64,000 nt of DNA from Crocosphaera sp. (GTDB taxonomy: Bacteria > Cyanobacteriota > Cyanobacteriia > Cyanobacteriales > Microcystaceae), in the NCBI RefSeq assembly GCF_030064895.1, contig NZ_JASJEB010000019.1, forward strand, positions 1 to 64,000, in the 5' to 3' direction. The translations under genes were made by a program, and so were the position numbers. Positions 1-64,000 of the stretch are shown here, piece after piece (position 1 is the first letter of the stretch; the number at the start of each line of letters is the position of its first letter). The notes under the pieces are model-generated. The model did no database searches. It was not told the DNA's origin and saw only the letters and a program-made list of their open reading frames with translations.

Positions 1-145
1 TAACCATTTACCAAACATTGAACATTGAACATTAAACATTGAACATTTTGGTTTCAAGCCTCTCCCTTTAGGGAGAAAGAAGTTTGGGAGAGGTTTCAAG
101 CCTACTTCCAAACGAATGATAAATGATAAATGAAATGACCCCTAC
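1..145. repeat. Dispersed 82-bp repeat, copy 1, flanked by heptamer repeats
   Basis: Positions 44-125 are identical to 24938-25019. The core holds an inverted repeat (CCTCTCCC at about 59-66 and GGGAGAGG at about 86-93) and two direct copies of GGTTTCAAGCCT. On the left are GAACATT heptamers and on the right AATGATA heptamers; the second copy also has GAACATT on the left but related TGTTAAA heptamers on the right. Identity over 82 bp without coding capacity points to a mobile or gene-converted intergenic element. No transposase is visible. Confidence 0.85.
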
Positions 146-159
146 GGAAATATGTAGCC

Positions 160-1215
160 TTAATAAATAGCAATGGGATTACCAGGAGAACCGGTTGCAC
201 CCTTCATTTTTAATGGAGCAAAAACAAACATAAATTCGTAAACTTTATTATCAACTAATTCACTCAAATCCAAATTTTCTATATTGGTAATACCATGTTT
301 AACCATCCATTCAACATGACAATCAATAGGACGGTTAGGATCTTCTCCTGGAATCGCTTCGGTTCCCAAAGTGTCTGACCCGACCATCGCAATTTTTTGG
401 CGAGATAAATAACGACAAGCGGTAATCCCCGGCCCTGGTTCTCCTGCATTAAATAACTGTGTATTTTCGGATTTTTCTTCATCGCTTAAACTATCCCAAT
501 CACTACCCCAATAGTTACCATGTCCGGTATAAAATAAGACAACATCTCCTTGTTTAATCGGACTAATTCTTTGCTTTTTGATGGCTCCTTTTATATCATC
601 AACTGTAATAATTCCAGGCTCATTTTTAGCCTTTCCTGTGGGAACTGGTAAACGTTCAACTCCCTTATACGCAGCCATATCTAATAACACCCCTCGGGTA
701 ACATATCCTTTTTGGGCTATTTTTTCCACTCCTAATTTATTTAACCCGTAAGCAGTACCAAAGTCTTCTAAAAAATTACCATTATAAAAATAATTTCCTC
801 GAGATGTATTCACCCCAATATGACCTAAACCATCGAATTGTGTGCCAACTTGTCCTAATTCGGTAACCACATATTCATCATTATAAACAATACTATTATT
901 GCTACCTAGTTCACCGGTAGCTAAACCAGGAATTGTTAGTTTCCAGTTACGTTTACCAAAAAACGGCATATCATTTTGATAAACTTTACCCAAAGTAACC
1001 ACCTTGCCTTTTTTAACTAATTTAATTGCTTCTAGAACCTTTTTATCTGTAATCCAATTAACTGAACCTATTTCGTCATCTTTCCCAAATACCGAAGCAT
1101 TCCAACCTGGTTTTAAGGGACTATCATCAGCTAGGGTTAAGATCGGGAATAAAACGATACACAGGATAATCACAACGCCAAAAAACCAGCTTTTGAGAAA
1201 AATTTGTTTCTTCAT
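160..1215 (-). CDS. Secreted cyclase-family (kynurenine formamidase-like) hydrolase
   Basis: The 351-residue protein begins with a basic N-terminus and a hydrophobic segment ending near LTLADD, consistent with a signal peptide or membrane anchor. The rest matches the cyclase family (PF04199), metal-dependent hydrolases that include kynurenine formamidase. The family motif HxGTHxDxPxH appears in altered form as GQVGTQFDGLGHIG, so the usual His of GTH is Gln; this variant is seen in the long bacterial cyclase subgroup. A later DVVLFYTGHGNYW segment also fits the family. The substrate cannot be told from sequence. It ends beside the dispersed repeat and reads away from trxA with a gap of about 80 bp. 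Confidence 0.75.
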   Translation of the reverse strand: MKKQIFLKSWFFGVVIILCIVLFPILTLADDSPLKPGWNASVFGKDDEIGSVNWITDKKVLEAIKLVKKGKVVTLGKVYQNDMPFFGKRNWKLTIPGLATGELGSNNSIVYNDEYVVTELGQVGTQFDGLGHIGVNTSRGNYFYNGNFLEDFGTAYGLNKLGVEKIAQKGYVTRGVLLDMAAYKGVERLPVPTGKAKNEPGIITVDDIKGAIKKQRISPIKQGDVVLFYTGHGNYWGSDWDSLSDEEKSENTQLFNAGEPGPGITACRYLSRQKIAMVGSDTLGTEAIPGEDPNRPIDCHVEWMVKHGITNIENLDLSELVDNKVYEFMFVFAPLKMKGATGSPGNPIAIY

Positions 1216-1297
1216 ATTTCTTAAAATTAGGGATCAAAAAAGAGGTAAACCTGAAATAGCTTACCTCTTCCGATAAAGTCTTGATTTGTATCAAAAC

Positions 1298-1621
1298 TTA
1301 AAGATACTTTTCCAAAGTAGAAGCGAGGGTGGTTTTGGGAACAGCACCCACAACCATATCCACCCGTTGACCTCCCTTAAAGATCATCAGAGTGGGGATA
1401 CTACGAATTCCATATTGACTAGCAGTGTTAGGATTTTCATCGGTGTTGAGCTTAACAACCTTAACCTGGTCCTTGTATTGTTCGGCTATCTCCTCCACAA
1501 CGGGAGCGACCATACGACAAGGACCACACCAAGGGGCCCAAAAATCCACAAGAACGGGAAGCTCGCTGTCTAGAACATCTGCTTTAAAACTACTATCTGT
1601 AACTTGAGGTGCAGCTGACAT
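1298..1621 (-). CDS. trxA: Thioredoxin
   Basis: This is a 107-residue single-domain thioredoxin with the active-site motif [10 protein letters not shown] at about residues 28-37 and the cis-Pro loop RSIPTL near residue 73. It reduces protein disulfides in the cytoplasm, taking electrons from thioredoxin reductase, and in cyanobacteria also from ferredoxin-thioredoxin reductase. Length and motifs are typical of m-type/TrxA proteins. The start MSAAPQV is well placed. The small RNA Yfr1 lies just upstream on the same strand, an arrangement known from several cyanobacteria. Confidence 0.97.
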
Positions 1622-1741
1622 ATCATGAATTCCTTTGATTGCTCGTGTTTACCTAGAATACTCTAGAATTCTACCATACCAAAAACTTTCTGGCTGTTTA
1701 CAACCATCAAAGTGAAGTGCGGTTTTCCAGAAAAAGCTTCC

Positions 1742-1813
1742 ATAAGAAACCGCCCGAACTAATGCCGGGCGGAGTGTGGTGTGAGGAGTGAACGGAAACG
1801 TTTGTCTCCGCTA
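1742..1813 (-). ncRNA. yfr1: Small RNA Yfr1
   Basis: Read on the minus strand, this segment has a first hairpin (CGGAGAC, loop AAAC, GTTTCCG), then an unpaired stretch containing ACTCCTCACAC, then a terminator hairpin (CCGCCCG, 9-nt loop, CGGGCGG) followed by TTTCTTAT. ACUCCUCACAC between two stem-loops is the ultraconserved signature of Yfr1, a cyanobacterial trans-acting RNA of roughly 55-70 nt reported to pair with porin mRNAs and often encoded beside trxA. The position upstream of trxA agrees. Ends are estimates: the 5' end from the -10 box, the 3' end from the T-rich tail. Confidence 0.9.
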
Positions 1814-1818
1814 TCTCT

Positions 1819-1824
1819 ATTGTA
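1819..1824 (-). promoter_or_regulatory. Probable -10 box of Yfr1
   Basis: The minus strand reads TACAAT here, about 6-8 nt before the inferred 5' end of Yfr1. No clear TTGACA-like -35 element is present at 16-18 bp upstream, so the assignment rests on the -10 match and its position. Confidence 0.5.
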
Positions 1825-2072
1825 AGGGAGAATTCCCATTTTGAGACACTAAATTTTGCCTAATCGAAATTTTTTTTTTTGCTTAATGTGTTAAACTAGG
1901 CAGTTATACCTGATTTCTGGTTTGAGGAGAATCTCTAAAAAGTGCCTTGTTCCTAAGTTTGAGAGTTTAAAACATGGTTGATATGGCTTGAATTTGATTA
2001 TTAGATAATCTCGTTTATTCCATAGTAAAGGATAAAATCAAGATAGTTCCAGTCAACAAATTGTAAAGTTTT

Positions 2073-4394
2073 ATGACCGCTTCTGCTAATTTTCTCTCTC
2101 AACTTAACCCTTCACAACGTATTGCTGTTGAACATTTCTGTGGACCGCTTTTGGTGGTTGCGGGGGCAGGTTCGGGCAAAACTCGCGCTCTCACCTATAG
2201 AATTGCACATCTGATCAGCCATCATCAAGTTGATCCTGAGTCCATTTTGGCGGTCACTTTTACGAATAAGGCGGCACGGGAGATGAAAGATAGACTGGAG
2301 AGATTATTTGCTCAAGAAATGGCGTTAAAACAGCAAGGTCAACCGTTTAATTCTCTGCCAGAATACGATCAAAAACGTTTACTTTCCCAAGTTTATAAGA
2401 AAATTACAAAAAAGTTATGGATCGGTACTTTTCATAGTTTATGTGCTAGAATTCTTCGCTACGATATTAATAAATATCAGGATGAGAAGAAGCGACAATG
2501 GGAACGTAATTTTTCTATTTTTGATGAGTCTGATGTTCAGAGTTTGGTTAAAAATATTGTTCTCAAACAGTTTAATTTAGACGATAAAAAGTTTAATCCT
2601 CGTAATGTTCGTTATGCTATTAGTAATGCTAAGAATTTGGGTTTATCTCCTGAAGCTTATTTAAAGGAAAATGCTTATGCTAAGGGTCGTGTGATTGCAG
2701 AAGTTTATAACGAATATCAAACTCAATTGGCTGCTAATAATGCTTTGGATTTTGATGATTTAATTCTGATTCCTGTGCGCTTATTTCAGCAAAATGAATC
2801 GATTCTGGGTTATTGGCATTCTCAATTTAAACATATTTTAGTGGACGAATATCAAGATACTAACCGTATTCAATACGAGTTAATTCAGTTGTTAACTACC
2901 AATGCAGAAACCCGTAAAAGCGAGTGGAGTTGGGAAAATAGGTCTATTTTTGTGGTGGGAGATGCGGATCAATCTATTTATAGTTTTCGCATGGCAGATT
3001 TTACTATTTTATTGAATTTTCAATCGGACTTTGGTGATGGTTTGCCGGATGAAGATACAAGAACAATGGTTAAATTAGAGGAGAATTATCGCTCTACGGA
3101 AACTATTTTACAAGCAGCTAATCAACTGATCGAAAATAATAGTCAACGTATCGATAAAATTTTGCGCCCCACTAGAGGAGAAGGGGAAGAAATTTACTGT
3201 TATAAAGCAGATGATGAACGCATAGAAGCAGATTTTGTGATCGCTAAAATTCAAGAATTAGTGGAAACAAACCCAGAATTAAATTGGGGAAATTTTGCTT
3301 TATTATATCGGGTTAATGCTCAATCTCGACCCTTTGAAGATAATTTAATTCGTAACAATATTCCTTATAATATTGTGGGCGGATTTAAGTTTTATGACCG
3401 TCAGGAAATAAAAGATTCTCTTGCATATTTACGGTTACTTGTCAACCCTTTTGATACGGTTAGTTTACTACGAGTTATTAATTCTCCCCGTCGAGGAGTC
3501 GGCAAAACTTCTATTGATTCTCTCCTAAAAGCAGCACAAGAATTAGAGATACCTTTATGGGAAATTATTAGCGATGAAACATCTGTGAAAACCCTAGCAG
3601 GAAGGGCAGCTAAGTCAGTTAACAAATTTGCTAATATGATTAAAGATTTACAGGAAAAATTAAAGGAACTTTCAGCAACTGAGATTTTTGATCAGATTAT
3701 GGAATTATCAGGTTATGTGGATGATTTGAAGAAAAAGGGAACGGAAGAAGCCGATAATAGATTAGAAAATATCTATGAATTGTACAGCGCGATCGCTCAA
3801 TATCAAGAAGAAAATGAAGATACCAGTTTACAAGGTTATTTAACTAATGCTTCTCTGGCTTCGGATTTAGATAACCTGGATGAAGGACAAGAAAAGGTAT
3901 CTTTAATGACCTTACACTCTGCCAAAGGTTTGGAATTTCCTATTGTCTTTTTGGTAGGATTAGAACAAGGAACTTTACCCCATTTTCGCAGTTTAAACGA
4001 TCCGTTAGCATTAGAAGAAGAACGAAGACTATGTTATGTAGGAATTACCCGCGCCCAAGAACAATTATTTATTAGTCACGCTAGAGAACGCTATGTTTGG
4101 GGTTCAAAAGAAGCGAAAATGGTGTCACAATTTATCCAAGAAATTCCCCAAGATTTAATCAGTACTAATCTGCGACAAACTAGAAGGAAAGTACATCAGA
4201 AAAAAACAGTTTCTAGTTCCCCTAATACAAAGTGGTCAGTTGGCGATCGCGTTATTCATCATAGTTTTGGAGAAGGAGAAATCACCCATATTTTAGGTTC
4301 AGGAAAAAAAACAAACTTAGCCATTAAATTTGCTGGACTTGGCCGTAAAATTGTTGACCCAAGAACCAACTCTATTACTAAAATTGAACGGTAA
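2073..4394 (+). CDS. pcrA: ATP-dependent DNA helicase PcrA/UvrD family
   Basis: The 773-residue protein is a superfamily 1A 3'-5' helicase. Walker A GAGSGKT is at residues 31-37, the DExx box reads VDEYQDTN near 262, the QxxR motif is QSIYSFR, and the C-terminal motifs TLHSAKGLEFPIVFLVGLEQG and RRLCYVGITRA are intact. A small Tudor-like tail (WSVGDRVIHHSFGEGEI) occurs at the end, as in PcrA. It unwinds DNA in nucleotide-excision repair and removes recombinases or stalled complexes. It stands alone, with no gene in the 450 bp upstream apart from divergent Yfr1. Confidence 0.95.
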   Translation: MTASANFLSQLNPSQRIAVEHFCGPLLVVAGAGSGKTRALTYRIAHLISHHQVDPESILAVTFTNKAAREMKDRLERLFAQEMALKQQGQPFNSLPEYDQKRLLSQVYKKITKKLWIGTFHSLCARILRYDINKYQDEKKRQWERNFSIFDESDVQSLVKNIVLKQFNLDDKKFNPRNVRYAISNAKNLGLSPEAYLKENAYAKGRVIAEVYNEYQTQLAANNALDFDDLILIPVRLFQQNESILGYWHSQFKHILVDEYQDTNRIQYELIQLLTTNAETRKSEWSWENRSIFVVGDADQSIYSFRMADFTILLNFQSDFGDGLPDEDTRTMVKLEENYRSTETILQAANQLIENNSQRIDKILRPTRGEGEEIYCYKADDERIEADFVIAKIQELVETNPELNWGNFALLYRVNAQSRPFEDNLIRNNIPYNIVGGFKFYDRQEIKDSLAYLRLLVNPFDTVSLLRVINSPRRGVGKTSIDSLLKAAQELEIPLWEIISDETSVKTLAGRAAKSVNKFANMIKDLQEKLKELSATEIFDQIMELSGYVDDLKKKGTEEADNRLENIYELYSAIAQYQEENEDTSLQGYLTNASLASDLDNLDEGQEKVSLMTLHSAKGLEFPIVFLVGLEQGTLPHFRSLNDPLALEEERRLCYVGITRAQEQLFISHARERYVWGSKEAKMVSQFIQEIPQDLISTNLRQTRRKVHQKKTVSSSPNTKWSVGDRVIHHSFGEGEITHILGSGKKTNLAIKFAGLGRKIVDPRTNSITKIER

Positions 4395-4481
4395 ACAGTG
4401 AACAGTGATCAGTTAATTGAACTAATAACTGGTAACTGGTAACTGGTAACTGGTAACTGATAACTGATAACTGATAAACTA
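4395..4481. repeat. Heptanucleotide short tandem repeats
   Basis: AACAGTG repeats are followed by about four TAACTGG units and three TAACTGA units. Tandem heptamers of this kind are a known feature of cyanobacterial intergenic DNA. Similar arrays in this window occur near 17489, 24899, 25012, 29885, 36392, 42175, 54555, 54690 and 57827. Confidence 0.85.
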
Positions 4482-4521
4482 ATGAACAAGTGATACCCAT
4501 ATTTCCCGAGAGTTTATTACT

Positions 4522-5016
4522 TTGTCTTCTTCACCAGAGTCTCCCCAACTTCCCCCCACCTCAGCTATCACCAAGAAAAACCCTCTCAAAGCAACTACAG
4601 AAAAGTGGTTTGAGTATTCGGTTAGGGTACAACCTCATCATACCGACTATGCAGGATTAGTATGGCATGGTACTTATATTAATTGGTTGGAAACTGCTAG
4701 AGTGGAATGTCTCCGTTCTATGGGCATAGATTTTGCCGAATTGGTAAAATTAGGATGTGATCTCCCTGTGGTGGAATTATCCTTACGGTATCATCGAGTC
4801 TTGCGGTTGGGAGAAATGGCGATCGTCAAAACTCGGATGTCCGCTATGACAGGAGTTCGGATGTATTGGGATTGCGCTATTGAATCAAGCGATCGCCAAG
4901 TTGTCCATGTCACGGGAAAAATTACCTTAGTGGCCATGGATCGAGAAAAAGGAAAAATTATGCGTCAACTTCCCCCGACGGTTAAAGATGCTTTAACTAA
5001 AATAGTGGACTTGTGA
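4522..5016 (+). CDS. 4HBT-fold acyl-CoA thioesterase (YbgC/FadM-like)
   Basis: The 164-residue protein has a hotdog-fold thioesterase core. The motif HHTDYAGLVWHGTYINWLE near residues 39-57 carries the catalytic Asp and the start of the long helix of the YbgC/4-hydroxybenzoyl-CoA thioesterase group. It should hydrolyse an acyl-CoA or acyl-ACP, but the substrate is unknown; it does not look like the cyanobacterial DHNA-CoA thioesterase as I recall that sequence. The frame opens with TTG and I see no ATG before the conserved motif, so TTG is the likely start. The first 30 residues are Ser/Pro-rich and probably disordered. Confidence 0.7.
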   Translation: MSSSPESPQLPPTSAITKKNPLKATTEKWFEYSVRVQPHHTDYAGLVWHGTYINWLETARVECLRSMGIDFAELVKLGCDLPVVELSLRYHRVLRLGEMAIVKTRMSAMTGVRMYWDCAIESSDRQVVHVTGKITLVAMDREKGKIMRQLPPTVKDALTKIVDL

Positions 5017-5049
5017 AGCTTTGAAAAATATTAACAATAATTCGATGAT

Positions 5050-5084
5050 ACTCCTATAATCCTACTTTTTAGGATTATAGGAGT
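5050..5084. terminator. 15-bp perfect inverted repeat, probable bidirectional terminator
   Basis: ACTCCTATAATCCTA (5050-5064), a 5-nt loop and the exact reverse complement (5070-5084) form a hairpin 34 bp after the thioesterase stop. There is no clean T-run, so a stabilising or regulatory role is possible instead. Confidence 0.5.
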
Positions 5085-5251
5085 GTGAGAAAGTTTCTAG
5101 TTGAGATTACTTTTTTCGATAAAACGTAGTTTTTGAAATTTGAAGAACAATATATAACATAGAGAAATATCACTATACATTATAGTTAAAACTAGCGTCG
5201 GCTAACCCTAATTTTTTGATAAAATACAAGACAAATAAAACAATTATTTTT

Positions 5252-6025
5252 ATGGAAATTAAACGCTTACCTGCCTTATCTGATAATTACATTTTTCTCT
5301 TACATGATACCCATAATAACACGGCTGCTGTGGTTGATCCGGCAGAGGCTAAACCAGTGTTAAATTGCTTGAATGAATTAGGGGCAAAGTTAGTTGCTAT
5401 TTTCAACACCCATCATCATGCTGATCATGTTGGGTCTAATAAAAAACTAATGGAAAAATTCCCTGATATTTGTATTTATGGAGGGAAAGAAGATCAAGGG
5501 AGAATTCCAGGACAACAAGTTTTTTTAGAAGAAGGAGATACAGTAAAATTTGCAGAAAAAACTGCTACGATTTATTTTATTCCGGGTCACACTCGTGGAC
5601 ATATTGCCTACTATTTTCCTCCCAATAATTCAGAAGAAATAGGGGATTTATTTTGCGGTGATACTATGTTTGCTGGAGGGTGTGGACGCTTATTTGAAGG
5701 AACACCGGCACAGATGGTTCAATCATTAACTAAACTGAGAAACTTACCCGATAATACTCGTGTTTGGTGCGCCCATGAATACACCTTAAATAATCTTAAA
5801 TTTGCTGTTACAGTTGAACAAGATAATAGGGAGTTACAAAGTCGTTATCAAGCAGTAATTAAAGCCCGAAATAATCGCCAAGCAACGGTTCCTTCTTTAT
5901 TGGGAGAAGAAAAGAGAACTAATCCTTTTTTACGATGGGATCAACCCTCTTTACAAAGTTTAACAGGGATGAGTGATCCTGCTAGAGTATTTGGTAGAAT
6001 TAGGGGGATGAAAGATAATTTTTAA
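5252..6025 (+). CDS. gloB: Hydroxyacylglutathione hydrolase (glyoxalase II)
   Basis: From the ATG at 5252 the protein is 257 residues, the usual size for glyoxalase II. A longer frame opens at a TTG at 5216, but its first 12 residues (MIKYKTNKTIIF) are not family-like, so the ATG is preferred. The binuclear-metal motif THHHADHVGSN is at about residues 53-63, with further ligands in GHTRGH, CGDTMFAGGCGR and CAHEYT. It hydrolyses S-lactoylglutathione to D-lactate and glutathione in methylglyoxal detoxification. It is followed after 6 bp by an ion-channel gene, so the two may be cotranscribed. Confidence 0.93.
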   Translation: MEIKRLPALSDNYIFLLHDTHNNTAAVVDPAEAKPVLNCLNELGAKLVAIFNTHHHADHVGSNKKLMEKFPDICIYGGKEDQGRIPGQQVFLEEGDTVKFAEKTATIYFIPGHTRGHIAYYFPPNNSEEIGDLFCGDTMFAGGCGRLFEGTPAQMVQSLTKLRNLPDNTRVWCAHEYTLNNLKFAVTVEQDNRELQSRYQAVIKARNNRQATVPSLLGEEKRTNPFLRWDQPSLQSLTGMSDPARVFGRIRGMKDNF

Positions 6026-6031
6026 CTTAAA

Positions 6032-6817
6032 ATGGAAGTCAAAAACTTCAAATTAAAAGAAAAAATATCCCATTATTTGGATGATTTTAATACCCCTATT
6101 GGGATTACAGTTAATTTAATAATTTTGGGGCTTATTTTATTATCTTCTGCTATCTTTGTCCTAGAAACTTATCCTTTGTCTGATCCTATTTTTAGAGTTT
6201 TTAAAAGATTAGATAATATTATTTTAGCTTTATTTACTTTTGAATATTTAACCCGTTTTTGGTGTGCAGAATCAAAACGAAAATTTGTCTTTAGTATTTT
6301 CTCTTTTATTGATTTACTTTCAATCCTACCTTTATTTCTCGGTTTTATAGACATTAGATTTATTCGTATTCTTCGGTGGTTTCGAGTTTTGAGACTCCTA
6401 AGATTAATCAATTTTGAAACATCTTTATTTAAAATAAAATCAGAAGATGGGGTTGTTTTAGTAAGAATATTTTTAATTATATTTTCTTTGATATTTATCT
6501 ATTCTGGAGCTATTTATCAAGTTGAACATTATAGTAATCCTAATGTTTTTAAAACGTTTTTTGATGCTTTATATTTTTCCGTTGTTACTATGACAACTGT
6601 GGGATTTGGTGATGTTATACCCCTTTCAGAAGCAGGAAAAATTTTAACAGTAATTATGATTTTTTCTGGTGTTCTTTTAATTCCTTGGCAACTGGGTATA
6701 TTAACCCAAAAATTCTTACAAAATACTCAACAAAGTAATCGAACTTGTTCTCATTGTGGCTTAAAATTTCATGATAGAGATGCCAATTTTTGTAAGATTT
6801 GTGGAACCAAGTTATGA
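6032..6817 (+). CDS. Voltage-gated potassium channel with C-terminal zinc ribbon
   Basis: The 261-residue protein has six predicted membrane segments. The S4 helix carries regularly spaced arginines (RFIRILRWFRVLRLLRL at about 110-126), the pore has the K+ selectivity filter TTVGFGD near 188-194, and S6 follows. Unusually, the cytoplasmic tail ends in a zinc-ribbon-like motif, CSHCGLKF...NFCKICGTKL. It should be a Kv-type K+ channel of the inner or thylakoid membrane. The zinc ribbon may sense metal or redox state or assist assembly (inference). The start is 6 bp after gloB. Confidence 0.85.
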   Translation: MEVKNFKLKEKISHYLDDFNTPIGITVNLIILGLILLSSAIFVLETYPLSDPIFRVFKRLDNIILALFTFEYLTRFWCAESKRKFVFSIFSFIDLLSILPLFLGFIDIRFIRILRWFRVLRLLRLINFETSLFKIKSEDGVVLVRIFLIIFSLIFIYSGAIYQVEHYSNPNVFKTFFDALYFSVVTMTTVGFGDVIPLSEAGKILTVIMIFSGVLLIPWQLGILTQKFLQNTQQSNRTCSHCGLKFHDRDANFCKICGTKL

Positions 6818-6875
6818 TATTAGTAATTATAGTTAGTAGGGATTTAATAATATTAATCCCATATAGGAGTTAGAT

Positions 6876-7508
6876 ATGGTGGAAACTATTGGTATATCTC
6901 AAGGAATTAGAAATTTAACAGAAGTTCATCTGAAGTTTAATTTAACTCGCAATCAAAGCAGTAATTTTTTTACAGAATGGACTGATAATTTACCTGATCT
7001 TAGTGTTCAAGAGAAACAAACTTTAGATAGTTTAAAAGAGCGATATTTATATTATGCTTCTGATAATTCCATTACCGAGGTAACTCTCAATATTATTATG
7101 ATTTCCCCTTTATTAGAATTAGCAAACTTATGTGATACTCCTTTTAAAATAAAAGCAGAACAAGCTGTTAAGATTGAGCTTAAAGACTCAGACATTATCT
7201 TACAAGGTTTTATTGATGCTTTGGTGATTAAAGAACAATTTTGGGTTATTGTTATTGAAGCCAAACGTTATGGTTTCAATATTTCTTTAGCCATTCCTCA
7301 AGCTTTAACTTCTATGATGGCTAATACTAAGCAAGAAAGTCCTATTTTTGGTTTAGTAACCAATGGAGAAGATTATATTTTCATCAAAGTTAGTCATCAA
7401 AATCAACAATATGATATTTCCGATAAATTAACCTTAGGAAAAAGAAACAATCAAGAATTTTATCAAGTTTTTCAAATCATCAAAAATATTAAACAATTCT
7501 TACTTTAA
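6876..7508 (+). CDS. PD-(D/E)XK nuclease-like protein related to type I R-subunit N-termini
   Basis: The 210-residue protein resembles free-standing cyanobacterial proteins often labelled 'restriction endonuclease subunit R'. The segment LQGFIDALVIKEQFWVIVIEAKRYGF contains a D...(I/V)EAK arrangement typical of PD-(D/E)XK nucleases. No helicase domain follows, and there are no HsdM or HsdS genes nearby, so it is not a type I restriction system. The function is unknown; it could be an orphan nuclease or DNA-binding protein. A purine-rich TAGGAG lies before the ATG. Confidence 0.6.
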   Translation: MVETIGISQGIRNLTEVHLKFNLTRNQSSNFFTEWTDNLPDLSVQEKQTLDSLKERYLYYASDNSITEVTLNIIMISPLLELANLCDTPFKIKAEQAVKIELKDSDIILQGFIDALVIKEQFWVIVIEAKRYGFNISLAIPQALTSMMANTKQESPIFGLVTNGEDYIFIKVSHQNQQYDISDKLTLGKRNNQEFYQVFQIIKNIKQFLL

Positions 7509-7572
7509 TTTATTACCTCAACTTACTATGATATGATTCAACAGGACAAGAAATTCTAGGGAAAAGTATTAA

Positions 7573-8601
7573 ATGCACAAAATTCCAGTTACAGTAATTA
7601 CAGGTTTTTTAGGCGCAGGAAAAACCACATTAGTTCGCCATCTGTTACAAAACAATGAAAAGCGACGCATTGCTGTATTAGTCAATGAATTTGGAGAAGT
7701 AGGAATAGACGGAGAAATACTCAAAGATTGTCAAATTTGTGAAGAAGAAGAAGACCCTAACGAAAACATTATAGAACTAAATAATGGTTGTCTTTGTTGC
7801 ACTGTTCAAGAAGAATTTTATCCCACCATGCAGCAACTTCTAGAACGAAGAGACTCCCTCGACTGTATGTTAATAGAAACATCAGGTTTAGCCCTACCAA
7901 AACCCTTAGTCCAAGCCTTTCGTTGGCCGGAAATTCGTAATAGTGCAACCGTTGATGGTGTTGTGACAGTAGTTGATTGCCAAGCATTGGCTTCAGGTAC
8001 ATTAGTAGGAGATTTAGACGCGTTAGAAGCTCAAAGAAAAGCCGATCCCAACCTCGAACACGAAACCCCCATCGAAGAATTATTTGAGGATCAATTAGCT
8101 TGTGCAGACTTAGTATTACTAACCAAAACCGACTTAGTTAAAGAGACAGAATTAAACAAAATTAAAACTTGGTTATCCCAAGAATTACGCCCCGGTGTCA
8201 AAATTGTTTCTTGTAATCAAGGTCAAATTAGTCCTGATATTTTACTCGGGTTTAATGCTGCTGTAGAAGACAACTTAGAAACCCGTCATTCTCATCACGA
8301 TCACGAAGAAGAACACGATCATGACGATGATATTAACTCAGTACAAATCATCCTCGAACAAGCTTATGATCCCAAAAAATTAGTGACAACTTTAACAAAA
8401 TTAGTCCAAGATAACGAGATTTATCGTATTAAAGGCTTTGTTAATGTTCCTAATAAACCTATGCGGTTAGTCTTACAAGGAGTAGGCGATCGCTTTGATT
8501 ATTTCTACGATCGCCCTTGGCGCGAAGATGAAGCCAAACAAACCCGTTTAGTCTTCATTGGTAGAGAATTAAAGCAACAAACCATTCAAGGACAATTGTA
8601 G
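7573..8601 (+). CDS. CobW/COG0523-family GTP-binding metallochaperone
   Basis: The 342-residue protein has the G1 motif GFLGAGKTTL at about residues 11-20, the metal-binding GCLCC motif near 71-75, a TKTDL G4-like motif near 182, and a C-terminal CobW_C domain. A histidine/acidic run (HSHHDHEEEHDHDDD) near 238-253 is a typical metal store. Members deliver Zn, Co or other metals with GTP hydrolysis. The metal here is not determined, and I found no convincing Zur box upstream. The start codon follows a sequence with GGGAAAAG. Confidence 0.88.
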   Translation: MHKIPVTVITGFLGAGKTTLVRHLLQNNEKRRIAVLVNEFGEVGIDGEILKDCQICEEEEDPNENIIELNNGCLCCTVQEEFYPTMQQLLERRDSLDCMLIETSGLALPKPLVQAFRWPEIRNSATVDGVVTVVDCQALASGTLVGDLDALEAQRKADPNLEHETPIEELFEDQLACADLVLLTKTDLVKETELNKIKTWLSQELRPGVKIVSCNQGQISPDILLGFNAAVEDNLETRHSHHDHEEEHDHDDDINSVQIILEQAYDPKKLVTTLTKLVQDNEIYRIKGFVNVPNKPMRLVLQGVGDRFDYFYDRPWREDEAKQTRLVFIGRELKQQTIQGQL

Positions 8602-8627
8602 CAGTTTGAACATAGGTTAGACTGCTA

Positions 8628-9659
8628 TTATTCGCCACCACCACCCCCACCACCATCACCACCACCATCACCACCACCGTCACCACCGCAACCACCACCA
8701 TCACCACCGCAACCACCATCACCACCGTCTCCACTATAACCACCACCACCACTATAACCACGACGACGACTACCACCATCACCAAATATCATCGATAATA
8801 TTATGCAAATAATGACCCAACCACCATAACCTATGTTAGATGAGAAGCTAATAGTATAATTGATAAAGGGTTGTATTTTATCAATTACCCGTTTAATATT
8901 CGATTGCCAATAGGGAGAGGGTAAGTTCAAGATATTATGAGGGAAACTAACTTGAACTTCAATTTCTTGTTGTGGTAAAATTTCTTGTGAAGAAATAAAC
9001 TCCACAGTTCTATTATCAATTGAATATGATCGAGTGGGAACACCAAAACTTCTAAAATCAATAATATTTCCTACTAATTCTTGAGGTAATCTTACAGTAA
9101 CTTTAGCCTTTTTAATGGGAACCTTGCGATCCCGAAAAATAGCTTTCCAATAAACTTGATCAAGGTTGGATTCTTCGTTAATATGCAAACCACCAATGAC
9201 ACGATAACTAATAACAAAAGTATGAGATTTTGGAGTGTTAATAATAGGCTCATGGTTCCATTTTATAATTAAATTGTTGTTCTCTTTCGTACTTATACTC
9301 CTTAAGCTTTTGCCATCTTCTGTTACAAATACATCAGTAATATCATCTACTTTACCAAGAGGAATATAACGGTAACGCTGGTTAGAATAATTTTGATTAA
9401 AAGTATATTTTTGAGTTTCTTTAACCAGCATATCTCCGTTATTTTGAACATCAATATCAACATTAATAAAATCCCAATAAAAAGGTAAATGGCTTTGAGC
9501 ATTTACGGGATATAAATTATCAGTAATGAATAAATTTGAAAGCAAAATCAGCAAACAACTGATAATCCCGAAAGCAATTTTTCTACAATGTCTCAACCAA
9601 ACTGTTTTAGTTAAAACATAAATGATGTTCTTGTTCATGTTGTTTCCAGAATAGTTCAT
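8628..9659 (-). CDS. DUF2207-type membrane protein with Gly/Asp-rich tail
   Basis: The 343-residue protein has an N-terminal signal/anchor (KIAFGIISCLLILLSNLF), an extracytoplasmic beta-rich region matching the DUF2207 pattern (WDFINVDIDVQNNGDMLVKETQKYTF), a second membrane helix (WVIICIILSMIFG) and a low-complexity tail of Gly, Asp and Ser over the last 45 residues. Full-length DUF2207 proteins usually have a longer C-terminal membrane and cytoplasmic part before a similar Gly-rich end, so this is a short form. A second Met (start at 9638) follows GGAAAC and may be the real start. The function is unknown. Confidence 0.65.
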   Translation of the reverse strand: MNYSGNNMNKNIIYVLTKTVWLRHCRKIAFGIISCLLILLSNLFITDNLYPVNAQSHLPFYWDFINVDIDVQNNGDMLVKETQKYTFNQNYSNQRYRYIPLGKVDDITDVFVTEDGKSLRSISTKENNNLIIKWNHEPIINTPKSHTFVISYRVIGGLHINEESNLDQVYWKAIFRDRKVPIKKAKVTVRLPQELVGNIIDFRSFGVPTRSYSIDNRTVEFISSQEILPQQEIEVQVSFPHNILNLPSPYWQSNIKRVIDKIQPFINYTISFSSNIGYGGWVIICIILSMIFGDGGSRRRGYSGGGGYSGDGGDGGCGGDGGGCGGDGGGDGGGDGGGGGGGE

Positions 9660-9757
9660 ATAGATTTATCTGGAAAAAGCACGCATACATCCGAATTTTT
9701 TAACAAAACTTTACGAAAACCCTAGTCCCGCTAAGGGAAAGTCAAAATTCAAAAGTA

Positions 9758-9792
9758 GCGACTGGTAAGGGTTTGAACCCTTTGCGACTGGT
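9758..9792. repeat. Direct repeats flanking a palindrome
   Basis: Two copies of GCGACTGGT (9758-9766, 9784-9792) flank AAGGGTT-TG-AACCCTT (9767-9782). The segment lies between two minus-strand genes. It superficially resembles a tRNA T-arm, but no tRNA can be folded around it. Origin unknown. Confidence 0.6.
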
Positions 9793-9814
9793 GGGTTATT
9801 TCCACCACGCTGCC

Positions 9815-10951
9815 CTAATTACTCAAAACTAATCTTGATAAACCCACCCCGGGATAATAATAGTCTAAAATCTGTTGATAGTCGTAGCCTTTTCTCGCTA
9901 ATTCATAAGCTCCAGTTTGACTCATTCCCCGTCCCTTATGAGCGCGGGCCACAATTTCATCTGTCGCTGCATAAAGAGACTCCACCACACCCCCTCGATG
10001 GCTTAAAATCTGTCCTTTAGTGCTTCGTACCGCGTGATGACCCGTATTATATTCACTGTTTAACCCCTTATACACCTGCCAACGTTGGGTATTACCGAGA
10101 TCGTACCAAGAACTGGCCGGACGAATCATGTGAACTAAAGCATAAGACCGTGCGGCGATCGCTTGAGCTTTGAGAGCTTCTGTGGGTGCATTAGCGTGCA
10201 TTTCGCTGCCTACCACACTATATAAATACTGCTCAAAATTAACATGATTGACCACCAGTAAGCTGTTACCCTTGGATACCAATAAAATTTTGCCCCGATA
10301 CCAGCGATCGCCCACATAAATAAGACTCTCTTTTGTCGGTTGCACCCAAACCACCCCAGGTAAAGACTGTCCCCCAAAGGATAAAGAACCCCCATTGGGT
10401 CGTACATTCCACCCTTGGGAACCAGAAAGGGTTTTTAGTCGTTTACTATCGCGATCGCTGATCACTGCTTGTCCTGACACCCCTAAAGTGGTTCCGGGTG
10501 CATCTCGTAAAATGGCTACACGAATATCAAGAGGAGGAGGTTGATAGTTTGCAGGGGCCGGTGCTAAAGACTTAGCAGAAGCAGGAGGAGACGGAGGAGA
10601 CATTTGAGAGGGTGAGGAACTAACCTGCTGTTTAACCTCTGACTGTTGAGTAGGGTTAGGGGACTTCTTAGTTTCAACCTCCGGTTGCTTTTGAGAAGGT
10701 TGTTTGAGATAAGGTTGTTGAACTTGTGAGTTTTCTCGGGGTGAAGTATCTTTTGCCCCTACTTCTGACTGCTGTTGAGAGGGTTGTAATTGACTCAGAG
10801 GAGGTAAAGTAGTTGTCTGGGGTGTAGTTTCTTGAGAACGATCAGAGGGTTGCCAAGAAGCGACAATAAAAGGAACACTTACAGCACACAATAAAGGAAC
10901 GCCCCAAAGTTGAGGACGGTTGAACAACAAGTTTTTTAACAACTTTTTCAT
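9815..10951 (-). CDS. SpoIID/LytB domain cell-wall protein
   Basis: The 378-residue protein has a short hydrophobic N-terminal segment (PLLCAVSVPFIVASW), a long Gln/Ser/Pro-rich linker (about 35-130) and a C-terminal SpoIID/LytB domain with the hallmark YLYSVVGSEMHANAPTEALKAQAIAARSYAL. The ending GRGMSQTGAYELARKGYDYQQILDYYYPG is typical of the family. SpoIID proteins cleave or remodel denuded peptidoglycan glycan strands, and related LytB domains enhance amidases. In a non-sporulating cyanobacterium the role is probably envelope remodelling (inference). Confidence 0.85.
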   Translation of the reverse strand: MKKLLKNLLFNRPQLWGVPLLCAVSVPFIVASWQPSDRSQETTPQTTTLPPLSQLQPSQQQSEVGAKDTSPRENSQVQQPYLKQPSQKQPEVETKKSPNPTQQSEVKQQVSSSPSQMSPPSPPASAKSLAPAPANYQPPPLDIRVAILRDAPGTTLGVSGQAVISDRDSKRLKTLSGSQGWNVRPNGGSLSFGGQSLPGVVWVQPTKESLIYVGDRWYRGKILLVSKGNSLLVVNHVNFEQYLYSVVGSEMHANAPTEALKAQAIAARSYALVHMIRPASSWYDLGNTQRWQVYKGLNSEYNTGHHAVRSTKGQILSHRGGVVESLYAATDEIVARAHKGRGMSQTGAYELARKGYDYQQILDYYYPGVGLSRLVLSN

Positions 10952-11094
10952 AACGCAACAAAAAAAATAATCTTAAAAAATAAAAATAGTTAGAATACTT
11001 AACAATAACTTCCTTAATTAATATAACTGATAACTGATTAGTCATAATTGATAAAGTCACCCCGTCTCCCCACACTCCCCATCACATCTAAAAT

Positions 11095-11670
11095 ATGTCC
11101 CTCAACTCTCTCGATCGCCTCCTTGAAGCTATAACACAACTTCCCCAATGGGAGGAATATCGTCGCTATGTTGAAATTTGTGATATTTGGTCAACTATAG
11201 TGCCAGAAAAAGCAGCCTCCCACAGTAAACCCCTATATATTCAAAGAGATATGCTTTGGATAGTCACTTCTAGTTCTGGTTGGGCCCAACAGTTGTCTTT
11301 TCAAAGTTATTCTCTTCTCAAACAACTTAATCATCGTTTATATGCTTCTCCTGTGCAAAAACTTCGGTTTTCCCCTGCTCAATGGCAGAAACATCACGGC
11401 CATCCACAACCATCATCCTCAGAAAAAGGTCAAAACTTTTTTTCCTATACTGATATTGTCTCACCTCCAGAAACCAGTACCCAAGCAACCACCACCCCAG
11501 AAGAAGCTTTTCAACGATGGAATAATGCGATCGCCCACCATTTCGAGAACCTTCCTTTGTGTCCCCAGTGTCATTGTCCGACTCCTGAGATCGAACTGGA
11601 AAGATGGTCAAAATGTTATCTTTGCATAACGCAACATTGGCAAACAAAATCTCTGTCAAACTTAGAGTAA
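11095..11670 (+). CDS. DUF721 (DciA-like) protein with C-terminal zinc ribbon
   Basis: The 191-residue protein has an N-terminal DUF721 domain (about residues 5-95, including WSTIVPEKAASHSKPLYIQRDMLWI and SGWAQQLSF). DUF721 defines DciA, the ancestral loader or partner of the replicative helicase DnaB in bacteria without DnaC/DnaI. The tail adds a cysteine-rich segment CPQCHCPTPEIELERWSKCYLC that looks like a zinc ribbon. If it is the cyanobacterial DciA, it helps place DnaB on DNA (inference from family). The gene is isolated and divergent from the SpoIID-like gene. Confidence 0.7.
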   Translation: MSLNSLDRLLEAITQLPQWEEYRRYVEICDIWSTIVPEKAASHSKPLYIQRDMLWIVTSSSGWAQQLSFQSYSLLKQLNHRLYASPVQKLRFSPAQWQKHHGHPQPSSSEKGQNFFSYTDIVSPPETSTQATTTPEEAFQRWNNAIAHHFENLPLCPQCHCPTPEIELERWSKCYLCITQHWQTKSLSNLE

Positions 11671-12022
11671 TGATTGAGTTAACAATGACATTCTTTCTGT
11701 TTTCCTCAGTATATTCTTTGATTATTAATAAACTTTTCCCTCGATAGTATGGTTTTTACCCTTGATCCCCAGTCTTTTCTCTGTCAATGGACTCAAGATC
11801 AGAAATTTAATTATATTAAGTTTTTTTGATTCTAGGGAGATTATATTTACTTTTGTAAAATAAATATTAAAAAAATCTAAAGCCAGAAAAATTCAGAAGA
11901 ACAGTGAAATCAAGACAGAGGGATAGGTAAGGACATTTAATGATAGTTAACTGATATTGGATAATAAATCTTGAAAGGAAAACCTGAAAAGTTCAACTCT
12001 CACACCTTGTGGTAAAAACCCC
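11671..12022. other. Intergenic region, nothing recognised
   Basis: These 352 bp are AT-rich. A 26-codon frame opens at 11749 but has no recognisable product. I see no tRNA, strong hairpin or repeat. Confidence 0.5.
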
Positions 12023-12280
12023 ATGAAAACCTCTAATTGTTTGACTTCATCTTGTCGCTTTTGTCGCTATTATCAGACAGAAGGTCGTCGAGGGGGAATG
12101 TGCCAACAATTGGGTGTTCCGGTTCGTGCAGAATGGAAGGCTTGTAGTTTAGCTGTTGCACCATTTACCCAAACTTGGGAAAGTTTAGAAAACGTTGTTA
12201 AACTGGAAAGTTCTTTAGTTCTAGAATGCTCTGTTGAGGTAGAATCCACCAAAAAAGTTAATGAACAAATTGTTCATTGA
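12023..12280 (+). CDS. Small cysteine-rich conserved protein
   Basis: The 85-residue protein has the cysteine pattern CLTSSCRFCRYYQTEGRRGGMCQQLG...WKACSLA in its first half, consistent with a metal- or cluster-binding fold, followed by a weakly conserved acidic tail. I recognise it as a small protein type seen in many cyanobacteria but know no function for it. A strong terminator follows at 12344-12380. Confidence 0.65.
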   Translation: MKTSNCLTSSCRFCRYYQTEGRRGGMCQQLGVPVRAEWKACSLAVAPFTQTWESLENVVKLESSLVLECSVEVESTKKVNEQIVH

Positions 12281-12343
12281 TCTCAATTTTTTTCTTGTTA
12301 AAATAATTTATTAAAGAATCTTATTTTTTTAAGCTAGTGTACA

Positions 12344-12380
12344 AAAAATAGCATCTTTGTTAACAAAGGATGCTATTTTT
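12344..12380 (+). terminator. Rho-independent terminator
   Basis: AAAAATAGCATC...GATGCTATTTTT with an inner TTTGTT/AACAAA stem and one bulged base forms a long hairpin ending in five T's. It lies between the small Cys-rich gene and mtnP; being A-rich on the left and T-rich on the right, it could act in both directions. Confidence 0.85.
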
Positions 12381-12415
12381 AATAAAAGCACATTTATGAG
12401 AAAAGTTCCGTATCA

Positions 12416-13294
12416 ATGGTCACTCAACAAGCAAAAATAGGCATTCTCGGCGGTAGCGGTTTGTATAAGATGGACGCGCTTGAAGATATACAAGAAATTC
12501 ATCTAGATACTCCCTTTGGTAAGCCCTCTGATGCGTTCATTGTGGGCAACCTAGACGGGGTGTCAGTGGCTTTTTTAGCCCGTCATGGTCGTAATCATCA
12601 TTTAATGCCTTCTGAGTTGCCATTTCGGGCAAATATTTACGGGATGAAACAATTAGGGGTTGAATATATAATTTCAGCGTCTGCGGTGGGTTCTCTTAAA
12701 GAGGAACTAAAACCCCTGGATATGGTGATTCCCGATCAGTTTATAGATCGCACTCATCGCCGAGTTTCCACATTTTTCGGGCAAGGTCTTGTTGTCCATA
12801 TTGGTTTTGGTCATCCGGTTTGCCAACAACTGACCGCCATTTTAGCCGAAGTTGTGGAGAGTTTACAATTACCTGAGATTGCCTTACACAAAGGAGGCAC
12901 TTATGTTTGTATGGAGGGGCCGGCATTTTCCACCATCGCTGAGTCTAATTTATATCGCAATTGGGGTGCGTCTGTGATTGGTATGACCAACTTACAAGAG
13001 GCAAAATTAGCCAGAGAAGCAGAAATTGCCTATGCTACCTTGGCCTTAGTTACTGACTATGATTGTTGGCATCCAGACCACGATCATGTCACTGTAGAAA
13101 TGATCGTTGATAATTTACACAAAAATGCCATTAATGCTCAAAAAGTTATCATAGAAACCGTCAAACGTTTAGATAAAAATCCCCCTATTTCTGAAGCACA
13201 TTCTGCCCTAAAATATGCTCTTCTTACCCCTCCTGAACTGATCAGTACAGAAACAAAAGAAAGATTAGGTCTAATTATCAACAAATATTTATGA
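12416..13294 (+). CDS. mtnP: S-methyl-5'-thioadenosine phosphorylase
   Basis: The 292-residue protein has the phosphate-binding [11 protein letters not shown] at about residues 11-21, the purine-site motif CMEGPAFST near 165 and [16 protein letters not shown] near 190, all typical of MTA phosphorylase. It splits 5'-methylthioadenosine into adenine and 5-methylthioribose-1-phosphate in methionine salvage. Length is normal. A small Cys-rich gene follows after 3 bp and may be cotranscribed. Confidence 0.93.
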
Positions 13295-13297
13295 TGA

Positions 13298-13555
13298 ATG
13301 AAAACTGCAAATTTATCTCGGTTTCGACTCTTAAAAAAACGGCACAATTTTAACCAGTCTCGCTGCCAAGTTTTGCGTTCTCAATTGGGGTTTAATCAAG
13401 TAGAATCAACCCGTCCTAAAACTTGTCTGGGTTGCTGTCATTATCACGGCAAATTTTATGGTTATAATCGCGAGCAAAGAAGCCAATTAATTTGCGGTTT
13501 TCATCCCAGTGGTTGGCTAAAAAGTGAACAGTGTCCAGACTGGCAAAAAATATAA
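13298..13555 (+). CDS. Small cysteine-rich protein downstream of mtnP
   Basis: The 85-residue basic protein contains CLGCCHYHGKFYG followed by LICGFHPSGW and CPDW at the end, a spacing that suggests a zinc-binding unit. The CxGC..YHG...C..HP.GW...CPDW pattern recurs in small cyanobacterial proteins of unknown role. The gene begins 3 bp after the mtnP stop, so translational coupling is likely. Confidence 0.6.
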   Translation: MKTANLSRFRLLKKRHNFNQSRCQVLRSQLGFNQVESTRPKTCLGCCHYHGKFYGYNREQRSQLICGFHPSGWLKSEQCPDWQKI

Positions 13556-13664
13556 GTTGTTAAGTACTTAAACCATTCCCCATTGGAAAATTAAAGTCTC
13601 AGAATGGCCTTCCGCAACTTAAGATAAACTTGTGTAATCTGTTTAATTGTTGCTAAAAGTTGCT

Positions 13665-14552
13665 ATGAGTAAACCAATTTACGAGATTGTAGACGAATTA
13701 CCAACCAATAACATGACCATCAAAGTCTTGAGAGCCCTAGATTTTGTGGTTCCTGGAGAATGGGAGAACTTGGTAGGGTTTGAGAACACCATTCGCACCG
13801 TTACAGGGGAAACCGATGAGGACATGATCCAAGAAATCGGCGATCGCGCGGTTCATCTTTTTAATGATAAATCCCAAGGATATCAAACTGCATTATGGTT
13901 ATATCAAACTGTCGATAATAGTGATAGTGCTTTAGGGGCCGCAGCTTTAGCCAATAAAATCGGGGAAAAAGTCTCCTTTTTAGGCTTTTTAAACCGTATT
14001 ACCCCCAACCCAGATAAAGCACAAGCGATCGATTTATGCTTGAAATTAGTCACCGAATTAGTAGCATTTTGTCAAATTAATGGCATTCCTGGGGACAGTA
14101 TTGGGGATTTTGTGGGTTCTTTGGGGGATTATGGCGGAGAATCGTTGATGAGAATGGCCGCTTTAGTCTGTTTAGACGGTTTAATTCCCCTGGGTCCCGA
14201 TTTTATTATGAAAATAGAATCTAGTCTTCAGAGTCTTTCCCCCAACGAATTAGAGAATAATGGCACCTTTAAGAACATTCAAGGAGCCATTCCTGGTGGT
14301 GACAGTGGTAGTCAACTCAATTTTATCGGGGAAAGTTTTGACTCGGTTAAAGGGTGGATGTCAGGATTTGTTGAAGACAAAGGTGTTACTCCAGAGGGAC
14401 TCTTTGAAAATTTAAGCAATTTTATTGAATATTCAGAAGACAAATTAGATTATCTTGCTGCCTTTTTAGATATGACCACCAATTATTATGAACATACAGG
14501 AACCCAAACTTTAGCCAGACGCTTAATAGAAAGAGCATTAGCGGAGATATAA
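13665..14552 (+). CDS. Conserved cyanobacterial protein, unknown function
   Basis: From the ATG at 13665 (MSKPIYEIVDELP) the protein has 295 residues; a TTG-initiated extension at 13647 is less likely. It is mostly helical and acidic, without signal peptide or membrane segment. I see no catalytic motif. The next gene is also a lineage-type protein of unknown role, but they are separated by about 100 bp with a small GGGG/CCCC inverted repeat near 14582. Confidence 0.6.
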   Translation: MSKPIYEIVDELPTNNMTIKVLRALDFVVPGEWENLVGFENTIRTVTGETDEDMIQEIGDRAVHLFNDKSQGYQTALWLYQTVDNSDSALGAAALANKIGEKVSFLGFLNRITPNPDKAQAIDLCLKLVTELVAFCQINGIPGDSIGDFVGSLGDYGGESLMRMAALVCLDGLIPLGPDFIMKIESSLQSLSPNELENNGTFKNIQGAIPGGDSGSQLNFIGESFDSVKGWMSGFVEDKGVTPEGLFENLSNFIEYSEDKLDYLAAFLDMTTNYYEHTGTQTLARRLIERALAEI

Positions 14553-14655
14553 CCGTAAGATTTTTTAATTAACTACAATGAAGGGGCGGCTTAACCCCTA
14601 AACTGGGAATAGTCATATTTTGATAACGCATTTAGAAACTATTAAGAGAAAAATC

Positions 14656-15396
14656 ATGGCAACTCCATCGGATCAAACGCAAAAAAAACCCCTAGAAGTT
14701 CGGGAAATTCAAGAAATAGCGATCGCTATTTCGGCCAAAAATCTTAATCCCACCATGCTCTCCCAAGAGTTTCTCAAACAAACAGGAATTGTTCCCAATG
14801 AGTGGGAATTGGGTAAACAACCGGTTTTGGGGCAAAATATGTCACAAGTTACCTTCCAAAATGGTGTTAGTATCGTTGCTCAACCTCGCACCATTACTTT
14901 TATGGAGTCTTTAGGGAACAAAAAACCCGATGAACTAAATATTCCGAGTGTTGCTGCTCAATATGTCGAAAAACTTGCTAACACAGAATATCAAGGGTTA
15001 TCCATTACCCCCAAAAGTTTAATCCCTTTTCCAAATAATAATCAAGGTGCTAGGAACTTTATTACTCAAAATCTTTTATCTCCTGGTGAGTGGCAAAATT
15101 ATGGCAATGCACCCGTACAAGCTGGTTTAAACTTATTGTATCAACTTGATCGTTGTCAATTTAGCCTAAGTATTAATGAGGCTAAAATCCAAATGCCTGA
15201 TAAATCTGCCATGCCGGCTTTGTTGTTTGCTGGTAATTTTAATTACAATTTAGCTGCGGCTAATCCTCAAGAAGTAATGGCTAAGTTAAAGCAAGGAATT
15301 AGTGATTGGCAAAATGATTTGACTGCTTTTCAAGAGGTTGTCAATCAACGCTTTTTAGCGCAACAACAACCAGCTACTTTGTTCCCTGGAACTTAA
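14656..15396 (+). CDS. Conserved hypothetical protein
   Basis: The ATG at 14656 (MATPSDQTQKK) gives 246 residues; the longer frame begins at a TTG at 14620 with sequence unlike a protein start. No signal peptide or transmembrane helix is present. Repeated phrases such as ITFMESLG, NIPSVAAQYVEKLANTEYQGL and LFAGNFNY suggest a compact soluble domain. I do not recognise the family. A GGGGTTA/TAACCCC hairpin follows the gene. Confidence 0.6.
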   Translation: MATPSDQTQKKPLEVREIQEIAIAISAKNLNPTMLSQEFLKQTGIVPNEWELGKQPVLGQNMSQVTFQNGVSIVAQPRTITFMESLGNKKPDELNIPSVAAQYVEKLANTEYQGLSITPKSLIPFPNNNQGARNFITQNLLSPGEWQNYGNAPVQAGLNLLYQLDRCQFSLSINEAKIQMPDKSAMPALLFAGNFNYNLAAANPQEVMAKLKQGISDWQNDLTAFQEVVNQRFLAQQQPATLFPGT

Positions 15397-15447
15397 TTTA
15401 AAACTCGTCTTTAACGATGGTTTTTTTGGAGTTTAGTTCTTAGGAAT

Positions 15448-15478
15448 AAGGGGTTAAGAAATTATTTTCTAACCCCTT
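15448..15478 (+). terminator. Hairpin terminator after the 246-residue hypothetical gene
   Basis: AAGGGGTTA (15448-15456) pairs with TAACCCCTT (15470-15478); inner A/T-rich pairs extend the stem. It is followed by GTTTGTG, a weak T-tract. Confidence 0.65.
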
Positions 15479-15516
15479 GTTTGTGATGATTTTAGTCTTA
15501 TAAATATTTAAGAAAA

Positions 15517-16452
15517 ATGATTCAACTTAAATTTTCATTTCAAGATAAAACAAGAGTAAATCTAATAGAATTATCTACTCTAGTTATTGCTTTAATTTCT
15601 ATTTCTTTTGCTCCGATTTTTATTCGTATTAGTGAAATAGAACTGAGTGCAAATGGAACTGTTTTTAATCGATTGTTTATCTTCTTTCTGGTCTTTGGCT
15701 TAGCTCAAACTATTAAACAACGATTTTATTCTCCTGAAGATATCTCAATAAAATTACCTTTAACTACTAAAAATTGGCTACTTTTATTATCAGTGGGTAT
15801 CATTTCAATTACGTCTTTAGGACTCTGGGCAATCTCTTTAGAATATACCAGTGTTGCTAACTCTATGTTATTGAATAATATGACTCCCATTTTTACCAGT
15901 ATTGGGGCTTGGTTATGCTTTGGAAAACGCTTTGATACTAAATTTATCTTAGGCATGATATTAGCGTTATCAGGGGCAATTTTTCTAGGTTTAGAAGATT
16001 TACAAGGGGCAAATGGTCATTTAATTGGGGATTTTTATGCCCTATTATCTGCGGTTTTTTTGGGTATTTATTTTTTAATTGTTGAACAGTTAAGGAATCA
16101 TTTTTCTGCTACCACTATTTTATTATGGCGGTGTGGAGTTGGCAGTATTTTGTTAGTTCCCTTTATCTTATTTACTGAAGCAAAGTTATTTCCAACGAGT
16201 TGGCAAACTTGGTTAGCAGTGATAGGATTAGGTATTATTTCTGAAGGTTTAGGACAAAGATTATTAGCGGATTGTTTGGATAAATTTTCCTCTAGTTTTA
16301 TCGCTATGTTTTTATTATTAGAACCTATTGTTAGTGCGATGTTAGCTTGGGTTATTTTTGCAGAAGCATTAAATTCAACAACTTGGATGGGCTTTGTTAT
16401 TATTTTAACAGGAATTTATTTAGCCCAATCGAGTAATTCTGCTGTTCATTAA
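15517..16452 (+). CDS. EamA-family (DMT) transporter
   Basis: The 311-residue protein has about ten hydrophobic helices in two similar halves, the layout of EamA drug/metabolite transporters. Family-like segments include SVANSMLLNNMTPIFTSIGAWLCFGKR in the first half and LLLEPIVSAMLAWVIFAEAL in the second. It is probably an exporter of a small metabolite in the plasma membrane; the substrate is not predictable. It is a single gene with its own upstream region. Confidence 0.85.
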   Translation: MIQLKFSFQDKTRVNLIELSTLVIALISISFAPIFIRISEIELSANGTVFNRLFIFFLVFGLAQTIKQRFYSPEDISIKLPLTTKNWLLLLSVGIISITSLGLWAISLEYTSVANSMLLNNMTPIFTSIGAWLCFGKRFDTKFILGMILALSGAIFLGLEDLQGANGHLIGDFYALLSAVFLGIYFLIVEQLRNHFSATTILLWRCGVGSILLVPFILFTEAKLFPTSWQTWLAVIGLGIISEGLGQRLLADCLDKFSSSFIAMFLLLEPIVSAMLAWVIFAEALNSTTWMGFVIILTGIYLAQSSNSAVH

Positions 16453-16534
16453 TCTTGAAGGGTTATTAATAATAATCCTCCATTAAACTACTATATGCTA
16501 TACTGTTTCACATCTTTTTTTCAAGATAAACTCA

Positions 16535-17086
16535 ATGAAATTCAATTTATTTAAACCCTTGTTAATTGCTAATGTGATAACCGGGTTAACTGTGACTATC
16601 CCAGTCATTACTTATGCACAAATTCCCAACCCCAGGATACTTATTGCTCAAGAAACCAAAGAACTTGACGAAGAAATGATACGTCAAGCAATGGAAGCTA
16701 TTAATGAAGCTGAAAATCGTGAAGATATTGACGCAATGTTAAAGTTTTTAGCTCCCTTTTCTATTTCTGAAATAACTGTTGAATATAAAGGTAATATTTT
16801 GACAACAAATTTAGAAGGGGTTAATGCTCATCGACGTATGTTAAAAGATACCTTTGCCCTGGTGAAACAACGGGAAACTATCAATGATTATATGACAGTT
16901 AGAATTACTCCCGATGGTCAAGTAGGGGTGGTAACACGAGTCATTTTTGAAAATTTAACTACCAAAGATGATCAAAGTTTTATTGTTTCGGGTACAGATA
17001 TTATTCGATTCGCCATTATTAATAATCAGCCCAAAATTATTTCTGTAAAAAGTCAAGGATGGCTCGAACCAAGACCCACCGAATAA
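16535..17086 (+). CDS. Exported NTF2-like (SnoaL-like) protein
   Basis: The 183-residue protein begins with a signal peptide (PLLIANVITGLTVTIPVITYAQ). The mature part matches the NTF2/SnoaL-like cone fold in its order: a helix with AMEAINEAENREDIDAMLKFLAP and later strands ending DIIRFAIINNQPKIISVKSQ. No catalytic residues can be assigned. It is probably periplasmic or lumenal. Confidence 0.6.
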   Translation: MKFNLFKPLLIANVITGLTVTIPVITYAQIPNPRILIAQETKELDEEMIRQAMEAINEAENREDIDAMLKFLAPFSISEITVEYKGNILTTNLEGVNAHRRMLKDTFALVKQRETINDYMTVRITPDGQVGVVTRVIFENLTTKDDQSFIVSGTDIIRFAIINNQPKIISVKSQGWLEPRPTE

Positions 17087-17129
17087 CTGAATCTAAACCT
17101 CATTAAAAATAATTAGGAAAGTAGTAAAC

Positions 17130-17441
17130 ATGAAAAAAAAGACAGCGATTAGTTTTAGTTTAACCGTCACCACATTTTTGACTACAATACAATTATTTAC
17201 AACCCCGGCCCAAGCCAATTTTGGGGACTTTTTATTAGGGGTTGGGGCGACTCTTGGTGTCGGAGCGATTATTGAGGGAAATAGAGCAGATGCGGAGCGG
17301 AGATACCGTCCTGTTCCACCTGAGCAAGAATATTTCAGAGGGATACAAGATGGAACCAATGGGGCCAATTACGATAATCCACGGAACTCATTAGATTATG
17401 ATCGGGGTTATCAAGAAGGCCTTCGCCGTCGCAGAAGGTAA
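17130..17441 (+). CDS. Small exported protein with glycine-zipper-like segment
   Basis: The 103-residue protein has a clear signal peptide (TFLTTIQLFTTPAQA), then FGDFLLGVGATLGVGAIIEGN, which resembles a glycine zipper, and a Tyr/Arg-rich tail with GIQDGTNGANYDNPRNSLDYDRGYQEG. The function is unknown. The gene ends only a few bases before the 103-bp TA-flanked element. Confidence 0.55.
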   Translation: MKKKTAISFSLTVTTFLTTIQLFTTPAQANFGDFLLGVGATLGVGAIIEGNRADAERRYRPVPPEQEYFRGIQDGTNGANYDNPRNSLDYDRGYQEGLRRRRR

Positions 17442-17442
17442 T

Positions 17443-17549
17443 TATAGCAATAGACAGGCTAGTTAGGACACATAAATTATATTTTAAGGGAACAGGGAAC
17501 AGGGAACAGGGAACAGAAAAATGTCCTAATAGCTTTGGCGACTGCTATA
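17443..17549. mobile_element. 103-bp TA-flanked MITE, copy A
   Basis: The element (17445-17547) is flanked by TA and is identical to 54518-54620. Its ends are imperfect inverted repeats: TAGCA...TTAGGACA on the left and its partner ending TGTCCTAA...TGCTA on the right. The middle holds GGGAACA heptamers. TA target duplication and short inverted ends fit a non-autonomous derivative of an IS630/Tc1-mariner-type transposon. The right end runs into the neighbouring minus-strand gene and supplies its stop codon. Confidence 0.85.
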
Positions 17550-19247
17550 TTTAACTTGTAGCGATCGCAAACGATTAATAGCAGCAGCTAATTCAAAACG
17601 ACGAAAAATTACTAAGTCTCCTTGGGGAAAATGACTTAAAATATCTAACCCTTTACTATCAATATCTTCCATCACTTTATCTAAAATATTAGGTAAGGTG
17701 TTTTTTTCATTCATATAATGTTTCTTAGCGTAAATTATAGCAGCAGAAATTGACCTTAACTGTCCTGGTTCAATTAATTGTTCAATGGCGGTTAAATCAA
17801 TGTCTTCTGTGCCAAAAACTACTTGATCTACGTCTTTAACTTTAACTTTAACATCTCTTTTTCCTCGACTGGGATCGATACTTTGGGGTAAAGGTATTCT
17901 GGGGGTTATATTACCAAAACTATTACCTCCTTCTCTGATACGTTCATTGGGATTTTCTTGGGCAATTTTTTGTGCTTTTTCGGTCACATTATATGGTTCA
18001 AAATTATCCATGGCAATTACTTGATCTGCTACATCAAAATAGTCTCCACTTCCTCCCATTACTAAGATAGTTGATACTCCATAATCTAGATATAATTGTT
18101 TAATTTTATCGATAAATGGGGTGATTGGTTCTTTATTTTTGGCGATTAATTGTTGCATTCTGCGATCGCGGATCATAAAGTTAGTGGCCGCGGTATCTTC
18201 ATCTACTAATAAGACTTTACTTCCTGCTTCTAATGCTTCAATAATATTAGCTGCTTGAGAGGTACTGCCACTTGCATTTGTGGTTGTGAAATTGTTAGTT
18301 GATCTTTGTTGTGGTAATTGATTAATAAAGGGAGAAATATCAACACCGATAATACTTCTACCATCTTCTGCACGAATTTTTACTGCTGATGGATCACTAA
18401 TTACAAATTCTCTACCATCTCCACGAATATGATTATAAATACCTAATTCTATGGCTTTTAATAAGGTAGATTTTCCGTGATAACCTCCCCCAACAATTAA
18501 GGTGATTCCTTGGGGAATACCTAACCCTTTTATGAGTCCTTTATTGGGGGTGCGAAAAGAAATTTCTAATGATTCTGGGGATTGAAATGGTATAGCATCT
18601 ATTTCTAAGGGACGAGGATCAACGCCACTTTTTCGGGGTAAAATAGATCCATTAGCGATAAAAGCAACTAAGTTATTTTTTGATAGTTGCTGACGGATAA
18701 AGTCTGCGTCTTCTGCTGTTTCAACTTGTGTTTTAATCGCCTGGGAATCTAAAGCTTGATAGAGTAATGTTTTATCAACAATATCGGGTATATCTTCGCA
18801 TAACATTTGTGCTGCTTGATGACCTAAAATAGTTCTTCCCCTTGCAGGAAGTCCTACAGAAAAGCGTATTTCTATCTCATTTTTATTAATATTTGCTGCT
18901 GTTCTTTTTAAGATTTCTTGGCCAATTTTAGTAATACTAATTTTTCCACTTTTTCCTGTTCCTCTATGATTACTTTTTTGTTGACAAACTTGACTAAATT
19001 GACGAATTAAATAGTCTTCTAAAGCAATTTTTCTACTTTCATTTTTATATAAATCACTGGGAAATTGAGTAACAGTATTAGGGATTTTGATAATTAGTTT
19101 ACTCGGTGAAGCAAAGGGATCACCTTGGATATGTTCGATAATTAAATTAAATTTAGAAAATTGATAATTTGCCTTGATATCTTTATACGCTTTGTAATTT
19201 CTTCCGTCTAGTTGGATTAGTATATTATATAAGTCTTGATTATCCAT
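17526..19247 (-). CDS. ABC-class predicted ATPase (PF09818 family)
   Basis: The 573-residue protein matches the 'ATPase of the ABC class' family. Its phosphate-binding loop is GGGYHGKSTLLKAIELGIYNHI at about 253-274, followed by GDGREFVI and a Walker B-like VLLVDEDTAATNFMIRD. It has no membrane domain and the cellular role is unknown. The last seven residues (YSSRQSY) and the stop come from the MITE; without it the frame would end LQVK-stop at a TAA spanning the target TA. The start overlaps the 3' end of the FGE relic by 8 bp. Confidence 0.85.
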   Translation of the reverse strand: MDNQDLYNILIQLDGRNYKAYKDIKANYQFSKFNLIIEHIQGDPFASPSKLIIKIPNTVTQFPSDLYKNESRKIALEDYLIRQFSQVCQQKSNHRGTGKSGKISITKIGQEILKRTAANINKNEIEIRFSVGLPARGRTILGHQAAQMLCEDIPDIVDKTLLYQALDSQAIKTQVETAEDADFIRQQLSKNNLVAFIANGSILPRKSGVDPRPLEIDAIPFQSPESLEISFRTPNKGLIKGLGIPQGITLIVGGGYHGKSTLLKAIELGIYNHIRGDGREFVISDPSAVKIRAEDGRSIIGVDISPFINQLPQQRSTNNFTTTNASGSTSQAANIIEALEAGSKVLLVDEDTAATNFMIRDRRMQQLIAKNKEPITPFIDKIKQLYLDYGVSTILVMGGSGDYFDVADQVIAMDNFEPYNVTEKAQKIAQENPNERIREGGNSFGNITPRIPLPQSIDPSRGKRDVKVKVKDVDQVVFGTEDIDLTAIEQLIEPGQLRSISAAIIYAKKHYMNEKNTLPNILDKVMEDIDSKGLDILSHFPQGDLVIFRRFELAAAINRLRSLQVKYSSRQSY

Positions 19248-20013
19248 TATTTTTTGTTATTATCTGGAAAAATGTGTTACTTTTTTTAAAGTTATAAACA
19301 ACCCTAAATCCATTGTAAAGACTTCGGTTATTACGCTGAACTTTATTGCGAGTTGCACAACAACAATGAAAGGGCAAAGCAGCCCAAGATCCTCCTCGCA
19401 TGGGAGAATGTTGGTCGTCTCCATCTATCCAAATACTACCATCTTGTGGCGCATTTTGATATGTTTCGTGCCAATCATCAGCACACCATTCCCAAACATT
19501 TCCGTGCAGATCATATAAACCAAAATTATTGGCAGGAAATGAACCAACTTCTGTGGTTTGTTGTCGATATATTATAAATACACTGAGTAAGGCTGAATAT
19601 TTTATGATTTGTTGCCACATTAATAAAGAAATCTGAAATGATAGATCAAACAAGTATTTTATCAAAAAAACAATAATACAGCTGCTAAAACAATTTTAAA
19701 GCACTAACTTTTTTTCTTTTTTAATGATAATAAGTGAATTATAATTACTAGATTTTTGTATTTCCGAAGTAGATAAATTAGTAAAACTTTCTCCTAGTTG
19801 GATATGAGTAGGTTATTATTGTAAATATTCTAATATTTCTTGAATATTATTGTAACGATTTTGAGCTAAATGTTCTAACATTTTATTTAAAACATGACTT
19901 AATTTATCACTAATTTTAACCTCGTTTTTTTCTAAATATTCTTGCCATAACCAAATCGCTTGACTACTATGATAAATCGGATCATTTTCGTTGTTAAGAC
20001 AATAAAGATTCAT
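19240..20013 (-). pseudogene. Relic of a Ser/Thr kinase-FGE (SUMF1) fusion gene
   Basis: Two pieces lie in transcription order. At 20013-19816 a 65-residue frame ends VLNKMLEHLAQNRYNNIQEILEYLQ, the typical last helix pair of a cyanobacterial Ser/Thr kinase domain. At 19665-19240 a frame contains VGSFPANNFGLYDLHGNVWEWC, MRGGSW and NNRSLYNGFRVV, the C-terminal half of a formylglycine-generating-enzyme/SUMF1 domain. Kinase-FGE fusions are common in cyanobacteria. The kinase N-lobe and the FGE N-terminal half are missing, so both pieces are probably remains of one gene after deletion. The first about 35 residues of the FGE frame are not family-like. Confidence 0.7.
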
Positions 20014-20110
20014 AGTAATCTTAGTAAGGGCCTAATAATATTAAGACCACACAGCAGTGGTTAACCTTTATAAGATAAAATAAAACTTTATACACTATTT
20101 TGATATAAAC

Positions 20111-20512
20111 ATGATAGGATCGTCTAAGAAGATAAATGCCATTAATTTAACAGAGCCTGTTATTCAACGATATTTTGAAACTCTAAATCAGGCCAACTTT
20201 CCAGAAACAGCCAAATTATTCGCTATTGATGGCATTTTACAACCTCCCTTTGAGTCTCCAATAACTGGACCCGAAGCGATCGCCAATTATTTAGAGCAAG
20301 AAGCAAGGGAGATGACACTTTCTCCTCTTGAGGAAGCTTTAGAAACAACAGAAAACGGCCACATTCAAGCAAGAATTAAAGGCAAAGTTACAACCACCTT
20401 ATTTACTGTCAATGTAGCCTGGATTTTCATTCTTAACCATCAAAAAGAAATCATTTCAGTAGAGGTGAAATTATTAGCTTCTTTGGAAGAATTAGTTAAA
20501 TTGAGGCGTTAA
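20111..20512 (+). CDS. OCP C-terminal-domain-like NTF2-fold protein
   Basis: The 133-residue protein closely follows the orange carotenoid protein C-terminal domain: VIQRYFETLNQANF, LFAIDGILQPPFESPITGPEAI, GKVTTT, NVAWIFILN and KLLASLEELV. The Tyr and Trp that contact the carotenoid keto group in OCP appear to be kept (QRYF, NVAW), but the QTPWFGGNVG loop is shortened to TTTLFTVNV. Free-standing CTD homologues carry or hand over carotenoids and quench singlet oxygen. Whether this variant binds carotenoid is open. No OCP or frp gene is nearby. Confidence 0.65.
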   Translation: MIGSSKKINAINLTEPVIQRYFETLNQANFPETAKLFAIDGILQPPFESPITGPEAIANYLEQEAREMTLSPLEEALETTENGHIQARIKGKVTTTLFTVNVAWIFILNHQKEIISVEVKLLASLEELVKLRR

Positions 20513-20949
20513 ACCGCATAAGCAGGTTGTTCAAAAGCTAATTCTAACAGCTTACGACCTAACTCTACATCTCTTGGTGAGGGAACCCAATCAGGATGGC
20601 TGGTTAACAAGAAGCTTTCTATGGTCTCCTTATCAAAGAGATGCCAAGCCAAAGCCCCTTCTACCCTTGCTTCTATAGCATAACAGTTAACGCTAACACA
20701 ATGAATTATTAATTGACCAAAAGGACGCTTGATTACCATTTTTTCTTGAGGTTGCAACCCACGAAACTTTAAGATAGCATCTTTCAACTCTTGAGAAGAA
20801 GTCACACACAACCCAGGAATAACGACTTTTAACTGGCGATCGCCGTTAACTGCTAACCAGTAACGTCGTGAGGGATCGATCCCTTCTAACCAGTTTATTT
20901 CGTCGTCTAAACGATAGCGGGGTGCGAGAATCAAGGGTTGGCTCATCAT
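20509..20949 (-). CDS. Conserved cyanobacterial protein, unknown function
   Basis: The 146-residue soluble protein begins MMSQPLILAPRYRLDDEINWL; either Met may be used. It contains RYWLAVNGDRQLKVVIPGLCV and an internal IIHCVSVNCYAIEARV. No domain is recognised. It converges on the OCP-CTD-like gene and the two stop codons overlap. Confidence 0.6.
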   Translation of the reverse strand: MMSQPLILAPRYRLDDEINWLEGIDPSRRYWLAVNGDRQLKVVIPGLCVTSSQELKDAILKFRGLQPQEKMVIKRPFGQLIIHCVSVNCYAIEARVEGALAWHLFDKETIESFLLTSHPDWVPSPRDVELGRKLLELAFEQPAYAV

Positions 20950-21128
20950 TGATATTTTGTAATCGTAGTTTACTATAGATTTAAAAATTGCTGATTATTG
21001 CACTTGTTGTCTCAAATTCTAAAGGTTTATGGAGATTCTGTCAGAAAAATTTACAAAACTTAACTTTCTCGCTAATGCTACTTATCGTCTGTAGATTTTA
21101 AGTTATCATTAATGATTTGTTTTTTAAT

Positions 21129-21347
21129 ATGAACAATCAACCGCGTAAACAATTAGGTAATAATATTAAACAACTGAGGACATCTCTAGGACTTTCACAA
21201 GAACAACTAGCAGAAAAAGCTGGTTTACATCGTACTTATGTCGGTGCAGTGGAACGGGGTGAACGGAATGTAAGTTTAGATAATATTATAGCTATCTCTT
21301 GCGCTCTTGGTGTTTCAGCGAGTACCTTATTGAAAGATGTAGAATAA
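21129..21347 (+). CDS. HTH/XRE regulator, likely controller of the R-M system
   Basis: From the ATG at 21129 (MNNQPRKQLG) the protein has 72 residues and is almost wholly an HTH-3 domain: LRTSLGLSQEQLAEKAGLHRTYVGAVERGERNVS. Size and fold match controller (C) proteins of type II restriction-modification systems. Its stop overlaps the restriction gene start (TAATG at 21345-21349), as is usual for C-R operons. Upstream at about 21080-21107 is ACTTATCGTC followed by TAGATTTTAAGT, which could be a C-box operator, but this match is weak. Confidence 0.8.
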   Translation: MNNQPRKQLGNNIKQLRTSLGLSQEQLAEKAGLHRTYVGAVERGERNVSLDNIIAISCALGVSASTLLKDVE

Positions 21348-21937
21348 TGTTAACATCTCCCTACATAGATTATTCAGAGGAAGAATGGCCAAACATTACT
21401 AAGCAACTTGTTGACAATTTTCCTCTCTTACAAGATGATTTAATCTATTTAGTCGAGTCTGCATGGGAAGAACTTTTTTCTTCTAGTTTAGGTAATTCTC
21501 AACTAAAAATTGGTCAAGATATTTTTTTACCGGCTCAAGCAACAGGAGTTATCTTAGAAAAGTTAATTGCTGTTATTTTAACTGAAAATTATTCAGGGTG
21601 GAGAGGAGGTCAAACCAAGCAAGAAAAGGATATTATTTATGTTAACAATGATCGTTATTCATTCGAGATTAAAACATCCTCTAGTAAAAATGGTTTATAT
21701 GGAAACAGAAGCACAGGCCATCGTTCCAGTGATCGCACAAAATATAGAACAGGTTATTATCTAGTAATTAATTACAAGTTACCAAAAGAAGAAGATTTGA
21801 CTCGTCAACTATGGAAAATTCGTTTTGGTTGGATAGACGATGAGGACTGGTTAGGTCAAAATAAACCCACTGGACAACAAGCATCTATCGGAGCAAAATT
21901 AGCTCGTTTAAAGTTAATTACCCTCAAGAGTTATTAG
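21347..21937 (+). CDS. ScaI-like type II restriction endonuclease
   Basis: From the ATG that overlaps the HTH stop, the protein has 196 residues. It resembles the ScaI endonuclease family (PF09569): MLTSPY.DYSEEEW at the start, a WRGGQTKQEKDIIYV...YSFEIKTSS core giving D95 and E107-x-K109 as likely catalytic residues, GNRS, TGYYLVINY and RFGW.D..DW....TGQQA near the end. ScaI cuts AGTACT; the same site is a reasonable but untested prediction here. The site occurs in this window (for example 4161, 13563), so host protection is needed. The longer frame from 21299 overlaps the HTH gene and is not used. Confidence 0.75.
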   Translation: MLTSPYIDYSEEEWPNITKQLVDNFPLLQDDLIYLVESAWEELFSSSLGNSQLKIGQDIFLPAQATGVILEKLIAVILTENYSGWRGGQTKQEKDIIYVNNDRYSFEIKTSSSKNGLYGNRSTGHRSSDRTKYRTGYYLVINYKLPKEEDLTRQLWKIRFGWIDDEDWLGQNKPTGQQASIGAKLARLKLITLKSY

Positions 21938-22793
21938 TTATGATATCAAATAAATTTCCTTGTTTAATCGTCCCACTCTCATTATAACAAATTTTCTTAA
22001 TTCTTTCTATTGCAATATTAATATAGTTCTCATTTATTTCAAATCCAATGACTTTACGACCATTTTTAATAGCTGCTTCTGCGGTTGATCCTGAACCAAA
22101 AAAAGGATCAAAAACAATATCATTAACCTGACTACTTGCTAAGATAATACGACTCACTAATTGAACAGGAAATTGTGCAGGATGTGGGGTTCTTTCCTTT
22201 GAACTTCTATTTTTTCCTGATGTTACTTTTGGTATTTGCCAAACATCAGTAGGATTTTTTCCTTTAATATTACATTTTAACTTACCATTCTTTTTCTGAT
22301 TAGGATATTTAACATTTGGATCACGAACATCATCTAAATTAAAAACATAATTTTTGTGGTCTTTTACATACCATAAAAATTTCTCATTTCTTGGTGAAAA
22401 GAATAGTTTTCCAGCTACTCCTGCACTATAATTCCAGACAATTTCTTGTATTAAATAAAAAGGAACTTTATCCCAAATTAAGTAAGAAATGGGAATTGCT
22501 TTTGCTTTTTTGGGAATTGATAAATAACCTAAATTTAGCCAAAATGAACCTTGAGAGGATGTACAATGATATACTTGATTAATCCATTTAGCTATCCATT
22601 CAATATAATCATCCAATTCTAAGACAAATTCATATTCTTTTCCGATATTATAGGGAGGTGAAGTAACAGTTAATGGTAAAGATTCTTGAGGAATAAAATT
22701 CATTAATTCCAAAGAATCTCCATGATAAATTAAAGCATTTTTATCTTCATAAATAGGTTGTCCTAAAAAAGATTTAAAATCAGATAATTCCAT
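21924..22793 (-). CDS. DNA methyltransferase (N4-cytosine type) partnering the ScaI-like nuclease
   Basis: The 289-residue protein has motif IV TSPPYN at residues 44-49 and motif I DPFFGSGST near 240, the beta-class order. TSPPY is typical of N4-cytosine methyltransferases, in line with M.ScaI-type enzymes. It converges on the restriction gene with a 14-bp overlap of the 3' ends, so each gene has its own promoter. It should methylate the same site that the nuclease cuts and protect the host. Confidence 0.85.
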   Translation of the reverse strand: MELSDFKSFLGQPIYEDKNALIYHGDSLELMNFIPQESLPLTVTSPPYNIGKEYEFVLELDDYIEWIAKWINQVYHCTSSQGSFWLNLGYLSIPKKAKAIPISYLIWDKVPFYLIQEIVWNYSAGVAGKLFFSPRNEKFLWYVKDHKNYVFNLDDVRDPNVKYPNQKKNGKLKCNIKGKNPTDVWQIPKVTSGKNRSSKERTPHPAQFPVQLVSRIILASSQVNDIVFDPFFGSGSTAEAAIKNGRKVIGFEINENYINIAIERIKKICYNESGTIKQGNLFDIITNNS

Positions 22794-22882
22794 ATAATAC
22801 TCTCCTGCATTTTTGGCTACTTATTGTCATCATAGCGATTTAACTCTTTTTAGTCAATATAATAGCTAACGACACAAACGAA

Positions 22883-22916
22883 AAAAGGTTGAAGACATCA
22901 ACATCTTCAACCTTTT
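22883..22916 (-). terminator. Rho-independent terminator of typA
   Basis: AAAAGGTTGAAGA (22883-22895) pairs perfectly with TCTTCAACCTTTT (22904-22916). On the minus strand the hairpin ends in six T's, just after the typA stop codon, and separates typA from the methyltransferase. Confidence 0.9.
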
Positions 22917-22937
22917 GATCACTAAAATCAAGAAAAT

Positions 22938-24731
22938 TTAACGTTTAGCTAATTTTTTGGTTTTCATCTTCCGTAAACGAATAGACTCTGGTGTAACCTC
23001 TACTAACTCATCCGAACCAATATATTCTAAGGCCCTTTCCAAACTCATTTCTTCAGGGGCCTGGAGTTGAACTAATTCCTCTCCACTAGCTGCGCGATGG
23101 TTAGTTAACTGTTTCGTCTTACACACATTTAATTCTAAGTCTTGGGAACGGTTATGTTCACCAATAATCATCCCTTTGTAAACTTTAGTTCCGGGAGTAA
23201 TAAAGAAAACACCACGATCTTCTGCGTTTTTCATAGCGTAGAAAGTAGATGTCCCTTCCTCAAAGGCAATAATCACCCCATTGTAACGGGTTTCCAACTC
23301 ACCAGATAAGGAACGATATTCCAAGAAACTATGGTTCATGATCCCTTCACCCCGTGTAATACGGATAAAGTCACCACGGAACCCCAGTAAACCCCTGGCC
23401 GGGACAACAAACTCTAACTGAGTCCGTCCATTAACCCCGGTTTGCATATCCTGCATTTCCCCTTTTCGTTGGCCTAAACGTTCTATGCAAGATCCAACTG
23501 CTTCTTCGGGAACGTCTAATACTAAGTATTCAAAAGGTTCATAGGGTTGGCCATTAACCTCACGATAAATAACTTGAGGTTGGGCCACCTGAAACTCGTA
23601 CCCTTCCCGACGCATGGTTTCGATTAAAATACCTAAATGGAGTTCACCCCGACCGGAAACGGAAAACTGATCCGGGGACTCTCCTGGTTCAACCCTTAAC
23701 GCAACGTTGGTTTCTAACTCACGCATCAGGCGATCGCGTATTTGTCGGGAGGTGACAAACTTACCTTCTTGACCGGCAAAAGGAGAGTCGTTAACGGAGA
23801 AGGTCATCTGTAATGTAGGTTCATCTACCTTAATCAAAGGTAACGCTTGGGGTTCATCGGGACAAGTTAAAGTCTCTCCGATGTTAGCATCAGCAAACCC
23901 GGCTACAGCGACGATATTCCCTGCGCTAGACTCTTCTAATTCTACCCGTTGCAGTCCTTCAAAACCTAATAATTTACTGATTTTTCCTCGGACAATTTTA
24001 CCATCTTCTTTCATCAAAGCTGCTTGTTGTCCTGCTTTGAGGGTTCCGTTATGGATACGACCGATAATAATACGGCCCAAATATTCGGAATAATCTAAGG
24101 TGGTTACTTGTAGTTGTAGGGGTTTGCTTACGTCGCCGGCTGGTGGGGGAACATGGTGTAAAATGGCTTCAAATAGAGGTTTCATGTCTTCTGACTCATC
24201 CTCTAAGTTGTCCTTAGCAAACCCCGATAAACCGGAAGCATATAAGGTGGTAAAGTCGCATTGATCGTCATCGGCCCCTAGTTCTATAAAGAGGTCAAAC
24301 ACTTTATCTACTGCTTGATCTGGTTCAGCTTGAGGGCGATCGATTTTATTAACAACAACGATGGGACGTAAACCTTTTTCTAAAGCTTTTTTGAGAACAA
24401 AACGGGTTTGTGGCATGGGGCCTTCGTTAGCATCTACAATCAAGATGCAACCATCCACCATCCCTAATACTCGTTCTACTTCTCCCCCAAAGTCCGCGTG
24501 TCCAGGGGTATCAACGATGTTAATCAGGGTGTCATTGTAGCGAACTGCTGTATTTTTGGAGAGGATAGTAATACCCCGTTCCCGTTCGAGGGTATTGGAG
24601 TCCATCACACAGTCTGGAATCTCTTCCCCTTCACGAAAGATACCGGACTGTTTGAGAAGGGAGTCAACCAGGGTGGTTTTACCGTGATCGACGTGGGCGA
24701 TAATAGCAACGTTACGAATGGGAAGAGACAT
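22938..24731 (-). CDS. typA: Ribosome-binding GTPase TypA/BipA
   Basis: The 597-residue protein is a translational GTPase with G1 AHVDHGKTT at about 12-20, G2 ERERGITI, G3 [14 protein letters not shown] and G4 NKIDRP, followed by EF-G-like domains III and V and the BipA-specific C-terminal domain ([32 protein letters not shown]). It acts on the ribosome in 50S assembly and stress adaptation. Full length, monocistronic, with a clear terminator. Confidence 0.97.
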
Positions 24732-24898
24732 AGGTTACGGTGATGAGAAGGATATAGTTACATTACTACAGATTTCTTCACAATTCTAACTTAGTTTTGG
24801 CAAGGTTTGATAAAAAAATTATAAATAAGAGAAAAATTGTGTAAAAAAGTTAAAGATTATTTTTGGATCGAGAAATATTTAGATACAATCCCTGTGAC

Positions 24899-25046
24899 CA
24901 AACATTGAACATTGAACATTGAACATTGAACATCTTTCATTTTGGTTTCAAGCCTCTCCCTTTAGGGAGAAAGAAGTTTGGGAGAGGTTTCAAGCCTACT
25001 TCCAAACGAATGATAAATGTTAAATGTTAAATGTTAAATGAAATGA
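24899..25046. repeat. Dispersed 82-bp repeat, copy 2, with heptamer flanks
   Basis: Positions 24938-25019 are identical to 44-125. GAACATT heptamers precede the core and TGTTAAA heptamers follow. It occupies most of the gap between typA and the PEP-CTERM gene. Confidence 0.85.
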
Positions 25047-25079
25047 CGGAAAATTAAGTTAGGGAAAATCTACAACAAT

Positions 25080-26093
25080 ATGAACATAATTAAGTCAATT
25101 CAAAGTACAGTTTTCGTGTCTTTGCTTAGTTTAACAGGACTGAATTTAATAGCGGAAAAAGTAAAAGCAACGGCTTTATTTGTGGGAAGTTTTGATACTA
25201 ATTCTGTGTTAAGTTATGATGCTGAAACAGGGGATTTTATTCGTTCTTTTATTAATTCAGGAAGTGGTGGTTTAAATGGGCCTGTGGCTTTAACTTTTGG
25301 TCCTGATGATAATTTTTATGTTATTAGTTTGTTAACTAATAGTGTCCTTCGTTATGATGGCAGAAGTGGCAGATTTATTGATGAGTTTGTTACGTCAGGA
25401 AGTGGTGGTTTAGATACACCCCAAGACTTAACCTTTGGACCCGATGGCAATCTTTATGTTAGTAGTACCGCTACCGATAGTATTTTACGTTTTGATGGGG
25501 TTACAGGCAATTTTATTGATGAATTTGTACCTTCTGGTAGTGGTGGTGCAAATCCTCCATTCGGCTTAAGATTTGGCCCGGATGATAATTTATATTTTAG
25601 TAGTACCTTGACTAATGAGGTTTTACTTTTTGATGTAGGAACAGAAACAACCTCTACCTTTGCAACAGGAACACCTGGAGATTTTCCTGGTGGGATAACT
25701 TTTGGACTGGATGGTAATCTCTATGTTGCTAATTTTGGAGCAGACAATATTAACCGTTATGATGGGACAACTGGGGCGTTAATTGATGTATTTGTTGATA
25801 ATAGTAATGGATTGTTAGATGGTGGTCCTGTACAACCTATTTTTGGACCGGATGGCAATCTTTATATTAGTAGTCGAGATGATAATCGTGTGGTGCGTTA
25901 CGATGGAATAACAGGGGATTTTATTGATGAATTTGTTCCTTCGGGAAGTAATGGTTTAAGTACAGCCGGTTGGTTAGCTTTTGGGGAGACACCTTTACCT
26001 GTTCCTGAGTCTTCTTCTAGTTTAGGACTATTAGCATTTATGGGTATTTTAGGAGGAATGAAATTGATTGAATTAAAGAACAAAAAACAATAA
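25080..26093 (+). CDS. PEP-CTERM protein with NHL-type beta-propeller
   Basis: The 337-residue protein has a signal peptide, then at least six repeats of about 45 residues of the form LTFGPDGNLYVSS...ILRFDGVTGNFIDEFVPSGSGG, typical of NHL/SMP-30-like propeller blades. It ends VPESSSSLGLLAFMGILGGMKLIELKNKKQ: a PEP-CTERM-like signal (VPESS in place of VPEPS), a hydrophobic segment and a basic tail. PEP-CTERM proteins are processed by exosortase and sent to the surface or extracellular matrix. No exosortase gene is in the window. Confidence 0.85.
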   Translation: MNIIKSIQSTVFVSLLSLTGLNLIAEKVKATALFVGSFDTNSVLSYDAETGDFIRSFINSGSGGLNGPVALTFGPDDNFYVISLLTNSVLRYDGRSGRFIDEFVTSGSGGLDTPQDLTFGPDGNLYVSSTATDSILRFDGVTGNFIDEFVPSGSGGANPPFGLRFGPDDNLYFSSTLTNEVLLFDVGTETTSTFATGTPGDFPGGITFGLDGNLYVANFGADNINRYDGTTGALIDVFVDNSNGLLDGGPVQPIFGPDGNLYISSRDDNRVVRYDGITGDFIDEFVPSGSNGLSTAGWLAFGETPLPVPESSSSLGLLAFMGILGGMKLIELKNKKQ

Positions 26094-26100
26094 ATAGTAG

Positions 26101-26158
26101 GGTGGGCAAATTAGATATTTATTTAAACTTATTTTTGTTTCTCAAATATTTGTCCACC
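26101..26158. terminator. Long-loop inverted repeat after the PEP-CTERM gene
   Basis: GGTGGGCAAA pairs with TTTGTCCACC (one G-T pair) across an AT-rich loop of about 38 nt. It may act as a terminator; a related GGTGGGC/GCCCACC hairpin follows leuS. Confidence 0.4.
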
Positions 26159-26201
26159 TAAATTTTGTTTTAATATCTATGTTTTATTCTTATTTAATTA
26201 T

Positions 26202-26477
26202 ATGATAAAAAGTTTTAAATGTAAGGATACAGAAAGGCTTTATAATCGCATTTTCGTCAGAAAATTCTCAGGTTTTGAAAGATCAGCTTTAAAGAGATTA
26301 CGTATTCTTGATAATGCTGATAGTTTACTAGCATTGGCAGGACTTCCTAGTAATCGACTAGAATCTTTAAAAGCAGATAGAATAGGACAATATAGTATTC
26401 GTATTAATGATCAATGGCGTATTTGTTTTGAATAGGATAATAACTCCTATAATGTAGAAATTTTTGATTATCATTAG
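26202..26477 (+). pseudogene. higB: HigB toxin gene with in-frame amber codon
   Basis: The open frame codes for 77 residues (RelE/HigB family; ends RINDQWRICFE) and stops at TAG, 26433-26435. Reading on in the same frame gives DNNSYNVEIFDYH and a second stop at 26475-26477. HigB proteins normally continue W...(Y)NVEIVDYH to about 92 residues, so the amber codon replaces a conserved Trp (TGG to TAG). The toxin is probably truncated by 15 residues including a C-terminal strand. The intact HigA gene follows after 10 bp. Confidence 0.85.
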
Positions 26478-26487
26478 GAGAAAAATT

Positions 26488-26784
26488 ATGACTCATTGGA
26501 CAGAACCGATTCACCCTCGTGAAATTCTAGCTGATGAACTTGAAGAAATTGGATTAAATATATATGAAACTGCTGAAAAAATTGATGTTTCGGAAGAACA
26601 ATTAAAGTTAATTATTGAAGGTAAATCTAGCCTTAATGCAGAAGTTGCTTTAAGATTAGGAAAATTCTTTAATACGGGGGCTAATTTTTGGATGAATTTA
26701 CAACAAGCTTATGATTTAGAAATAGCAGAAGTACAACTAGGAGATAAATTAAATATGATTACTCCTTATGAAAAAATCAAATAA
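26488..26784 (+). CDS. higA: HigA-family antitoxin (XRE)
   Basis: From the ATG at 26488, with AGGAG at 26476-26480, the protein has 98 residues. A longer frame from 26464 is inside the toxin reading region and lacks support. The sequence begins WTEPIHPREILADELEEIGLN, the usual HigA opening, then an HTH with AEKIDVSEEQLKLIIEGKSSL and FNTGANFWMNLQQAYDLEIA. It binds HigB and represses the operon. The frame looks intact although the toxin partner does not. Confidence 0.92.
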   Translation: MTHWTEPIHPREILADELEEIGLNIYETAEKIDVSEEQLKLIIEGKSSLNAEVALRLGKFFNTGANFWMNLQQAYDLEIAEVQLGDKLNMITPYEKIK

Positions 26785-26793
26785 AATAGATAT

Positions 26794-27267
26794 ATGAAAC
26801 CTAGATTTAAACAAATTATCATAACTATAAGCATTTTTTTTATGCTTTGTTTTGGTTCATTATGGTATGTTTTGTATAAGTTTGAGCCTCATTTTTTGAA
26901 TTTGGATGACGGACCCTATTATTCAGAAGAGTATGGAGGAGATATTGAATTATTAACCTTAGAGTCTCAAATTAAATTATCTCGTTTAGGAATCCCTACT
27001 TATATTCTTGAATCATACTTATTAACCCCGACTGAAAGTGTTATTGTTCTTAAAAATACTCAAGGTGAAATTATCTGGCAAAAAATTCCCATTAAGTTTG
27101 ATGTTGGGAAAAAGAGACTTTTGGGGACGGTACAATTAAGACAGAGATTTACTCATTTAAGGTTAGACGGAGGTTGGGAGGTTGATATTAAACCCAGTTA
27201 TCAAGAAAGTGGTATATTATATATTAGTCCTTGGGGAGAGTTTCGTTTCTTCTATCATAGTTGGTAA
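26794..27267 (+). CDS. Membrane-anchored hypothetical protein
   Basis: The 157-residue protein has one N-terminal hydrophobic helix (IIITISIFFMLCFGSLWYVLY) that could be a signal anchor, then a soluble domain with SVIVLKNTQGEIIWQKIPI and a Trp/Tyr-rich end. No family is recognised. It lies 9 bp after higA and 50 bp before the ATPase gene; whether it belongs to either module is unclear. Confidence 0.5.
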   Translation: MKPRFKQIIITISIFFMLCFGSLWYVLYKFEPHFLNLDDGPYYSEEYGGDIELLTLESQIKLSRLGIPTYILESYLLTPTESVIVLKNTQGEIIWQKIPIKFDVGKKRLLGTVQLRQRFTHLRLDGGWEVDIKPSYQESGILYISPWGEFRFFYHSW

Positions 27268-27317
27268 GTTATTATACTGTTTAGTTTGTACAATGATTAT
27301 TAGAGGTAAAATTTATT

Positions 27318-28664
27318 ATGAAACTACTTAAAGTCTCTGTTCCTAATTTTCGTAATCTTAAAAATGTTGAGTTAACCTTTGAACCCAGTTTAAAACCTGC
27401 TGTTTTTCCTATTGGTAGCGATAATGGTGGTGGAAAAAGTACCTTATTACAGTTGATTTTTGTGTTGCTTACTTGTTCGCTGGATGAGGCAAAATTTCAG
27501 TATTTGGAGAACTTTATTATTGCATCAAATTTTGCTAAGTATTTTCAAAATAATGAAGCAACAGAATCTACAATTGCATCTGTAGAATTTTTATATAATC
27601 AAAAAAATATAAAAGTTGATTTTGATATAATTTCAGATATTGAAATGAAGAGTTCTTATAAAGATATTGATGAATATTTAAAAATACTAAACTTGAATAA
27701 AGATTTACAAAAAAAATTAACGGTTTTAGAAACACAACATACAGAATATTATACTGAATGGGAATTTATACAAAAATCTAATTTTATTGATCAGATGTAT
27801 GAGGATGTAATAGAAGAGGTGGAACAAGAAACAAGTTACTATAAAACAAGAAAAGAAGAATTAAAAAACAAAATTTATAATCTAAATTCTCAACTTACAA
27901 GCTTAGAAAAAAATAAACAAAAACAAGGTATCATTTCTTGTAATGTTATGCAAAATAATCGCTCTTTATTATTAATTAGTAAAACCAATATGGACGATTA
28001 TGATGTAGCAAAAAAACTATTAGAATATGTTAGTAATCATATATATCTAGCAACTCCTTCAACTCAACCTTATTTATTTATGGATAAGGAATCTAGACAA
28101 GACTTATTAAAAGATTTTGATAAATACCAACAGAACATTACTAAACTGAGAAAAAACTTATCTAATATTTATGTTCATAATCAATTAGCAGTAACAGAAA
28201 TATTACACGCATTTAAACAAGCAGTTAATAATGATTTTAAAACAGCTATTAGTCAAAATAATTTAGAATACGGTACAGCGTTAAAAGAATTAGTAGAAGA
28301 TTTTCATGACTTTTTAGGTAATGATAAATATATATTTCCTTCATCAGATATGACTTCTATTATTGTCCGTCGTAAAATCTCAGATAATGAATTTATAGAA
28401 CTAGAACCCGAAGAGTTAAGTCATGGAGAATTAAAAAGATTAGGGTTGTATGCTTGGATAAAATATAATAATATCAATGATTCTATTATTCTCATTGATG
28501 AAATTGAAAATGGTTTACATCCCGATTGGCAATATAATATAGTGAATGAGTTAGTAGACTGGGGAGATAATCAATATTTATTAGCGACACATTCCTTCTA
28601 TTTGTGTGAAGCATTAACCCCTGGTCATGTTAAAATTATCAAACCAAAATTATCAAATCCATAG
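27318..28664 (+). CDS. AAA/ABC-type ATPase of a two-gene ATPase-TOPRIM-like module
   Basis: The 448-residue protein has an SMC/ABC-type ATPase head split by a helical region. Walker A reads GSDNGGGKST at 33-42; residues about 120-215 are charged and coiled-coil-like; a signature-like ELSHGELKRLGLYAWI is near 367; Walker B is IILIDEIENGLHPDW near 387-401, with an ATHS switch His near 428. This is the OLD/AAA15 layout but without a TOPRIM domain in the same chain. The next gene, 20 bp on, appears to carry the TOPRIM-like part. In PARIS defence (AriA-AriB) a similar ATPase holds a DUF4435 TOPRIM nuclease until a phage trigger releases it. A defence role is inferred. Confidence 0.8.
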   Translation: MKLLKVSVPNFRNLKNVELTFEPSLKPAVFPIGSDNGGGKSTLLQLIFVLLTCSLDEAKFQYLENFIIASNFAKYFQNNEATESTIASVEFLYNQKNIKVDFDIISDIEMKSSYKDIDEYLKILNLNKDLQKKLTVLETQHTEYYTEWEFIQKSNFIDQMYEDVIEEVEQETSYYKTRKEELKNKIYNLNSQLTSLEKNKQKQGIISCNVMQNNRSLLLISKTNMDDYDVAKKLLEYVSNHIYLATPSTQPYLFMDKESRQDLLKDFDKYQQNITKLRKNLSNIYVHNQLAVTEILHAFKQAVNNDFKTAISQNNLEYGTALKELVEDFHDFLGNDKYIFPSSDMTSIIVRRKISDNEFIELEPEELSHGELKRLGLYAWIKYNNINDSIILIDEIENGLHPDWQYNIVNELVDWGDNQYLLATHSFYLCEALTPGHVKIIKPKLSNP

Positions 28665-28684
28665 TCTGAAAAATAAGTAGTATC

Positions 28685-29674
28685 ATGAGTGAAATTGAAA
28701 AAACTGATAACGATTTTTGTAGTAAAATATTGAAGTATCCAAGAATTATAGATAGCCTTGTTATTCTGTGTGAGGGAATAAGAGGGTACTTAGATATTCA
28801 TTCTCCTGAACAAATTGGTGAGTTGGAATATTTACCTGATGCTAATTTCTGGAGACAAACAATTCCTTATAATTCTTGGGACAAGAGGAGACCTATTTTT
28901 ATCCCTTGTGGTTCCCGTTCAGATATTCTGAGAATTTATCCTAAATTAATTGATTTACATCATAATAATCCTAGTGATTCTTATTTATCTCCAGATAAAC
29001 TATTTATTCTCATTGACTTAGATATTCAGTGTCAGGATATAAGCAATATTTGTCCTTATTATCAAACAACGGAAGAACTTTATCATGCTATTTATGAAAA
29101 TAATACTATTGATACAAACATAATTGATCAATCAAAAATTATTATTACTGGATGGATACATAAAGAAGCATATTTTTTAGAACCAGACTTACAATACTAT
29201 TTACAAAATGAATTATACTCCACTAAAATTACATATAAAAATAATCCTTTATCCTTAGACTCTATTTATCAAGACATGATTCAAGATATAAATAATAATG
29301 CAGATATTAATAAAAATTTAGATAATGTTCTCCAACGAATAGAAAAGTTTTTATCTATTTCTATTCCCGATAAAAACAGTCTTATTAATGAATGTGAAAA
29401 ATTACATCAAAATTCAACAATAACCCCTCAAGAAAAAAGAAAACTCATAGAAGTTATTCTAAAAATTGTCAAAGCTAAACCCTATTGGGAAGATGAAATT
29501 ATAATTGAAGACGACTATCTTCCTGAAAATAAAGCTGAGGATAATGTTCTTTTAGCAATAGCTAGATTTTATGCAAAATCTTGTAACTTTTCCACTCAAT
29601 CTAATTCAACCGTGTATCATATACCTCAATGGGTCAATTTTCTTTATAAAAAACAAAAAGAATTAAATCGATAA
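28685..29674 (+). CDS. TOPRIM-like (DUF4435/AriB-like) putative effector nuclease
   Basis: The 329-residue protein shows the elements of a TOPRIM fold in order: VILCEGIRGYLDI with Glu30, IFIPCGSRSDIL near 71-82, LFILIDLDIQ with Asp111 and Asp113, then GWIHKEAYFLEPD near 156-168, which resembles the (H/E)E.Y.L segment of DUF4435 proteins. The C-terminal half is helical and unrecognised. It is encoded directly after the ATPase gene and probably cotranscribed. By analogy with AriB and OLD it would cut DNA or RNA. The family assignment rests on motif reading only. Confidence 0.55.
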   Translation: MSEIEKTDNDFCSKILKYPRIIDSLVILCEGIRGYLDIHSPEQIGELEYLPDANFWRQTIPYNSWDKRRPIFIPCGSRSDILRIYPKLIDLHHNNPSDSYLSPDKLFILIDLDIQCQDISNICPYYQTTEELYHAIYENNTIDTNIIDQSKIIITGWIHKEAYFLEPDLQYYLQNELYSTKITYKNNPLSLDSIYQDMIQDINNNADINKNLDNVLQRIEKFLSISIPDKNSLINECEKLHQNSTITPQEKRKLIEVILKIVKAKPYWEDEIIIEDDYLPENKAEDNVLLAIARFYAKSCNFSTQSNSTVYHIPQWVNFLYKKQKELNR

Positions 29675-29699
29675 ACTTTCATCTTCAGGAAAAATCTAA

Positions 29700-30368
29700 A
29701 TGAGTTTTGATAACGTTTGTAAATACTTAGCAGAAAAATATCCATCTAACTTTGTCCAATGGTTATTAAATATTGAACCCGTTAAGATAAGAATATTAAA
29801 AACAGAACTTAATGTTGACCCCATTCGTGCTGATTCTGTTTTATTCTTATTATTGTTGAAATGGATAAAAAAGCTATAATCCTCTTCCCTTTTGCCTTTT
29901 GCTTTTTTCCTTTTGCCTTATAAAAAGCATTTTAAATGCTTTTTAGCTTATCCCTTTGCTCCCTTAACTAACAGTAAAAATCCTAACACTTTACTACAAC
30001 AAATTTCTGCTAAAATAAACAACCTAGAAGATATTGAACAGCGTCAAATCTTAGGAAGTTGTACCAGTATTTTAGCCGGTTTACGATTTGATAAAATATT
30101 AGTTAACTCACTATTTCAGGAGGACATTATGAAAGGTTCTGTTATTTACCAAGATATCCTAGAAAAAGGAGAAAGAAAAGGAGAAATAAAAGAAGGATTA
30201 AAATTAGTAATGTTACAACTTAATCAAAGATTTCCAAATTTAGAAGAAAGGTTAACCAATAAAATTCAAACCCTTTCTTTAAACGATATCGAAGATTTAG
30301 CTATGTCTTTACTGGAATTTAAAGATATTAATGATTTAGATGCTTGGTTAGGTTATCCTGAATTGTAA
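29700..30368 (+). pseudogene. Broken Rpn-family (PD-(D/E)XK transposase-like) nuclease gene
   Basis: At 29700-29879 a 59-codon frame matches the start of the two intact Rpn-like genes at 53678 and 56504 (SFDNVCKYLAEK..., VDPIRADSVLFL), then diverges and stops. TTTTGCC-type heptamers follow. A second frame (29892-30368) resumes with the family's C-terminal part: QRQILGSCTSILAGLRF, MKGSVIYQDILEKGERKGEIKEG and a DUF4351-like end NLEERLTNKIQTLSLNDIEDLAMSLLEF. The central catalytic region is gone. The C-terminal frame may still be expressed. Confidence 0.8.
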
Positions 30369-30457
30369 AGAAACAAAAAACAGCTTGCATTTTTTACAAC
30401 TTTATGGTAAGAAAGGGGGAGACTAAAATAAAAATAAATCTCCCCAAAACTCATTAC

Positions 30458-31003
30458 TTAAACAGCAACAGGTTTAGCTAGATAACCCATTTCTTCCAGT
30501 TTCTGCCAAACTTTGTTAACACTTTCCTCTAAAGTTTCGAGGTCGGTGCGACATTCAATTTCAGGGTTTAAAGGAGGTTCGTAAGGATCATCAATTCCAG
30601 TGAAAGATTTAATTTCACCAGCGCGGGCCCGTTTATATAATCCCTTAACATCTCGATCTTCACAAACATTTAAAGGCGCATTAACGAAAACTTCCACAAA
30701 GTCTCCAATTTTAGCTTTAACTTCTTCACGAATCTCACGATAGGGAGAAATAGCAGAAACTAAAACAATCACACCGTTACGGGTAAGTAAGTGAGACACA
30801 AAACCAATACGGCGAATATTGGTGTCACGGTCCTCTTTAGAGAAACCTAACCCCTTAGTTAAATTCGTTCTAACAATATCCCCATCTAATACTTCTAGAG
30901 GATAACCTGCTTCTCTTAATTTCTTTTCTAAAGCTTGGGTAATGGTGGTTTTGCCCGCACCACTTAATCCTGTAAACCAAACTGTTACGCCCCTTTGTTC
31001 CAT
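30458..31003 (-). CDS. cysC: Adenylylsulfate kinase
   Basis: The 181-residue protein has the P-loop GLSGAGKTT at about 12-20, [26 protein letters not shown] near 40-65, and the lid/APS motif [25 protein letters not shown], all typical of APS kinase. It phosphorylates APS to PAPS, the donor for sulfate reduction and sulfotransferases. Full length. The upstream side is occupied by a decayed insertion-sequence fragment, so its promoter may derive partly from that DNA. Confidence 0.96.
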
Positions 31004-31021
31004 GTTATTTTTATAGTGTTG

Positions 31022-31530
31022 TTAATGGTCGTCAAGAATAACTGTGACATACCCACGTATTTCGCTACGCTTCATACGGGGCTTCCTCTTTCAACGGGAT
31101 CTGCCTCCACAAAACAAGTTTTGTTTTGGTCTTACGTTCCCTCCGCAGGTTTTACTCACAAAAGTGGTACTAACTGTCGTACAGTGTTTACTGTACCGAG
31201 GCAGACTCCCTGTGTCCCAAGGAGTATAAATTGTTCTTCGACAAATCACTGTTTGGACTTACGCTATTGCTGCCGACTTTTTGATTCTTCAGTAATTTCT
31301 CTTCCCGATCTGACAATGTTTCTGCGCCGAAAGTATTGCTACTTTGCTTTGATGTTAGGCTGTCTGTCAATCCAAAGTTCGGGTGGGTCGCAACCAATGG
31401 ATACTATATCACAAAAGTGCTGGCTTGGCTATCATCCCTCGATTTTCGTTCCTCAAGCAAGACCTGCTCTTGCTCAATCGGGGATTTCTCGCCAAGAATT
31501 GGTTAAAACCTTTGTGCTTTGATTACAATA
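31022..31530 (-). mobile_element. Decayed IS200/IS605-type (tnpB) fragment
   Basis: On the minus strand, 31201-31091 can be read as PRYSKHCTTVSTTFVSKTCGG followed by NVRPKQNLFCGG, which resembles the variable C-terminal tail of cyanobacterial TnpB proteins (TCGGNVRP is frequent there). The rest of the 500 bp is in broken frames and its GC content is higher than its neighbours. No transposase core or clear ends are visible. The identification is by resemblance and is tentative; it accounts for a 580-bp gap without a real gene. Confidence 0.4.
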
Positions 31531-31584
31531 GGCTGACTTTTCTGGACAAATATGCGATCGCCAATAATAAAAGTCTTAGAATGC

Positions 31585-32556
31585 TTAGATGCCAACACTT
31601 TCTAAAGCAAGTTTGAGATTTTTCCTGACAGAGTTAGCAGAAATATGGAGTGCTTCTGTTTCCTCAGATGTTAATTTTACTTCTAATATTTTCTGAACGC
31701 CACGACAACCCAAAAAGGAAGGAACCCCGAGATAAATATCATTTAATCCATATTCCCCTTGTAAATAAGCCGCAGTTGGCAATAAACGAGACTGATCCCT
31801 GATTATGGTTTCCACCATAACATAAGCAGCAGAAGCCGGCGCATAATAAGCCCCTCCGGTTTTCAATAATTTAACAACCTCTGCCCCTCCTTTACGGGTT
31901 CTTTCTATTAAGCGATCGATGGTTTGGGAGTCTAATAACTCGGTAATAGGAATGCCGTTGACGGTACAATAACGGGCTAAAGGCACCATTAAATCACCGT
32001 GACCACCCAATACCATGGCCGTCACATTGGCAGTAGAAATGCCCAACTCCATAGCTATAAACGTTTGCAGACGTGAAGAGTCCAAGACACCAGCCATTCC
32101 CATCACCCGTTGTGGTGGTAAACCAGTCACTTGTCGGGTTAAATAGGTCATCACATCGAGGGGGTTGGTAATGACGATGAAAATTGCATTGGGAGAGTAT
32201 TTAAAGGCTTTTTCAGCCACGTCAGCCACAATTTTTGCATTAATCGCCAAAAGGTCATCTCGACTGATACCAGGGGTTCTTGCTCGGCCTGCGGTAATAA
32301 CCACTAAATCGGCGTTAGCTGTGTCTTCGTAGTTGTTTGTCCCCACCACTTCACAGTTGTGATATTCTAACCCTTGAGCCTCCATCAAATCGAGGGCAAC
32401 TCCTTGGGGAAGTCCCTCTATTACATCCAAGAGGACAACATCAGCTAAGTCCTTTTCAACGATGCGTTGGGCTAAAGTTCGCCCCACATTACCGGCACCG
32501 ATGATAGCCACACGGAGAGATTGACAGTGGATAAGGGGGTCGTAAGGGACAGTCAT
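31585..32556 (-). CDS. mdh: Malate dehydrogenase (LDH-like)
   Basis: The 323-residue protein has the NAD-binding motif IGAGNVGRTLA at about 19-29, the substrate Arg pair in ITAGRARTPGISRDDLL, and the catalytic His in GGHGDLMVPL. The Arg at the specificity loop (GRARTPG) favours malate/oxaloacetate over lactate. It interconverts malate and oxaloacetate. It ends a short operon with ndhO (12 bp between them), linking carbon and electron-transport genes. Confidence 0.93.
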   Translation of the reverse strand: MTVPYDPLIHCQSLRVAIIGAGNVGRTLAQRIVEKDLADVVLLDVIEGLPQGVALDLMEAQGLEYHNCEVVGTNNYEDTANADLVVITAGRARTPGISRDDLLAINAKIVADVAEKAFKYSPNAIFIVITNPLDVMTYLTRQVTGLPPQRVMGMAGVLDSSRLQTFIAMELGISTANVTAMVLGGHGDLMVPLARYCTVNGIPITELLDSQTIDRLIERTRKGGAEVVKLLKTGGAYYAPASAAYVMVETIIRDQSRLLPTAAYLQGEYGLNDIYLGVPSFLGCRGVQKILEVKLTSEETEALHISANSVRKNLKLALESVGI

Positions 32557-32568
32557 AACTTTTAAGGT

Positions 32569-32787
32569 TTAGTCTATGAGTTCGAGTTGATCGAGGCGTA
32601 ACCAAACACTGGGAGTGGGAACATAAAATCGAATTAGGGCGTATTCATCGTTCAAATCCAGAATTTCTCCTTTGCTTTCAAAGAGATAACTGGGAAAACG
32701 CTGATCACTGGCTTTAGCTTCTACACTATTTTCAAGTTTTTCTTTGATGACACTCACTAATGCGCCTTTTTTAAGTTTAGCTGGCAT
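32569..32787 (-). CDS. ndhO: NAD(P)H-quinone oxidoreductase subunit O
   Basis: From the ATG at 32787 (MPAKLKKGALV) the protein has 72 residues, the usual NdhO size; a longer start at 32808 adds seven residues that are not conserved. KLENSVEAKASDQRFPSYLFESKGEI and RFYVPTPSVWLRLDQLE are characteristic. NdhO is a peripheral, photosynthesis-specific subunit of the thylakoid NDH-1 complex and is reported to destabilise or restrain it. It is upstream of mdh in the same direction. Confidence 0.95.
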   Translation of the reverse strand: MPAKLKKGALVSVIKEKLENSVEAKASDQRFPSYLFESKGEILDLNDEYALIRFYVPTPSVWLRLDQLELID

Positions 32788-32950
32788 ATATGATTCCTTT
32801 ACTCTCAATTTTTAGGGCTTGCTTTTTATTTTATCACAAGCTCTAGTTATACAGTCTAGAAGACTGTGTTACGATTCACGCCTGAAAATGCTATATTGGG
32901 GCGTGGATAGTAATTATGTTAAATTTAGTCGGAAAAATTACAAGTTAATT

Positions 32951-33766
32951 ATGATTAGTGTTATTACTCCTGTTTACAATGGAGAGTCTTTTATTGAGTC
33001 TTGTATTAAGGTTGTCATCGAGCAAAATTGTTCTGATGTTGAACATATTATTGTTGATGGTGGTTCGCAAGATGGTACAGTTACTATTATCAAACAGTAT
33101 GCTGAAAAATATCCTCATATTCGCTGGATTTCTGAAGCTGACCGAGGTCAATCTGATGCTATGAACAAAGGTATTAAAATGGCCAAAGGAGAAGTTATTG
33201 GATTTTTAAATGTTGACGACTATTATGAGCCTAATGTTCTTAATAAAATAGAAAAAGTTTTTAATAATTTCCCCGAACCGACTTTATTAGTGGGTAATTG
33301 TAATATTTGGGATAATCAAGAAAATCTCAAAGGAGTGAATAAACCCTCAAAACTTCATATTACTGATTTATTATTAGGATGGACTTTTACTCAACCTCCT
33401 GTTAATCCCTCTGCTTATTTTTATCATAAATCTCTTCATGAGAAAATTGGTTTGTATGATCTAGAGGAAAACTATGCAATGGATATTGATTTTTTATTGA
33501 GGGCTGTTCAAGCTGCTAAAGTTAAATATGTAGATGAAATTTGGGGAAACTTTAGATATTTGGAAGGAACAAAAAGTGTTGAAGATGCTAAGAGTGGTCA
33601 AGGAGAAAAACGTTATCGAAAACTCTTACAGAATTATCGAAAAAAATTACCATTTCTTTTACAATTGTATATGTTAGTTTTGGTGAGAGTGACATATTTT
33701 TACCGTCATCCTCAAGACATCATTCCTTCTCTCAAACAAAAAATGCAATCAATTTTTTCTCATTAA
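32951..33766 (+). CDS. Family 2 glycosyltransferase
   Basis: From the ATG at 32951 (MISVITPVYNGESFI) the protein has 271 residues; the 44-residue extension from 32819 is not family-like and begins over the ndhO promoter. GT2 motifs include SVITPVYNG, IVDGGSQDGT, the EADRGQSDAMNKGI segment, and the metal-binding DVDD-like NVDDYYEP. It probably adds a sugar to a surface glycan or lipid. It is the first of three clustered glycosyltransferases in one direction. Confidence 0.88.
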   Translation: MISVITPVYNGESFIESCIKVVIEQNCSDVEHIIVDGGSQDGTVTIIKQYAEKYPHIRWISEADRGQSDAMNKGIKMAKGEVIGFLNVDDYYEPNVLNKIEKVFNNFPEPTLLVGNCNIWDNQENLKGVNKPSKLHITDLLLGWTFTQPPVNPSAYFYHKSLHEKIGLYDLEENYAMDIDFLLRAVQAAKVKYVDEIWGNFRYLEGTKSVEDAKSGQGEKRYRKLLQNYRKKLPFLLQLYMLVLVRVTYFYRHPQDIIPSLKQKMQSIFSH

Positions 33767-33836
33767 ATACATAAAATTACTTAAGGAGTAGACAAATAAT
33801 CTTGCTAAACCCCGATATTTATTGCTAATAGTTAAG

Positions 33837-35009
33837 ATGAAATTACTAATAATTTTTCCGTCAGAGATCCGAAGTGGTGCAGAAGAATATGCACTAACTA
33901 TTGGTAAAGCGGCCATAAACCAAGGTTGGGAAGTCAATGCTGCTTTTCCACAAACTGAAAAAACAACCTCTTTAATTAAAGATTTTCAAGAGATAGGAAT
34001 TACATATCATCCTTTAGATATTGCTCCTGTAGCCGGGAAAAGACTTAAACTATTTAGAGAGCATATTCCCCATTGTTATAGAAGTTTCTCTTTGCTTAAA
34101 AAAGTAAACCCTGATGTGGTTCATCTTACTGTTCCCTGGCCTTTTTGGTGTTTTGATACTTTAGTAACTTGTGCTGTCTTAAATATTCCAACCGTGGTTG
34201 TCTTTCAATTATTCCCTGGTCATTACCATTACAGTAACCTAAGATTAAAGGCTTATCAATGGGCATATAATAGAAGGCAAAAATGGATTGCTATCTCAAA
34301 TAATAATCGAGACTTTATCAGTGAGTCCTTTAAAATACCTAAAGAAGAATTCCCCGTGGTCTATAATGGAGCAAAAACCAGTTCTGAATTTCTCAATTAC
34401 TCCCCAGAAGATACCCTCAATCTTCGTAATCAAGTTCGTCAAGAAATCGGAATTAATTATGATGATATCATCTTATTAACCGTAGGACGTTTACATTTCC
34501 ACAAAGGATATCAAGACTTAGTTAAAGTGATTTCACCCATTATTCAAGAATTCAATCATGCTAAGTTTGTCTGGGTAGGAGAAGGAGACAAGAGGGAATA
34601 TTTGGTTGAACAAATCAACAAGCATAACCTTAATAATCATGTTATTTTATTGGGATATAGAAAAGATGTTCCTCGATTAATGAAAGCGTCAGATTTATTT
34701 GTTTTTCCTACTTATATCGAAGGAGGACAATCATTTGTAGTTAGTGAGGCTATGGCCTATAATTTACCTATTATCACCTCAGATGCTAGTGGTATACCCG
34801 AGATTCTTGACAATAAAATTCATGGTCTCCTTTTTGCCAAAGGAGATAAAGAGCAACTAAAACAAGCAATTTTTTGGGCATTAAAAAATCCTGAAGCAAT
34901 GCAGGAAATGTCCAAAAATTCTGCATTGCGATTGCAAGACTTTTCTGAAGAAAAAATGACAGAAGAAACTCTTAAAATAATAAAAAATATTGCCTATACT
35001 ACTAATTAA
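33837..35009 (+). CDS. Family 4 glycosyltransferase
   Basis: From the ATG at 33837 (MKLLIIFPSEIRSGAEEYAL) the protein has 390 residues. It has the GT-B layout: an N-terminal acceptor domain and a C-terminal donor domain with LTVGRLHFHKGYQDLV, GYRKDVPRLMKASDLFVFPTYIEGGQSFVVSEAMAYNLP and TSDASGIPE. The EGGQSFVVSEAMA segment carries the family's E-x7-E motif. It is likely part of surface polysaccharide assembly with its neighbours; the sugars are unknown. Confidence 0.9.
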   Translation: MKLLIIFPSEIRSGAEEYALTIGKAAINQGWEVNAAFPQTEKTTSLIKDFQEIGITYHPLDIAPVAGKRLKLFREHIPHCYRSFSLLKKVNPDVVHLTVPWPFWCFDTLVTCAVLNIPTVVVFQLFPGHYHYSNLRLKAYQWAYNRRQKWIAISNNNRDFISESFKIPKEEFPVVYNGAKTSSEFLNYSPEDTLNLRNQVRQEIGINYDDIILLTVGRLHFHKGYQDLVKVISPIIQEFNHAKFVWVGEGDKREYLVEQINKHNLNNHVILLGYRKDVPRLMKASDLFVFPTYIEGGQSFVVSEAMAYNLPIITSDASGIPEILDNKIHGLLFAKGDKEQLKQAIFWALKNPEAMQEMSKNSALRLQDFSEEKMTEETLKIIKNIAYTTN

Positions 35010-35016
35010 GAAAATC

Positions 35017-36000
35017 ATGAAAAAGATTAATATCATTACTGTAGATAACAATGGTGGCTTAACAAGAGATGCCAAAATACTGAAAAAAGTTTTACAGGAA
35101 TCAGGTTTTAAGGTTTCTGTTTTTGAAGTAGGAAAACCTACTATTGCTCATAAGTTACACCGAATCTATACCTATGGGGAACTTTTTTTTAGTGAGAAAA
35201 TTACCAAGACTCCTCCCTATGATATTAACCTATTTTTGCAGGATATTATTCCCGCTTGGTTTGCTTATGCTAAGATTAACTGTTTAATTCCGAATCAAGA
35301 ATGGTTTAGGGATGGTTGTTTGCAATTTCTTCCCAAATTAGATTATATTCTCTGTAAAACAAAATATGCTCAATCTATCTTTAACAAATTAGGATGTCGA
35401 ACAGAATTTATCAGTTTTACCAGTTTTGATTGTTGGGATAAACATCAAGAAAAAAATTATAATCAGTTTTTTCATTTAGCAGGTAGTGGGTCTATTCAAA
35501 AAGGAACAAAAACCATTGTTGACCTTTGGAGTCGTCATCCTGAGTGGCCTCCCCTTATACTCAGACAAAACAAAAAATCTTTTCATGTTTCTGTCCCTAA
35601 TATAGAGTATATTCATGACTTTTTAGATGATGAAACCCTCAGAAAATATCAAAATACATTGGGTATTCATTTATGTCCTTCAGAAGCAGAAGGGTTTGGT
35701 CATTATATTCTAGAAGCTATGAGTACCAAAGCTTTAACTTTAACCACAGATGCACCTCCTATGAATGAATTAATTACCCCAGAAAGAGGTTTATTAGTGG
35801 GTTATCACAACACAAAACCCCAAAGATTAGGAACTAATTATTATGTTGATCCCCAAAACTTAGAGGAGAAAATAGAAGAAGTTTTGGCTATGAGTCATCA
35901 ACAACGCAAAGAACTGGCAGAAAATGCTAGAAATTGGTATTTAAAAAATGAGCAGTTTTTTCGGCAAAAACTTATTACTTTTCTTCAAGAATTAGACTAA
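35017..36000 (+). CDS. Glycosyltransferase (GT-B fold, family 4-like)
   Basis: From the ATG at 35017 (MKKINIITVDNNGGLTRDA) the protein has 327 residues, 7 bp after the previous glycosyltransferase. The C-terminal half has LAGSGSIQKGTKTIVDLW and LCPSEAEGFGHYILEAMSTKALTLTTDAPPMNELI, a GT4-like donor site with Glu pair. The N-terminal domain is short for the family, and the typical N-terminal glycine-rich loop is weak. Probably acts with the two preceding enzymes. Confidence 0.8.
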   Translation: MKKINIITVDNNGGLTRDAKILKKVLQESGFKVSVFEVGKPTIAHKLHRIYTYGELFFSEKITKTPPYDINLFLQDIIPAWFAYAKINCLIPNQEWFRDGCLQFLPKLDYILCKTKYAQSIFNKLGCRTEFISFTSFDCWDKHQEKNYNQFFHLAGSGSIQKGTKTIVDLWSRHPEWPPLILRQNKKSFHVSVPNIEYIHDFLDDETLRKYQNTLGIHLCPSEAEGFGHYILEAMSTKALTLTTDAPPMNELITPERGLLVGYHNTKPQRLGTNYYVDPQNLEEKIEEVLAMSHQQRKELAENARNWYLKNEQFFRQKLITFLQELD

Positions 36001-36004
36001 TATC

Positions 36005-36048
36005 AACTATTTTTATGATGCAACTGAACTTGTTTTAACTTATTTAAC
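36005..36048 (-). pseudogene. Duplicated tail of idi, including an older stop codon
   Basis: About 44 bp match the 3' end of idi at 37402-37445 with about four differences, mostly synonymous in the idi frame. Read on the minus strand this copy gives ELNKLKQVQLHHKNS followed by TGA, whereas the functional gene reads LTELKQVQLHHKNS and then runs on SFYPME before stopping inside the DUF29 gene. The copy therefore looks like the ancestral end of idi, separated from it by the DUF29 pair. Confidence 0.7.
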
Positions 36049-36288
36049 TCGACATTTTAGATAAAAAGATAAGGCCATTGACATCCTCCCCTTTATGGTT
36101 CAATTATCTTTGGGGAATTGATAAGTAATAGCTAATATTTTCTTGTATTATATTTGTATTTTTAATATAAAGTTTTTCTAGCCGTTTTCCAAAAAACAGT
36201 AACATAGATTACAAAATGACCAACAAACTGTTCAATACTACCACAGAATTATTACTAATTTTTTGCAATAAGTAACGAGACAATGGGG

Positions 36289-36318
36289 TTGACAGACCAT
36301 ACTACTTTTTTATATAAT
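36289..36318 (+). promoter_or_regulatory. Consensus sigma-70 promoter
   Basis: TTGACA (36289-36294), an 18-bp spacer and TATAAT (36313-36318) form a perfect pair of boxes 134 bp upstream of the first DUF29 gene. It may drive DUF29 or a short RNA; heptamers (AGTGAAC) lie between it and the gene. Confidence 0.65.
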
Positions 36319-36451
36319 AATGACAGTGTTAGGTGTATGGGTGAAAAATATGTCTGCCTATAGAAGCTTTTTGGGTGGGTTAGATAGTGAATAGTGAACA
36401 GTGAACAGTGAACAGTTATTAGGTAATTTAGCTTAAGAATGAGTTTTAGTT

Positions 36452-36907
36452 ATGGTAGTTAAGAATGTGGACAAACTTAAAGAATTATATGAAATTGACG
36501 ATTATTTATGGATAGAAGAAACGGTTAAACTGTTGAAAGGGAAGCGGTTTGATGAGTTAGATTTAGAGAATTTAATTGAGGAGTTAGAAGACTTGGGTAG
36601 TGAGAAAAGGCATAAGGTAGAAAGTTTATTAGAACAAATTATCCGTCATTTTTTGCTCCTTGAATATTGGCACTATGAATATGACAGAAACTATCGACAT
36701 TGGCAAGCAGAAATTGTTGGTTTTCGTACTCAACTTAATAGACGGATGACTACAAACTTTTATAATTATCTAGAGAAAAATTTAGCAAAAATCTATAGAC
36801 AAGCACGTAAATATGTACAAGCTAAGTCAGGGTTAGATACCTTTCCCCAAGATTGTCCTTATAGCCTATCACAATTATTACATGAAGATTGGTTAATAAC
36901 GAATTAA
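36452..36907 (+). CDS. DUF29 protein, copy 1
   Basis: The 151-residue protein matches DUF29, a helical family that is expanded in cyanobacteria and has no settled function: LYEIDDYLWIEETVKLL, DELDLENLIEELEDLG, HLLLLEYW-like FLLLEYWHYEYDRNYRHW and a C-terminal YSLSQLLHEDW. Residues 9-60 are almost identical to copy 2, down to the DNA level, while the C-terminal halves differ. That pattern indicates tandem duplication or gene conversion. Confidence 0.85.
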   Translation: MVVKNVDKLKELYEIDDYLWIEETVKLLKGKRFDELDLENLIEELEDLGSEKRHKVESLLEQIIRHFLLLEYWHYEYDRNYRHWQAEIVGFRTQLNRRMTTNFYNYLEKNLAKIYRQARKYVQAKSGLDTFPQDCPYSLSQLLHEDWLITN

Positions 36908-36936
36908 AATAAAATAAAAATAAGTCGAAATAAATT

Positions 36937-37392
36937 ATGTTAGAACTAGAGAACTACAAACTCAAGGAATTATATGAAATTGACGATTATTTATGGATAG
37001 AAGAAACGGTTAAACTATTGAAAGGGAAGCGGTTTGATGAATTAGATTTAGAGAATTTAATTGAGGAGTTAGAGGACTTGGGTAGTGAGAAAAGGCATAA
37101 GGTAGAAAGTTTATTACAGCAAATAATTCGTCATTTATTATTATTAGAGTATTGGCATAATGAGCATGATAGAAATTACCGACATTGGCGGTCAGAGATT
37201 TTCAATTTTCGGGATCAGCTTAACGATCGCATGACCAGTAACTTCTATAATTATCTGGAGGAAAACTTAGCCAAAATTTATCGAAAAGCCCGTAAATATG
37301 TAGAAATAAAGTCCGGTTTAGATACATTTCCTGAAGACTGTCCTTATACATTACAACAACTATTAGATGAAGATTGGTGTCCTACTCCATAG
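36937..37392 (+). CDS. DUF29 protein, copy 2
   Basis: Another 151-residue DUF29 protein, 29 bp after copy 1 and of equal length. It keeps the N-terminal block nearly unchanged and diverges in RSEIFNFRDQLNDRMTSNFYNY and later. Its last 11 bp overlap the convergent end of idi, and its sequence supplies the final residues and stop of idi. Function unknown. Confidence 0.85.
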   Translation: MLELENYKLKELYEIDDYLWIEETVKLLKGKRFDELDLENLIEELEDLGSEKRHKVESLLQQIIRHLLLLEYWHNEHDRNYRHWRSEIFNFRDQLNDRMTSNFYNYLEENLAKIYRKARKYVEIKSGLDTFPEDCPYTLQQLLDEDWCPTP

Positions 37393-38464
37393 GGTAAAAC
37401 GAACTATTTTTATGATGTAACTGAACTTGTTTTAACTCAGTTAAATTAGAAGCACCGGCACAAAAAGTAGCAATTTTCAGGGTTTCCAATAAGATTGAGA
37501 ACTTATCATAAACCGCTTCAGACTGATAGGTAGCAGCATCAAGAAAAGGTGCTGCACTACCAACCAACGTTGCTCCCAGGGCGATCGCTTTAGCAACATC
37601 GATCCCGCTACGAATACCCCCACTAGCAAACACAGGCAACTCTGGGACAGCCTTACGTACCTGCATCAACGACACGGCTGTAGGAATGCCCCAACCGGCG
37701 AAACAATGGGCTATCTGACGAAGATGGGGATCTCTTTGTCTGTATGCCTCGACCTCACTCCAACTGGTACCTCCAGCACCGGCAATATCGATGGCAGACA
37801 TCCCACAGTCAGCTAAACGACTGGCTACTTTACCACTGATACCATTACCGACTTCTTTGGCGATGATGGGTACTTCTAATTGAGTAGCTAGCGTTGCGAT
37901 CTTGCTATAGAGTCCTTTCCAGTTGCGATCGCCTTCTCCTTGGACAGCTTCTTGTAGGGGGTTGAGATGGAGGATCAAAGCATCGGCTTCGATCATATCT
38001 ATGGCTTTTTTGGCTTCATCGATACCGTAACCATAATTAAGCTGTACTGCCCCTAAGTTAGCAAATAGTAAGATATCGGGTGCAACTCCCCGTACTTGAT
38101 AACTTTTGCCTAAGTTTGGCTGTTCAATGCCTGCACGTTGGGAACCTACTCCCATAGCAATACCCAAAGTTTGTGCTGCTTCTGCTAAATTCAAGTTAAT
38201 AACATGGGCTGAGTCTGTGCCGCCGGTCATGCTACTTATTAGTAAAGGGGCTTTTAGGGTTTTGCCCCAGAGTTGTAAACTGAGGTCAACTTCATCGAGA
38301 TCCACATCAGGAAGGGCATCATGTTCGATGAAAAATTGCTCAAATCCTGTAGTGATGCCTTTACCTTTTACATCTTCCTCTAAAACAATATTGATATGAT
38401 CCGCTTTTCTATTTTCGATTAGAGTAGGAGGAACAATGGGAGATTGATTAACAGAGGAAGACAT
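37382..38464 (-). CDS. fni: Isopentenyl-diphosphate delta-isomerase, type 2 (FMN-dependent)
   Basis: The 360-residue protein is a type 2 IPP isomerase (fni/idi2): RKADHINIVLEEDV at the N-terminus (about 18-31), APLLISSMTGGT, GSQRAGIE, HLNPLQEAVQGEGDRNW with the catalytic Gln/Glu region, KEVGNGIS, and an FMN phosphate site ASGGIRSG. It interconverts IPP and DMAPP for carotenoid, phytol and quinone synthesis. The C-terminus SFYPME is an extension created where the gene meets the DUF29 pair. Confidence 0.95.
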   Translation of the reverse strand: MSSSVNQSPIVPPTLIENRKADHINIVLEEDVKGKGITTGFEQFFIEHDALPDVDLDEVDLSLQLWGKTLKAPLLISSMTGGTDSAHVINLNLAEAAQTLGIAMGVGSQRAGIEQPNLGKSYQVRGVAPDILLFANLGAVQLNYGYGIDEAKKAIDMIEADALILHLNPLQEAVQGEGDRNWKGLYSKIATLATQLEVPIIAKEVGNGISGKVASRLADCGMSAIDIAGAGGTSWSEVEAYRQRDPHLRQIAHCFAGWGIPTAVSLMQVRKAVPELPVFASGGIRSGIDVAKAIALGATLVGSAAPFLDAATYQSEAVYDKFSILLETLKIATFCAGASNLTELKQVQLHHKNSSFYPME

Positions 38465-38532
38465 GGGTTAAAGTAGGGTAGATCGGTTTTTTTATTTATT
38501 CTAGCAAAAAACTCATTGGGTAGATATCAAAA

Positions 38533-38928
38533 ATGTTTAATGATTTAGAAGAATCCTTTCCTCAATATTGGACGGGAATTTTTTTGAGATTTTTGTCTAT
38601 TTGTTTGGTTTATGGTGCCTTGGTACATTGTAGCAACATTTTAAGTTTAGGTGACGTTTCTTGGTTAGAAACACCTCTTCTGTGGCGAGTCATGGATATT
38701 ATTTTATTAATTTTTGATGTGATTATTGCTATTAGTCTTTGGTTTCATTCTTTTTCTGGAATAATTACTTTTTTTTTTTGTATTATTCTCTTACAAATTA
38801 TACCTTATACTCTATTTCGTCAGTATTTTATTACCAAACCAGAGGATATAGAAACTTTAAATGGTTTAGTTGGTACTGAAATAGTTTTGATGACAATGTT
38901 AATTATGTTAATTGTGGCTAAAAAATGA
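38533..38928 (+). CDS. Small membrane protein coupled to the mannosidase gene
   Basis: The 131-residue protein has about four hydrophobic helices (FLSICLVYGALVHC, VMDIILLIFDVIIAISLWF, GIITFFFCIILLQIIPYTLF, VLMTMLIMLIVA). It is not a family I recognise. Its stop codon overlaps the start of the mannosidase gene (ATGA), so the two are probably translated together; it may be an accessory membrane partner. Confidence 0.65.
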   Translation: MFNDLEESFPQYWTGIFLRFLSICLVYGALVHCSNILSLGDVSWLETPLLWRVMDIILLIFDVIIAISLWFHSFSGIITFFFCIILLQIIPYTLFRQYFITKPEDIETLNGLVGTEIVLMTMLIMLIVAKK

Positions 38929-41900
38929 AGATTACTGACATTATTGATAAGTTACGTTCCCTCACACAAGTTAGTGTCCAAAATAATTGGTTAGGTAGTT
39001 CGGAAGAAATAGACATTAATGATTTTAGTTTTGATGATTTACAATTAATGACAGCTAACGAAAAAGGATATTTAACCTGGGAAGCAGGAAGTAAGGTTAA
39101 ATGGTTGGTTCAAAAATTGGTTATTCCTGAACAATTAAATGGTTATCCTTTACAACAACTTTCTCTAAGATTATCTCTCGTTTGGTGGGCAGAAGTAGCA
39201 GAAATTTTTGTCAATGGTGAGTTGGTACAAGAGGGAGATTTATTTGACTCTTTAGCCAGAGTTTTATTAACTTCTTCTGCTGAGATTGGGCAAGAATTTT
39301 TAGTCTGTTTACGGTTAGTTAGTCCTGGCCATGATATTGGGGCATTAATGAAGTCTCAATTAATATATGAAAGTGATTATAAGAAAATCGATCCTGGTTT
39401 TGTAGCAGAAGAAATTGCTGTTTTATTTAACTATATATCGACTTTTTACCCTAAAAAATTAGATATTTTAGAAGAGACTGTTAATAATATTAACTTTAAT
39501 TATGTTCATGATGTAAACAAGTTTAATGACGAACTAACGAAGATGAGAAGAGAATTACAACCTTTTAGTGATACCATCAAACAACGAAAATTTAATATTG
39601 TTGGCCATGCTCATTTAGATATGGCTTGGTTATGGACAGTAAAGGAAACTTGGGAAGTAGCAGAACGAACTTTTAGGTCAGTTATTAACTTACAAAAAGA
39701 ATTTAGTTATCTTACATTTTGCCATACAACCCCTCTTCTTTATGAATGGATGGAAAAAAATCGTCCTGAGCTTTTTAAACAAATTAAAGCCTCATATAAA
39801 GCCGGTACATGGGAAATTTTAGGCGGAATGTGGGTAGAACCAGAGGTAAATTTAGTCTCAGGAGAATCCTTAGTCAGACAGCTTTTATATGGACAAAAAT
39901 ACATCAGAGAAAAATTTGGCACTATCACAGAAGTTTCTTGGCTACCCGACAGTTTTGGATTTTGTTTACAGCTACCACAAATTTTTAAACAAAGTGGCAT
40001 TAACTATTTTGTTACAGGGAAACTACACTGGAACAATACAGTAGAATTTCCCTATGGTGCCTTTTGGTGGCAATCTCTTGATGGCACAAAATTATTAACC
40101 GTAATGTCTCCCCCAAATGTAGAAGGAGTAATGACAACCAATCCTATTCCTATGACTAATTATAGTGTGGAATGGGAACAACAAACTGGTTTACAAGAAA
40201 TCTTATGGATACCAGGTGTTGGAGATCATGGAGGTGGTCCAACTCGTGACATGGTAGAAGTTAGTCAACGCTGGAAACATTCTCCCTTTTTTCCACAAGT
40301 TAATTTTACAACTGCTAAAAGTTATCTAGATAAGGTAAAAAATACTGTTGAAAATGGTTTAAAAATTCCTGTATGGGATGATGAACTATATTTAGATTTA
40401 CATCGCGGTTGTTATACCACTCACGCAGACCAAAAATATTATAATCGTCGCAGTGAAGACTTATTATATCAAGCAGAGTTATGGTCATGTTTAGCGGCTA
40501 TCATTGAAAATAAACCTCTGGATAATGAAGTCAAAAGTAACCTAGAATTAGCTTGGAAAAAAGTTTTATTGAATCAATTTCATGATATCTTACCAGGAAC
40601 TGCTATTACCGATGTTTTTGTAGAAGCAAATGAAGACTGGGAAAAATCTCAAATCATAGGAAATAATGTCTTTAAATCTGCTTTAAAAAAAATCGTATCT
40701 TGGATTAAAATACCTTTTCTATATAAGCTTGAGGCAAAACCAATAATTATTTTTAATTCTCTCAACTGGGAGCGTTCGGAAATAGTAGAAATTGATAATA
40801 TTGATGATAATTATGAAATTTATGACTTAGAAAGCAATAAAATAATTACTCAAGTTTCCCATGATAATAAGCTTCTATTTTTAGCAAAAAACATTCCTTC
40901 TCTTGGTTATCGTATTTTTTATCTAGTTCCCATAGATACCAAGAAAAAGAAAGAAAAAATATTGCTACAAAATGAAACTATTTTAGAGAATGAGTACCTG
41001 AAAGTAAAGATTAATGAGCAGACAGGAAACATTGACAGTATTTATGATAAAAACAATAATATAGAAATTTTAAAAGGAGAAGGTAATCAATTACAAAGCT
41101 TTCAAGATCAAGGACAATATTGGGATGCTTGGAATATTGACCCAAATTATAATACTTATCCATTAGCAAATACAAAATTAATATCTCTAGAAATATTAGA
41201 AGTAGGTCCCATTCAATGGAAAGTAAGAGTAACTAGAACATTAGGTAAATCAGACTTTACACAAGATTATATCTTGCAGAAAAATTCAGCAATTTTGCAA
41301 ATAAAAAGCAAAGTAAATTGGGAAGAAAAATATGTCTTAGTTAAAGCAGCATTTCCACTTAATTTAACAGCAGAATATAGTAGTTATGAAATTCCCTTTG
41401 GGACTATTCAAAGGTCAAACTGTCCAGAAACACCATATGAAAAAGCAAAATGGGAAGTACCAGCTTTACGATGGGCAGATTTAACAGATAATAGTAAAAA
41501 CTATGGAGTAAGCTTATTAAATGACTGTAAATATGGCTATGATAGTAAAAGCGATCGCCTCAGACTTACCCTATTAAAAAGTCCCCGATGGCCTGATCCC
41601 ACTTGTGACATTGGAAAACACGAATTTACCTATGCTATCTATCCCCATAGAGGAAGTTGGCAAACAGCAAAAACAGTACAAAAAGCCCGTGAATTAAATA
41701 TTCCTTTACAAATAATAATTTCTAATAATAAAAATAATAATCAAGGAAAATTACCTCCCGTATTTTCAGGATTAAAAGTAACACCAGATAACTTAATTAT
41801 TTCAGCATTGAAACCAATAGAAGAGGGAAAAGATAACTATATTTTACGCTGTTATGAATGCGAAGGTAAACCTGATCTAATCGGAATAGAAAGTGATTTA

Positions 41901-42005
41901 AACCTAAAGTTAGGTCAGGCAAGAAACTTATTAGAAGAAATAACCAATGATGAGTATAAAATTAAACCTTGGAAAATTGTCACCTTTGACCTAAAAAAAG
42001 AATAG
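38925..42005 (+). CDS. Alpha-mannosidase, glycoside hydrolase family 38
   Basis: The 1026-residue protein has the GH38 N-terminal catalytic domain with VGHAHLDMAWLWTVKETWEVAERTFRS near 225-250, the nucleophile region SWLPDSFGFCLQLPQI near 340-356 (Asp in LPDSFG), and QFHDILPGTAITDV near 549, followed by mid and C-terminal beta domains. No signal peptide is evident, so it is probably cytoplasmic. It should remove alpha-mannose from glycans, for storage or turnover of surface sugar. Confidence 0.9.
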   Translation: MKITDIIDKLRSLTQVSVQNNWLGSSEEIDINDFSFDDLQLMTANEKGYLTWEAGSKVKWLVQKLVIPEQLNGYPLQQLSLRLSLVWWAEVAEIFVNGELVQEGDLFDSLARVLLTSSAEIGQEFLVCLRLVSPGHDIGALMKSQLIYESDYKKIDPGFVAEEIAVLFNYISTFYPKKLDILEETVNNINFNYVHDVNKFNDELTKMRRELQPFSDTIKQRKFNIVGHAHLDMAWLWTVKETWEVAERTFRSVINLQKEFSYLTFCHTTPLLYEWMEKNRPELFKQIKASYKAGTWEILGGMWVEPEVNLVSGESLVRQLLYGQKYIREKFGTITEVSWLPDSFGFCLQLPQIFKQSGINYFVTGKLHWNNTVEFPYGAFWWQSLDGTKLLTVMSPPNVEGVMTTNPIPMTNYSVEWEQQTGLQEILWIPGVGDHGGGPTRDMVEVSQRWKHSPFFPQVNFTTAKSYLDKVKNTVENGLKIPVWDDELYLDLHRGCYTTHADQKYYNRRSEDLLYQAELWSCLAAIIENKPLDNEVKSNLELAWKKVLLNQFHDILPGTAITDVFVEANEDWEKSQIIGNNVFKSALKKIVSWIKIPFLYKLEAKPIIIFNSLNWERSEIVEIDNIDDNYEIYDLESNKIITQVSHDNKLLFLAKNIPSLGYRIFYLVPIDTKKKKEKILLQNETILENEYLKVKINEQTGNIDSIYDKNNNIEILKGEGNQLQSFQDQGQYWDAWNIDPNYNTYPLANTKLISLEILEVGPIQWKVRVTRTLGKSDFTQDYILQKNSAILQIKSKVNWEEKYVLVKAAFPLNLTAEYSSYEIPFGTIQRSNCPETPYEKAKWEVPALRWADLTDNSKNYGVSLLNDCKYGYDSKSDRLRLTLLKSPRWPDPTCDIGKHEFTYAIYPHRGSWQTAKTVQKARELNIPLQIIISNNKNNNQGKLPPVFSGLKVTPDNLIISALKPIEEGKDNYILRCYECEGKPDLIGIESDLNLKLGQARNLLEEITNDEYKIKPWKIVTFDLKKE

Positions 42006-42102
42006 CGATCGCCACGAATAGCAGTTTTCAATTGAGTGTATTAATATTTTGTTTAGAGGACTGTGGAAACTATGGAAAGTGTTGATATTTTAATGTTTAA
42101 TC

Positions 42103-42313
42103 TATAGGGTTTCTCTGACTCGTGAGGTACATCTTGATTTTATAGCGTTTCTCGGACTCATGAGGTACACCTAACTCCTGCCTCCTGCCCCCTGCCTCCT
42201 GCCTCAAAGAGATCACCTATGTACCTCACAAGTATGAGAAGTGCTATATTTCCTGTTTCCTGTTCCCTAATACTAAAAACTCCTGTACCTCATAAGTAAA
42301 TAGAACTGTTATA
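42103..42313. mobile_element. Outer MITE-like element with TATA-type ends
   Basis: The left end TATAGGGTTTCTCTGACT...GAGGTAC at 42103 pairs with the right end GTACCTCATAAGT...ACTGTTATA at about 42285-42313. It encloses a second element of the same family (42141-42248). Ends are imperfect, so it is older than the inner one. It fills the gap between the mannosidase and the Usp gene. Confidence 0.6.
42141..42248. mobile_element. Inner 108-bp MITE nested in the outer element
   Basis: TATAGCGTTTCTCGGACTCA followed by TGAGGTACAC on the left and the complementary GTACCTCACAAGTATGAGAAGTGCTATA on the right form inverted ends of about 30 bp with about 26 matches. TA at both outer ends suggests TA-targeted insertion. 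The middle contains CTGCCTCC/CTGCCCC heptamer-like repeats. No coding capacity. Confidence 0.75.
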
Positions 42314-42396
42314 TACAAATAAAAACTTCTGTAAAATAAACAACAAATTAGTAAGATTTGTGTTATCATAAAAGTAGAAAAATTAGGAAAAAAACA

Positions 42397-42828
42397 GTGA
42401 ATCTTCTAGTTGCTGTTGACTGTTCCGACTCAACTCAAAAAGTAGTTAACAAAGCCCAAGAAATAGCTAAAGCTTTGTCAGGCAAACTATGGGTTATCCA
42501 TGTTGCCCAACCGGAACCCGATTTTGTGGGATATAATACAGGTCCCCAAACAGAGAGAGATTATGTTGCCAAAGTCTTGCATTCAGAACATTCTCAGATT
42601 CAAGAAATAGCCAAAAACTTGCGTAATGAAGGCATAGAAGCAAGCGCTTTATTAATACAAGGTTCAACCGTAGAGACAATTATTAAAGAAGCGAAAAAAC
42701 TGCAAGTGGAGATGATTATCATCGGTTCTCATAGACATAACCTCATCTCCGAACTATTTTTAGGAAGTGTCAGTAAAGGAGTTATTTCTCAGTCCCAATG
42801 TCCAATTTTAATTGTCCCCACCCATTAA
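42397..42828 (+). CDS. Universal stress protein (UspA family)
   Basis: From a GTG at 42397 (VNLLVAVDCSDST), with AGGA 9 bp upstream, the protein has 143 residues; an ATG further upstream at 42358 gives a basic leader not found in the family. The ATP-binding motif GSHRHNLISELFLGSVS near 120 follows the usual G-2x-G-9x-G(S/T) pattern, then QCPILIVP at the end. It probably binds nucleotide and takes part in stress adaptation. Confidence 0.85.
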   Translation: MNLLVAVDCSDSTQKVVNKAQEIAKALSGKLWVIHVAQPEPDFVGYNTGPQTERDYVAKVLHSEHSQIQEIAKNLRNEGIEASALLIQGSTVETIIKEAKKLQVEMIIIGSHRHNLISELFLGSVSKGVISQSQCPILIVPTH

Positions 42829-42829
42829 C

Positions 42830-43594
42830 TTATTTCCCACTCAATTTAACAAGGCCAATACCACCAAAATATAATCCTAAAACTGCCCCAGCTAATAAAG
42901 ATTGAGTCAAGGGATCAGTAGAAGGAGTTAATATTGCACCCAAAATAACCGACCCTAAAACAATAACACGCCATCCCTTCAACATCTGATTTGAAGAAAC
43001 AATACCCAACTGTCCTAAAATTAATTGAATCACAGGAATTTGAAAAGCAATACCCGTACTAAACATTAACAATAAAACGAACTCAAAATAACGCTCAATG
43101 GACCAAGCTTGTTCAACAACATCCGATCCATAAGCAATAAAAAACCTTAAAGCAGCCGGAATTAAAGCCCAATAAGAAAAACCAATTCCTGCAAAAAATA
43201 GCACACTTGATCCCAAAATTACAGGACCCAATAAAAAACGTTCCCGACGAGTCAAACCTGGTAAAACAAACTGAATAACCTGATAAAGAATAAAAGGACT
43301 CGCCACCAATAAACCGCTATAACCAGCCACCTTAATTGACACAAAAAAGAACTCACCAGGGGCTAACTGTAAAAAATTGACCCCTTGCGCCGGAACCTCC
43401 AACCATCGGACCAAAGGTTTAACCACCAGGAAACAAGCAATCATACCCACTGCTACCGCAATCAAAGCATAAAAAATGCGCATCCGCAGTTCTTCGAGAT
43501 GGTCAAACAAAGACATCTCAACCTCATCGGGTATTTCATCAAGATAGGCTTCTTTTTCAACATCGGTACGGGGTTCACTATTGGTTTGGGTCAT
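42830..43594 (-). CDS. tatC: Sec-independent protein translocase subunit TatC
   Basis: The 254-residue protein has six membrane helices and conserved segments [14 protein letters not shown] near 29-42, [39 protein letters not shown], and [11 protein letters not shown]. TatC recognises twin-arginine signals and forms the receptor of the Tat translocase in plasma and thylakoid membranes. No tatA/B gene is adjacent. It converges on the Usp gene with one intervening base. Confidence 0.96.
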
Positions 43595-43658
43595 AACTCG
43601 GCTACAGTGGGTTTAATCATTACCCATTGTAAGAAAAAATGTTCAGCTTCCGCGACTT

Positions 43659-45659
43659 CTAAGAGATTAAATCAAAAGAAATTACGCGATCGCGTCCTTC
43701 TTGTTTGGCTTTATATAAAGCCAAGTCAGCATTTTGTAGTAATTTTTTGGATTTTTTTCCATGATTTGGATAAGCAGAAACCCCGAGAGAAACTGTCACT
43801 AACCCTAAAGATTGATTCCCATATTGAATATACAAATTTCTAATACCCAATCTTAATTGTTCTGCCCTTTCTATAGCGTTTTCTAGGGAAGAATAAGGTA
43901 AAATAATAGTAAATTCTTCCCCTCCAAAACGACAAGCAATATCCGATTGACGAACACTTTTTTGTATAAAATTACCAATGGTTTTTAGTACAACATCCCC
44001 AGCATCGTGGCTAAAGGTATCATTAAATTTTTTAAAATGATCCACATCCAACATAATAATTGCTAATGGTTTATTTTCTCGCATCACTCGATGTAATTCT
44101 CGATCCATAGAAGCGTCTAAATAACGACGGTTAAATAGTCCTGTCAAGGGATCTCGAAAACTTTGATATTGTAGAGTTTCTCTCAGTTTTAAATTCGCTA
44201 AAGAAATAGCAATTTGTTTTGATGTTGCTTCTGCTAAACGCTTTTGAGCAAGGGAGATATTTTTCTTGGAATTGGAATATAAAGAAAGTAATCCTAATGT
44301 TTCCCCTTGCGCCATCATAGGAACACATAAAGTGTTACCCATAGACTCATTATGTTTAACATGATCACAATATAAATTAGGAGAATTACTTTTAACTAAA
44401 TGAGAAATTCCTCGCCTTAAACCCCAACATTGTTGAGGTTTAATAAGATTATTCGTATTGGTATTATCTCCCCAGAGTGCCACTAATTCCAGTAAATTAC
44501 GAGATGGTTTTAAGGTAAATACAGAACCAGAAAAATCAGGAAATATCGGTCTTAATAAATCTGATAAAGTTCTTTCTGCCTCAGAGATAGATAAGCAAGT
44601 TTGTAAAAAATCAGTCATTTCTCCTAATAAGATCATTTCTTGGGTGCGGTCTTCTAATTCTTTGACTCTTTCTGCTAACTGTTCATTAATTCTTTTAATA
44701 TCTAATTCTGTTTTTTTTCTGTCTGTAATATCAGCAGCAACGGTTAAAATTTGTCGAGATTCCTGTTTTGCAGTACGGCTAAAAATCGTTTTCCTAATCT
44801 GAATCCAATGCCAGTTATTTTCACTATCTCGTAAACGACATTCTATTTCCAAATAACTATCATTTTTTAGCTTCAAACATCGCTGTCTAAATTTATCAAT
44901 TTTAATTTTATCGTCTGGGTGAACTAAGCAGGAAAAAATATCAGACTTCATTTGTTTAATTTCTTCAATACTATAACCTAAAATTTCTGTAATAAATCGA
45001 TTACAATAGACAGTATTATTGTCAATTAAATCATAAATATAAACAAGGTTTGGGGTCAGTTCAGCAATTCGTTGATTAAATTTTTGGTTGTCTCGTAAAA
45101 TCTCTTCAATTTGTTTTCTTTCTTCTATTTTTCTTTCAAGGGCATAATTTGCTTTTTCTAATTCATCTGTCCTTTGCTTTACTTTATTTTCTAACTGTTC
45201 ATTGAGTTGAATAACTATTTTTTCTGCCTTTTCTTTTTCTTTTATTTGAGATTTTAATTGTTGGTTTAAAACTTCTAATTCATCAGGAGAACGCAAGCTT
45301 AAAGTTTGAGGAATAATGGGTATTAAAGCAATAGTTGTATAAACAGAAACCATAGCTGTAAAGCTTTTAATAGCACCAGATAGCCAATAAATCGGGACCC
45401 AAAGGGTAATAATTGAAAAAATATGTGTTGTTCCACAGGATAAAGTAAATAGCCCAAATAGAATCAAAATTCCTCTAAAGGGAATTCCTTTATTCTGACG
45501 AATAAAATATAATAAAATAAGAGGTGTGAAAAAATAAGTAATAGCGATTAAACTATCAGAAATAATATGTAACCATAATAAAGATGGTTGCCATAAATAA
45601 CAGTTTCCATGAGGAATATATTGATTATGAGAAGATAAATGATTAAGAAAATACTGCAT
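43659..45659 (-). CDS. Diguanylate cyclase with ETR1-like ethylene-binding domain, PAS and GAF
   Basis: The 666-residue protein starts with three membrane helices matching the ethylene-binding domain of ETR1: SDSLIAITYFFTPLILLYF with Asp35, and LSCGTTHIFS with Cys75 and His79, the Cu(I) ligands in plants. A coiled coil (about 125-185), a PAS domain with PAC (about 195-310), a GAF domain (about 345-490) and a GGDEF domain follow. The catalytic GGEEF is intact and is preceded by the inhibitory site RQSD at the right spacing. It should make c-di-GMP in response to ethylene or another small ligand. Confidence 0.92.
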   Translation of the reverse strand: MQYFLNHLSSHNQYIPHGNCYLWQPSLLWLHIISDSLIAITYFFTPLILLYFIRQNKGIPFRGILILFGLFTLSCGTTHIFSIITLWVPIYWLSGAIKSFTAMVSVYTTIALIPIIPQTLSLRSPDELEVLNQQLKSQIKEKEKAEKIVIQLNEQLENKVKQRTDELEKANYALERKIEERKQIEEILRDNQKFNQRIAELTPNLVYIYDLIDNNTVYCNRFITEILGYSIEEIKQMKSDIFSCLVHPDDKIKIDKFRQRCLKLKNDSYLEIECRLRDSENNWHWIQIRKTIFSRTAKQESRQILTVAADITDRKKTELDIKRINEQLAERVKELEDRTQEMILLGEMTDFLQTCLSISEAERTLSDLLRPIFPDFSGSVFTLKPSRNLLELVALWGDNTNTNNLIKPQQCWGLRRGISHLVKSNSPNLYCDHVKHNESMGNTLCVPMMAQGETLGLLSLYSNSKKNISLAQKRLAEATSKQIAISLANLKLRETLQYQSFRDPLTGLFNRRYLDASMDRELHRVMRENKPLAIIMLDVDHFKKFNDTFSHDAGDVVLKTIGNFIQKSVRQSDIACRFGGEEFTIILPYSSLENAIERAEQLRLGIRNLYIQYGNQSLGLVTVSLGVSAYPNHGKKSKKLLQNADLALYKAKQEGRDRVISFDLIS

Positions 45660-45931
45660 TATTTTTAAGTTTTACTTAGGCATATTGATAACAAAAACTA
45701 TATTTCAACCTTCTCTACTTATGATTAAGATTAGGTTAAAATAATTAAACGGATTAGGCCACTTTATACTATCAATTTAATTTTAACCCATTGTTAATTT
45801 TATAGTAATTGTTTCATGCTAACAATGTAGTAACATCTAGGAGAATTAGTTTATTTTTCTTAACTTAATCTTAACTAAAAAGCTGAATTAATGCTATAAT
45901 CTATCAATTATTTTTTATTTATTGAAACCCT

Positions 45932-46564
45932 GTGATTAACTATTTAAAAGGCATTCCCATAGAAGTGATTAAGAATACCAATAATCGGATAATATTGGTT
46001 TTAGAAGTTAATCAGATTGGCTATGAATTGCAAATACCTTCAAAATTTGCCCGACATATTTCTCAAGAGAAATTAGAGATTATTTCAATTTTTACCCATT
46101 TACAAATCAAAGACGATCAGCAAATTTTATACGGTTTTTCTAGCACAGCAGAAAGAGACTTATTCCGCCAATTGATCAGTGTGAGTGGTATTGGCGCACA
46201 ATCAGGAATTGCCTTAATCGATACATTAGGATTAGAAGAATTAGTACAAGCCATTGTCACAGGCAACATCAAAAAATTATATCAAACCCCAGGAGTCGGC
46301 AAAAAAACTGCCGAAAGAATTGCTTTAGAATTAAAAACTAAGCTATCACAATGGCGAAAACTCGTAGGAGTAACAGTAACTTCCTCTTCTGCTATGCCAT
46401 CCTTGGATATTTTAGAAGATATTGAGATGACCTTGTTAGCTTTAGGGTATACTAATGAAGAGATAGACAAAGCTATTTCTACCTTAAGTCAAGATAATCT
46501 TATGCTCAAAAATACTAACACAGAAGAATGGATCAAAGAAGCGATCGCTTGGTTAAGTCAGTGA
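45932..46564 (+). CDS. ruvA: Holliday junction DNA helicase subunit RuvA
   Basis: The 210-residue protein begins at a GTG (MINYLKGIPIEV). It has the OB-fold N-terminal domain, two helix-hairpin-helix motifs (VSGIGAQSGIALIDTL and TPGVGKKTAERIALELK) and the C-terminal RuvB-binding domain (MTLLALGYTNEEIDKAI). It binds four-way junctions and recruits RuvB in branch migration. Length is normal. The next gene starts 20 bp downstream. Confidence 0.95.
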   Translation: MINYLKGIPIEVIKNTNNRIILVLEVNQIGYELQIPSKFARHISQEKLEIISIFTHLQIKDDQQILYGFSSTAERDLFRQLISVSGIGAQSGIALIDTLGLEELVQAIVTGNIKKLYQTPGVGKKTAERIALELKTKLSQWRKLVGVTVTSSSAMPSLDILEDIEMTLLALGYTNEEIDKAISTLSQDNLMLKNTNTEEWIKEAIAWLSQ

Positions 46565-46584
46565 ACAGTTATCAATTATCAACC

Positions 46585-46869
46585 ATGTCATTATCAAAAA
46601 TACAAAAACTAGAACAATACACAATTAAACATCCTCAAGAAGTATTACTAATAACAGCTACTATTGAGAAAGAAAGGGATCAACTGATGGTTTTTAAAGG
46701 ATTTTCTAGTTCTTTAATGCGTCCAACAGAATTTAACCCAGATGTTCCCATGCTTCCGGAAGCAGCAGATATTATCAGTATTGATCGCCTTCAAAGCCCT
46801 TATAATCCCAATGAGCCTAATTACATTGAAAAAGGATTAACTTGGAAACAGATGGAAAACTTATTCTAA
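46585..46869 (+). CDS. Small conserved protein downstream of ruvA
   Basis: From the ATG at 46585 (MSLSKIQKLEQYTI) the protein has 94 residues; a longer frame from 46528 overlaps ruvA. It contains KGFSSSLMRPTEFNPDVPMLP and RLQSPYNPNEPNYIEKGLTW, which I recognise as strongly conserved among cyanobacterial and plastid-lineage proteins of unknown function. Possibly cotranscribed with ruvA. Confidence 0.7.
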   Translation: MSLSKIQKLEQYTIKHPQEVLLITATIEKERDQLMVFKGFSSSLMRPTEFNPDVPMLPEAADIISIDRLQSPYNPNEPNYIEKGLTWKQMENLF

Positions 46870-47083
46870 AATTAGAGATACAACAATATTTAGTACATAA
46901 ACACTACAAGGCTTTGTTGGACAAATATTTACCCATTTTTCTAGGTTTGTGATATTTTGTATAGGAAGACTCAATAATTGTTTTCTGCTCGATACTAATG
47001 CTGTTTAGTAAAATTACAGATTTTAGGTAAACGCCACTCTACTTTTGAATCAGACAATCTATAGATCAGGAGATTTTACATAC

Positions 47084-48280
47084 ATGGCTGATGACGTACT
47101 AATTAAAGTTGATAATGTTTCAAAAAAATTTTGTCGTGATCTTAAACGATCTTTATGGTACGGGGTTCAGGATATCCTGTCAGAGGCCACGGCTCGTAAT
47201 TATGAACGCGAACTTAGAGAAGACGAATTTTGGTCAGTAAACGATATCTCTTTTGAGTTACGTCGCGGCGAATGTTTAGGATTAATTGGACCCAATGGAG
47301 CGGGGAAAAGTACGCTTTTAAAAATTCTCAATGGACTGATAAAACCGGATAGAGGAAGAGTTGAACTGCGTGGTAGAATAGCCGCATTAATTGAACTAAG
47401 TGCTGGATTTAACGCCATTTTAACAGGTAGAGAGAATATCTATAGCAGAGGGGCAGTTTTGGGTTTTACTCAAGCAGAAATTCAGAAGAAACTAGATGCT
47501 ATTATCGATTTTTCTGAGCTAGAAGACTTTATTGATACACCTGTAGTTAATTATAGTTCAGGTATGAAAGTTCGCTTGGGGTTTGCTGTGGCATCCCAGA
47601 TGGAACCCGATGTCCTTTTATTAGATGAAGTCTTAGCTGTGGGAGATGTGGGCTTTCGGGCTAAGTGTTTTAATACTATATATCAAATGATGGAGAGAGC
47701 GGCAGTTGTGCTAGTTTCTCATTCCATGCCTCAAATTTCCAGAGTTTGTTCTGATATCGTGGTTATGGATCATGGTAAATGTGTTTTCCAAGGTAGGGAT
47801 GTAGCCAACGGAATTAATAAATTCTACTCTTATTTTGAATCTGAGAAAGGAGTGGCCACTGGTAGTGGAGAAGCAACCATTCATTCTATAGATTTAGAAA
47901 GTAATGGTAAATTAGTAATGGATAGTATTAACTATCTAGATCAAACTTCAATAAACCTAGAAGTCTCTGTTGATCTACATATAGATGTTTTTGATGTTGT
48001 TATTGCTATTGTTAGTCAGGAATTACAACCTGTAGCTTATTGCAATTCCTATTTTAACCAAACACATTTTACTAACCAGAACAATAAAATGAGTATTTCT
48101 GTAGATTTAGGTCAAATAAATTTAAGTCCAGGAAGCTATTTAATTACAGTGATTATTACTACAAAAGATAATGGAAAAATCTTATGTAAACATAATAATG
48201 CTTATGAATTAAAAGTAACTGGTGAACATTTTTGTGCATCACCAATTCAAATATACGGAAATTGGTTAGTAAAAACATAA
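47084..48280 (+). CDS. Polysaccharide-export ABC ATPase, Wzt/TagH type
   Basis: From the ATG at 47084, with CAGGAG about 11 bp upstream, the protein has 398 residues. It has Walker A GPNGAGKST, a Q-loop in the ELSAGFN region, signature YSSGMKVRLGFA, and Walker B VLLLDEVLAVGDVGF, all typical of ATPases exporting O-antigen or teichoic acid. The C-terminal 140 residues form a beta-rich domain like the Wzt carbohydrate-binding domain. The partner permease is not beside it. It is followed by a sulfotransferase, which suggests export of a modified glycan. Confidence 0.9.
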   Translation: MADDVLIKVDNVSKKFCRDLKRSLWYGVQDILSEATARNYERELREDEFWSVNDISFELRRGECLGLIGPNGAGKSTLLKILNGLIKPDRGRVELRGRIAALIELSAGFNAILTGRENIYSRGAVLGFTQAEIQKKLDAIIDFSELEDFIDTPVVNYSSGMKVRLGFAVASQMEPDVLLLDEVLAVGDVGFRAKCFNTIYQMMERAAVVLVSHSMPQISRVCSDIVVMDHGKCVFQGRDVANGINKFYSYFESEKGVATGSGEATIHSIDLESNGKLVMDSINYLDQTSINLEVSVDLHIDVFDVVIAIVSQELQPVAYCNSYFNQTHFTNQNNKMSISVDLGQINLSPGSYLITVIITTKDNGKILCKHNNAYELKVTGEHFCASPIQIYGNWLVKT

Positions 48281-48407
48281 AGTATATCATGAATAGTAAC
48301 ACTACTATAGAATACTTGTGGACAAACAATTGTTAATCTTGGCTTACTTGTGATTAACTTATAAATAGTCAACAAGCGTATTAATTCATTAATGATAAGG
48401 ATTATCT

Positions 48408-49247
48408 ATGTTACAAACTCAAAAAAAGTGGTTAAAGTACGCTATCAATGATCTGCAAGAAATGCGTAGATCAAATGGCAAGACAACTTATTTAGTATCT
48501 TTTCCAAAATGTGGTAGAACCTGGTTGTGCTTTATGTTATCAGAAATGATAATTAAGGCTTACAACCTTGAATCAGAGAAGACTACTGTTTTTGTTGATC
48601 AACTCACTAAAAAATATCCTAGCTTGCCACCAATAATTCCAACCCATGAAGATAGTTACTTGATAGATGAAAGAGCAAATCAAAATGACGCTGAAAAATT
48701 ATTTATTTATGGAGGACGTTTAAAATATCTAAACAACCGAGTAATTTTATTAGTTAGAGATCCTCGTGATGTAGTTGTATCTCATTACTATCAAATAACG
48801 AAAAGAGTTAAGAATTGTTCTATCCAAATAAATTCTTTAACTGAATTTGTTCGTCATCCCTTATATGGATTTGAACGTATTATTCGTTTTTATCAAATAT
48901 GGAATCGTTATCGTTGGATTCATAAACACTTGTTGCTTATTAGATATGAAGATTTGGTTAGAAAAGGTGTAGAAACATTACAGAAAGTTATTGATTTTAC
49001 AAAATTGAAGAGTATTGACGAAGATTTGATTAGGAATGTTTATCAAATAAGTGAGGCAGATAATATGAGAAAAATGGAACTTCAAGGTCAAATTGACGGA
49101 ATGAACTTTTTGGACGTTGATAGAAACTCACTAAAAGTCAGGAATGCTAAAATTGGTTCTTACTTAAAAGAATTGTCAGGCGAAGATATAGACTATTGCA
49201 ACGCCTTGATGGAAAAATTACCAAGAAGATATGGATACAGTCATTGA
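48408..49247 (+). CDS. PAPS-dependent sulfotransferase
   Basis: The 279-residue protein has the 5'-phosphosulfate loop TYLVSFPKCGRTWLCFM at about 27-43 and the 3'-phosphate motif VRDPRDVVVSHYYQ near 114-127, followed by LLIRYEDLV. It transfers sulfate from PAPS to a hydroxyl of a carbohydrate or lipid. It lies 128 bp after the Wzt-type ATPase in the same direction. PAPS would come from CysC. The acceptor is unknown. Confidence 0.9.
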   Translation: MLQTQKKWLKYAINDLQEMRRSNGKTTYLVSFPKCGRTWLCFMLSEMIIKAYNLESEKTTVFVDQLTKKYPSLPPIIPTHEDSYLIDERANQNDAEKLFIYGGRLKYLNNRVILLVRDPRDVVVSHYYQITKRVKNCSIQINSLTEFVRHPLYGFERIIRFYQIWNRYRWIHKHLLLIRYEDLVRKGVETLQKVIDFTKLKSIDEDLIRNVYQISEADNMRKMELQGQIDGMNFLDVDRNSLKVRNAKIGSYLKELSGEDIDYCNALMEKLPRRYGYSH

Positions 49248-49361
49248 TAAAAAATCATGATCTGGATTGGTTTTATTGCTAGAAAAATTTCAGATGATTG
49301 ATTATTGCTAATTTGATACAGGATAATTTTAGAATTATAGACTCACTATCATTTTATTAGC

Positions 49362-49475
49362 CTCCTTTTGGGAGCATCCCATTTTCGTAAGTCCATGACT
49401 CAAAGCCACGACAGGCAAGGGTTTCAGTCATCCTAAAACGGTTAAGTTGCAAAAATGGGATGCTCCCCTCCTTTT
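49362..49475. mobile_element. 98-bp MITE with 16-bp perfect inverted ends and 8-bp target duplication
   Basis: GGGAGCATCCCATTTT (49370-49385) is the exact reverse complement of 49452-49467. CTCCTTTT flanks both sides (49362-49369 and 49468-49475) as an apparent target duplication. There is no coding capacity. It separates the sulfotransferase from the PhyH gene, and its right end creates a spurious upstream start for the PhyH frame. Confidence 0.85.
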
Positions 49476-49492
49476 TTATTTCTTCAAAAAAA

Positions 49493-50365
49493 ATGCACTA
49501 CTCTAACGAAAATTTGATCAAAGAGATTACTGATAATGGTTTTATTCTCTTACCAAACATTCTTTCTAAGGGCGAAATCGTTACTCTAAGAAAATTAATC
49601 AAAAATCATTTTAGTTCTCGTGGAGTGTCGACAATATTAGGTTTAACTCAACCTAATGCTGCTGTAGAAGTTCCTGATATTAATTGGATATTTTATCACC
49701 CTAAAATTTTAGCAGTGATGCGTCAATTACTCGGACAAGAAGAGATAATGTTTACCAGTCATTGTGATCTTCATTGTCGTACTTTATCAGCATGGCACAA
49801 AGATGACGGAATGACAGTGATGAAAGGGGGCTATTTTGGATTTCCCACCTATGATCAAGAAGATTGTAAAGTGTATAAAATTGCCCTTTATTTACAAGAC
49901 CATGATCATAATAAAGCCGGATTAACAGTTAGAAAAGGTTCTCATAAATTTTCAGATATCAATCAAGGAGAAGAGACTTATTTAAAAACTAAAGCAGGAG
50001 ATATTATTATTTTTGATGTAAGGTTAACTCATACAGGACAAAGAGATGTTTTTCCTGTTGATTTTTTACAAAAACCTAATGATTTAATAAAAAAGGGTCT
50101 CAAGAAAATTTTAAAAATATCCCCTCAAAAAAGTGATCAATATCTCAAACAAATCTATGATACTTTGTATGGCGATAGATTATCTATCTTCTTTACCTAT
50201 GGTTTTCCTAATGATTATACAAAAAACTTTGCTATTAACAATATGAAACGGCAAATTAAACAAAATAAAAATAGTAAGTTATTTTTGTCAATGGAAAATA
50301 GACAAAAATTTATTGAAAATAACATTCTACTAGCAGAAGAATATTTTGAAAAACTAAAAAAATGA
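49493..50365 (+). CDS. Phytanoyl-CoA dioxygenase (PhyH) family protein
   Basis: From the ATG at 49493 (MHYSNENLIKEITDNGFILLPNIL) the protein has 290 residues; an ATG-like extension from 49460 is encoded by the MITE end and is rejected. The Fe(II) facial triad is suggested by WHKDDG and LTHTGQRD, the latter also giving the 2-oxoglutarate Arg. GLTVRKGSHKF is typical of PhyH. The substrate is unknown. Its stop overlaps the nfi start (ATGA). Confidence 0.85.
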   Translation: MHYSNENLIKEITDNGFILLPNILSKGEIVTLRKLIKNHFSSRGVSTILGLTQPNAAVEVPDINWIFYHPKILAVMRQLLGQEEIMFTSHCDLHCRTLSAWHKDDGMTVMKGGYFGFPTYDQEDCKVYKIALYLQDHDHNKAGLTVRKGSHKFSDINQGEETYLKTKAGDIIIFDVRLTHTGQRDVFPVDFLQKPNDLIKKGLKKILKISPQKSDQYLKQIYDTLYGDRLSIFFTYGFPNDYTKNFAINNMKRQIKQNKNSKLFLSMENRQKFIENNILLAEEYFEKLKK

Positions 50366-51024
50366 AAATTAAGACAAAATTTCTATCACCTCAATCTTTA
50401 GAAGAAGCAAAAATCATACAAAAAAAGCTAACTAATCAAGTTATCAAAAAAGATAACTTGGAAATAGTTGATTATGTAGCAGGGGTGGATGTAGGATTTC
50501 AAGATAATTATAAAATTACCAAAGCGGCGATCGCTGTTTTAAAATTTCCTAGTCTAGAATTAGTAGAAAGTAAAACTGCATTAACTCCTACAACCTTTCC
50601 TTATATCCCTGGTTTCTTATCATTTCGAGAAATTCCTGCCCTATTAAAAGCCATAGAAAAACTAGACATTATGCCTGATATAATTCTCTGTGATGGGCAA
50701 GGAATAGCCCATCCTAGACGCTTTGGTATTGCTTCTCATTTAGGAGTTTTACTCGATCTTCCTACCATTGGTGTTGCTAAATCTTTATTCATCGGCAAAC
50801 ACGAAGAAGTCCCTTTAGAAAAAGGAAGTTGGCAACCTTTAATAGATAAAGGAGAAATTATTGGAGCCGTGCTAAGATCAAGAACTAATGTTAAACCCAT
50901 TTACATCTCTATTGGTCATAAAATTAGTCTACCAACAGCCTTGAATTACGTAATAGACTGTTTAACAAAATATCGCTTACCCGAAACCACTAGATGGGCA
51001 GATAAGTTAGCATCAAGTCATTAG
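50362..51024 (+). CDS. nfi: Endonuclease V
   Basis: The 220-residue protein matches endonuclease V, which nicks DNA next to deaminated bases such as hypoxanthine. VAGVDVGF near 35-42 carries the first metal Asp, YIPGFLSFREIP the conserved wedge region, and LCDGQGIAHPRRFGIASHLGVLLDLPTIGVAKS the second catalytic block. Translation is probably coupled to the PhyH gene through the 4-bp overlap. Confidence 0.94.
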   Translation: MKIKTKFLSPQSLEEAKIIQKKLTNQVIKKDNLEIVDYVAGVDVGFQDNYKITKAAIAVLKFPSLELVESKTALTPTTFPYIPGFLSFREIPALLKAIEKLDIMPDIILCDGQGIAHPRRFGIASHLGVLLDLPTIGVAKSLFIGKHEEVPLEKGSWQPLIDKGEIIGAVLRSRTNVKPIYISIGHKISLPTALNYVIDCLTKYRLPETTRWADKLASSH

Positions 51025-51062
51025 TAAACAGTTATTAGTCATTAGTTTTTTCATTACACGAT

Positions 51063-51440
51063 ATGGCCAAATTTTTTCTACTTATTGGTTCAATTTTAGC
51101 TGGTTTATCCGTTGCCGGTGGTGCATTTGCTACTCACGCTTTAAAAAATCAATTAAGCGATCGCTCCCTAGAAATATTTGAGACGGGGACAAAATACCAA
51201 ATGTATCACGCCCTAGCTTTAATTTTGGTGGCTTTACTGTTAAAGAGCCAAGAAAATACCCCAATAACTATGGTTAGTGCAGGATATGCTTTTATTATAG
51301 GTATTCTAATCTTTTCCGGCAGTCTTTACGCCCTGAGTTTAACAGGCATAAAATGGTTGGGAGCGATCGCGCCTATTGGTGGGGCGGCCTTTCTCATCGG
51401 TTGGTTAAGTTTGGCGATCGCAGCTTGGGGGATGGAGTAA
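51063..51440 (+). CDS. DUF423 membrane protein
   Basis: The 125-residue protein has four hydrophobic helices and the DUF423 features GGAFATHALKNQLSDRSLEIFETGTKYQMYHALALIL and SGSLYALSLTGIKWLGAIAPIGG. The function of the family is not known. It is possibly cotranscribed with nfi (38 bp apart). Confidence 0.85.
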   Translation: MAKFFLLIGSILAGLSVAGGAFATHALKNQLSDRSLEIFETGTKYQMYHALALILVALLLKSQENTPITMVSAGYAFIIGILIFSGSLYALSLTGIKWLGAIAPIGGAAFLIGWLSLAIAAWGME

Positions 51441-51486
51441 ATTAAAATTACATATTTTTGCGGTAGTGTTCCCTCTAAGATGATAA

Positions 51487-52743
<1,257 letters not shown>

Positions 52744-52865
52744 TTGCTTGTTCAGTTATAGGGTGGCCATCTAGGCACCCTGTAACTTCATGTCAACAAA
52801 ATGACAAATGACACTAAATTTATCGACACCTTAGCCCGGAAAAAAGACTCTTTCATAACCATTGA

Positions 52866-53044
52866 AACCTGAAGCAAGTGATGGGTTGGATCATGGTTAT
52901 ATTGAAGTATTAATTGAACAGAGAAAAGAAGGCAGAAAAAATAAGAATTTTGCTGAAAGCGATCGCATTTGAGATGGGTTAAAGGAACAAGGTATTATTT
53001 TAGTGGATCAAGCTCGAGAAGTAACAACTTGGCATCGTAGTTAG
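52866..53044 (+). pseudogene. cysS: 3' fragment of cysteinyl-tRNA synthetase gene
   Basis: In one frame the segment reads SDGLDHGYIEVLIEQRKEGR followed by KNKNFAESDRI, then TGA, then DGLKEQGIILVDQAREVTTW and HRS-stop. This is the C-terminal end of CysRS (...RR.AR..KD...AD.IR..L...GI.L.D....T.W). The TGA most likely replaces a CGA Arg codon. No upstream part of the gene is present here. The intact cysS must be elsewhere. Confidence 0.75.
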
Positions 53045-53114
53045 GGAAGACGGGAATATGAGGGATGTGGGGAGAAATTATTATTGTTTCAACATGATTA
53101 GGATTGAAATTTTC

Positions 53115-53534
53115 ATGAATCATTATCAGAAATTATTATCTATTCGTACTAGAGGAAAAGACTTTCATCCTATTACCAGTGACGTTGAAAATGTTGTTAG
53201 TAAATCAGGAATTTTGACGGGTTTATGTACTATTTTTGTGCGTCATACTTCTGCTTCTTTAATTATTCAAGAAAATGCCGATCCTGATGTTTTAATAGAC
53301 TTAGCCAACTTCTTTTCTAAGCTAGTTCCCGAAGATTCTAAACTGTATGAGCATAGTACGGAAGGACCTGACGATATGCCGGCTCATATTCGTTCCATGT
53401 TAACAAAAACATCAGAACAAATCCCTATTTCTAATGGTAGATTAGTCTTAGGAACTTGGCAAGGTATTTATCTCTGGGAACACCGTCAAAGGAGTCATAA
53501 CCGAGAGATTGTTGTTCATATTAATGGTAGCTAG
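53115..53534 (+). CDS. YjbQ/UPF0047 family protein
   Basis: From the ATG at 53115 (MNHYQKLLSIRTRGKDFHPI) the protein has 139 residues, the normal family size; the longer frame from 53058 overlaps DNA next to the cysS relic. FVRHTSASLIIQENADPDVLIDL and the HSTEGPDDMPAHIRSML block with its His residues, then GTWQGIYLWEHRQRSHNREIVVHI, are diagnostic. Members can show thiamine-phosphate synthase activity in vitro; the real role is uncertain. Confidence 0.93.
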   Translation: MNHYQKLLSIRTRGKDFHPITSDVENVVSKSGILTGLCTIFVRHTSASLIIQENADPDVLIDLANFFSKLVPEDSKLYEHSTEGPDDMPAHIRSMLTKTSEQIPISNGRLVLGTWQGIYLWEHRQRSHNREIVVHINGS

Positions 53535-53548
53535 AACTGAAAAAGCGG

Positions 53549-53587
53549 TTATCAAGTTTAATTGCTGCATTAAGTAAGATGTTATCT
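53549..53587 (+). pseudogene. Fragment of a DUF5615 gene
   Basis: These 39 bp equal 56296-56334, inside the intact DUF5615 gene, with one mismatch. The fragment lies upstream of the first Rpn gene just as the intact DUF5615 lies upstream of the second, which marks a duplicated block. Confidence 0.8.
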
Positions 53588-53621
53588 ACAACACAAGCAT
53601 ACGAGTTATAATTTTATAATT

Positions 53622-53652
53622 ATTATAGGGTCATAATATTATTATGCCGTTA
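53622..53652. repeat. Palindromic repeat, partial copy 1
   Basis: Contains TCATAATATTATTATGCCG, a variant of the GCATAATA-T-TATTATGC hairpin seen in three fuller copies around the Rpn genes. The upstream CCCCTAC arm is degenerate here. Confidence 0.65.
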
Positions 53653-53677
53653 AACTATTAACTTATTTTTGTTGCTG

Positions 53678-54460
53678 ATGTACGATAATGTTTGTAAATT
53701 CTTAGCAGAAAGATTTAGCCGTGACTTTGCTAACTGGTTATTAAATGAACCCATTGAACTCACAGAATTAAAACCTACAGAACTGTCATTAAATCCTATT
53801 AGAGCAGATTCTTTAATCTTTTTGCAATCTGAAGAAGTTGTTTTACATATTGAGTTTCAAACCTCACCAGATGAAGATATACCTTTTAGGATGACTGACT
53901 ATCGTTTACGGGTTTATCGTCGTTATCCCAATAAAGAAATGTATCAAGTGGTGATATATTTGAAACCCAGTAATTCAGAATTAGTATATCAAAATAGCTT
54001 TGAATTGACGAATTTACGTCATCAATTTAATGTTATTCGTCTCTGGGAACAACCAACAGATAGTTTTCTTAATAACTCAGGTTTATTACCTTTCGCTGTA
54101 CTAACTCGTACGGATAACCCTAGAGAAACCTTAACCCAAATTGCTACTATTATTGATAGTATGCCCAATAAACAACAGCAAAGTGATATTAGTGCATCCA
54201 CAGCTATTTTATCTGGGTTAAAATTAGATCAAGACAGTATTAAACGCATTCTTAGGAGCGATATCATGAAAGAATCAGTTGTTTATCAAGAAATTTTCCA
54301 TGAGGGTGAAATTAAAGGAGAAAAACAAGCTATCCAAAATATTGTTTTAAATATGCTTAGAAACAGTATGAATATTAATGATATTGCTAAACTAACGGGA
54401 TTAAGTTTACAAGAAATTGAGCAACTTAATTCATCTTTAAATAGAGAGGAATCAAACTAA
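53678..54460 (+). CDS. Rpn-family recombination-promoting nuclease-like protein, copy 1
   Basis: From the ATG at 53678 (MYDNVCKFLAERFSRDFANW) the protein has 260 residues; upstream TTG codons are ignored. It belongs to the Rpn/PD-(D/E)XK 'transposase' nucleases: PIRADSLIFLQSEEVVLHIEFQTSPDEDIPFRMTDY carries D...(E)xQ, where Gln replaces the usual Lys as in this family, followed by LRVYRRYPNKEMYQVVIYL and a C-terminal helical repeat with KESVVYQEIFHEGE. It is nearly identical to the protein at 56504. Members cut DNA and have been linked to RecA-independent recombination and phage defence. Confidence 0.85.
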   Translation: MYDNVCKFLAERFSRDFANWLLNEPIELTELKPTELSLNPIRADSLIFLQSEEVVLHIEFQTSPDEDIPFRMTDYRLRVYRRYPNKEMYQVVIYLKPSNSELVYQNSFELTNLRHQFNVIRLWEQPTDSFLNNSGLLPFAVLTRTDNPRETLTQIATIIDSMPNKQQQSDISASTAILSGLKLDQDSIKRILRSDIMKESVVYQEIFHEGEIKGEKQAIQNIVLNMLRNSMNINDIAKLTGLSLQEIEQLNSSLNREESN

Positions 54461-54478
54461 ATAGTAATATTAATACAT

Positions 54479-54652
54479 GGGGTAAAACACAGTGTTAAAC
54501 CCCTACAAAACATTATATAGCAATAGACAGGCTAGTTAGGACACATAAATTATATTTTAAGGGAACAGGGAACAGGGAACAGGGAACAGAAAAATGTCCT
54601 AATAGCTTTGGCGACTGCTATAATTACCGTAGGGGCATAATATTATTATGCC
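54479..54652. repeat. Composite palindromic repeat, copy 2, split by the MITE
   Basis: The left half (54479-54517: AGTGTTAAACCCCTACAAAA...) and right half (54621-54652: TAATTACCGTAGGGGCATAA...) join into one repeat if the 103-bp element is removed. The rejoined sequence matches 56410-56474, which is an unoccupied copy. Confidence 0.85.
54516..54622. mobile_element. 103-bp TA-flanked MITE, copy B
   Basis: The element (54518-54620) is identical to copy A (17445-17547). It sits at a TA inside the palindromic repeat; the related repeat at 56410 shows the same spot uninterrupted (CATTATAATTATTG). This fixes the insertion site and the 2-bp TA duplication. Confidence 0.9.
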
Positions 54653-54679
54653 CTTAAGAATTGATGTTAAACTGAAAGG

Positions 54680-54784
54680 TATAGCAGGAGGCAGAAGGCA
54701 GAGGGCAGAGGGCAGGAGGTAAAACCACTCTCTGAAGGGGTTTCAAGAATATAGACTGTCCTAAACTATACTTCGACTGCTATA
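54680..54784. mobile_element. Probable decayed relative of the TA-flanked MITE
   Basis: The right end, read inward on the minus strand, is TATAGCAGTCG...TTTAGGACAG, very like the right end of the 103-bp element. The left end shares only TATAGCA before GGCAGAG heptamers take over. Length (about 105 bp) and TA ends fit the same family. Confidence 0.5.
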
Positions 54785-54806
54785 GTTGGAAAAATGGGAT
54801 GGTTAC

Positions 54807-54847
54807 TGAATCTATCTATAATGAGTAAGTTAAAATTACATTTAGAT
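54807..54847 (+). pseudogene. Fragment of the DUF433-DUF5615 junction
   Basis: These 41 bp match 56024-56064, covering the end of DUF433 and the first codons of DUF5615 (ATGAGTAAGTTAAAATTAC), with one mismatch. The fragment ends about 25 bp before the VapC stop codon. Confidence 0.8.
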
Positions 54848-54870
54848 TTTTTATATTATTTAGGATAAAA

Positions 54871-55275
54871 TTAACGCCAAACTTCAGCTTTCATAATATC
54901 AAAATGATAATCATACGTCCAGACAGGTAAGTTAATTTGATTAGCTAAAATAACTGTAACTGCGTCAAATAAGGTAATCTTTTGATCTGGAAACTTAGTA
55001 ATGATGGAAGTTGCTGCTTGATAATCTTCAGTAGTAGGATTAATAAAATTCACTTGTTTCTCAATGTCTCTTGTAAATTTTAAAGCAGCAGTTATTCCTA
55101 ATGATTGTAAAATTAATTTATTGGTTTCTAAATAAATAGGATAAGGAACTAGAATTGCTAATTTTTGTTGATTTATTATTTTTAATTCTTGTTGCGATCG
55201 CTGATGATATTGATCGTCTATATCAATAGCAGCATATAACGGCCCTGTATCTGCAATTATTCCTCGTATTTTCAC
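54871..55275 (-). CDS. PIN-domain toxin (VapC-like)
   Basis: The 134-residue protein has the PIN acidic residues in IIADTGPLYAAID (Asp9), YLETNK (Glu), and ITLFDAVTVILA / WTYDYHFD (Asp). PIN toxins are Mg-dependent ribonucleases. The gene is 11 bp downstream of a 60-residue gene that should encode its antitoxin. Confidence 0.85.
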   Translation of the reverse strand: MKIRGIIADTGPLYAAIDIDDQYHQRSQQELKIINQQKLAILVPYPIYLETNKLILQSLGITAALKFTRDIEKQVNFINPTTEDYQAATSIITKFPDQKITLFDAVTVILANQINLPVWTYDYHFDIMKAEVWR

Positions 55276-55286
55276 TTTTTATTAAC

Positions 55287-55469
55287 TTATTCAGCAAAAA
55301 ATTGGTCATGATTAATTGATATATCAGTTTTACCACTTCCTTTTTCAGCAGGAGTAATATTTAAACCGATTTTAAGTTCTGTCTTACAACCTTTTTCTTG
55401 AAGAAATGCTAAAAGTTCATCGGTTTCTTGTTCTGTTTGCAATGTTTTATTCTCTGGGATAGATACCAT
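55287..55469 (-). CDS. Putative antitoxin of the PIN toxin
   Basis: The 60-residue acidic protein precedes the PIN gene in the same operon, the usual antitoxin position. It contains LLAFLQEKGCKTELKIGLNI and no evident DNA-binding fold. Assignment as antitoxin rests on size and context. Confidence 0.65.
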   Translation of the reverse strand: MVSIPENKTLQTEQETDELLAFLQEKGCKTELKIGLNITPAEKGSGKTDISINHDQFFAE

Positions 55470-55643
55470 TATTCCATTTACAAATTCTACATTCTAAGTT
55501 TAACACTAATTTTCTCCTGAAAACAATATATATAGGGTTTAACACTGTTAAATTGCTTCAGATTTAGCTAAAATGTTAATTGAAATAAAATAATAGAAAA
55601 ATCAAGCTATACTCAAGATAGGAAATTTTGGTATTTTGTAATC

Positions 55644-56045
55644 ATGACACAATATTCTCTTAAATTACCGCCTAAATTACAACAAGAAGCAGAAAAATAT
55701 GCCACTGATCAAGGTATAACATTAGATAATCTAATTATTTGGGCAATCGCTGAAAAGATTGGCAGTTTAAAACAAAATTTAGATGATAATAATTTTCCAG
55801 ATATTGTCTATTCTCGTAATCAAGAAGGTGAAATGATTCCTAAATTACGAGGAACAAATATACAAGTTAAAACTTTAGTAGTTGCTGTGAAAAATTGGCA
55901 ATTAACCCCTCAACAAGTTGCTGATGAATATGAAATAAGCGAAGAACAAGTTAATAATGTGATGGCATTTTATGATCAGCATCGTCAAGAAATTGATACA
56001 GCGATCGCTACGGATAAAGTTCTTGAATCTATCTATAATGAGTAA
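55644..56045 (+). CDS. DUF433 antitoxin-like protein
   Basis: The 133-residue protein has an N-terminal ribbon-helix-helix-like part (YSLKLPPKLQQEAEKYATDQGITLDNLIIWAIAEK) and a DUF433 winged-helix part (RGTNIQVKTLVVAVKNWQLTPQQVADEYEISEEQVNNVMAFYDQH). DUF433 proteins are usually paired with DUF5615 PIN-like toxins, as here with an 8-bp overlap. It probably represses its operon and neutralises the toxin. Confidence 0.85.
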   Translation: MTQYSLKLPPKLQQEAEKYATDQGITLDNLIIWAIAEKIGSLKQNLDDNNFPDIVYSRNQEGEMIPKLRGTNIQVKTLVVAVKNWQLTPQQVADEYEISEEQVNNVMAFYDQHRQEIDTAIATDKVLESIYNE

Positions 56046-56394
56046 GTTAAAATTACATTTGGATGCTGATACTTCTATTAAAGCGTTACAGAATGCTCTA
56101 ATTAATAAAGGTTATGATGTTACTCGAACTCCCACAGATTGGATGGCATTAGATGCAAGTGATGATGTACAATTATTAGGGGCAACAGCACAAGAAAGAT
56201 GTATATTTACGTTCAATATTCGAGATTTTTTAATCTTAGGAGAAAGATACAAAAATCATTATGGTATTATTTTGGCAGCACAAAGTAGTTGGAATTTATC
56301 AAGTTTAATTGCTGCATTGAGTAAGATGTTATCTGAAACAGAGGCAGAGGAGTTACAGGGACAAATTCGCTGGTTAAATCAATGGAAATGTTAG
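56038..56394 (+). CDS. DUF5615 PIN-like toxin
   Basis: From the ATG at 56038 (MSKLKLHLDADTSIKALQNAL) the protein has 118 residues. DUF5615 is a PIN-like family: LDADTS near the start gives the first Asp pair, RTPTDWMALDASDD and RCIFTFNIRDFLIL follow the family pattern. It overlaps the DUF433 gene by 8 bp. Fragments of the same gene occur at 53549 and 54807. Confidence 0.85.
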   Translation: MSKLKLHLDADTSIKALQNALINKGYDVTRTPTDWMALDASDDVQLLGATAQERCIFTFNIRDFLILGERYKNHYGIILAAQSSWNLSSLIAALSKMLSETEAEELQGQIRWLNQWKC

Positions 56395-56409
56395 GATTTA
56401 TCGAAATTG

Positions 56410-56474
56410 GCTTTAACAGTGTTAAACCCCTACAAAGCATTATAATTATTGTAGGGGCATAATATTATTATGCA
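56410..56474. repeat. Composite palindromic repeat, copy 3 (unoccupied)
   Basis: Three successive hairpins: TTTAACAGTGTTAAA, CCCCTACAA...TTGTAGGGG, and GCATAATA-T-TATTATGC. It precedes the second Rpn gene and shows the empty target of the MITE found in copy 2. Confidence 0.85.
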
Positions 56475-56503
56475 CTCAAACTGTTAACTTATTTTTGTTG
56501 CTG

Positions 56504-57298
56504 ATGTATGATAATGTTTGTAAATTCTTAGCGGAAAGATTTAGTCGTGATTTTGCTAACTGGTTATTAAATGAACCCATTGAACTCACAGAATTAAAAC
56601 CCACAGAACTATCATTAAATCCTATTAGAGCAGATTCTTTAATCTTTTTGCAATCCGAAGAAGTTGTTTTACATATTGAGTTTCAAACCTCACCAGATGA
56701 AGATATACCTTTTAGGATGACTGACTATCGTTTACGGGTTTATCGTCGGTATCCCAATAAAGAAATGTATCAAGTGGTGATCTATTTGAAACCTACTAAT
56801 TCAGAATTAGTGTATCAAAATACCTTTGAATTGACGAATTTACGCCATCAATTTAATGTTATTCGTCTTTGGGAACAAGCAACAGATAGTTTTCTGAATA
56901 ACTCAGGTTTATTACCTTTCGCTGTACTAACTCGTACAGATAACCCTAGAGAAACCTTAACCCAAATTGCTGCTATTATTGATAGTATGCCCAATAAACA
57001 ACAGCAAAGTGATATCAGTGCATCCGCAGCCATTTTATCTGGGTTAAAATTAGATCAGGACAGTATTAAACGAATTCTTAGGAGCGATATCATGAAAGAA
57101 TCAGTTATGTATCAAGAAATTTTCCATGAAGGGGAAGTTAAAGGCGAAAAAGAAGGAGAACAAAAAGCAACTAGAAATATTGCTTTAAATATGCTCAGAA
57201 ACAGCATGAATATGGAGGATATTGCTAAACTAACGGGATTAAGGTTACAAGAAATTGAGCAACTTAATTCATCTTTGAATACAGAGGAATCAAACTAA
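56504..57298 (+). CDS. Rpn-family nuclease-like protein, copy 2
   Basis: From the ATG at 56504 the protein has 264 residues and is almost identical to copy 1, with a 4-residue insertion near the C-terminus (KGEKEGEQKATRN in place of KGEKQAIQN). The same HIEFQTSPDEDIPF catalytic region is kept. About 50 bp upstream and the downstream palindromic repeat are also shared, so the duplicated unit is larger than the gene. Confidence 0.85.
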   Translation: MYDNVCKFLAERFSRDFANWLLNEPIELTELKPTELSLNPIRADSLIFLQSEEVVLHIEFQTSPDEDIPFRMTDYRLRVYRRYPNKEMYQVVIYLKPTNSELVYQNTFELTNLRHQFNVIRLWEQATDSFLNNSGLLPFAVLTRTDNPRETLTQIAAIIDSMPNKQQQSDISASAAILSGLKLDQDSIKRILRSDIMKESVMYQEIFHEGEVKGEKEGEQKATRNIALNMLRNSMNMEDIAKLTGLRLQEIEQLNSSLNTEESN

Positions 57299-57317
57299 AG
57301 AGTGATCTTAATATATT

Positions 57318-57384
57318 GGGTTTAACAGTGTTAAACCCCTACAAAATATTATCATTACCGTAGGGGCATAATATTATTATGCGC
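57318..57384. repeat. Composite palindromic repeat, copy 4
   Basis: GTTTAACAGTGTTAAAC, CCCCTAC...GTAGGGG and GCATAATATTATTATGC follow one another, downstream of Rpn copy 2 as copy 2 of the repeat is downstream of Rpn copy 1. Confidence 0.85.
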
Positions 57385-57476
57385 TCAAAATAAACATATT
57401 AATAGACAAAATACAGTATTCACCCTGACTAAAAAGGTAAAATACTGTGTGTAAAATAATAAATTGAAGAAAAAAT

Positions 57477-57686
57477 TTACTTGATTGTAGAGAGGGGTGA
57501 CTTACTATTTAATTCAGAATATTTCTGAATAGATATACTTCCTCCTTCTTTTCCGATGGAAACATTCAGAGATCCTGCAAAGTTAGGGTTAAAAACAGTA
57601 CATAACGCTATCATTCCTATAACAAGTACACTAACAATAATTGTTGTATAAAACCCTGGGAATTTTAGAGGTGATTTATGTTCCAT
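57477..57686 (-). CDS. Small single-pass membrane protein
   Basis: The 69-residue protein has one hydrophobic helix (FYTTIIVSVLVIGMIALCTVF) and a short polar C-terminus with SIGKEGGSISIQKY. There is no clear ribosome-binding site beyond a purine stretch. It is not recognised and could be spurious, but no competing gene overlaps it. Confidence 0.4.
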   Translation of the reverse strand: MEHKSPLKFPGFYTTIIVSVLVIGMIALCTVFNPNFAGSLNVSIGKEGGSISIQKYSELNSKSPLSTIK

Positions 57687-57895
57687 GAGAGATGGTTTTG
57701 GTACAGTTACATAAACCCAACATATCCTTGATTACTGAAATTCTCGGAATATGAACAAAGTTTTTAGATTGTTGATTGTTCGTTGCATGTTTTTTTAAAG
57801 TTTCATCTGAAAAGCAAAAAACGAATGACTGATAACCGATAACTGAATCAGATCAGGGATAATTAATTATGGAAATAGCAGTGGAGTAAACATTC

Positions 57896-60457
57896 GTGGA
57901 GTCCCAATATAACGCAGCAGCGATCGAACAAAAATGGCAACAAGAGTGGGTTAACCAGGGGTTAGATAAGACCCCAGAAAACAGCGATAAACCCAAATTT
58001 TACGCCTTATCCATGTTTCCCTACCCGTCAGGAAACCTACACATGGGCCATGTTCGCAACTATGTGATTACAGATGTTATCGCCCGTCTCAAACGATTGC
58101 AAGGATACCGAGTCTTACATCCGATGGGGTGGGATGCGTTCGGACTTCCGGCGGAAAATGCAGCCATCGATCGCAATATTCCCCCCGCAGACTGGACCAA
58201 GCAAAATATTGCTCAAATGAGGCAACAGTTGCAAACTTTGGGACTGTCTATCGACTGGGACCGAGAAGTGGCAACCTGTTTCCCCGACTATTACAAATGG
58301 ACGCAATGGTTATTCTTGCAATTTTATCAATCAGGGTTAGCTTATCAGAAGGAAGCAGCAGTTAATTGGGACCCCGTCGATCAAACTGTGTTAGCAAATG
58401 AACAGGTGGACAGCGAAGGACGAGGTTTTCGTTCTGGTGCTAAAGTAGAACGGAAACTGTTGCGTCAGTGGTTCTTGAAAATTACGGACTATGCAGAACA
58501 GTTATTAACCGACTTGGATAAACTTTCAGGATGGCCAGATCGGGTTAAGTTAATGCAGGAAAACTGGATCGGGAAGTCTGTGGGTGCATACTTAGAGTTC
58601 CCTGTCAAGGATAGTGACGAAAAAATAGCTGTCTTTACCACCCGTCCCGACACCGTTTATGGGGTGACTTATGTGGTGTTGGCCCCTGAACATCCTTTGA
58701 CCCCAAAAGTTACTGTTGCGCAACAGAAAGCAGCAGTTGATGCGTTCATTGAGGAAGTATCTAACGAAAGCGAAATTGAACGCACAGCAGAGGATAAACC
58801 CAAACGGGGGATATTGACCGGAGGGACTGCTATTAACCCCTTTAACGGCGAAGAAATCCCCATTTTGATTGCTGATTATGTATTGTATGAATATGGTACT
58901 GGTGCGGTGATGGGTGTACCTGCACACGATACCCGTGACTTTAAGTTTGCAACGGAGAAACAGTTACCGATCAAAGTGGTGATTGTTGCTGAAAATAGCG
59001 AGGATAGCAACCCCACGTTAACTGAAGCATACACCGAACCTGGAATTATGGTTAATTCCGGTGATTTTGATGGAATGCCGTCCACTGAAGGGAAAACTGC
59101 CATCATTGACTATGCCGAGAAACAGGGTTACGGTAAGGCAAGGATACAGTATCGTTTGCGAGATTGGTTGATTTCTCGGCAGCGTTATTGGGGTTGTCCT
59201 ATTCCGGTGGTGCATTGTCCCAGTTGTGGGACGGTTCCTGTACCTGATACAGATTTACCTGTGAAATTGCCCGAAAATGTCGAATTTACGGGGCGTGGTT
59301 CTTCTCCTTTGGCAAAAATGGACGATTGGATCAATGTTCCTTGTCCTAGTTGCGGTGAACCTGCGAAGCGTGAAACAGATACAATGGACACTTTTATTGA
59401 TTCATCTTGGTACTATTTAAGATACACCGATGCTATCAATAATGAGACCGCTTTTGAGTTAGAAAAAGCCAATGATTGGATGAATGTTGATCAATATGTT
59501 GGAGGTATTGAACACGCTATTTTACACCTCTTATATTCTCGCTTTTTTACTAAAGTATTGCGAGACAGAGGTTTAGTGAATGTTGATGAACCGTTTAACC
59601 GTCTTTTGACACAGGGAATGGTACAAGCAATGGCCTATAAAAACCCTAAAACCGGTAAATATATTCCTGTAGATAAAGTGAATGCTGAAAGTCCCAAAGA
59701 TCCCGATACTGGAGATGATTTAGAGGTGTTATATGAGAAGATGTCTAAGTCTAAATATAACGGAGTTGATCCCAAAACAGTATTAGGAAAATATGGGGCA
59801 GATACAGCCAGAATGTTCATCTTATTTAAAGCACCTCCAGAGAAAGATTTAGAATGGGATGATGCAGACGTTGAAGGACAATTTCGCTTTTTAAATCGGG
59901 TGTGGCGTTTGGTTAATGGTTATGTAGAAAAGCAACCAGAAGTTATTAGTAATAAGGAGTTAAGCAAGGAAGAAAAAGGATTAAGACGTGCTATCCATAC
60001 TGCTATTAAAGAGATATCCGAAGACTTGGAAGGAGACTATCAATTTAATACCGCAGTTTCCGAGTTAATGAAGTTAAGTAATGCCTTGAATGATGCTAAA
60101 TCTATTAATTCTGGGGTTTATAAGGAAGGAATCGAAACTTTATTGATTTTACTTGCACCTTTTGCCCCTCATATTGCTGAGGAATTATGGCATAATTTGG
60201 GACATGAAAATTCAATCCATTTACAAACTTGGCCGCAGGTTGATACCGATGCTTTAGTAGTAGATGAAATCACCCTAGTTATTCAAATTATGGGTAAGAC
60301 AAGAGGAAAAATTCAAGTACCTGCTAATTCCAGTAAAGAGGAGTTAAAAAAATTAGCTCGTGAGTCCGATATTGGTAAGCGTAACTTAGACGGAAAAGAG
60401 GTTAAAAAGGTGATTGTTGTCCCTGGAAAATTAGTTAACTTTGTTATTCCTAAATAA
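57896..60457 (+). CDS. leuS: Leucyl-tRNA synthetase
   Basis: The 853-residue class I synthetase begins at GTG ([15 protein letters not shown]). The HIGH motif appears as [14 protein letters not shown] near 42-55, the CP1 editing domain includes [21 protein letters not shown] near 243-263, a zinc-finger-like [15 protein letters not shown] pair is present, and KMSKS is near 613. It charges tRNA-Leu and edits mischarged products. Full length. TGATAAC-type heptamers lie just upstream. Confidence 0.98.
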
Positions 60458-60465
60458 CCCCGTCG

Positions 60466-60482
60466 GGTGGGCATTGCCCACC
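60466..60482. terminator. GGTGGGC/GCCCACC hairpin between leuS and a convergent gene
   Basis: GGTGGGC (60466-60472), loop ATT, GCCCACC (60476-60482) sits 9 bp after the leuS stop and 8 bp before the end of the minus-strand gene, so it can serve both. It lacks a T-run. Confidence 0.55.
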
Positions 60483-60489
60483 TTACAAA

Positions 60490-61254
60490 TTATCCATTTT
60501 TATCAAGTAAGTTGAGAAACTGATCAACAACATTTTTAGCATTTTTTACACAGTCTTCATAATCATAACGTTCGATAACTTTAACACCATGTATTCTAAA
60601 GTATCTATCTTTTTTATGATCTTCTGCTGCATAAGGATGAGTAGATTCATGATCACATTGCAATATTCCCCATTTACCTTTACAACAAACAAGAAAATCA
60701 GGTATTATGATATAGGATGATTTATTTATTTTAGTACGGGCTTTGCTGTTAGGAAAAAATACTAAATCTCTTGTATCTAATTCTCTGGCAATTGCTAATT
60801 CTGCTAAAGACCCTAATTCAAAATTATTCCATTGATATCGTTTATATTTTCCTGTTTTATCTTCAGGAAGTCCTTGATTATGAATTTTTTGACCCAGTAT
60901 TGATTCTTTATATTGTTCCCTCCAATTTTCGGGATGTTGTTCTTTTTTTAAGAGAGGATAAATTCCATTACCGTCATTACGAATTGCTATTTCATAAGGT
61001 TTAGTAGTAGATATAGCTTGTTTAACTTTAAGGGTAATGTCATGTGAATCATTTTCTAAAACTTCATATTGATGCAGTGAACATTCAATATAAACGCTAA
61101 CTAACTCAAATGTATTATCGCCATTAAATTCAAAACATATATCATGATCTTTTAAGTTTAAAGAACAGTCCATCAAAAAAAGTGCTGTTGTTTCTTCTCC
61201 TCTCTTAATTAAAGATTTTACGGCATCAGCAATCCATTGTTCTTCAATTTCCAT
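60490..61254 (-). CDS. Putative nuclease-like protein
   Basis: The 254-residue protein has a C-terminal region resembling the restriction-like fold: ELAIARELDTRDLVFFPNSKAR, then IIPDFLVCCKGKWGILQCDHESTHPYAAEDHKKDRYFRIHGVKVIERYDYEDC. The PDF...ILQCD spacing is like the PD...(D/E)xK core of DUF559/Vsr-type enzymes, but the expected Glu-x-Lys is not clear, so it could be inactive or a divergent member. The N-terminal half is unrecognised. Neighbouring genes are toxin-antitoxin modules. Confidence 0.5.
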   Translation of the reverse strand: MEIEEQWIADAVKSLIKRGEETTALFLMDCSLNLKDHDICFEFNGDNTFELVSVYIECSLHQYEVLENDSHDITLKVKQAISTTKPYEIAIRNDGNGIYPLLKKEQHPENWREQYKESILGQKIHNQGLPEDKTGKYKRYQWNNFELGSLAELAIARELDTRDLVFFPNSKARTKINKSSYIIIPDFLVCCKGKWGILQCDHESTHPYAAEDHKKDRYFRIHGVKVIERYDYEDCVKNAKNVVDQFLNLLDKNG

Positions 61255-61292
61255 AAAAATATTCCTATTTTTTAGTTTCTTCTAATTATATA

Positions 61293-61733
61293 TTATTGAA
61301 TAGTCCGAGGGTCAATAGGTGTAATTTCGGAATATCTAAGAAAATCATCAGTATTAAAGGTTAAAATATAATCAATTTTATGAGTAATCATAGCAGCAAC
61401 TAATCTTGTGTCATGTGCTTGTTTTCCTATAACTTGATATTTTTTAATAAGTCTTTCCCATTCAGTATATAAACCAGAAGTATCTTGATACAGGTCAAAA
61501 ATTTGTTTAATATCTTCAATTTCTATGATAGCTTCTTCAAAACTTAAACCTAAACCATTGACTTTGATAGGCCGTGTTGCAACTACCCAAAACTCAACTA
61601 AATTTTGGGGAACAATACACAGTTTTTCTGACCGTTTTTTCAATGTTTGAACAGCATTAACTGGATCCGAGTTCATAGGATTATTTATTTGTCTTAATCG
61701 AAGAATAATATTGGTATCTACTAAATAAATCAC
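61293..61733 (-). CDS. PIN-domain toxin (VapC)
   Basis: The 146-residue protein starts MIYLVDTNIILRLRQ with the first PIN Asp, then VPQNLVEFWVVATRP with Glu, HDTRLVAAMITH and ILTFNTDDFLRYSEI with the later Asp residues. It should be a site-specific ribonuclease toxin. Its start overlaps the antitoxin stop by 4 bp. Confidence 0.92.
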   Translation of the reverse strand: MIYLVDTNIILRLRQINNPMNSDPVNAVQTLKKRSEKLCIVPQNLVEFWVVATRPIKVNGLGLSFEEAIIEIEDIKQIFDLYQDTSGLYTEWERLIKKYQVIGKQAHDTRLVAAMITHKIDYILTFNTDDFLRYSEITPIDPRTIQ

Positions 61734-62002
61734 AACATTTCATCCTCTCTAGTATAAATATTTTCTCTACTAATCGCTTCATCTGATAAAGGTTGGACAC
61801 TAACATCAACCGAACGATTAATAAATTGATTGAACTTTTCTTCCCATGCTTCATATTCTAAAGCTTCTGATTGCTGTTTATCCTTATTTTTTAATATCTC
61901 TTGAATTAAAAGAGAAATATATTGTTCAACAGATAAACCTTTTAACTTGGCTTCTTGTTGTATTTTATGTTCTAATTTAGGGTCAAGGTTTAGGGTAATC
62001 AT
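61730..62002 (-). CDS. Antitoxin of the VapC toxin (RHH-like)
   Basis: The 90-residue protein begins MITLNLDPKLEHKIQQEAKLKGLSVEQYISLLIQEIL, a ribbon-helix-helix pattern, followed by an acidic tail that would bind the toxin. It is directly upstream of and overlaps vapC, so it is the partner. Confidence 0.88.
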   Translation of the reverse strand: MITLNLDPKLEHKIQQEAKLKGLSVEQYISLLIQEILKNKDKQQSEALEYEAWEEKFNQFINRSVDVSVQPLSDEAISRENIYTREDEML

Positions 62003-62031
62003 AGTTATACTCTGATTCAGTTTTATATCAA

Positions 62032-62256
62032 TTATACTAATAATACAGGATGATTAAGTTTGCGAGAAGCATAAACAAAAACTGCTTGTAAATCTTCCTT
62101 TTCAAGATCAGGCATTTCTGTTAGAATCTCCTCAGAAGATAACCCAGACGCATATAAATCTAACACATCTGATACTCTAATTCTCATCCCTCGAATACAG
62201 GGACGACCCCCACATTGTTTAGGATTAATTGTAATTCTTTCTAATAGATCAGACAT
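62032..62256 (-). CDS. Orphan DUF433 protein
   Basis: The 74-residue protein is a compact DUF433: RITINPKQCGGRPCIRGMRIRVSDVLDLYASGLSSEEILTEMPDLEKEDLQAVFVYASRKL. The usual DUF5615 toxin gene is not beside it; the VapB antitoxin follows 30 bp downstream. It may be a leftover antitoxin or act on a toxin elsewhere. Confidence 0.85.
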   Translation of the reverse strand: MSDLLERITINPKQCGGRPCIRGMRIRVSDVLDLYASGLSSEEILTEMPDLEKEDLQAVFVYASRKLNHPVLLV

Positions 62257-62298
62257 TTGATTAGCATCCTATTTATCATGACTTTGATCGCTTTAATA

Positions 62299-62430
62299 TC
62301 AATTGTAATACTTAAGTGTCGTTTCTGAGTCTAAATAAAGTTCAATTGCTTCTTTAATGTTGTTTAAAGCGTCTTCAATATTATCTCCTTCACTAATACA
62401 ACCCCTAGAAAAACTAAGATTCAAGCAAAA
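62299..62430 (-). pseudogene. HicB antitoxin fragment
   Basis: On the minus strand the frame reads LNLSFSRGCISEGDNIEDAL followed by NNIKEAIELYLDSETTLKYYN and a stop, the typical core of HicB (GC.SEGD..EEAL.NI.EAIELYLE). The N-terminal third and the HicA gene are missing. Confidence 0.75.
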
Positions 62431-62509
62431 GAACAAAAACGAGGAATATTAGAAATTATTAAATGTTGTTGTAAAATAGTATAAGACTCTGAATAGGACT
62501 AATTAGTTT

Positions 62510-63079
62510 ATGAAGTCTATAACTACTGATCAAGTTTGTTGGACAATTGCTGATTTAGAGGGATTACCTGATAATAGCAACCGTTATGAAATCATTGATG
62601 GAGAATTATTTGTGACTCGCGCACCTCATTTAGATCATCAAGATATTGCTGGAAATATATATGCAGAATTAAGAAATTGGTCACGAAAAAAACAGCTAGG
62701 GAAAGCTTTTATGACTCCAGGAATTATCTTTTCCGAAACTGATGCAGTGATTCCTGATGTTATTTGGATTAGTCATGAAAAGTTAAATAAATTTACGGAT
62801 CAATCAGGACATCTTACTGTTGCACCAGAATTAATAATAGAAGTTTTATCTACATCTGAAAAAGATATTAAACGAGATCGTCAAACGAAGTTAAAATTAT
62901 ATTCAATTCATGGAGTTGGTGAATATTGGATTATTGATCGTCAACAACAATTAATAGAGGTTTATCGTCGTGAACAGGGTATCTTAAAAAAAGTAATGAC
63001 TCTATACAATGCTGATCACTTAACCAGTCCTTTATTGCCTGATTTTAGTTGTAATATTAAAGAAATTTTTGACAATTAA
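62510..63079 (+). CDS. Uma2-family (DUF820) nuclease-like protein, first copy
   Basis: The 189-residue protein belongs to Uma2, PD-(D/E)XK-fold proteins greatly expanded in cyanobacteria. NRYEIIDGELFVTRAP gives the leading acidic patch, AVIPDVIWIS the Asp, APELIIEVLSTSEKDIKRDRQTKLKLYSIHGVGEYWIID the Glu and Lys region. The function is unresolved; association with mobile DNA is frequent. Confidence 0.9.
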   Translation: MKSITTDQVCWTIADLEGLPDNSNRYEIIDGELFVTRAPHLDHQDIAGNIYAELRNWSRKKQLGKAFMTPGIIFSETDAVIPDVIWISHEKLNKFTDQSGHLTVAPELIIEVLSTSEKDIKRDRQTKLKLYSIHGVGEYWIIDRQQQLIEVYRREQGILKKVMTLYNADHLTSPLLPDFSCNIKEIFDN

Positions 63080-63117
63080 TCCCTATAAAACATTAGAAAA
63101 AATTATATTTTAAGGAC

Positions 63118-63708
63118 ATGAATACAGTTGCTTTTAATAATAATACAACAGTAAAAGAACAAAAATTAATACTACCTGGTTGCTATGATTGGCAACAGTT
63201 TAAAGGGATTAAAACCTTAATAGAACAACAACCAGGGGTTAAAATTTCTTATTTAGATGGAGTAATTGAACTAATGACTTTAGGAGAAAAACATGAAATA
63301 ATTAAAAGTATCATTGCTATTTTATTAGGTATTTATTTCTGGAAAAAAGACATTGAATTTATTCCCGTAGGAAGTGCTACCCGTGAATCAGAAGAAAAAG
63401 GTGTTTCTTTTGAACCTGATGAATCTTATTATATTGGAGAAAAAAAAGAACATCCTGACTTAGCTATTGAAGTGAATATTACCAGTGGAAGGGTTAAAAA
63501 ATTAGAGAGATATAAACGGTTTAAAATCAAAGAAGTTTGGTTATGGCAACATAATAAATTTTCTCTTTATACTTTACAAGACAATGAATATAAACAAATT
63601 TTCCAAAGTCAATTATTACCTGAATTAAATTTTAAATTATTAGAGGATTGTGTTTTGATGTCTTCCCAACTTGAAGCAATCAAAATTTTTACTGATAGTA
63701 TTCACTAA
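63118..63708 (+). CDS. Uma2-family (DUF820) nuclease-like protein, second copy
   Basis: The 196-residue protein is a different Uma2 subgroup: PGVKISYLDGVIELMTLGEKHEIIKSIIAILL, FEPDESYYIG, HPDLAIEVNITSGRVKKLERYKRFKIKEVWLWQ. The D/E-x-K elements are recognisable. It starts 39 bp after the first Uma2 gene and may share its transcript. Sequence similarity between the two is low, so this is not a recent duplication. Confidence 0.9.
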   Translation: MNTVAFNNNTTVKEQKLILPGCYDWQQFKGIKTLIEQQPGVKISYLDGVIELMTLGEKHEIIKSIIAILLGIYFWKKDIEFIPVGSATRESEEKGVSFEPDESYYIGEKKEHPDLAIEVNITSGRVKKLERYKRFKIKEVWLWQHNKFSLYTLQDNEYKQIFQSQLLPELNFKLLEDCVLMSSQLEAIKIFTDSIH

Positions 63709-63719
63709 AATAACAAAAT

Positions 63720-63830
63720 CATCGTGATCCCTTTGATCGGATGTTGATTACTCAAGCTATAAATAGACAGCTTATAATAGTGACAAAAGATAGTAAATTT
63801 GATGTTTATGGAATCAATAGATTATGGTAA
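63720..63830 (+). pseudogene. C-terminal fragment of a PIN-domain toxin gene
   Basis: The frame reads HRDPFDRMLITQAINRQLII followed by VTKDSKFDVYGINRLW and TAA. HRDPFDR..I.QA......VT.D..F..Y is the conserved end of many VapC proteins. The N-terminal two-thirds are absent, so it is a relic. Confidence 0.8.
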
Positions 63831-63972
63831 ATTAGCTTCATTTTCACCCTTCGATCATAACGACATAATTTTATCATTGAGAAAGCAATACTAAATTTTC
63901 TATTCTTAAACATCAAAAATTACGATAAAATCTAGAATGGTGATTTAGACAGATGATTTAGGGATTATTTTG

Positions 63973-64000
63973 ATGAAATACTTATTAAGACTGACTGTTG
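63973..64000 (+). CDS. Possible start of a gene leaving the window
   Basis: An ATG at 63973 opens MKYLLRLTV and runs off the end. It could be the beginning of a signal peptide, but nine codons do not allow identification. Confidence 0.25.

Follow-up and report, generated by a model that had tools for sequence, protein, structure and literature searches.

RUP, as described in PMC2229807, is a 107-bp element present in 108 copies in one genome; it targets TA dinucleotides and has been proposed to be mobilised by IS630-Spn1. The Rickettsia palindromic elements covered there are 105-146 bp long and are read in frame inside proteins (PMC2229807). Short elements can also supply gene ends. Eleven tabulated genes of Coxiella have QMITE1 or QMITE2 at their 3' ends, where the element contributes the stop codon and 0-16 C-terminal residues (PMC5896051). 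In enterobacteria, an amidase appears to have lost its stop codon to RU-1, and an ABC-transporter ATP-binding protein has gained four residues, outside its domain, from RU-2 (PMC2759123). Among cyanobacteria, ISY100 of Synechocystis, a member of the IS630/Tc1-mariner group, transposes by cut and paste with duplication of its TA target, and its 24-bp imperfect inverted repeats are judged the likely minimum (PMC2170065). Genes split by MITEs are known from Anabaena sp. 90, in an account whose relevant sections name Crocosphaera only for repeat content (PMC3542288).

Here we describe a 103-bp MITE of Crocosphaera sp. that forms the present end of an ATPase gene. The gene lies in the window, by which we mean the whole stretch of 64,000 nucleotides that was analysed (positions 1-64000 of contig C101). 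The element resembles RUP, as published, in its TA targets, its size and copy number and, more tentatively, in having inverted repeats that resemble those of an IS630 element; RUP differs in being described as intergenic or within IS elements and in coming from another phylum (PMC2229807). It shares a cyanobacterial host and the same TA mechanism with ISY100, although ISY100 is an autonomous IS (PMC2170065). The Coxiella QMITEs are judged old and no longer mobile (PMC5896051), whereas 72 copies of the Crocosphaera MITE are identical, and RU-1 and RU-2 belong to a different element family (PMC2759123). The Rickettsia elements resemble eleven read-through ORFs elsewhere in the Crocosphaera genome, but the ATPase is unlike their hosts, as its ORF ends inside the MITE with no continuation (PMC2229807). 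The kind of event, a MITE supplying a gene end, is already known; the 103-bp element itself may be undescribed, since searches of open-licence papers on IS630, MITEs and cyanobacteria, and on MITEs at stop codons, brought up none that deals with it.

The locus offers a recent, well-bounded case of a mobile element altering the end of a conserved protein. Because the 103-bp element has multiplied and, in modelled empty sites, splits 28 ORFs of at least 150 aa and falls in two stop codons, the genome can also serve as a natural insertion library with which to explore where proteins tolerate an insert.

A 103-bp element with TA on each side

The element and its second copy in the window have the following features.

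17443..17444: left copy of the target TA
17445..17547: the MITE proper, 103 bp, with TA-to-TA boundaries as in 84/84 fully flanked copies
17445..17470, plus strand: terminal inverted repeat A, 26 bp, which from a stop-codon TA reads YSNRQAS and TAG
17488..17515, plus strand: four GGGAACA heptamers in the element core
17522..17547, minus strand: terminal inverted repeat B, 26 bp, which from a stop-codon TA reads YSSRQSY and TAG
17548..17549: right copy of the target TA, on the minus strand bases 1-2 of the ATPase's inferred original stop codon
54518..54620, plus strand: the other MITE copy in the window, identical in sequence and situated between ORFs (70 aa or longer)

A search of the whole 5.5-Mb draft genome with an exact pattern for the element's left end identified 89 copies, 85 of them 103 bp long; with so many copies, a chance resemblance can be set aside. 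Within the 103-bp group, 72 copies are letter-identical, including the two in the window, which lie 37,073 bp apart and bear out the earlier statement of an identical copy about 37 kb away. The other 13 are identical to one another and form a second subtype in which GGCAACA replaces GGGAACA. The remaining four comprise two 89-bp copies, shorter by two heptamers, and two that are truncated where a contig ends. Both of the imperfect 26-bp inverted repeats are present in 87 of the 89 copies (the other two being contig-truncated), and TA stands on each side of every one of the 84 copies with both flanks. Given these inverted repeats, the TA duplication, the many copies and the lack of a transposase of its own, the element classifies on sequence features as an IS630/Tc1-mariner-type MITE.

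A looser end pattern, which also catches IS ends, gave 199 matches in the source genome; eight same-genus genomes yielded 0-3 matches each on either strand, and further diverged pieces are present in C. watsonii. The identity of the 72 copies supports a recent burst, and with it the earlier claim of recent transposition, with the caution that this identity is counted in a draft genome in which at least ten contigs end in or near such repeats. Short matches to the run of GGGAACA heptamers occur in all eight same-genus genomes, mostly without MITE ends; apparently the element acquired a heptamer repeat that is common in the genus. Compared with shuffled sequences, the element folds better on either strand (z -2.8 and -5.2), as inverted repeats would lead one to expect, and we draw no conclusion on a function for an RNA hairpin.

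The end of the ATPase gene

The features on either side of the element are as follows.

17526..19247, minus strand: ABC-class ATPase gene in its present state, 573 aa (PF20446, PF09818, PF21117)
17550..19247, minus strand: native ATPase portion, residues 1-566, with the MRB1590_C match ending at 566
17526..17549, minus strand: the tail YSSRQSY, residues 567-573, with its TAG stop, encoded by the element together with the TA next to it
17130..17441, plus strand: convergent 103-aa ORF without a Pfam or NCBIfam match, stop TAA at 17439-17441

The ATPase ORF ends in LQVKYSSRQSY. Codons 567-573 (17529-17549) and the stop TAG (17526-17528) all fall within the MITE and its adjoining TA, so that the right end of the element supplies both the tail and the stop codon, as had been proposed. 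Removing the 103 bp and one TA in silico yields GTT AAA TAA, that is, LQVK followed by a stop after 566 residues, again in agreement with the proposal. By inspection, the restored ATPase stop would abut that of the convergent 103-aa ORF.

The tail is explained by the way in which the ends are read, as both give seven codons and then TAG from a stop-codon TA. End B reads TAT AGC AGT CGC CAA AGC TAT TAG (YSSRQSY) and end A reads TAT AGC AAT AGA CAG GCT AGT TAG (YSNRQAS). A landing in the second phase leads to an immediate TAG, and one in the third phase to 35 in-frame residues via end A or to 23 residues and a stop via end B (29 residues in the second MITE subtype).

Three Pfam domains in order and over their cut-offs, PF20446 (ABC_N) at 4-163, PF09818 (ABC_ATPase) at 168-449 and PF21117 (MRB1590_C) at 467-566, identify the protein by profile as an MRB1590-like ATPase of the ABC class. 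The MRB1590_C match is full-length with 566 as its last residue, and the alignment with the solved relative 5d6a likewise reaches residue 566, which corresponds to 572 of the 575 residues of 5d6a. For seven residues that follow an intact final domain, the earlier statement that the insertion "rewrote" the C-terminus is strongly worded. An AlphaFold model of the ATPase built from six sequences was poor (mean pLDDT 41.5) and gives no basis for structural conclusions.

Upstream of the ATPase, positions 19240-20013 hold short pieces of 141 and 65 aa. The C. watsonii counterpart of this region includes a 569-aa kinase-like ORF, and the version in the window looks decayed on reading.

Where orthologous ATPases end

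The orthologue search covered 59 genomes and matched the ATPase in 31, the source genome among them. A readable C-terminus was available at 27 loci of other genomes (L032-L058), fragmentary matches in G028, G033 and G053 having been left out of the comparison of ends. A scripted measurement of 26 of these ends placed 14 at position 566, 8 at 567, 1 at 569 and 3 at 571; the 27th orthologue, L045, outside the scripted set, ends in KVK at 566. An end equivalent to K566, the one expected had the native protein stopped at LQVK, is thus found in 15 of the 27. None of the 27 carries YSSRQSY, so the observation named in advance as counting against the original prediction, this tail in an orthologue without a MITE, was not made.

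Among the eight same-genus orthologues, five have TAA exactly at codon 567 and two stop one codon later. The remaining one, from C. watsonii, has a natural longer tail, LKV-YQLSQK followed by TAG. This is also the closest ATPase (L078 of Crocosphaera watsonii WH 8501, NZ_AADV02000002.1, 91% identical), and the original end of the ATPase is for this reason taken from the majority; three further loci among the nearest relatives come from Crocosphaera sp. metagenome-assembled genomes. Beyond about residue 565 the orthologue ends differ in both length and sequence. Because they vary so freely there, the seven extra residues are likely tolerated; the added tail would be close to neutral and its consequence for the ATPase is probably nil.

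Target preference and an empty site

The MITE sites with enough flank fit the motif WDNTANHW in 71 of 81 cases, compared with 30% of background TAs, the motif having been drawn from the same sites on which it was scored. The rule amounts to A or T as the third base on either side of the TA, with C avoided two bases before it and G avoided two after. The insertion site in the ATPase, AAATAATT, fits the motif when read by eye.

Another copy, in L022, provides an exact empty site. In five of the eight same-genus genomes this region is uninterrupted and contiguous, 105 bp shorter and with a single TA; the L022 flanks had no match in the other three. The comparison provides direct evidence that members of the MITE family have inserted in the source genome with duplication of the TA. 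For the ATPase copy the equivalent empty site was not found among the eight, none of which pairs the ATPase with the 103-aa ORF; contigs of two of them, G002 and G001, end about 0.2 kb past the ATPase, so that little is visible there.

A candidate transposase

A 954-bp element in L061 (137-1090) has TA on each side and matches to HTH_Tnp_IS630 and DDE_3 in two overlapping frames. Its 26-bp ends have the same design as those of the MITE, TAGCA...TTAGGACA, and share with them the outer TAGCA and the inner TTAGGACA, with 6 of 26 mismatches to end A and 5 of 26 to end B. A run of nine A stands where the two ORFs begin to overlap, which suggests programmed frameshifting. The L061 element is a plausible, unproven partner and the putative mover of the MITE; the link is indirect because its ends are not identical to those of the MITE. 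The source genome holds five DDE_3 matches, and the other four were compared for MITE-type ends alone. The match in contig C106 (L063) is apparently a remnant, flanked by MITE copies and without IS ends.

Gene order around the ATPase

The genes downstream of the ATPase vary. The next gene is CPBP-protease-like in G008 and G004, and also in G001, where it is a fragment cut off by the contig end; in C. watsonii it is aldo/keto-reductase-like. The genes that the ATPase faces in G008 (MO_133.B10) are, in turn, CPBP-protease-like, WD40-like and FAD-enzyme-like, with an EamA gene beyond them; EamA is a Pfam match, and the other names here, like that of the lpxB-like gene below, were assigned by reading the sequences. 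The source genome has a pair of genes of 183 and 103 aa in the place of G008's CPBP-protease-like, WD40-like and FAD-enzyme-like genes, and a search of it with the WD40-like neighbour gave matches that, across most of that neighbour's length, did not exceed 35%.

This pair (16535-17441) is conserved and without a Pfam match. The two genes occur together in six of the seven other genomes in which the 103-aa ORF was found, and at different locations in G000 and G002. Among the eight same-genus genomes the 103-aa ORF was found only in G002, beside an lpxB-like gene.

Origin of the ATPase tail

We consider it likely that an IS630-type MITE, moved in trans, inserted into the TAA stop of the ATPase gene, duplicated the TA and added YSSRQSY. 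An IS630-family transposase, perhaps one like that of L061, would have acted in trans on the non-autonomous IS630/Tc1-mariner-type MITE, which would have entered the TA of the stop codon and duplicated it. Translation would then cross the TA into the right end of the element and read YSSRQSY before reaching TAG. If the element jumped straight into the present arrangement, the join before insertion would have been AAATAATTACC, with the same neighbours. Alternatively, the MITE could have hit the end of the ATPase gene and the junction of ATPase, MITE and 103-aa ORF could have come about later, by recombination between MITE copies. Because no relative examined has the ATPase beside the 103-aa ORF, such a rearrangement keeps some probability, and we judge it rather unlikely. 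The 183/103-aa pair adjoins the lpxB-like gene in G002 and not its counterpart in the source genome, the 89 near-identical copies are abundant substrates and the TA flanks alone are compatible with recombination. Yet this course needs an extra event and makes the clean restored TAA partly a coincidence, the original next base being undefined, whereas the TA lies exactly at the codon where five of the eight same-genus orthologues have TAA. Moreover, contig C42, which carries the lpxB counterpart, has no MITE end in the list from the exact left-end pattern. That the MITE hit a TA at the stop position of the ATPase holds even under a rearrangement.

The regularity of the tail raises the question of whether it was selected, either because the ends evolved to encode a short tail and a stop or because YSSRQSY is useful to the ATPase. 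From a stop-codon TA, each end of either MITE subtype reads as seven codons and then TAG, as, to the eye, do the ends of the L061 element, but conservation of bases in the inverted repeats may be enough to account for this. The 84 fully flanked copies show no excess of stop-codon hits (2 observed, 0.82 expected, p 0.20). When their empty sites are modelled, 28 of these copies split ORFs of 150 aa or more, and in 18 cases the result is a premature stop. We judge selection of the tail highly improbable. We give still less credence to an artefact of annotation or assembly in which the ATPase is not truly joined to the element. The contig ends in or near MITE copies, at least ten in number, do show these repeats to be hard to assemble; against this, the ATPase copy has unique flanks and is internal to a contig of 68,851 bases, and the alignments of relatives to the ATPase extend almost to where the element begins. 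Ordinary reads can bridge a repeat of 103 bp.

Insertions elsewhere in the genome

The preferred reading, direct insertion into the stop codon, has a second possible instance. In L109 (G000:C86:20169-20271), end A adds YSNRQAS to a protein with a match to PF02423, the ornithine cyclodeaminase/mu-crystallin family. Among 22 other genomes, this protein had only relatives of 31% and 25% identity and one 74% fragment of 39 residues.

Insertion near gene ends more generally appeared enriched: for ORFs of 100 aa or more, 5 of 84 copies fall in the stop codon or the five codons before it (1.6 expected, p 0.02). The signal fades at other cut-offs, as with ORFs of 150 aa or more (3 against 1.1, p 0.10). 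The interval had moreover been picked after looking, so we did not retain it.

The 28 ORF-splitting copies represent a recent wave of gene breakage. Selection for harmless insertions was considered and set aside: the open frame (end A, xxT|A phase) accounts for 10 of the 28 ORF insertions against 23% expected (p 0.09), and we make no claim of such selection because its closed counterpart (end B, xxT|A phase) holds 8. Overall, the xxT|A phase shows a mild excess (18 of 28 against 46%, p 0.04), also relative to motif-fitting TAs; several comparisons of this kind were made, and the p value is uncorrected.

Together with one TA the MITE measures 105 bp, or 35 codons, and one of its frames has no stop from end to end. 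Forms of 89 bp and 96 bp, which shift the frame, occur once or twice, and the 103-bp forms make up 85 of the 89 copies. That the 103-bp forms, with this open frame and with ends that each give a seven-residue tail and a stop in a stop codon, spread through doing less protein damage than other lengths is an idea that we mention as very unlikely.

Eleven ORFs are read in frame through the MITE, with 35 added residues (L018, L019, L021, L023, L027, L029, L088, L095, L103, L113 and L116). In L029 the GGDEF domain is matched in two stretches, and the best one begins just after the insert.
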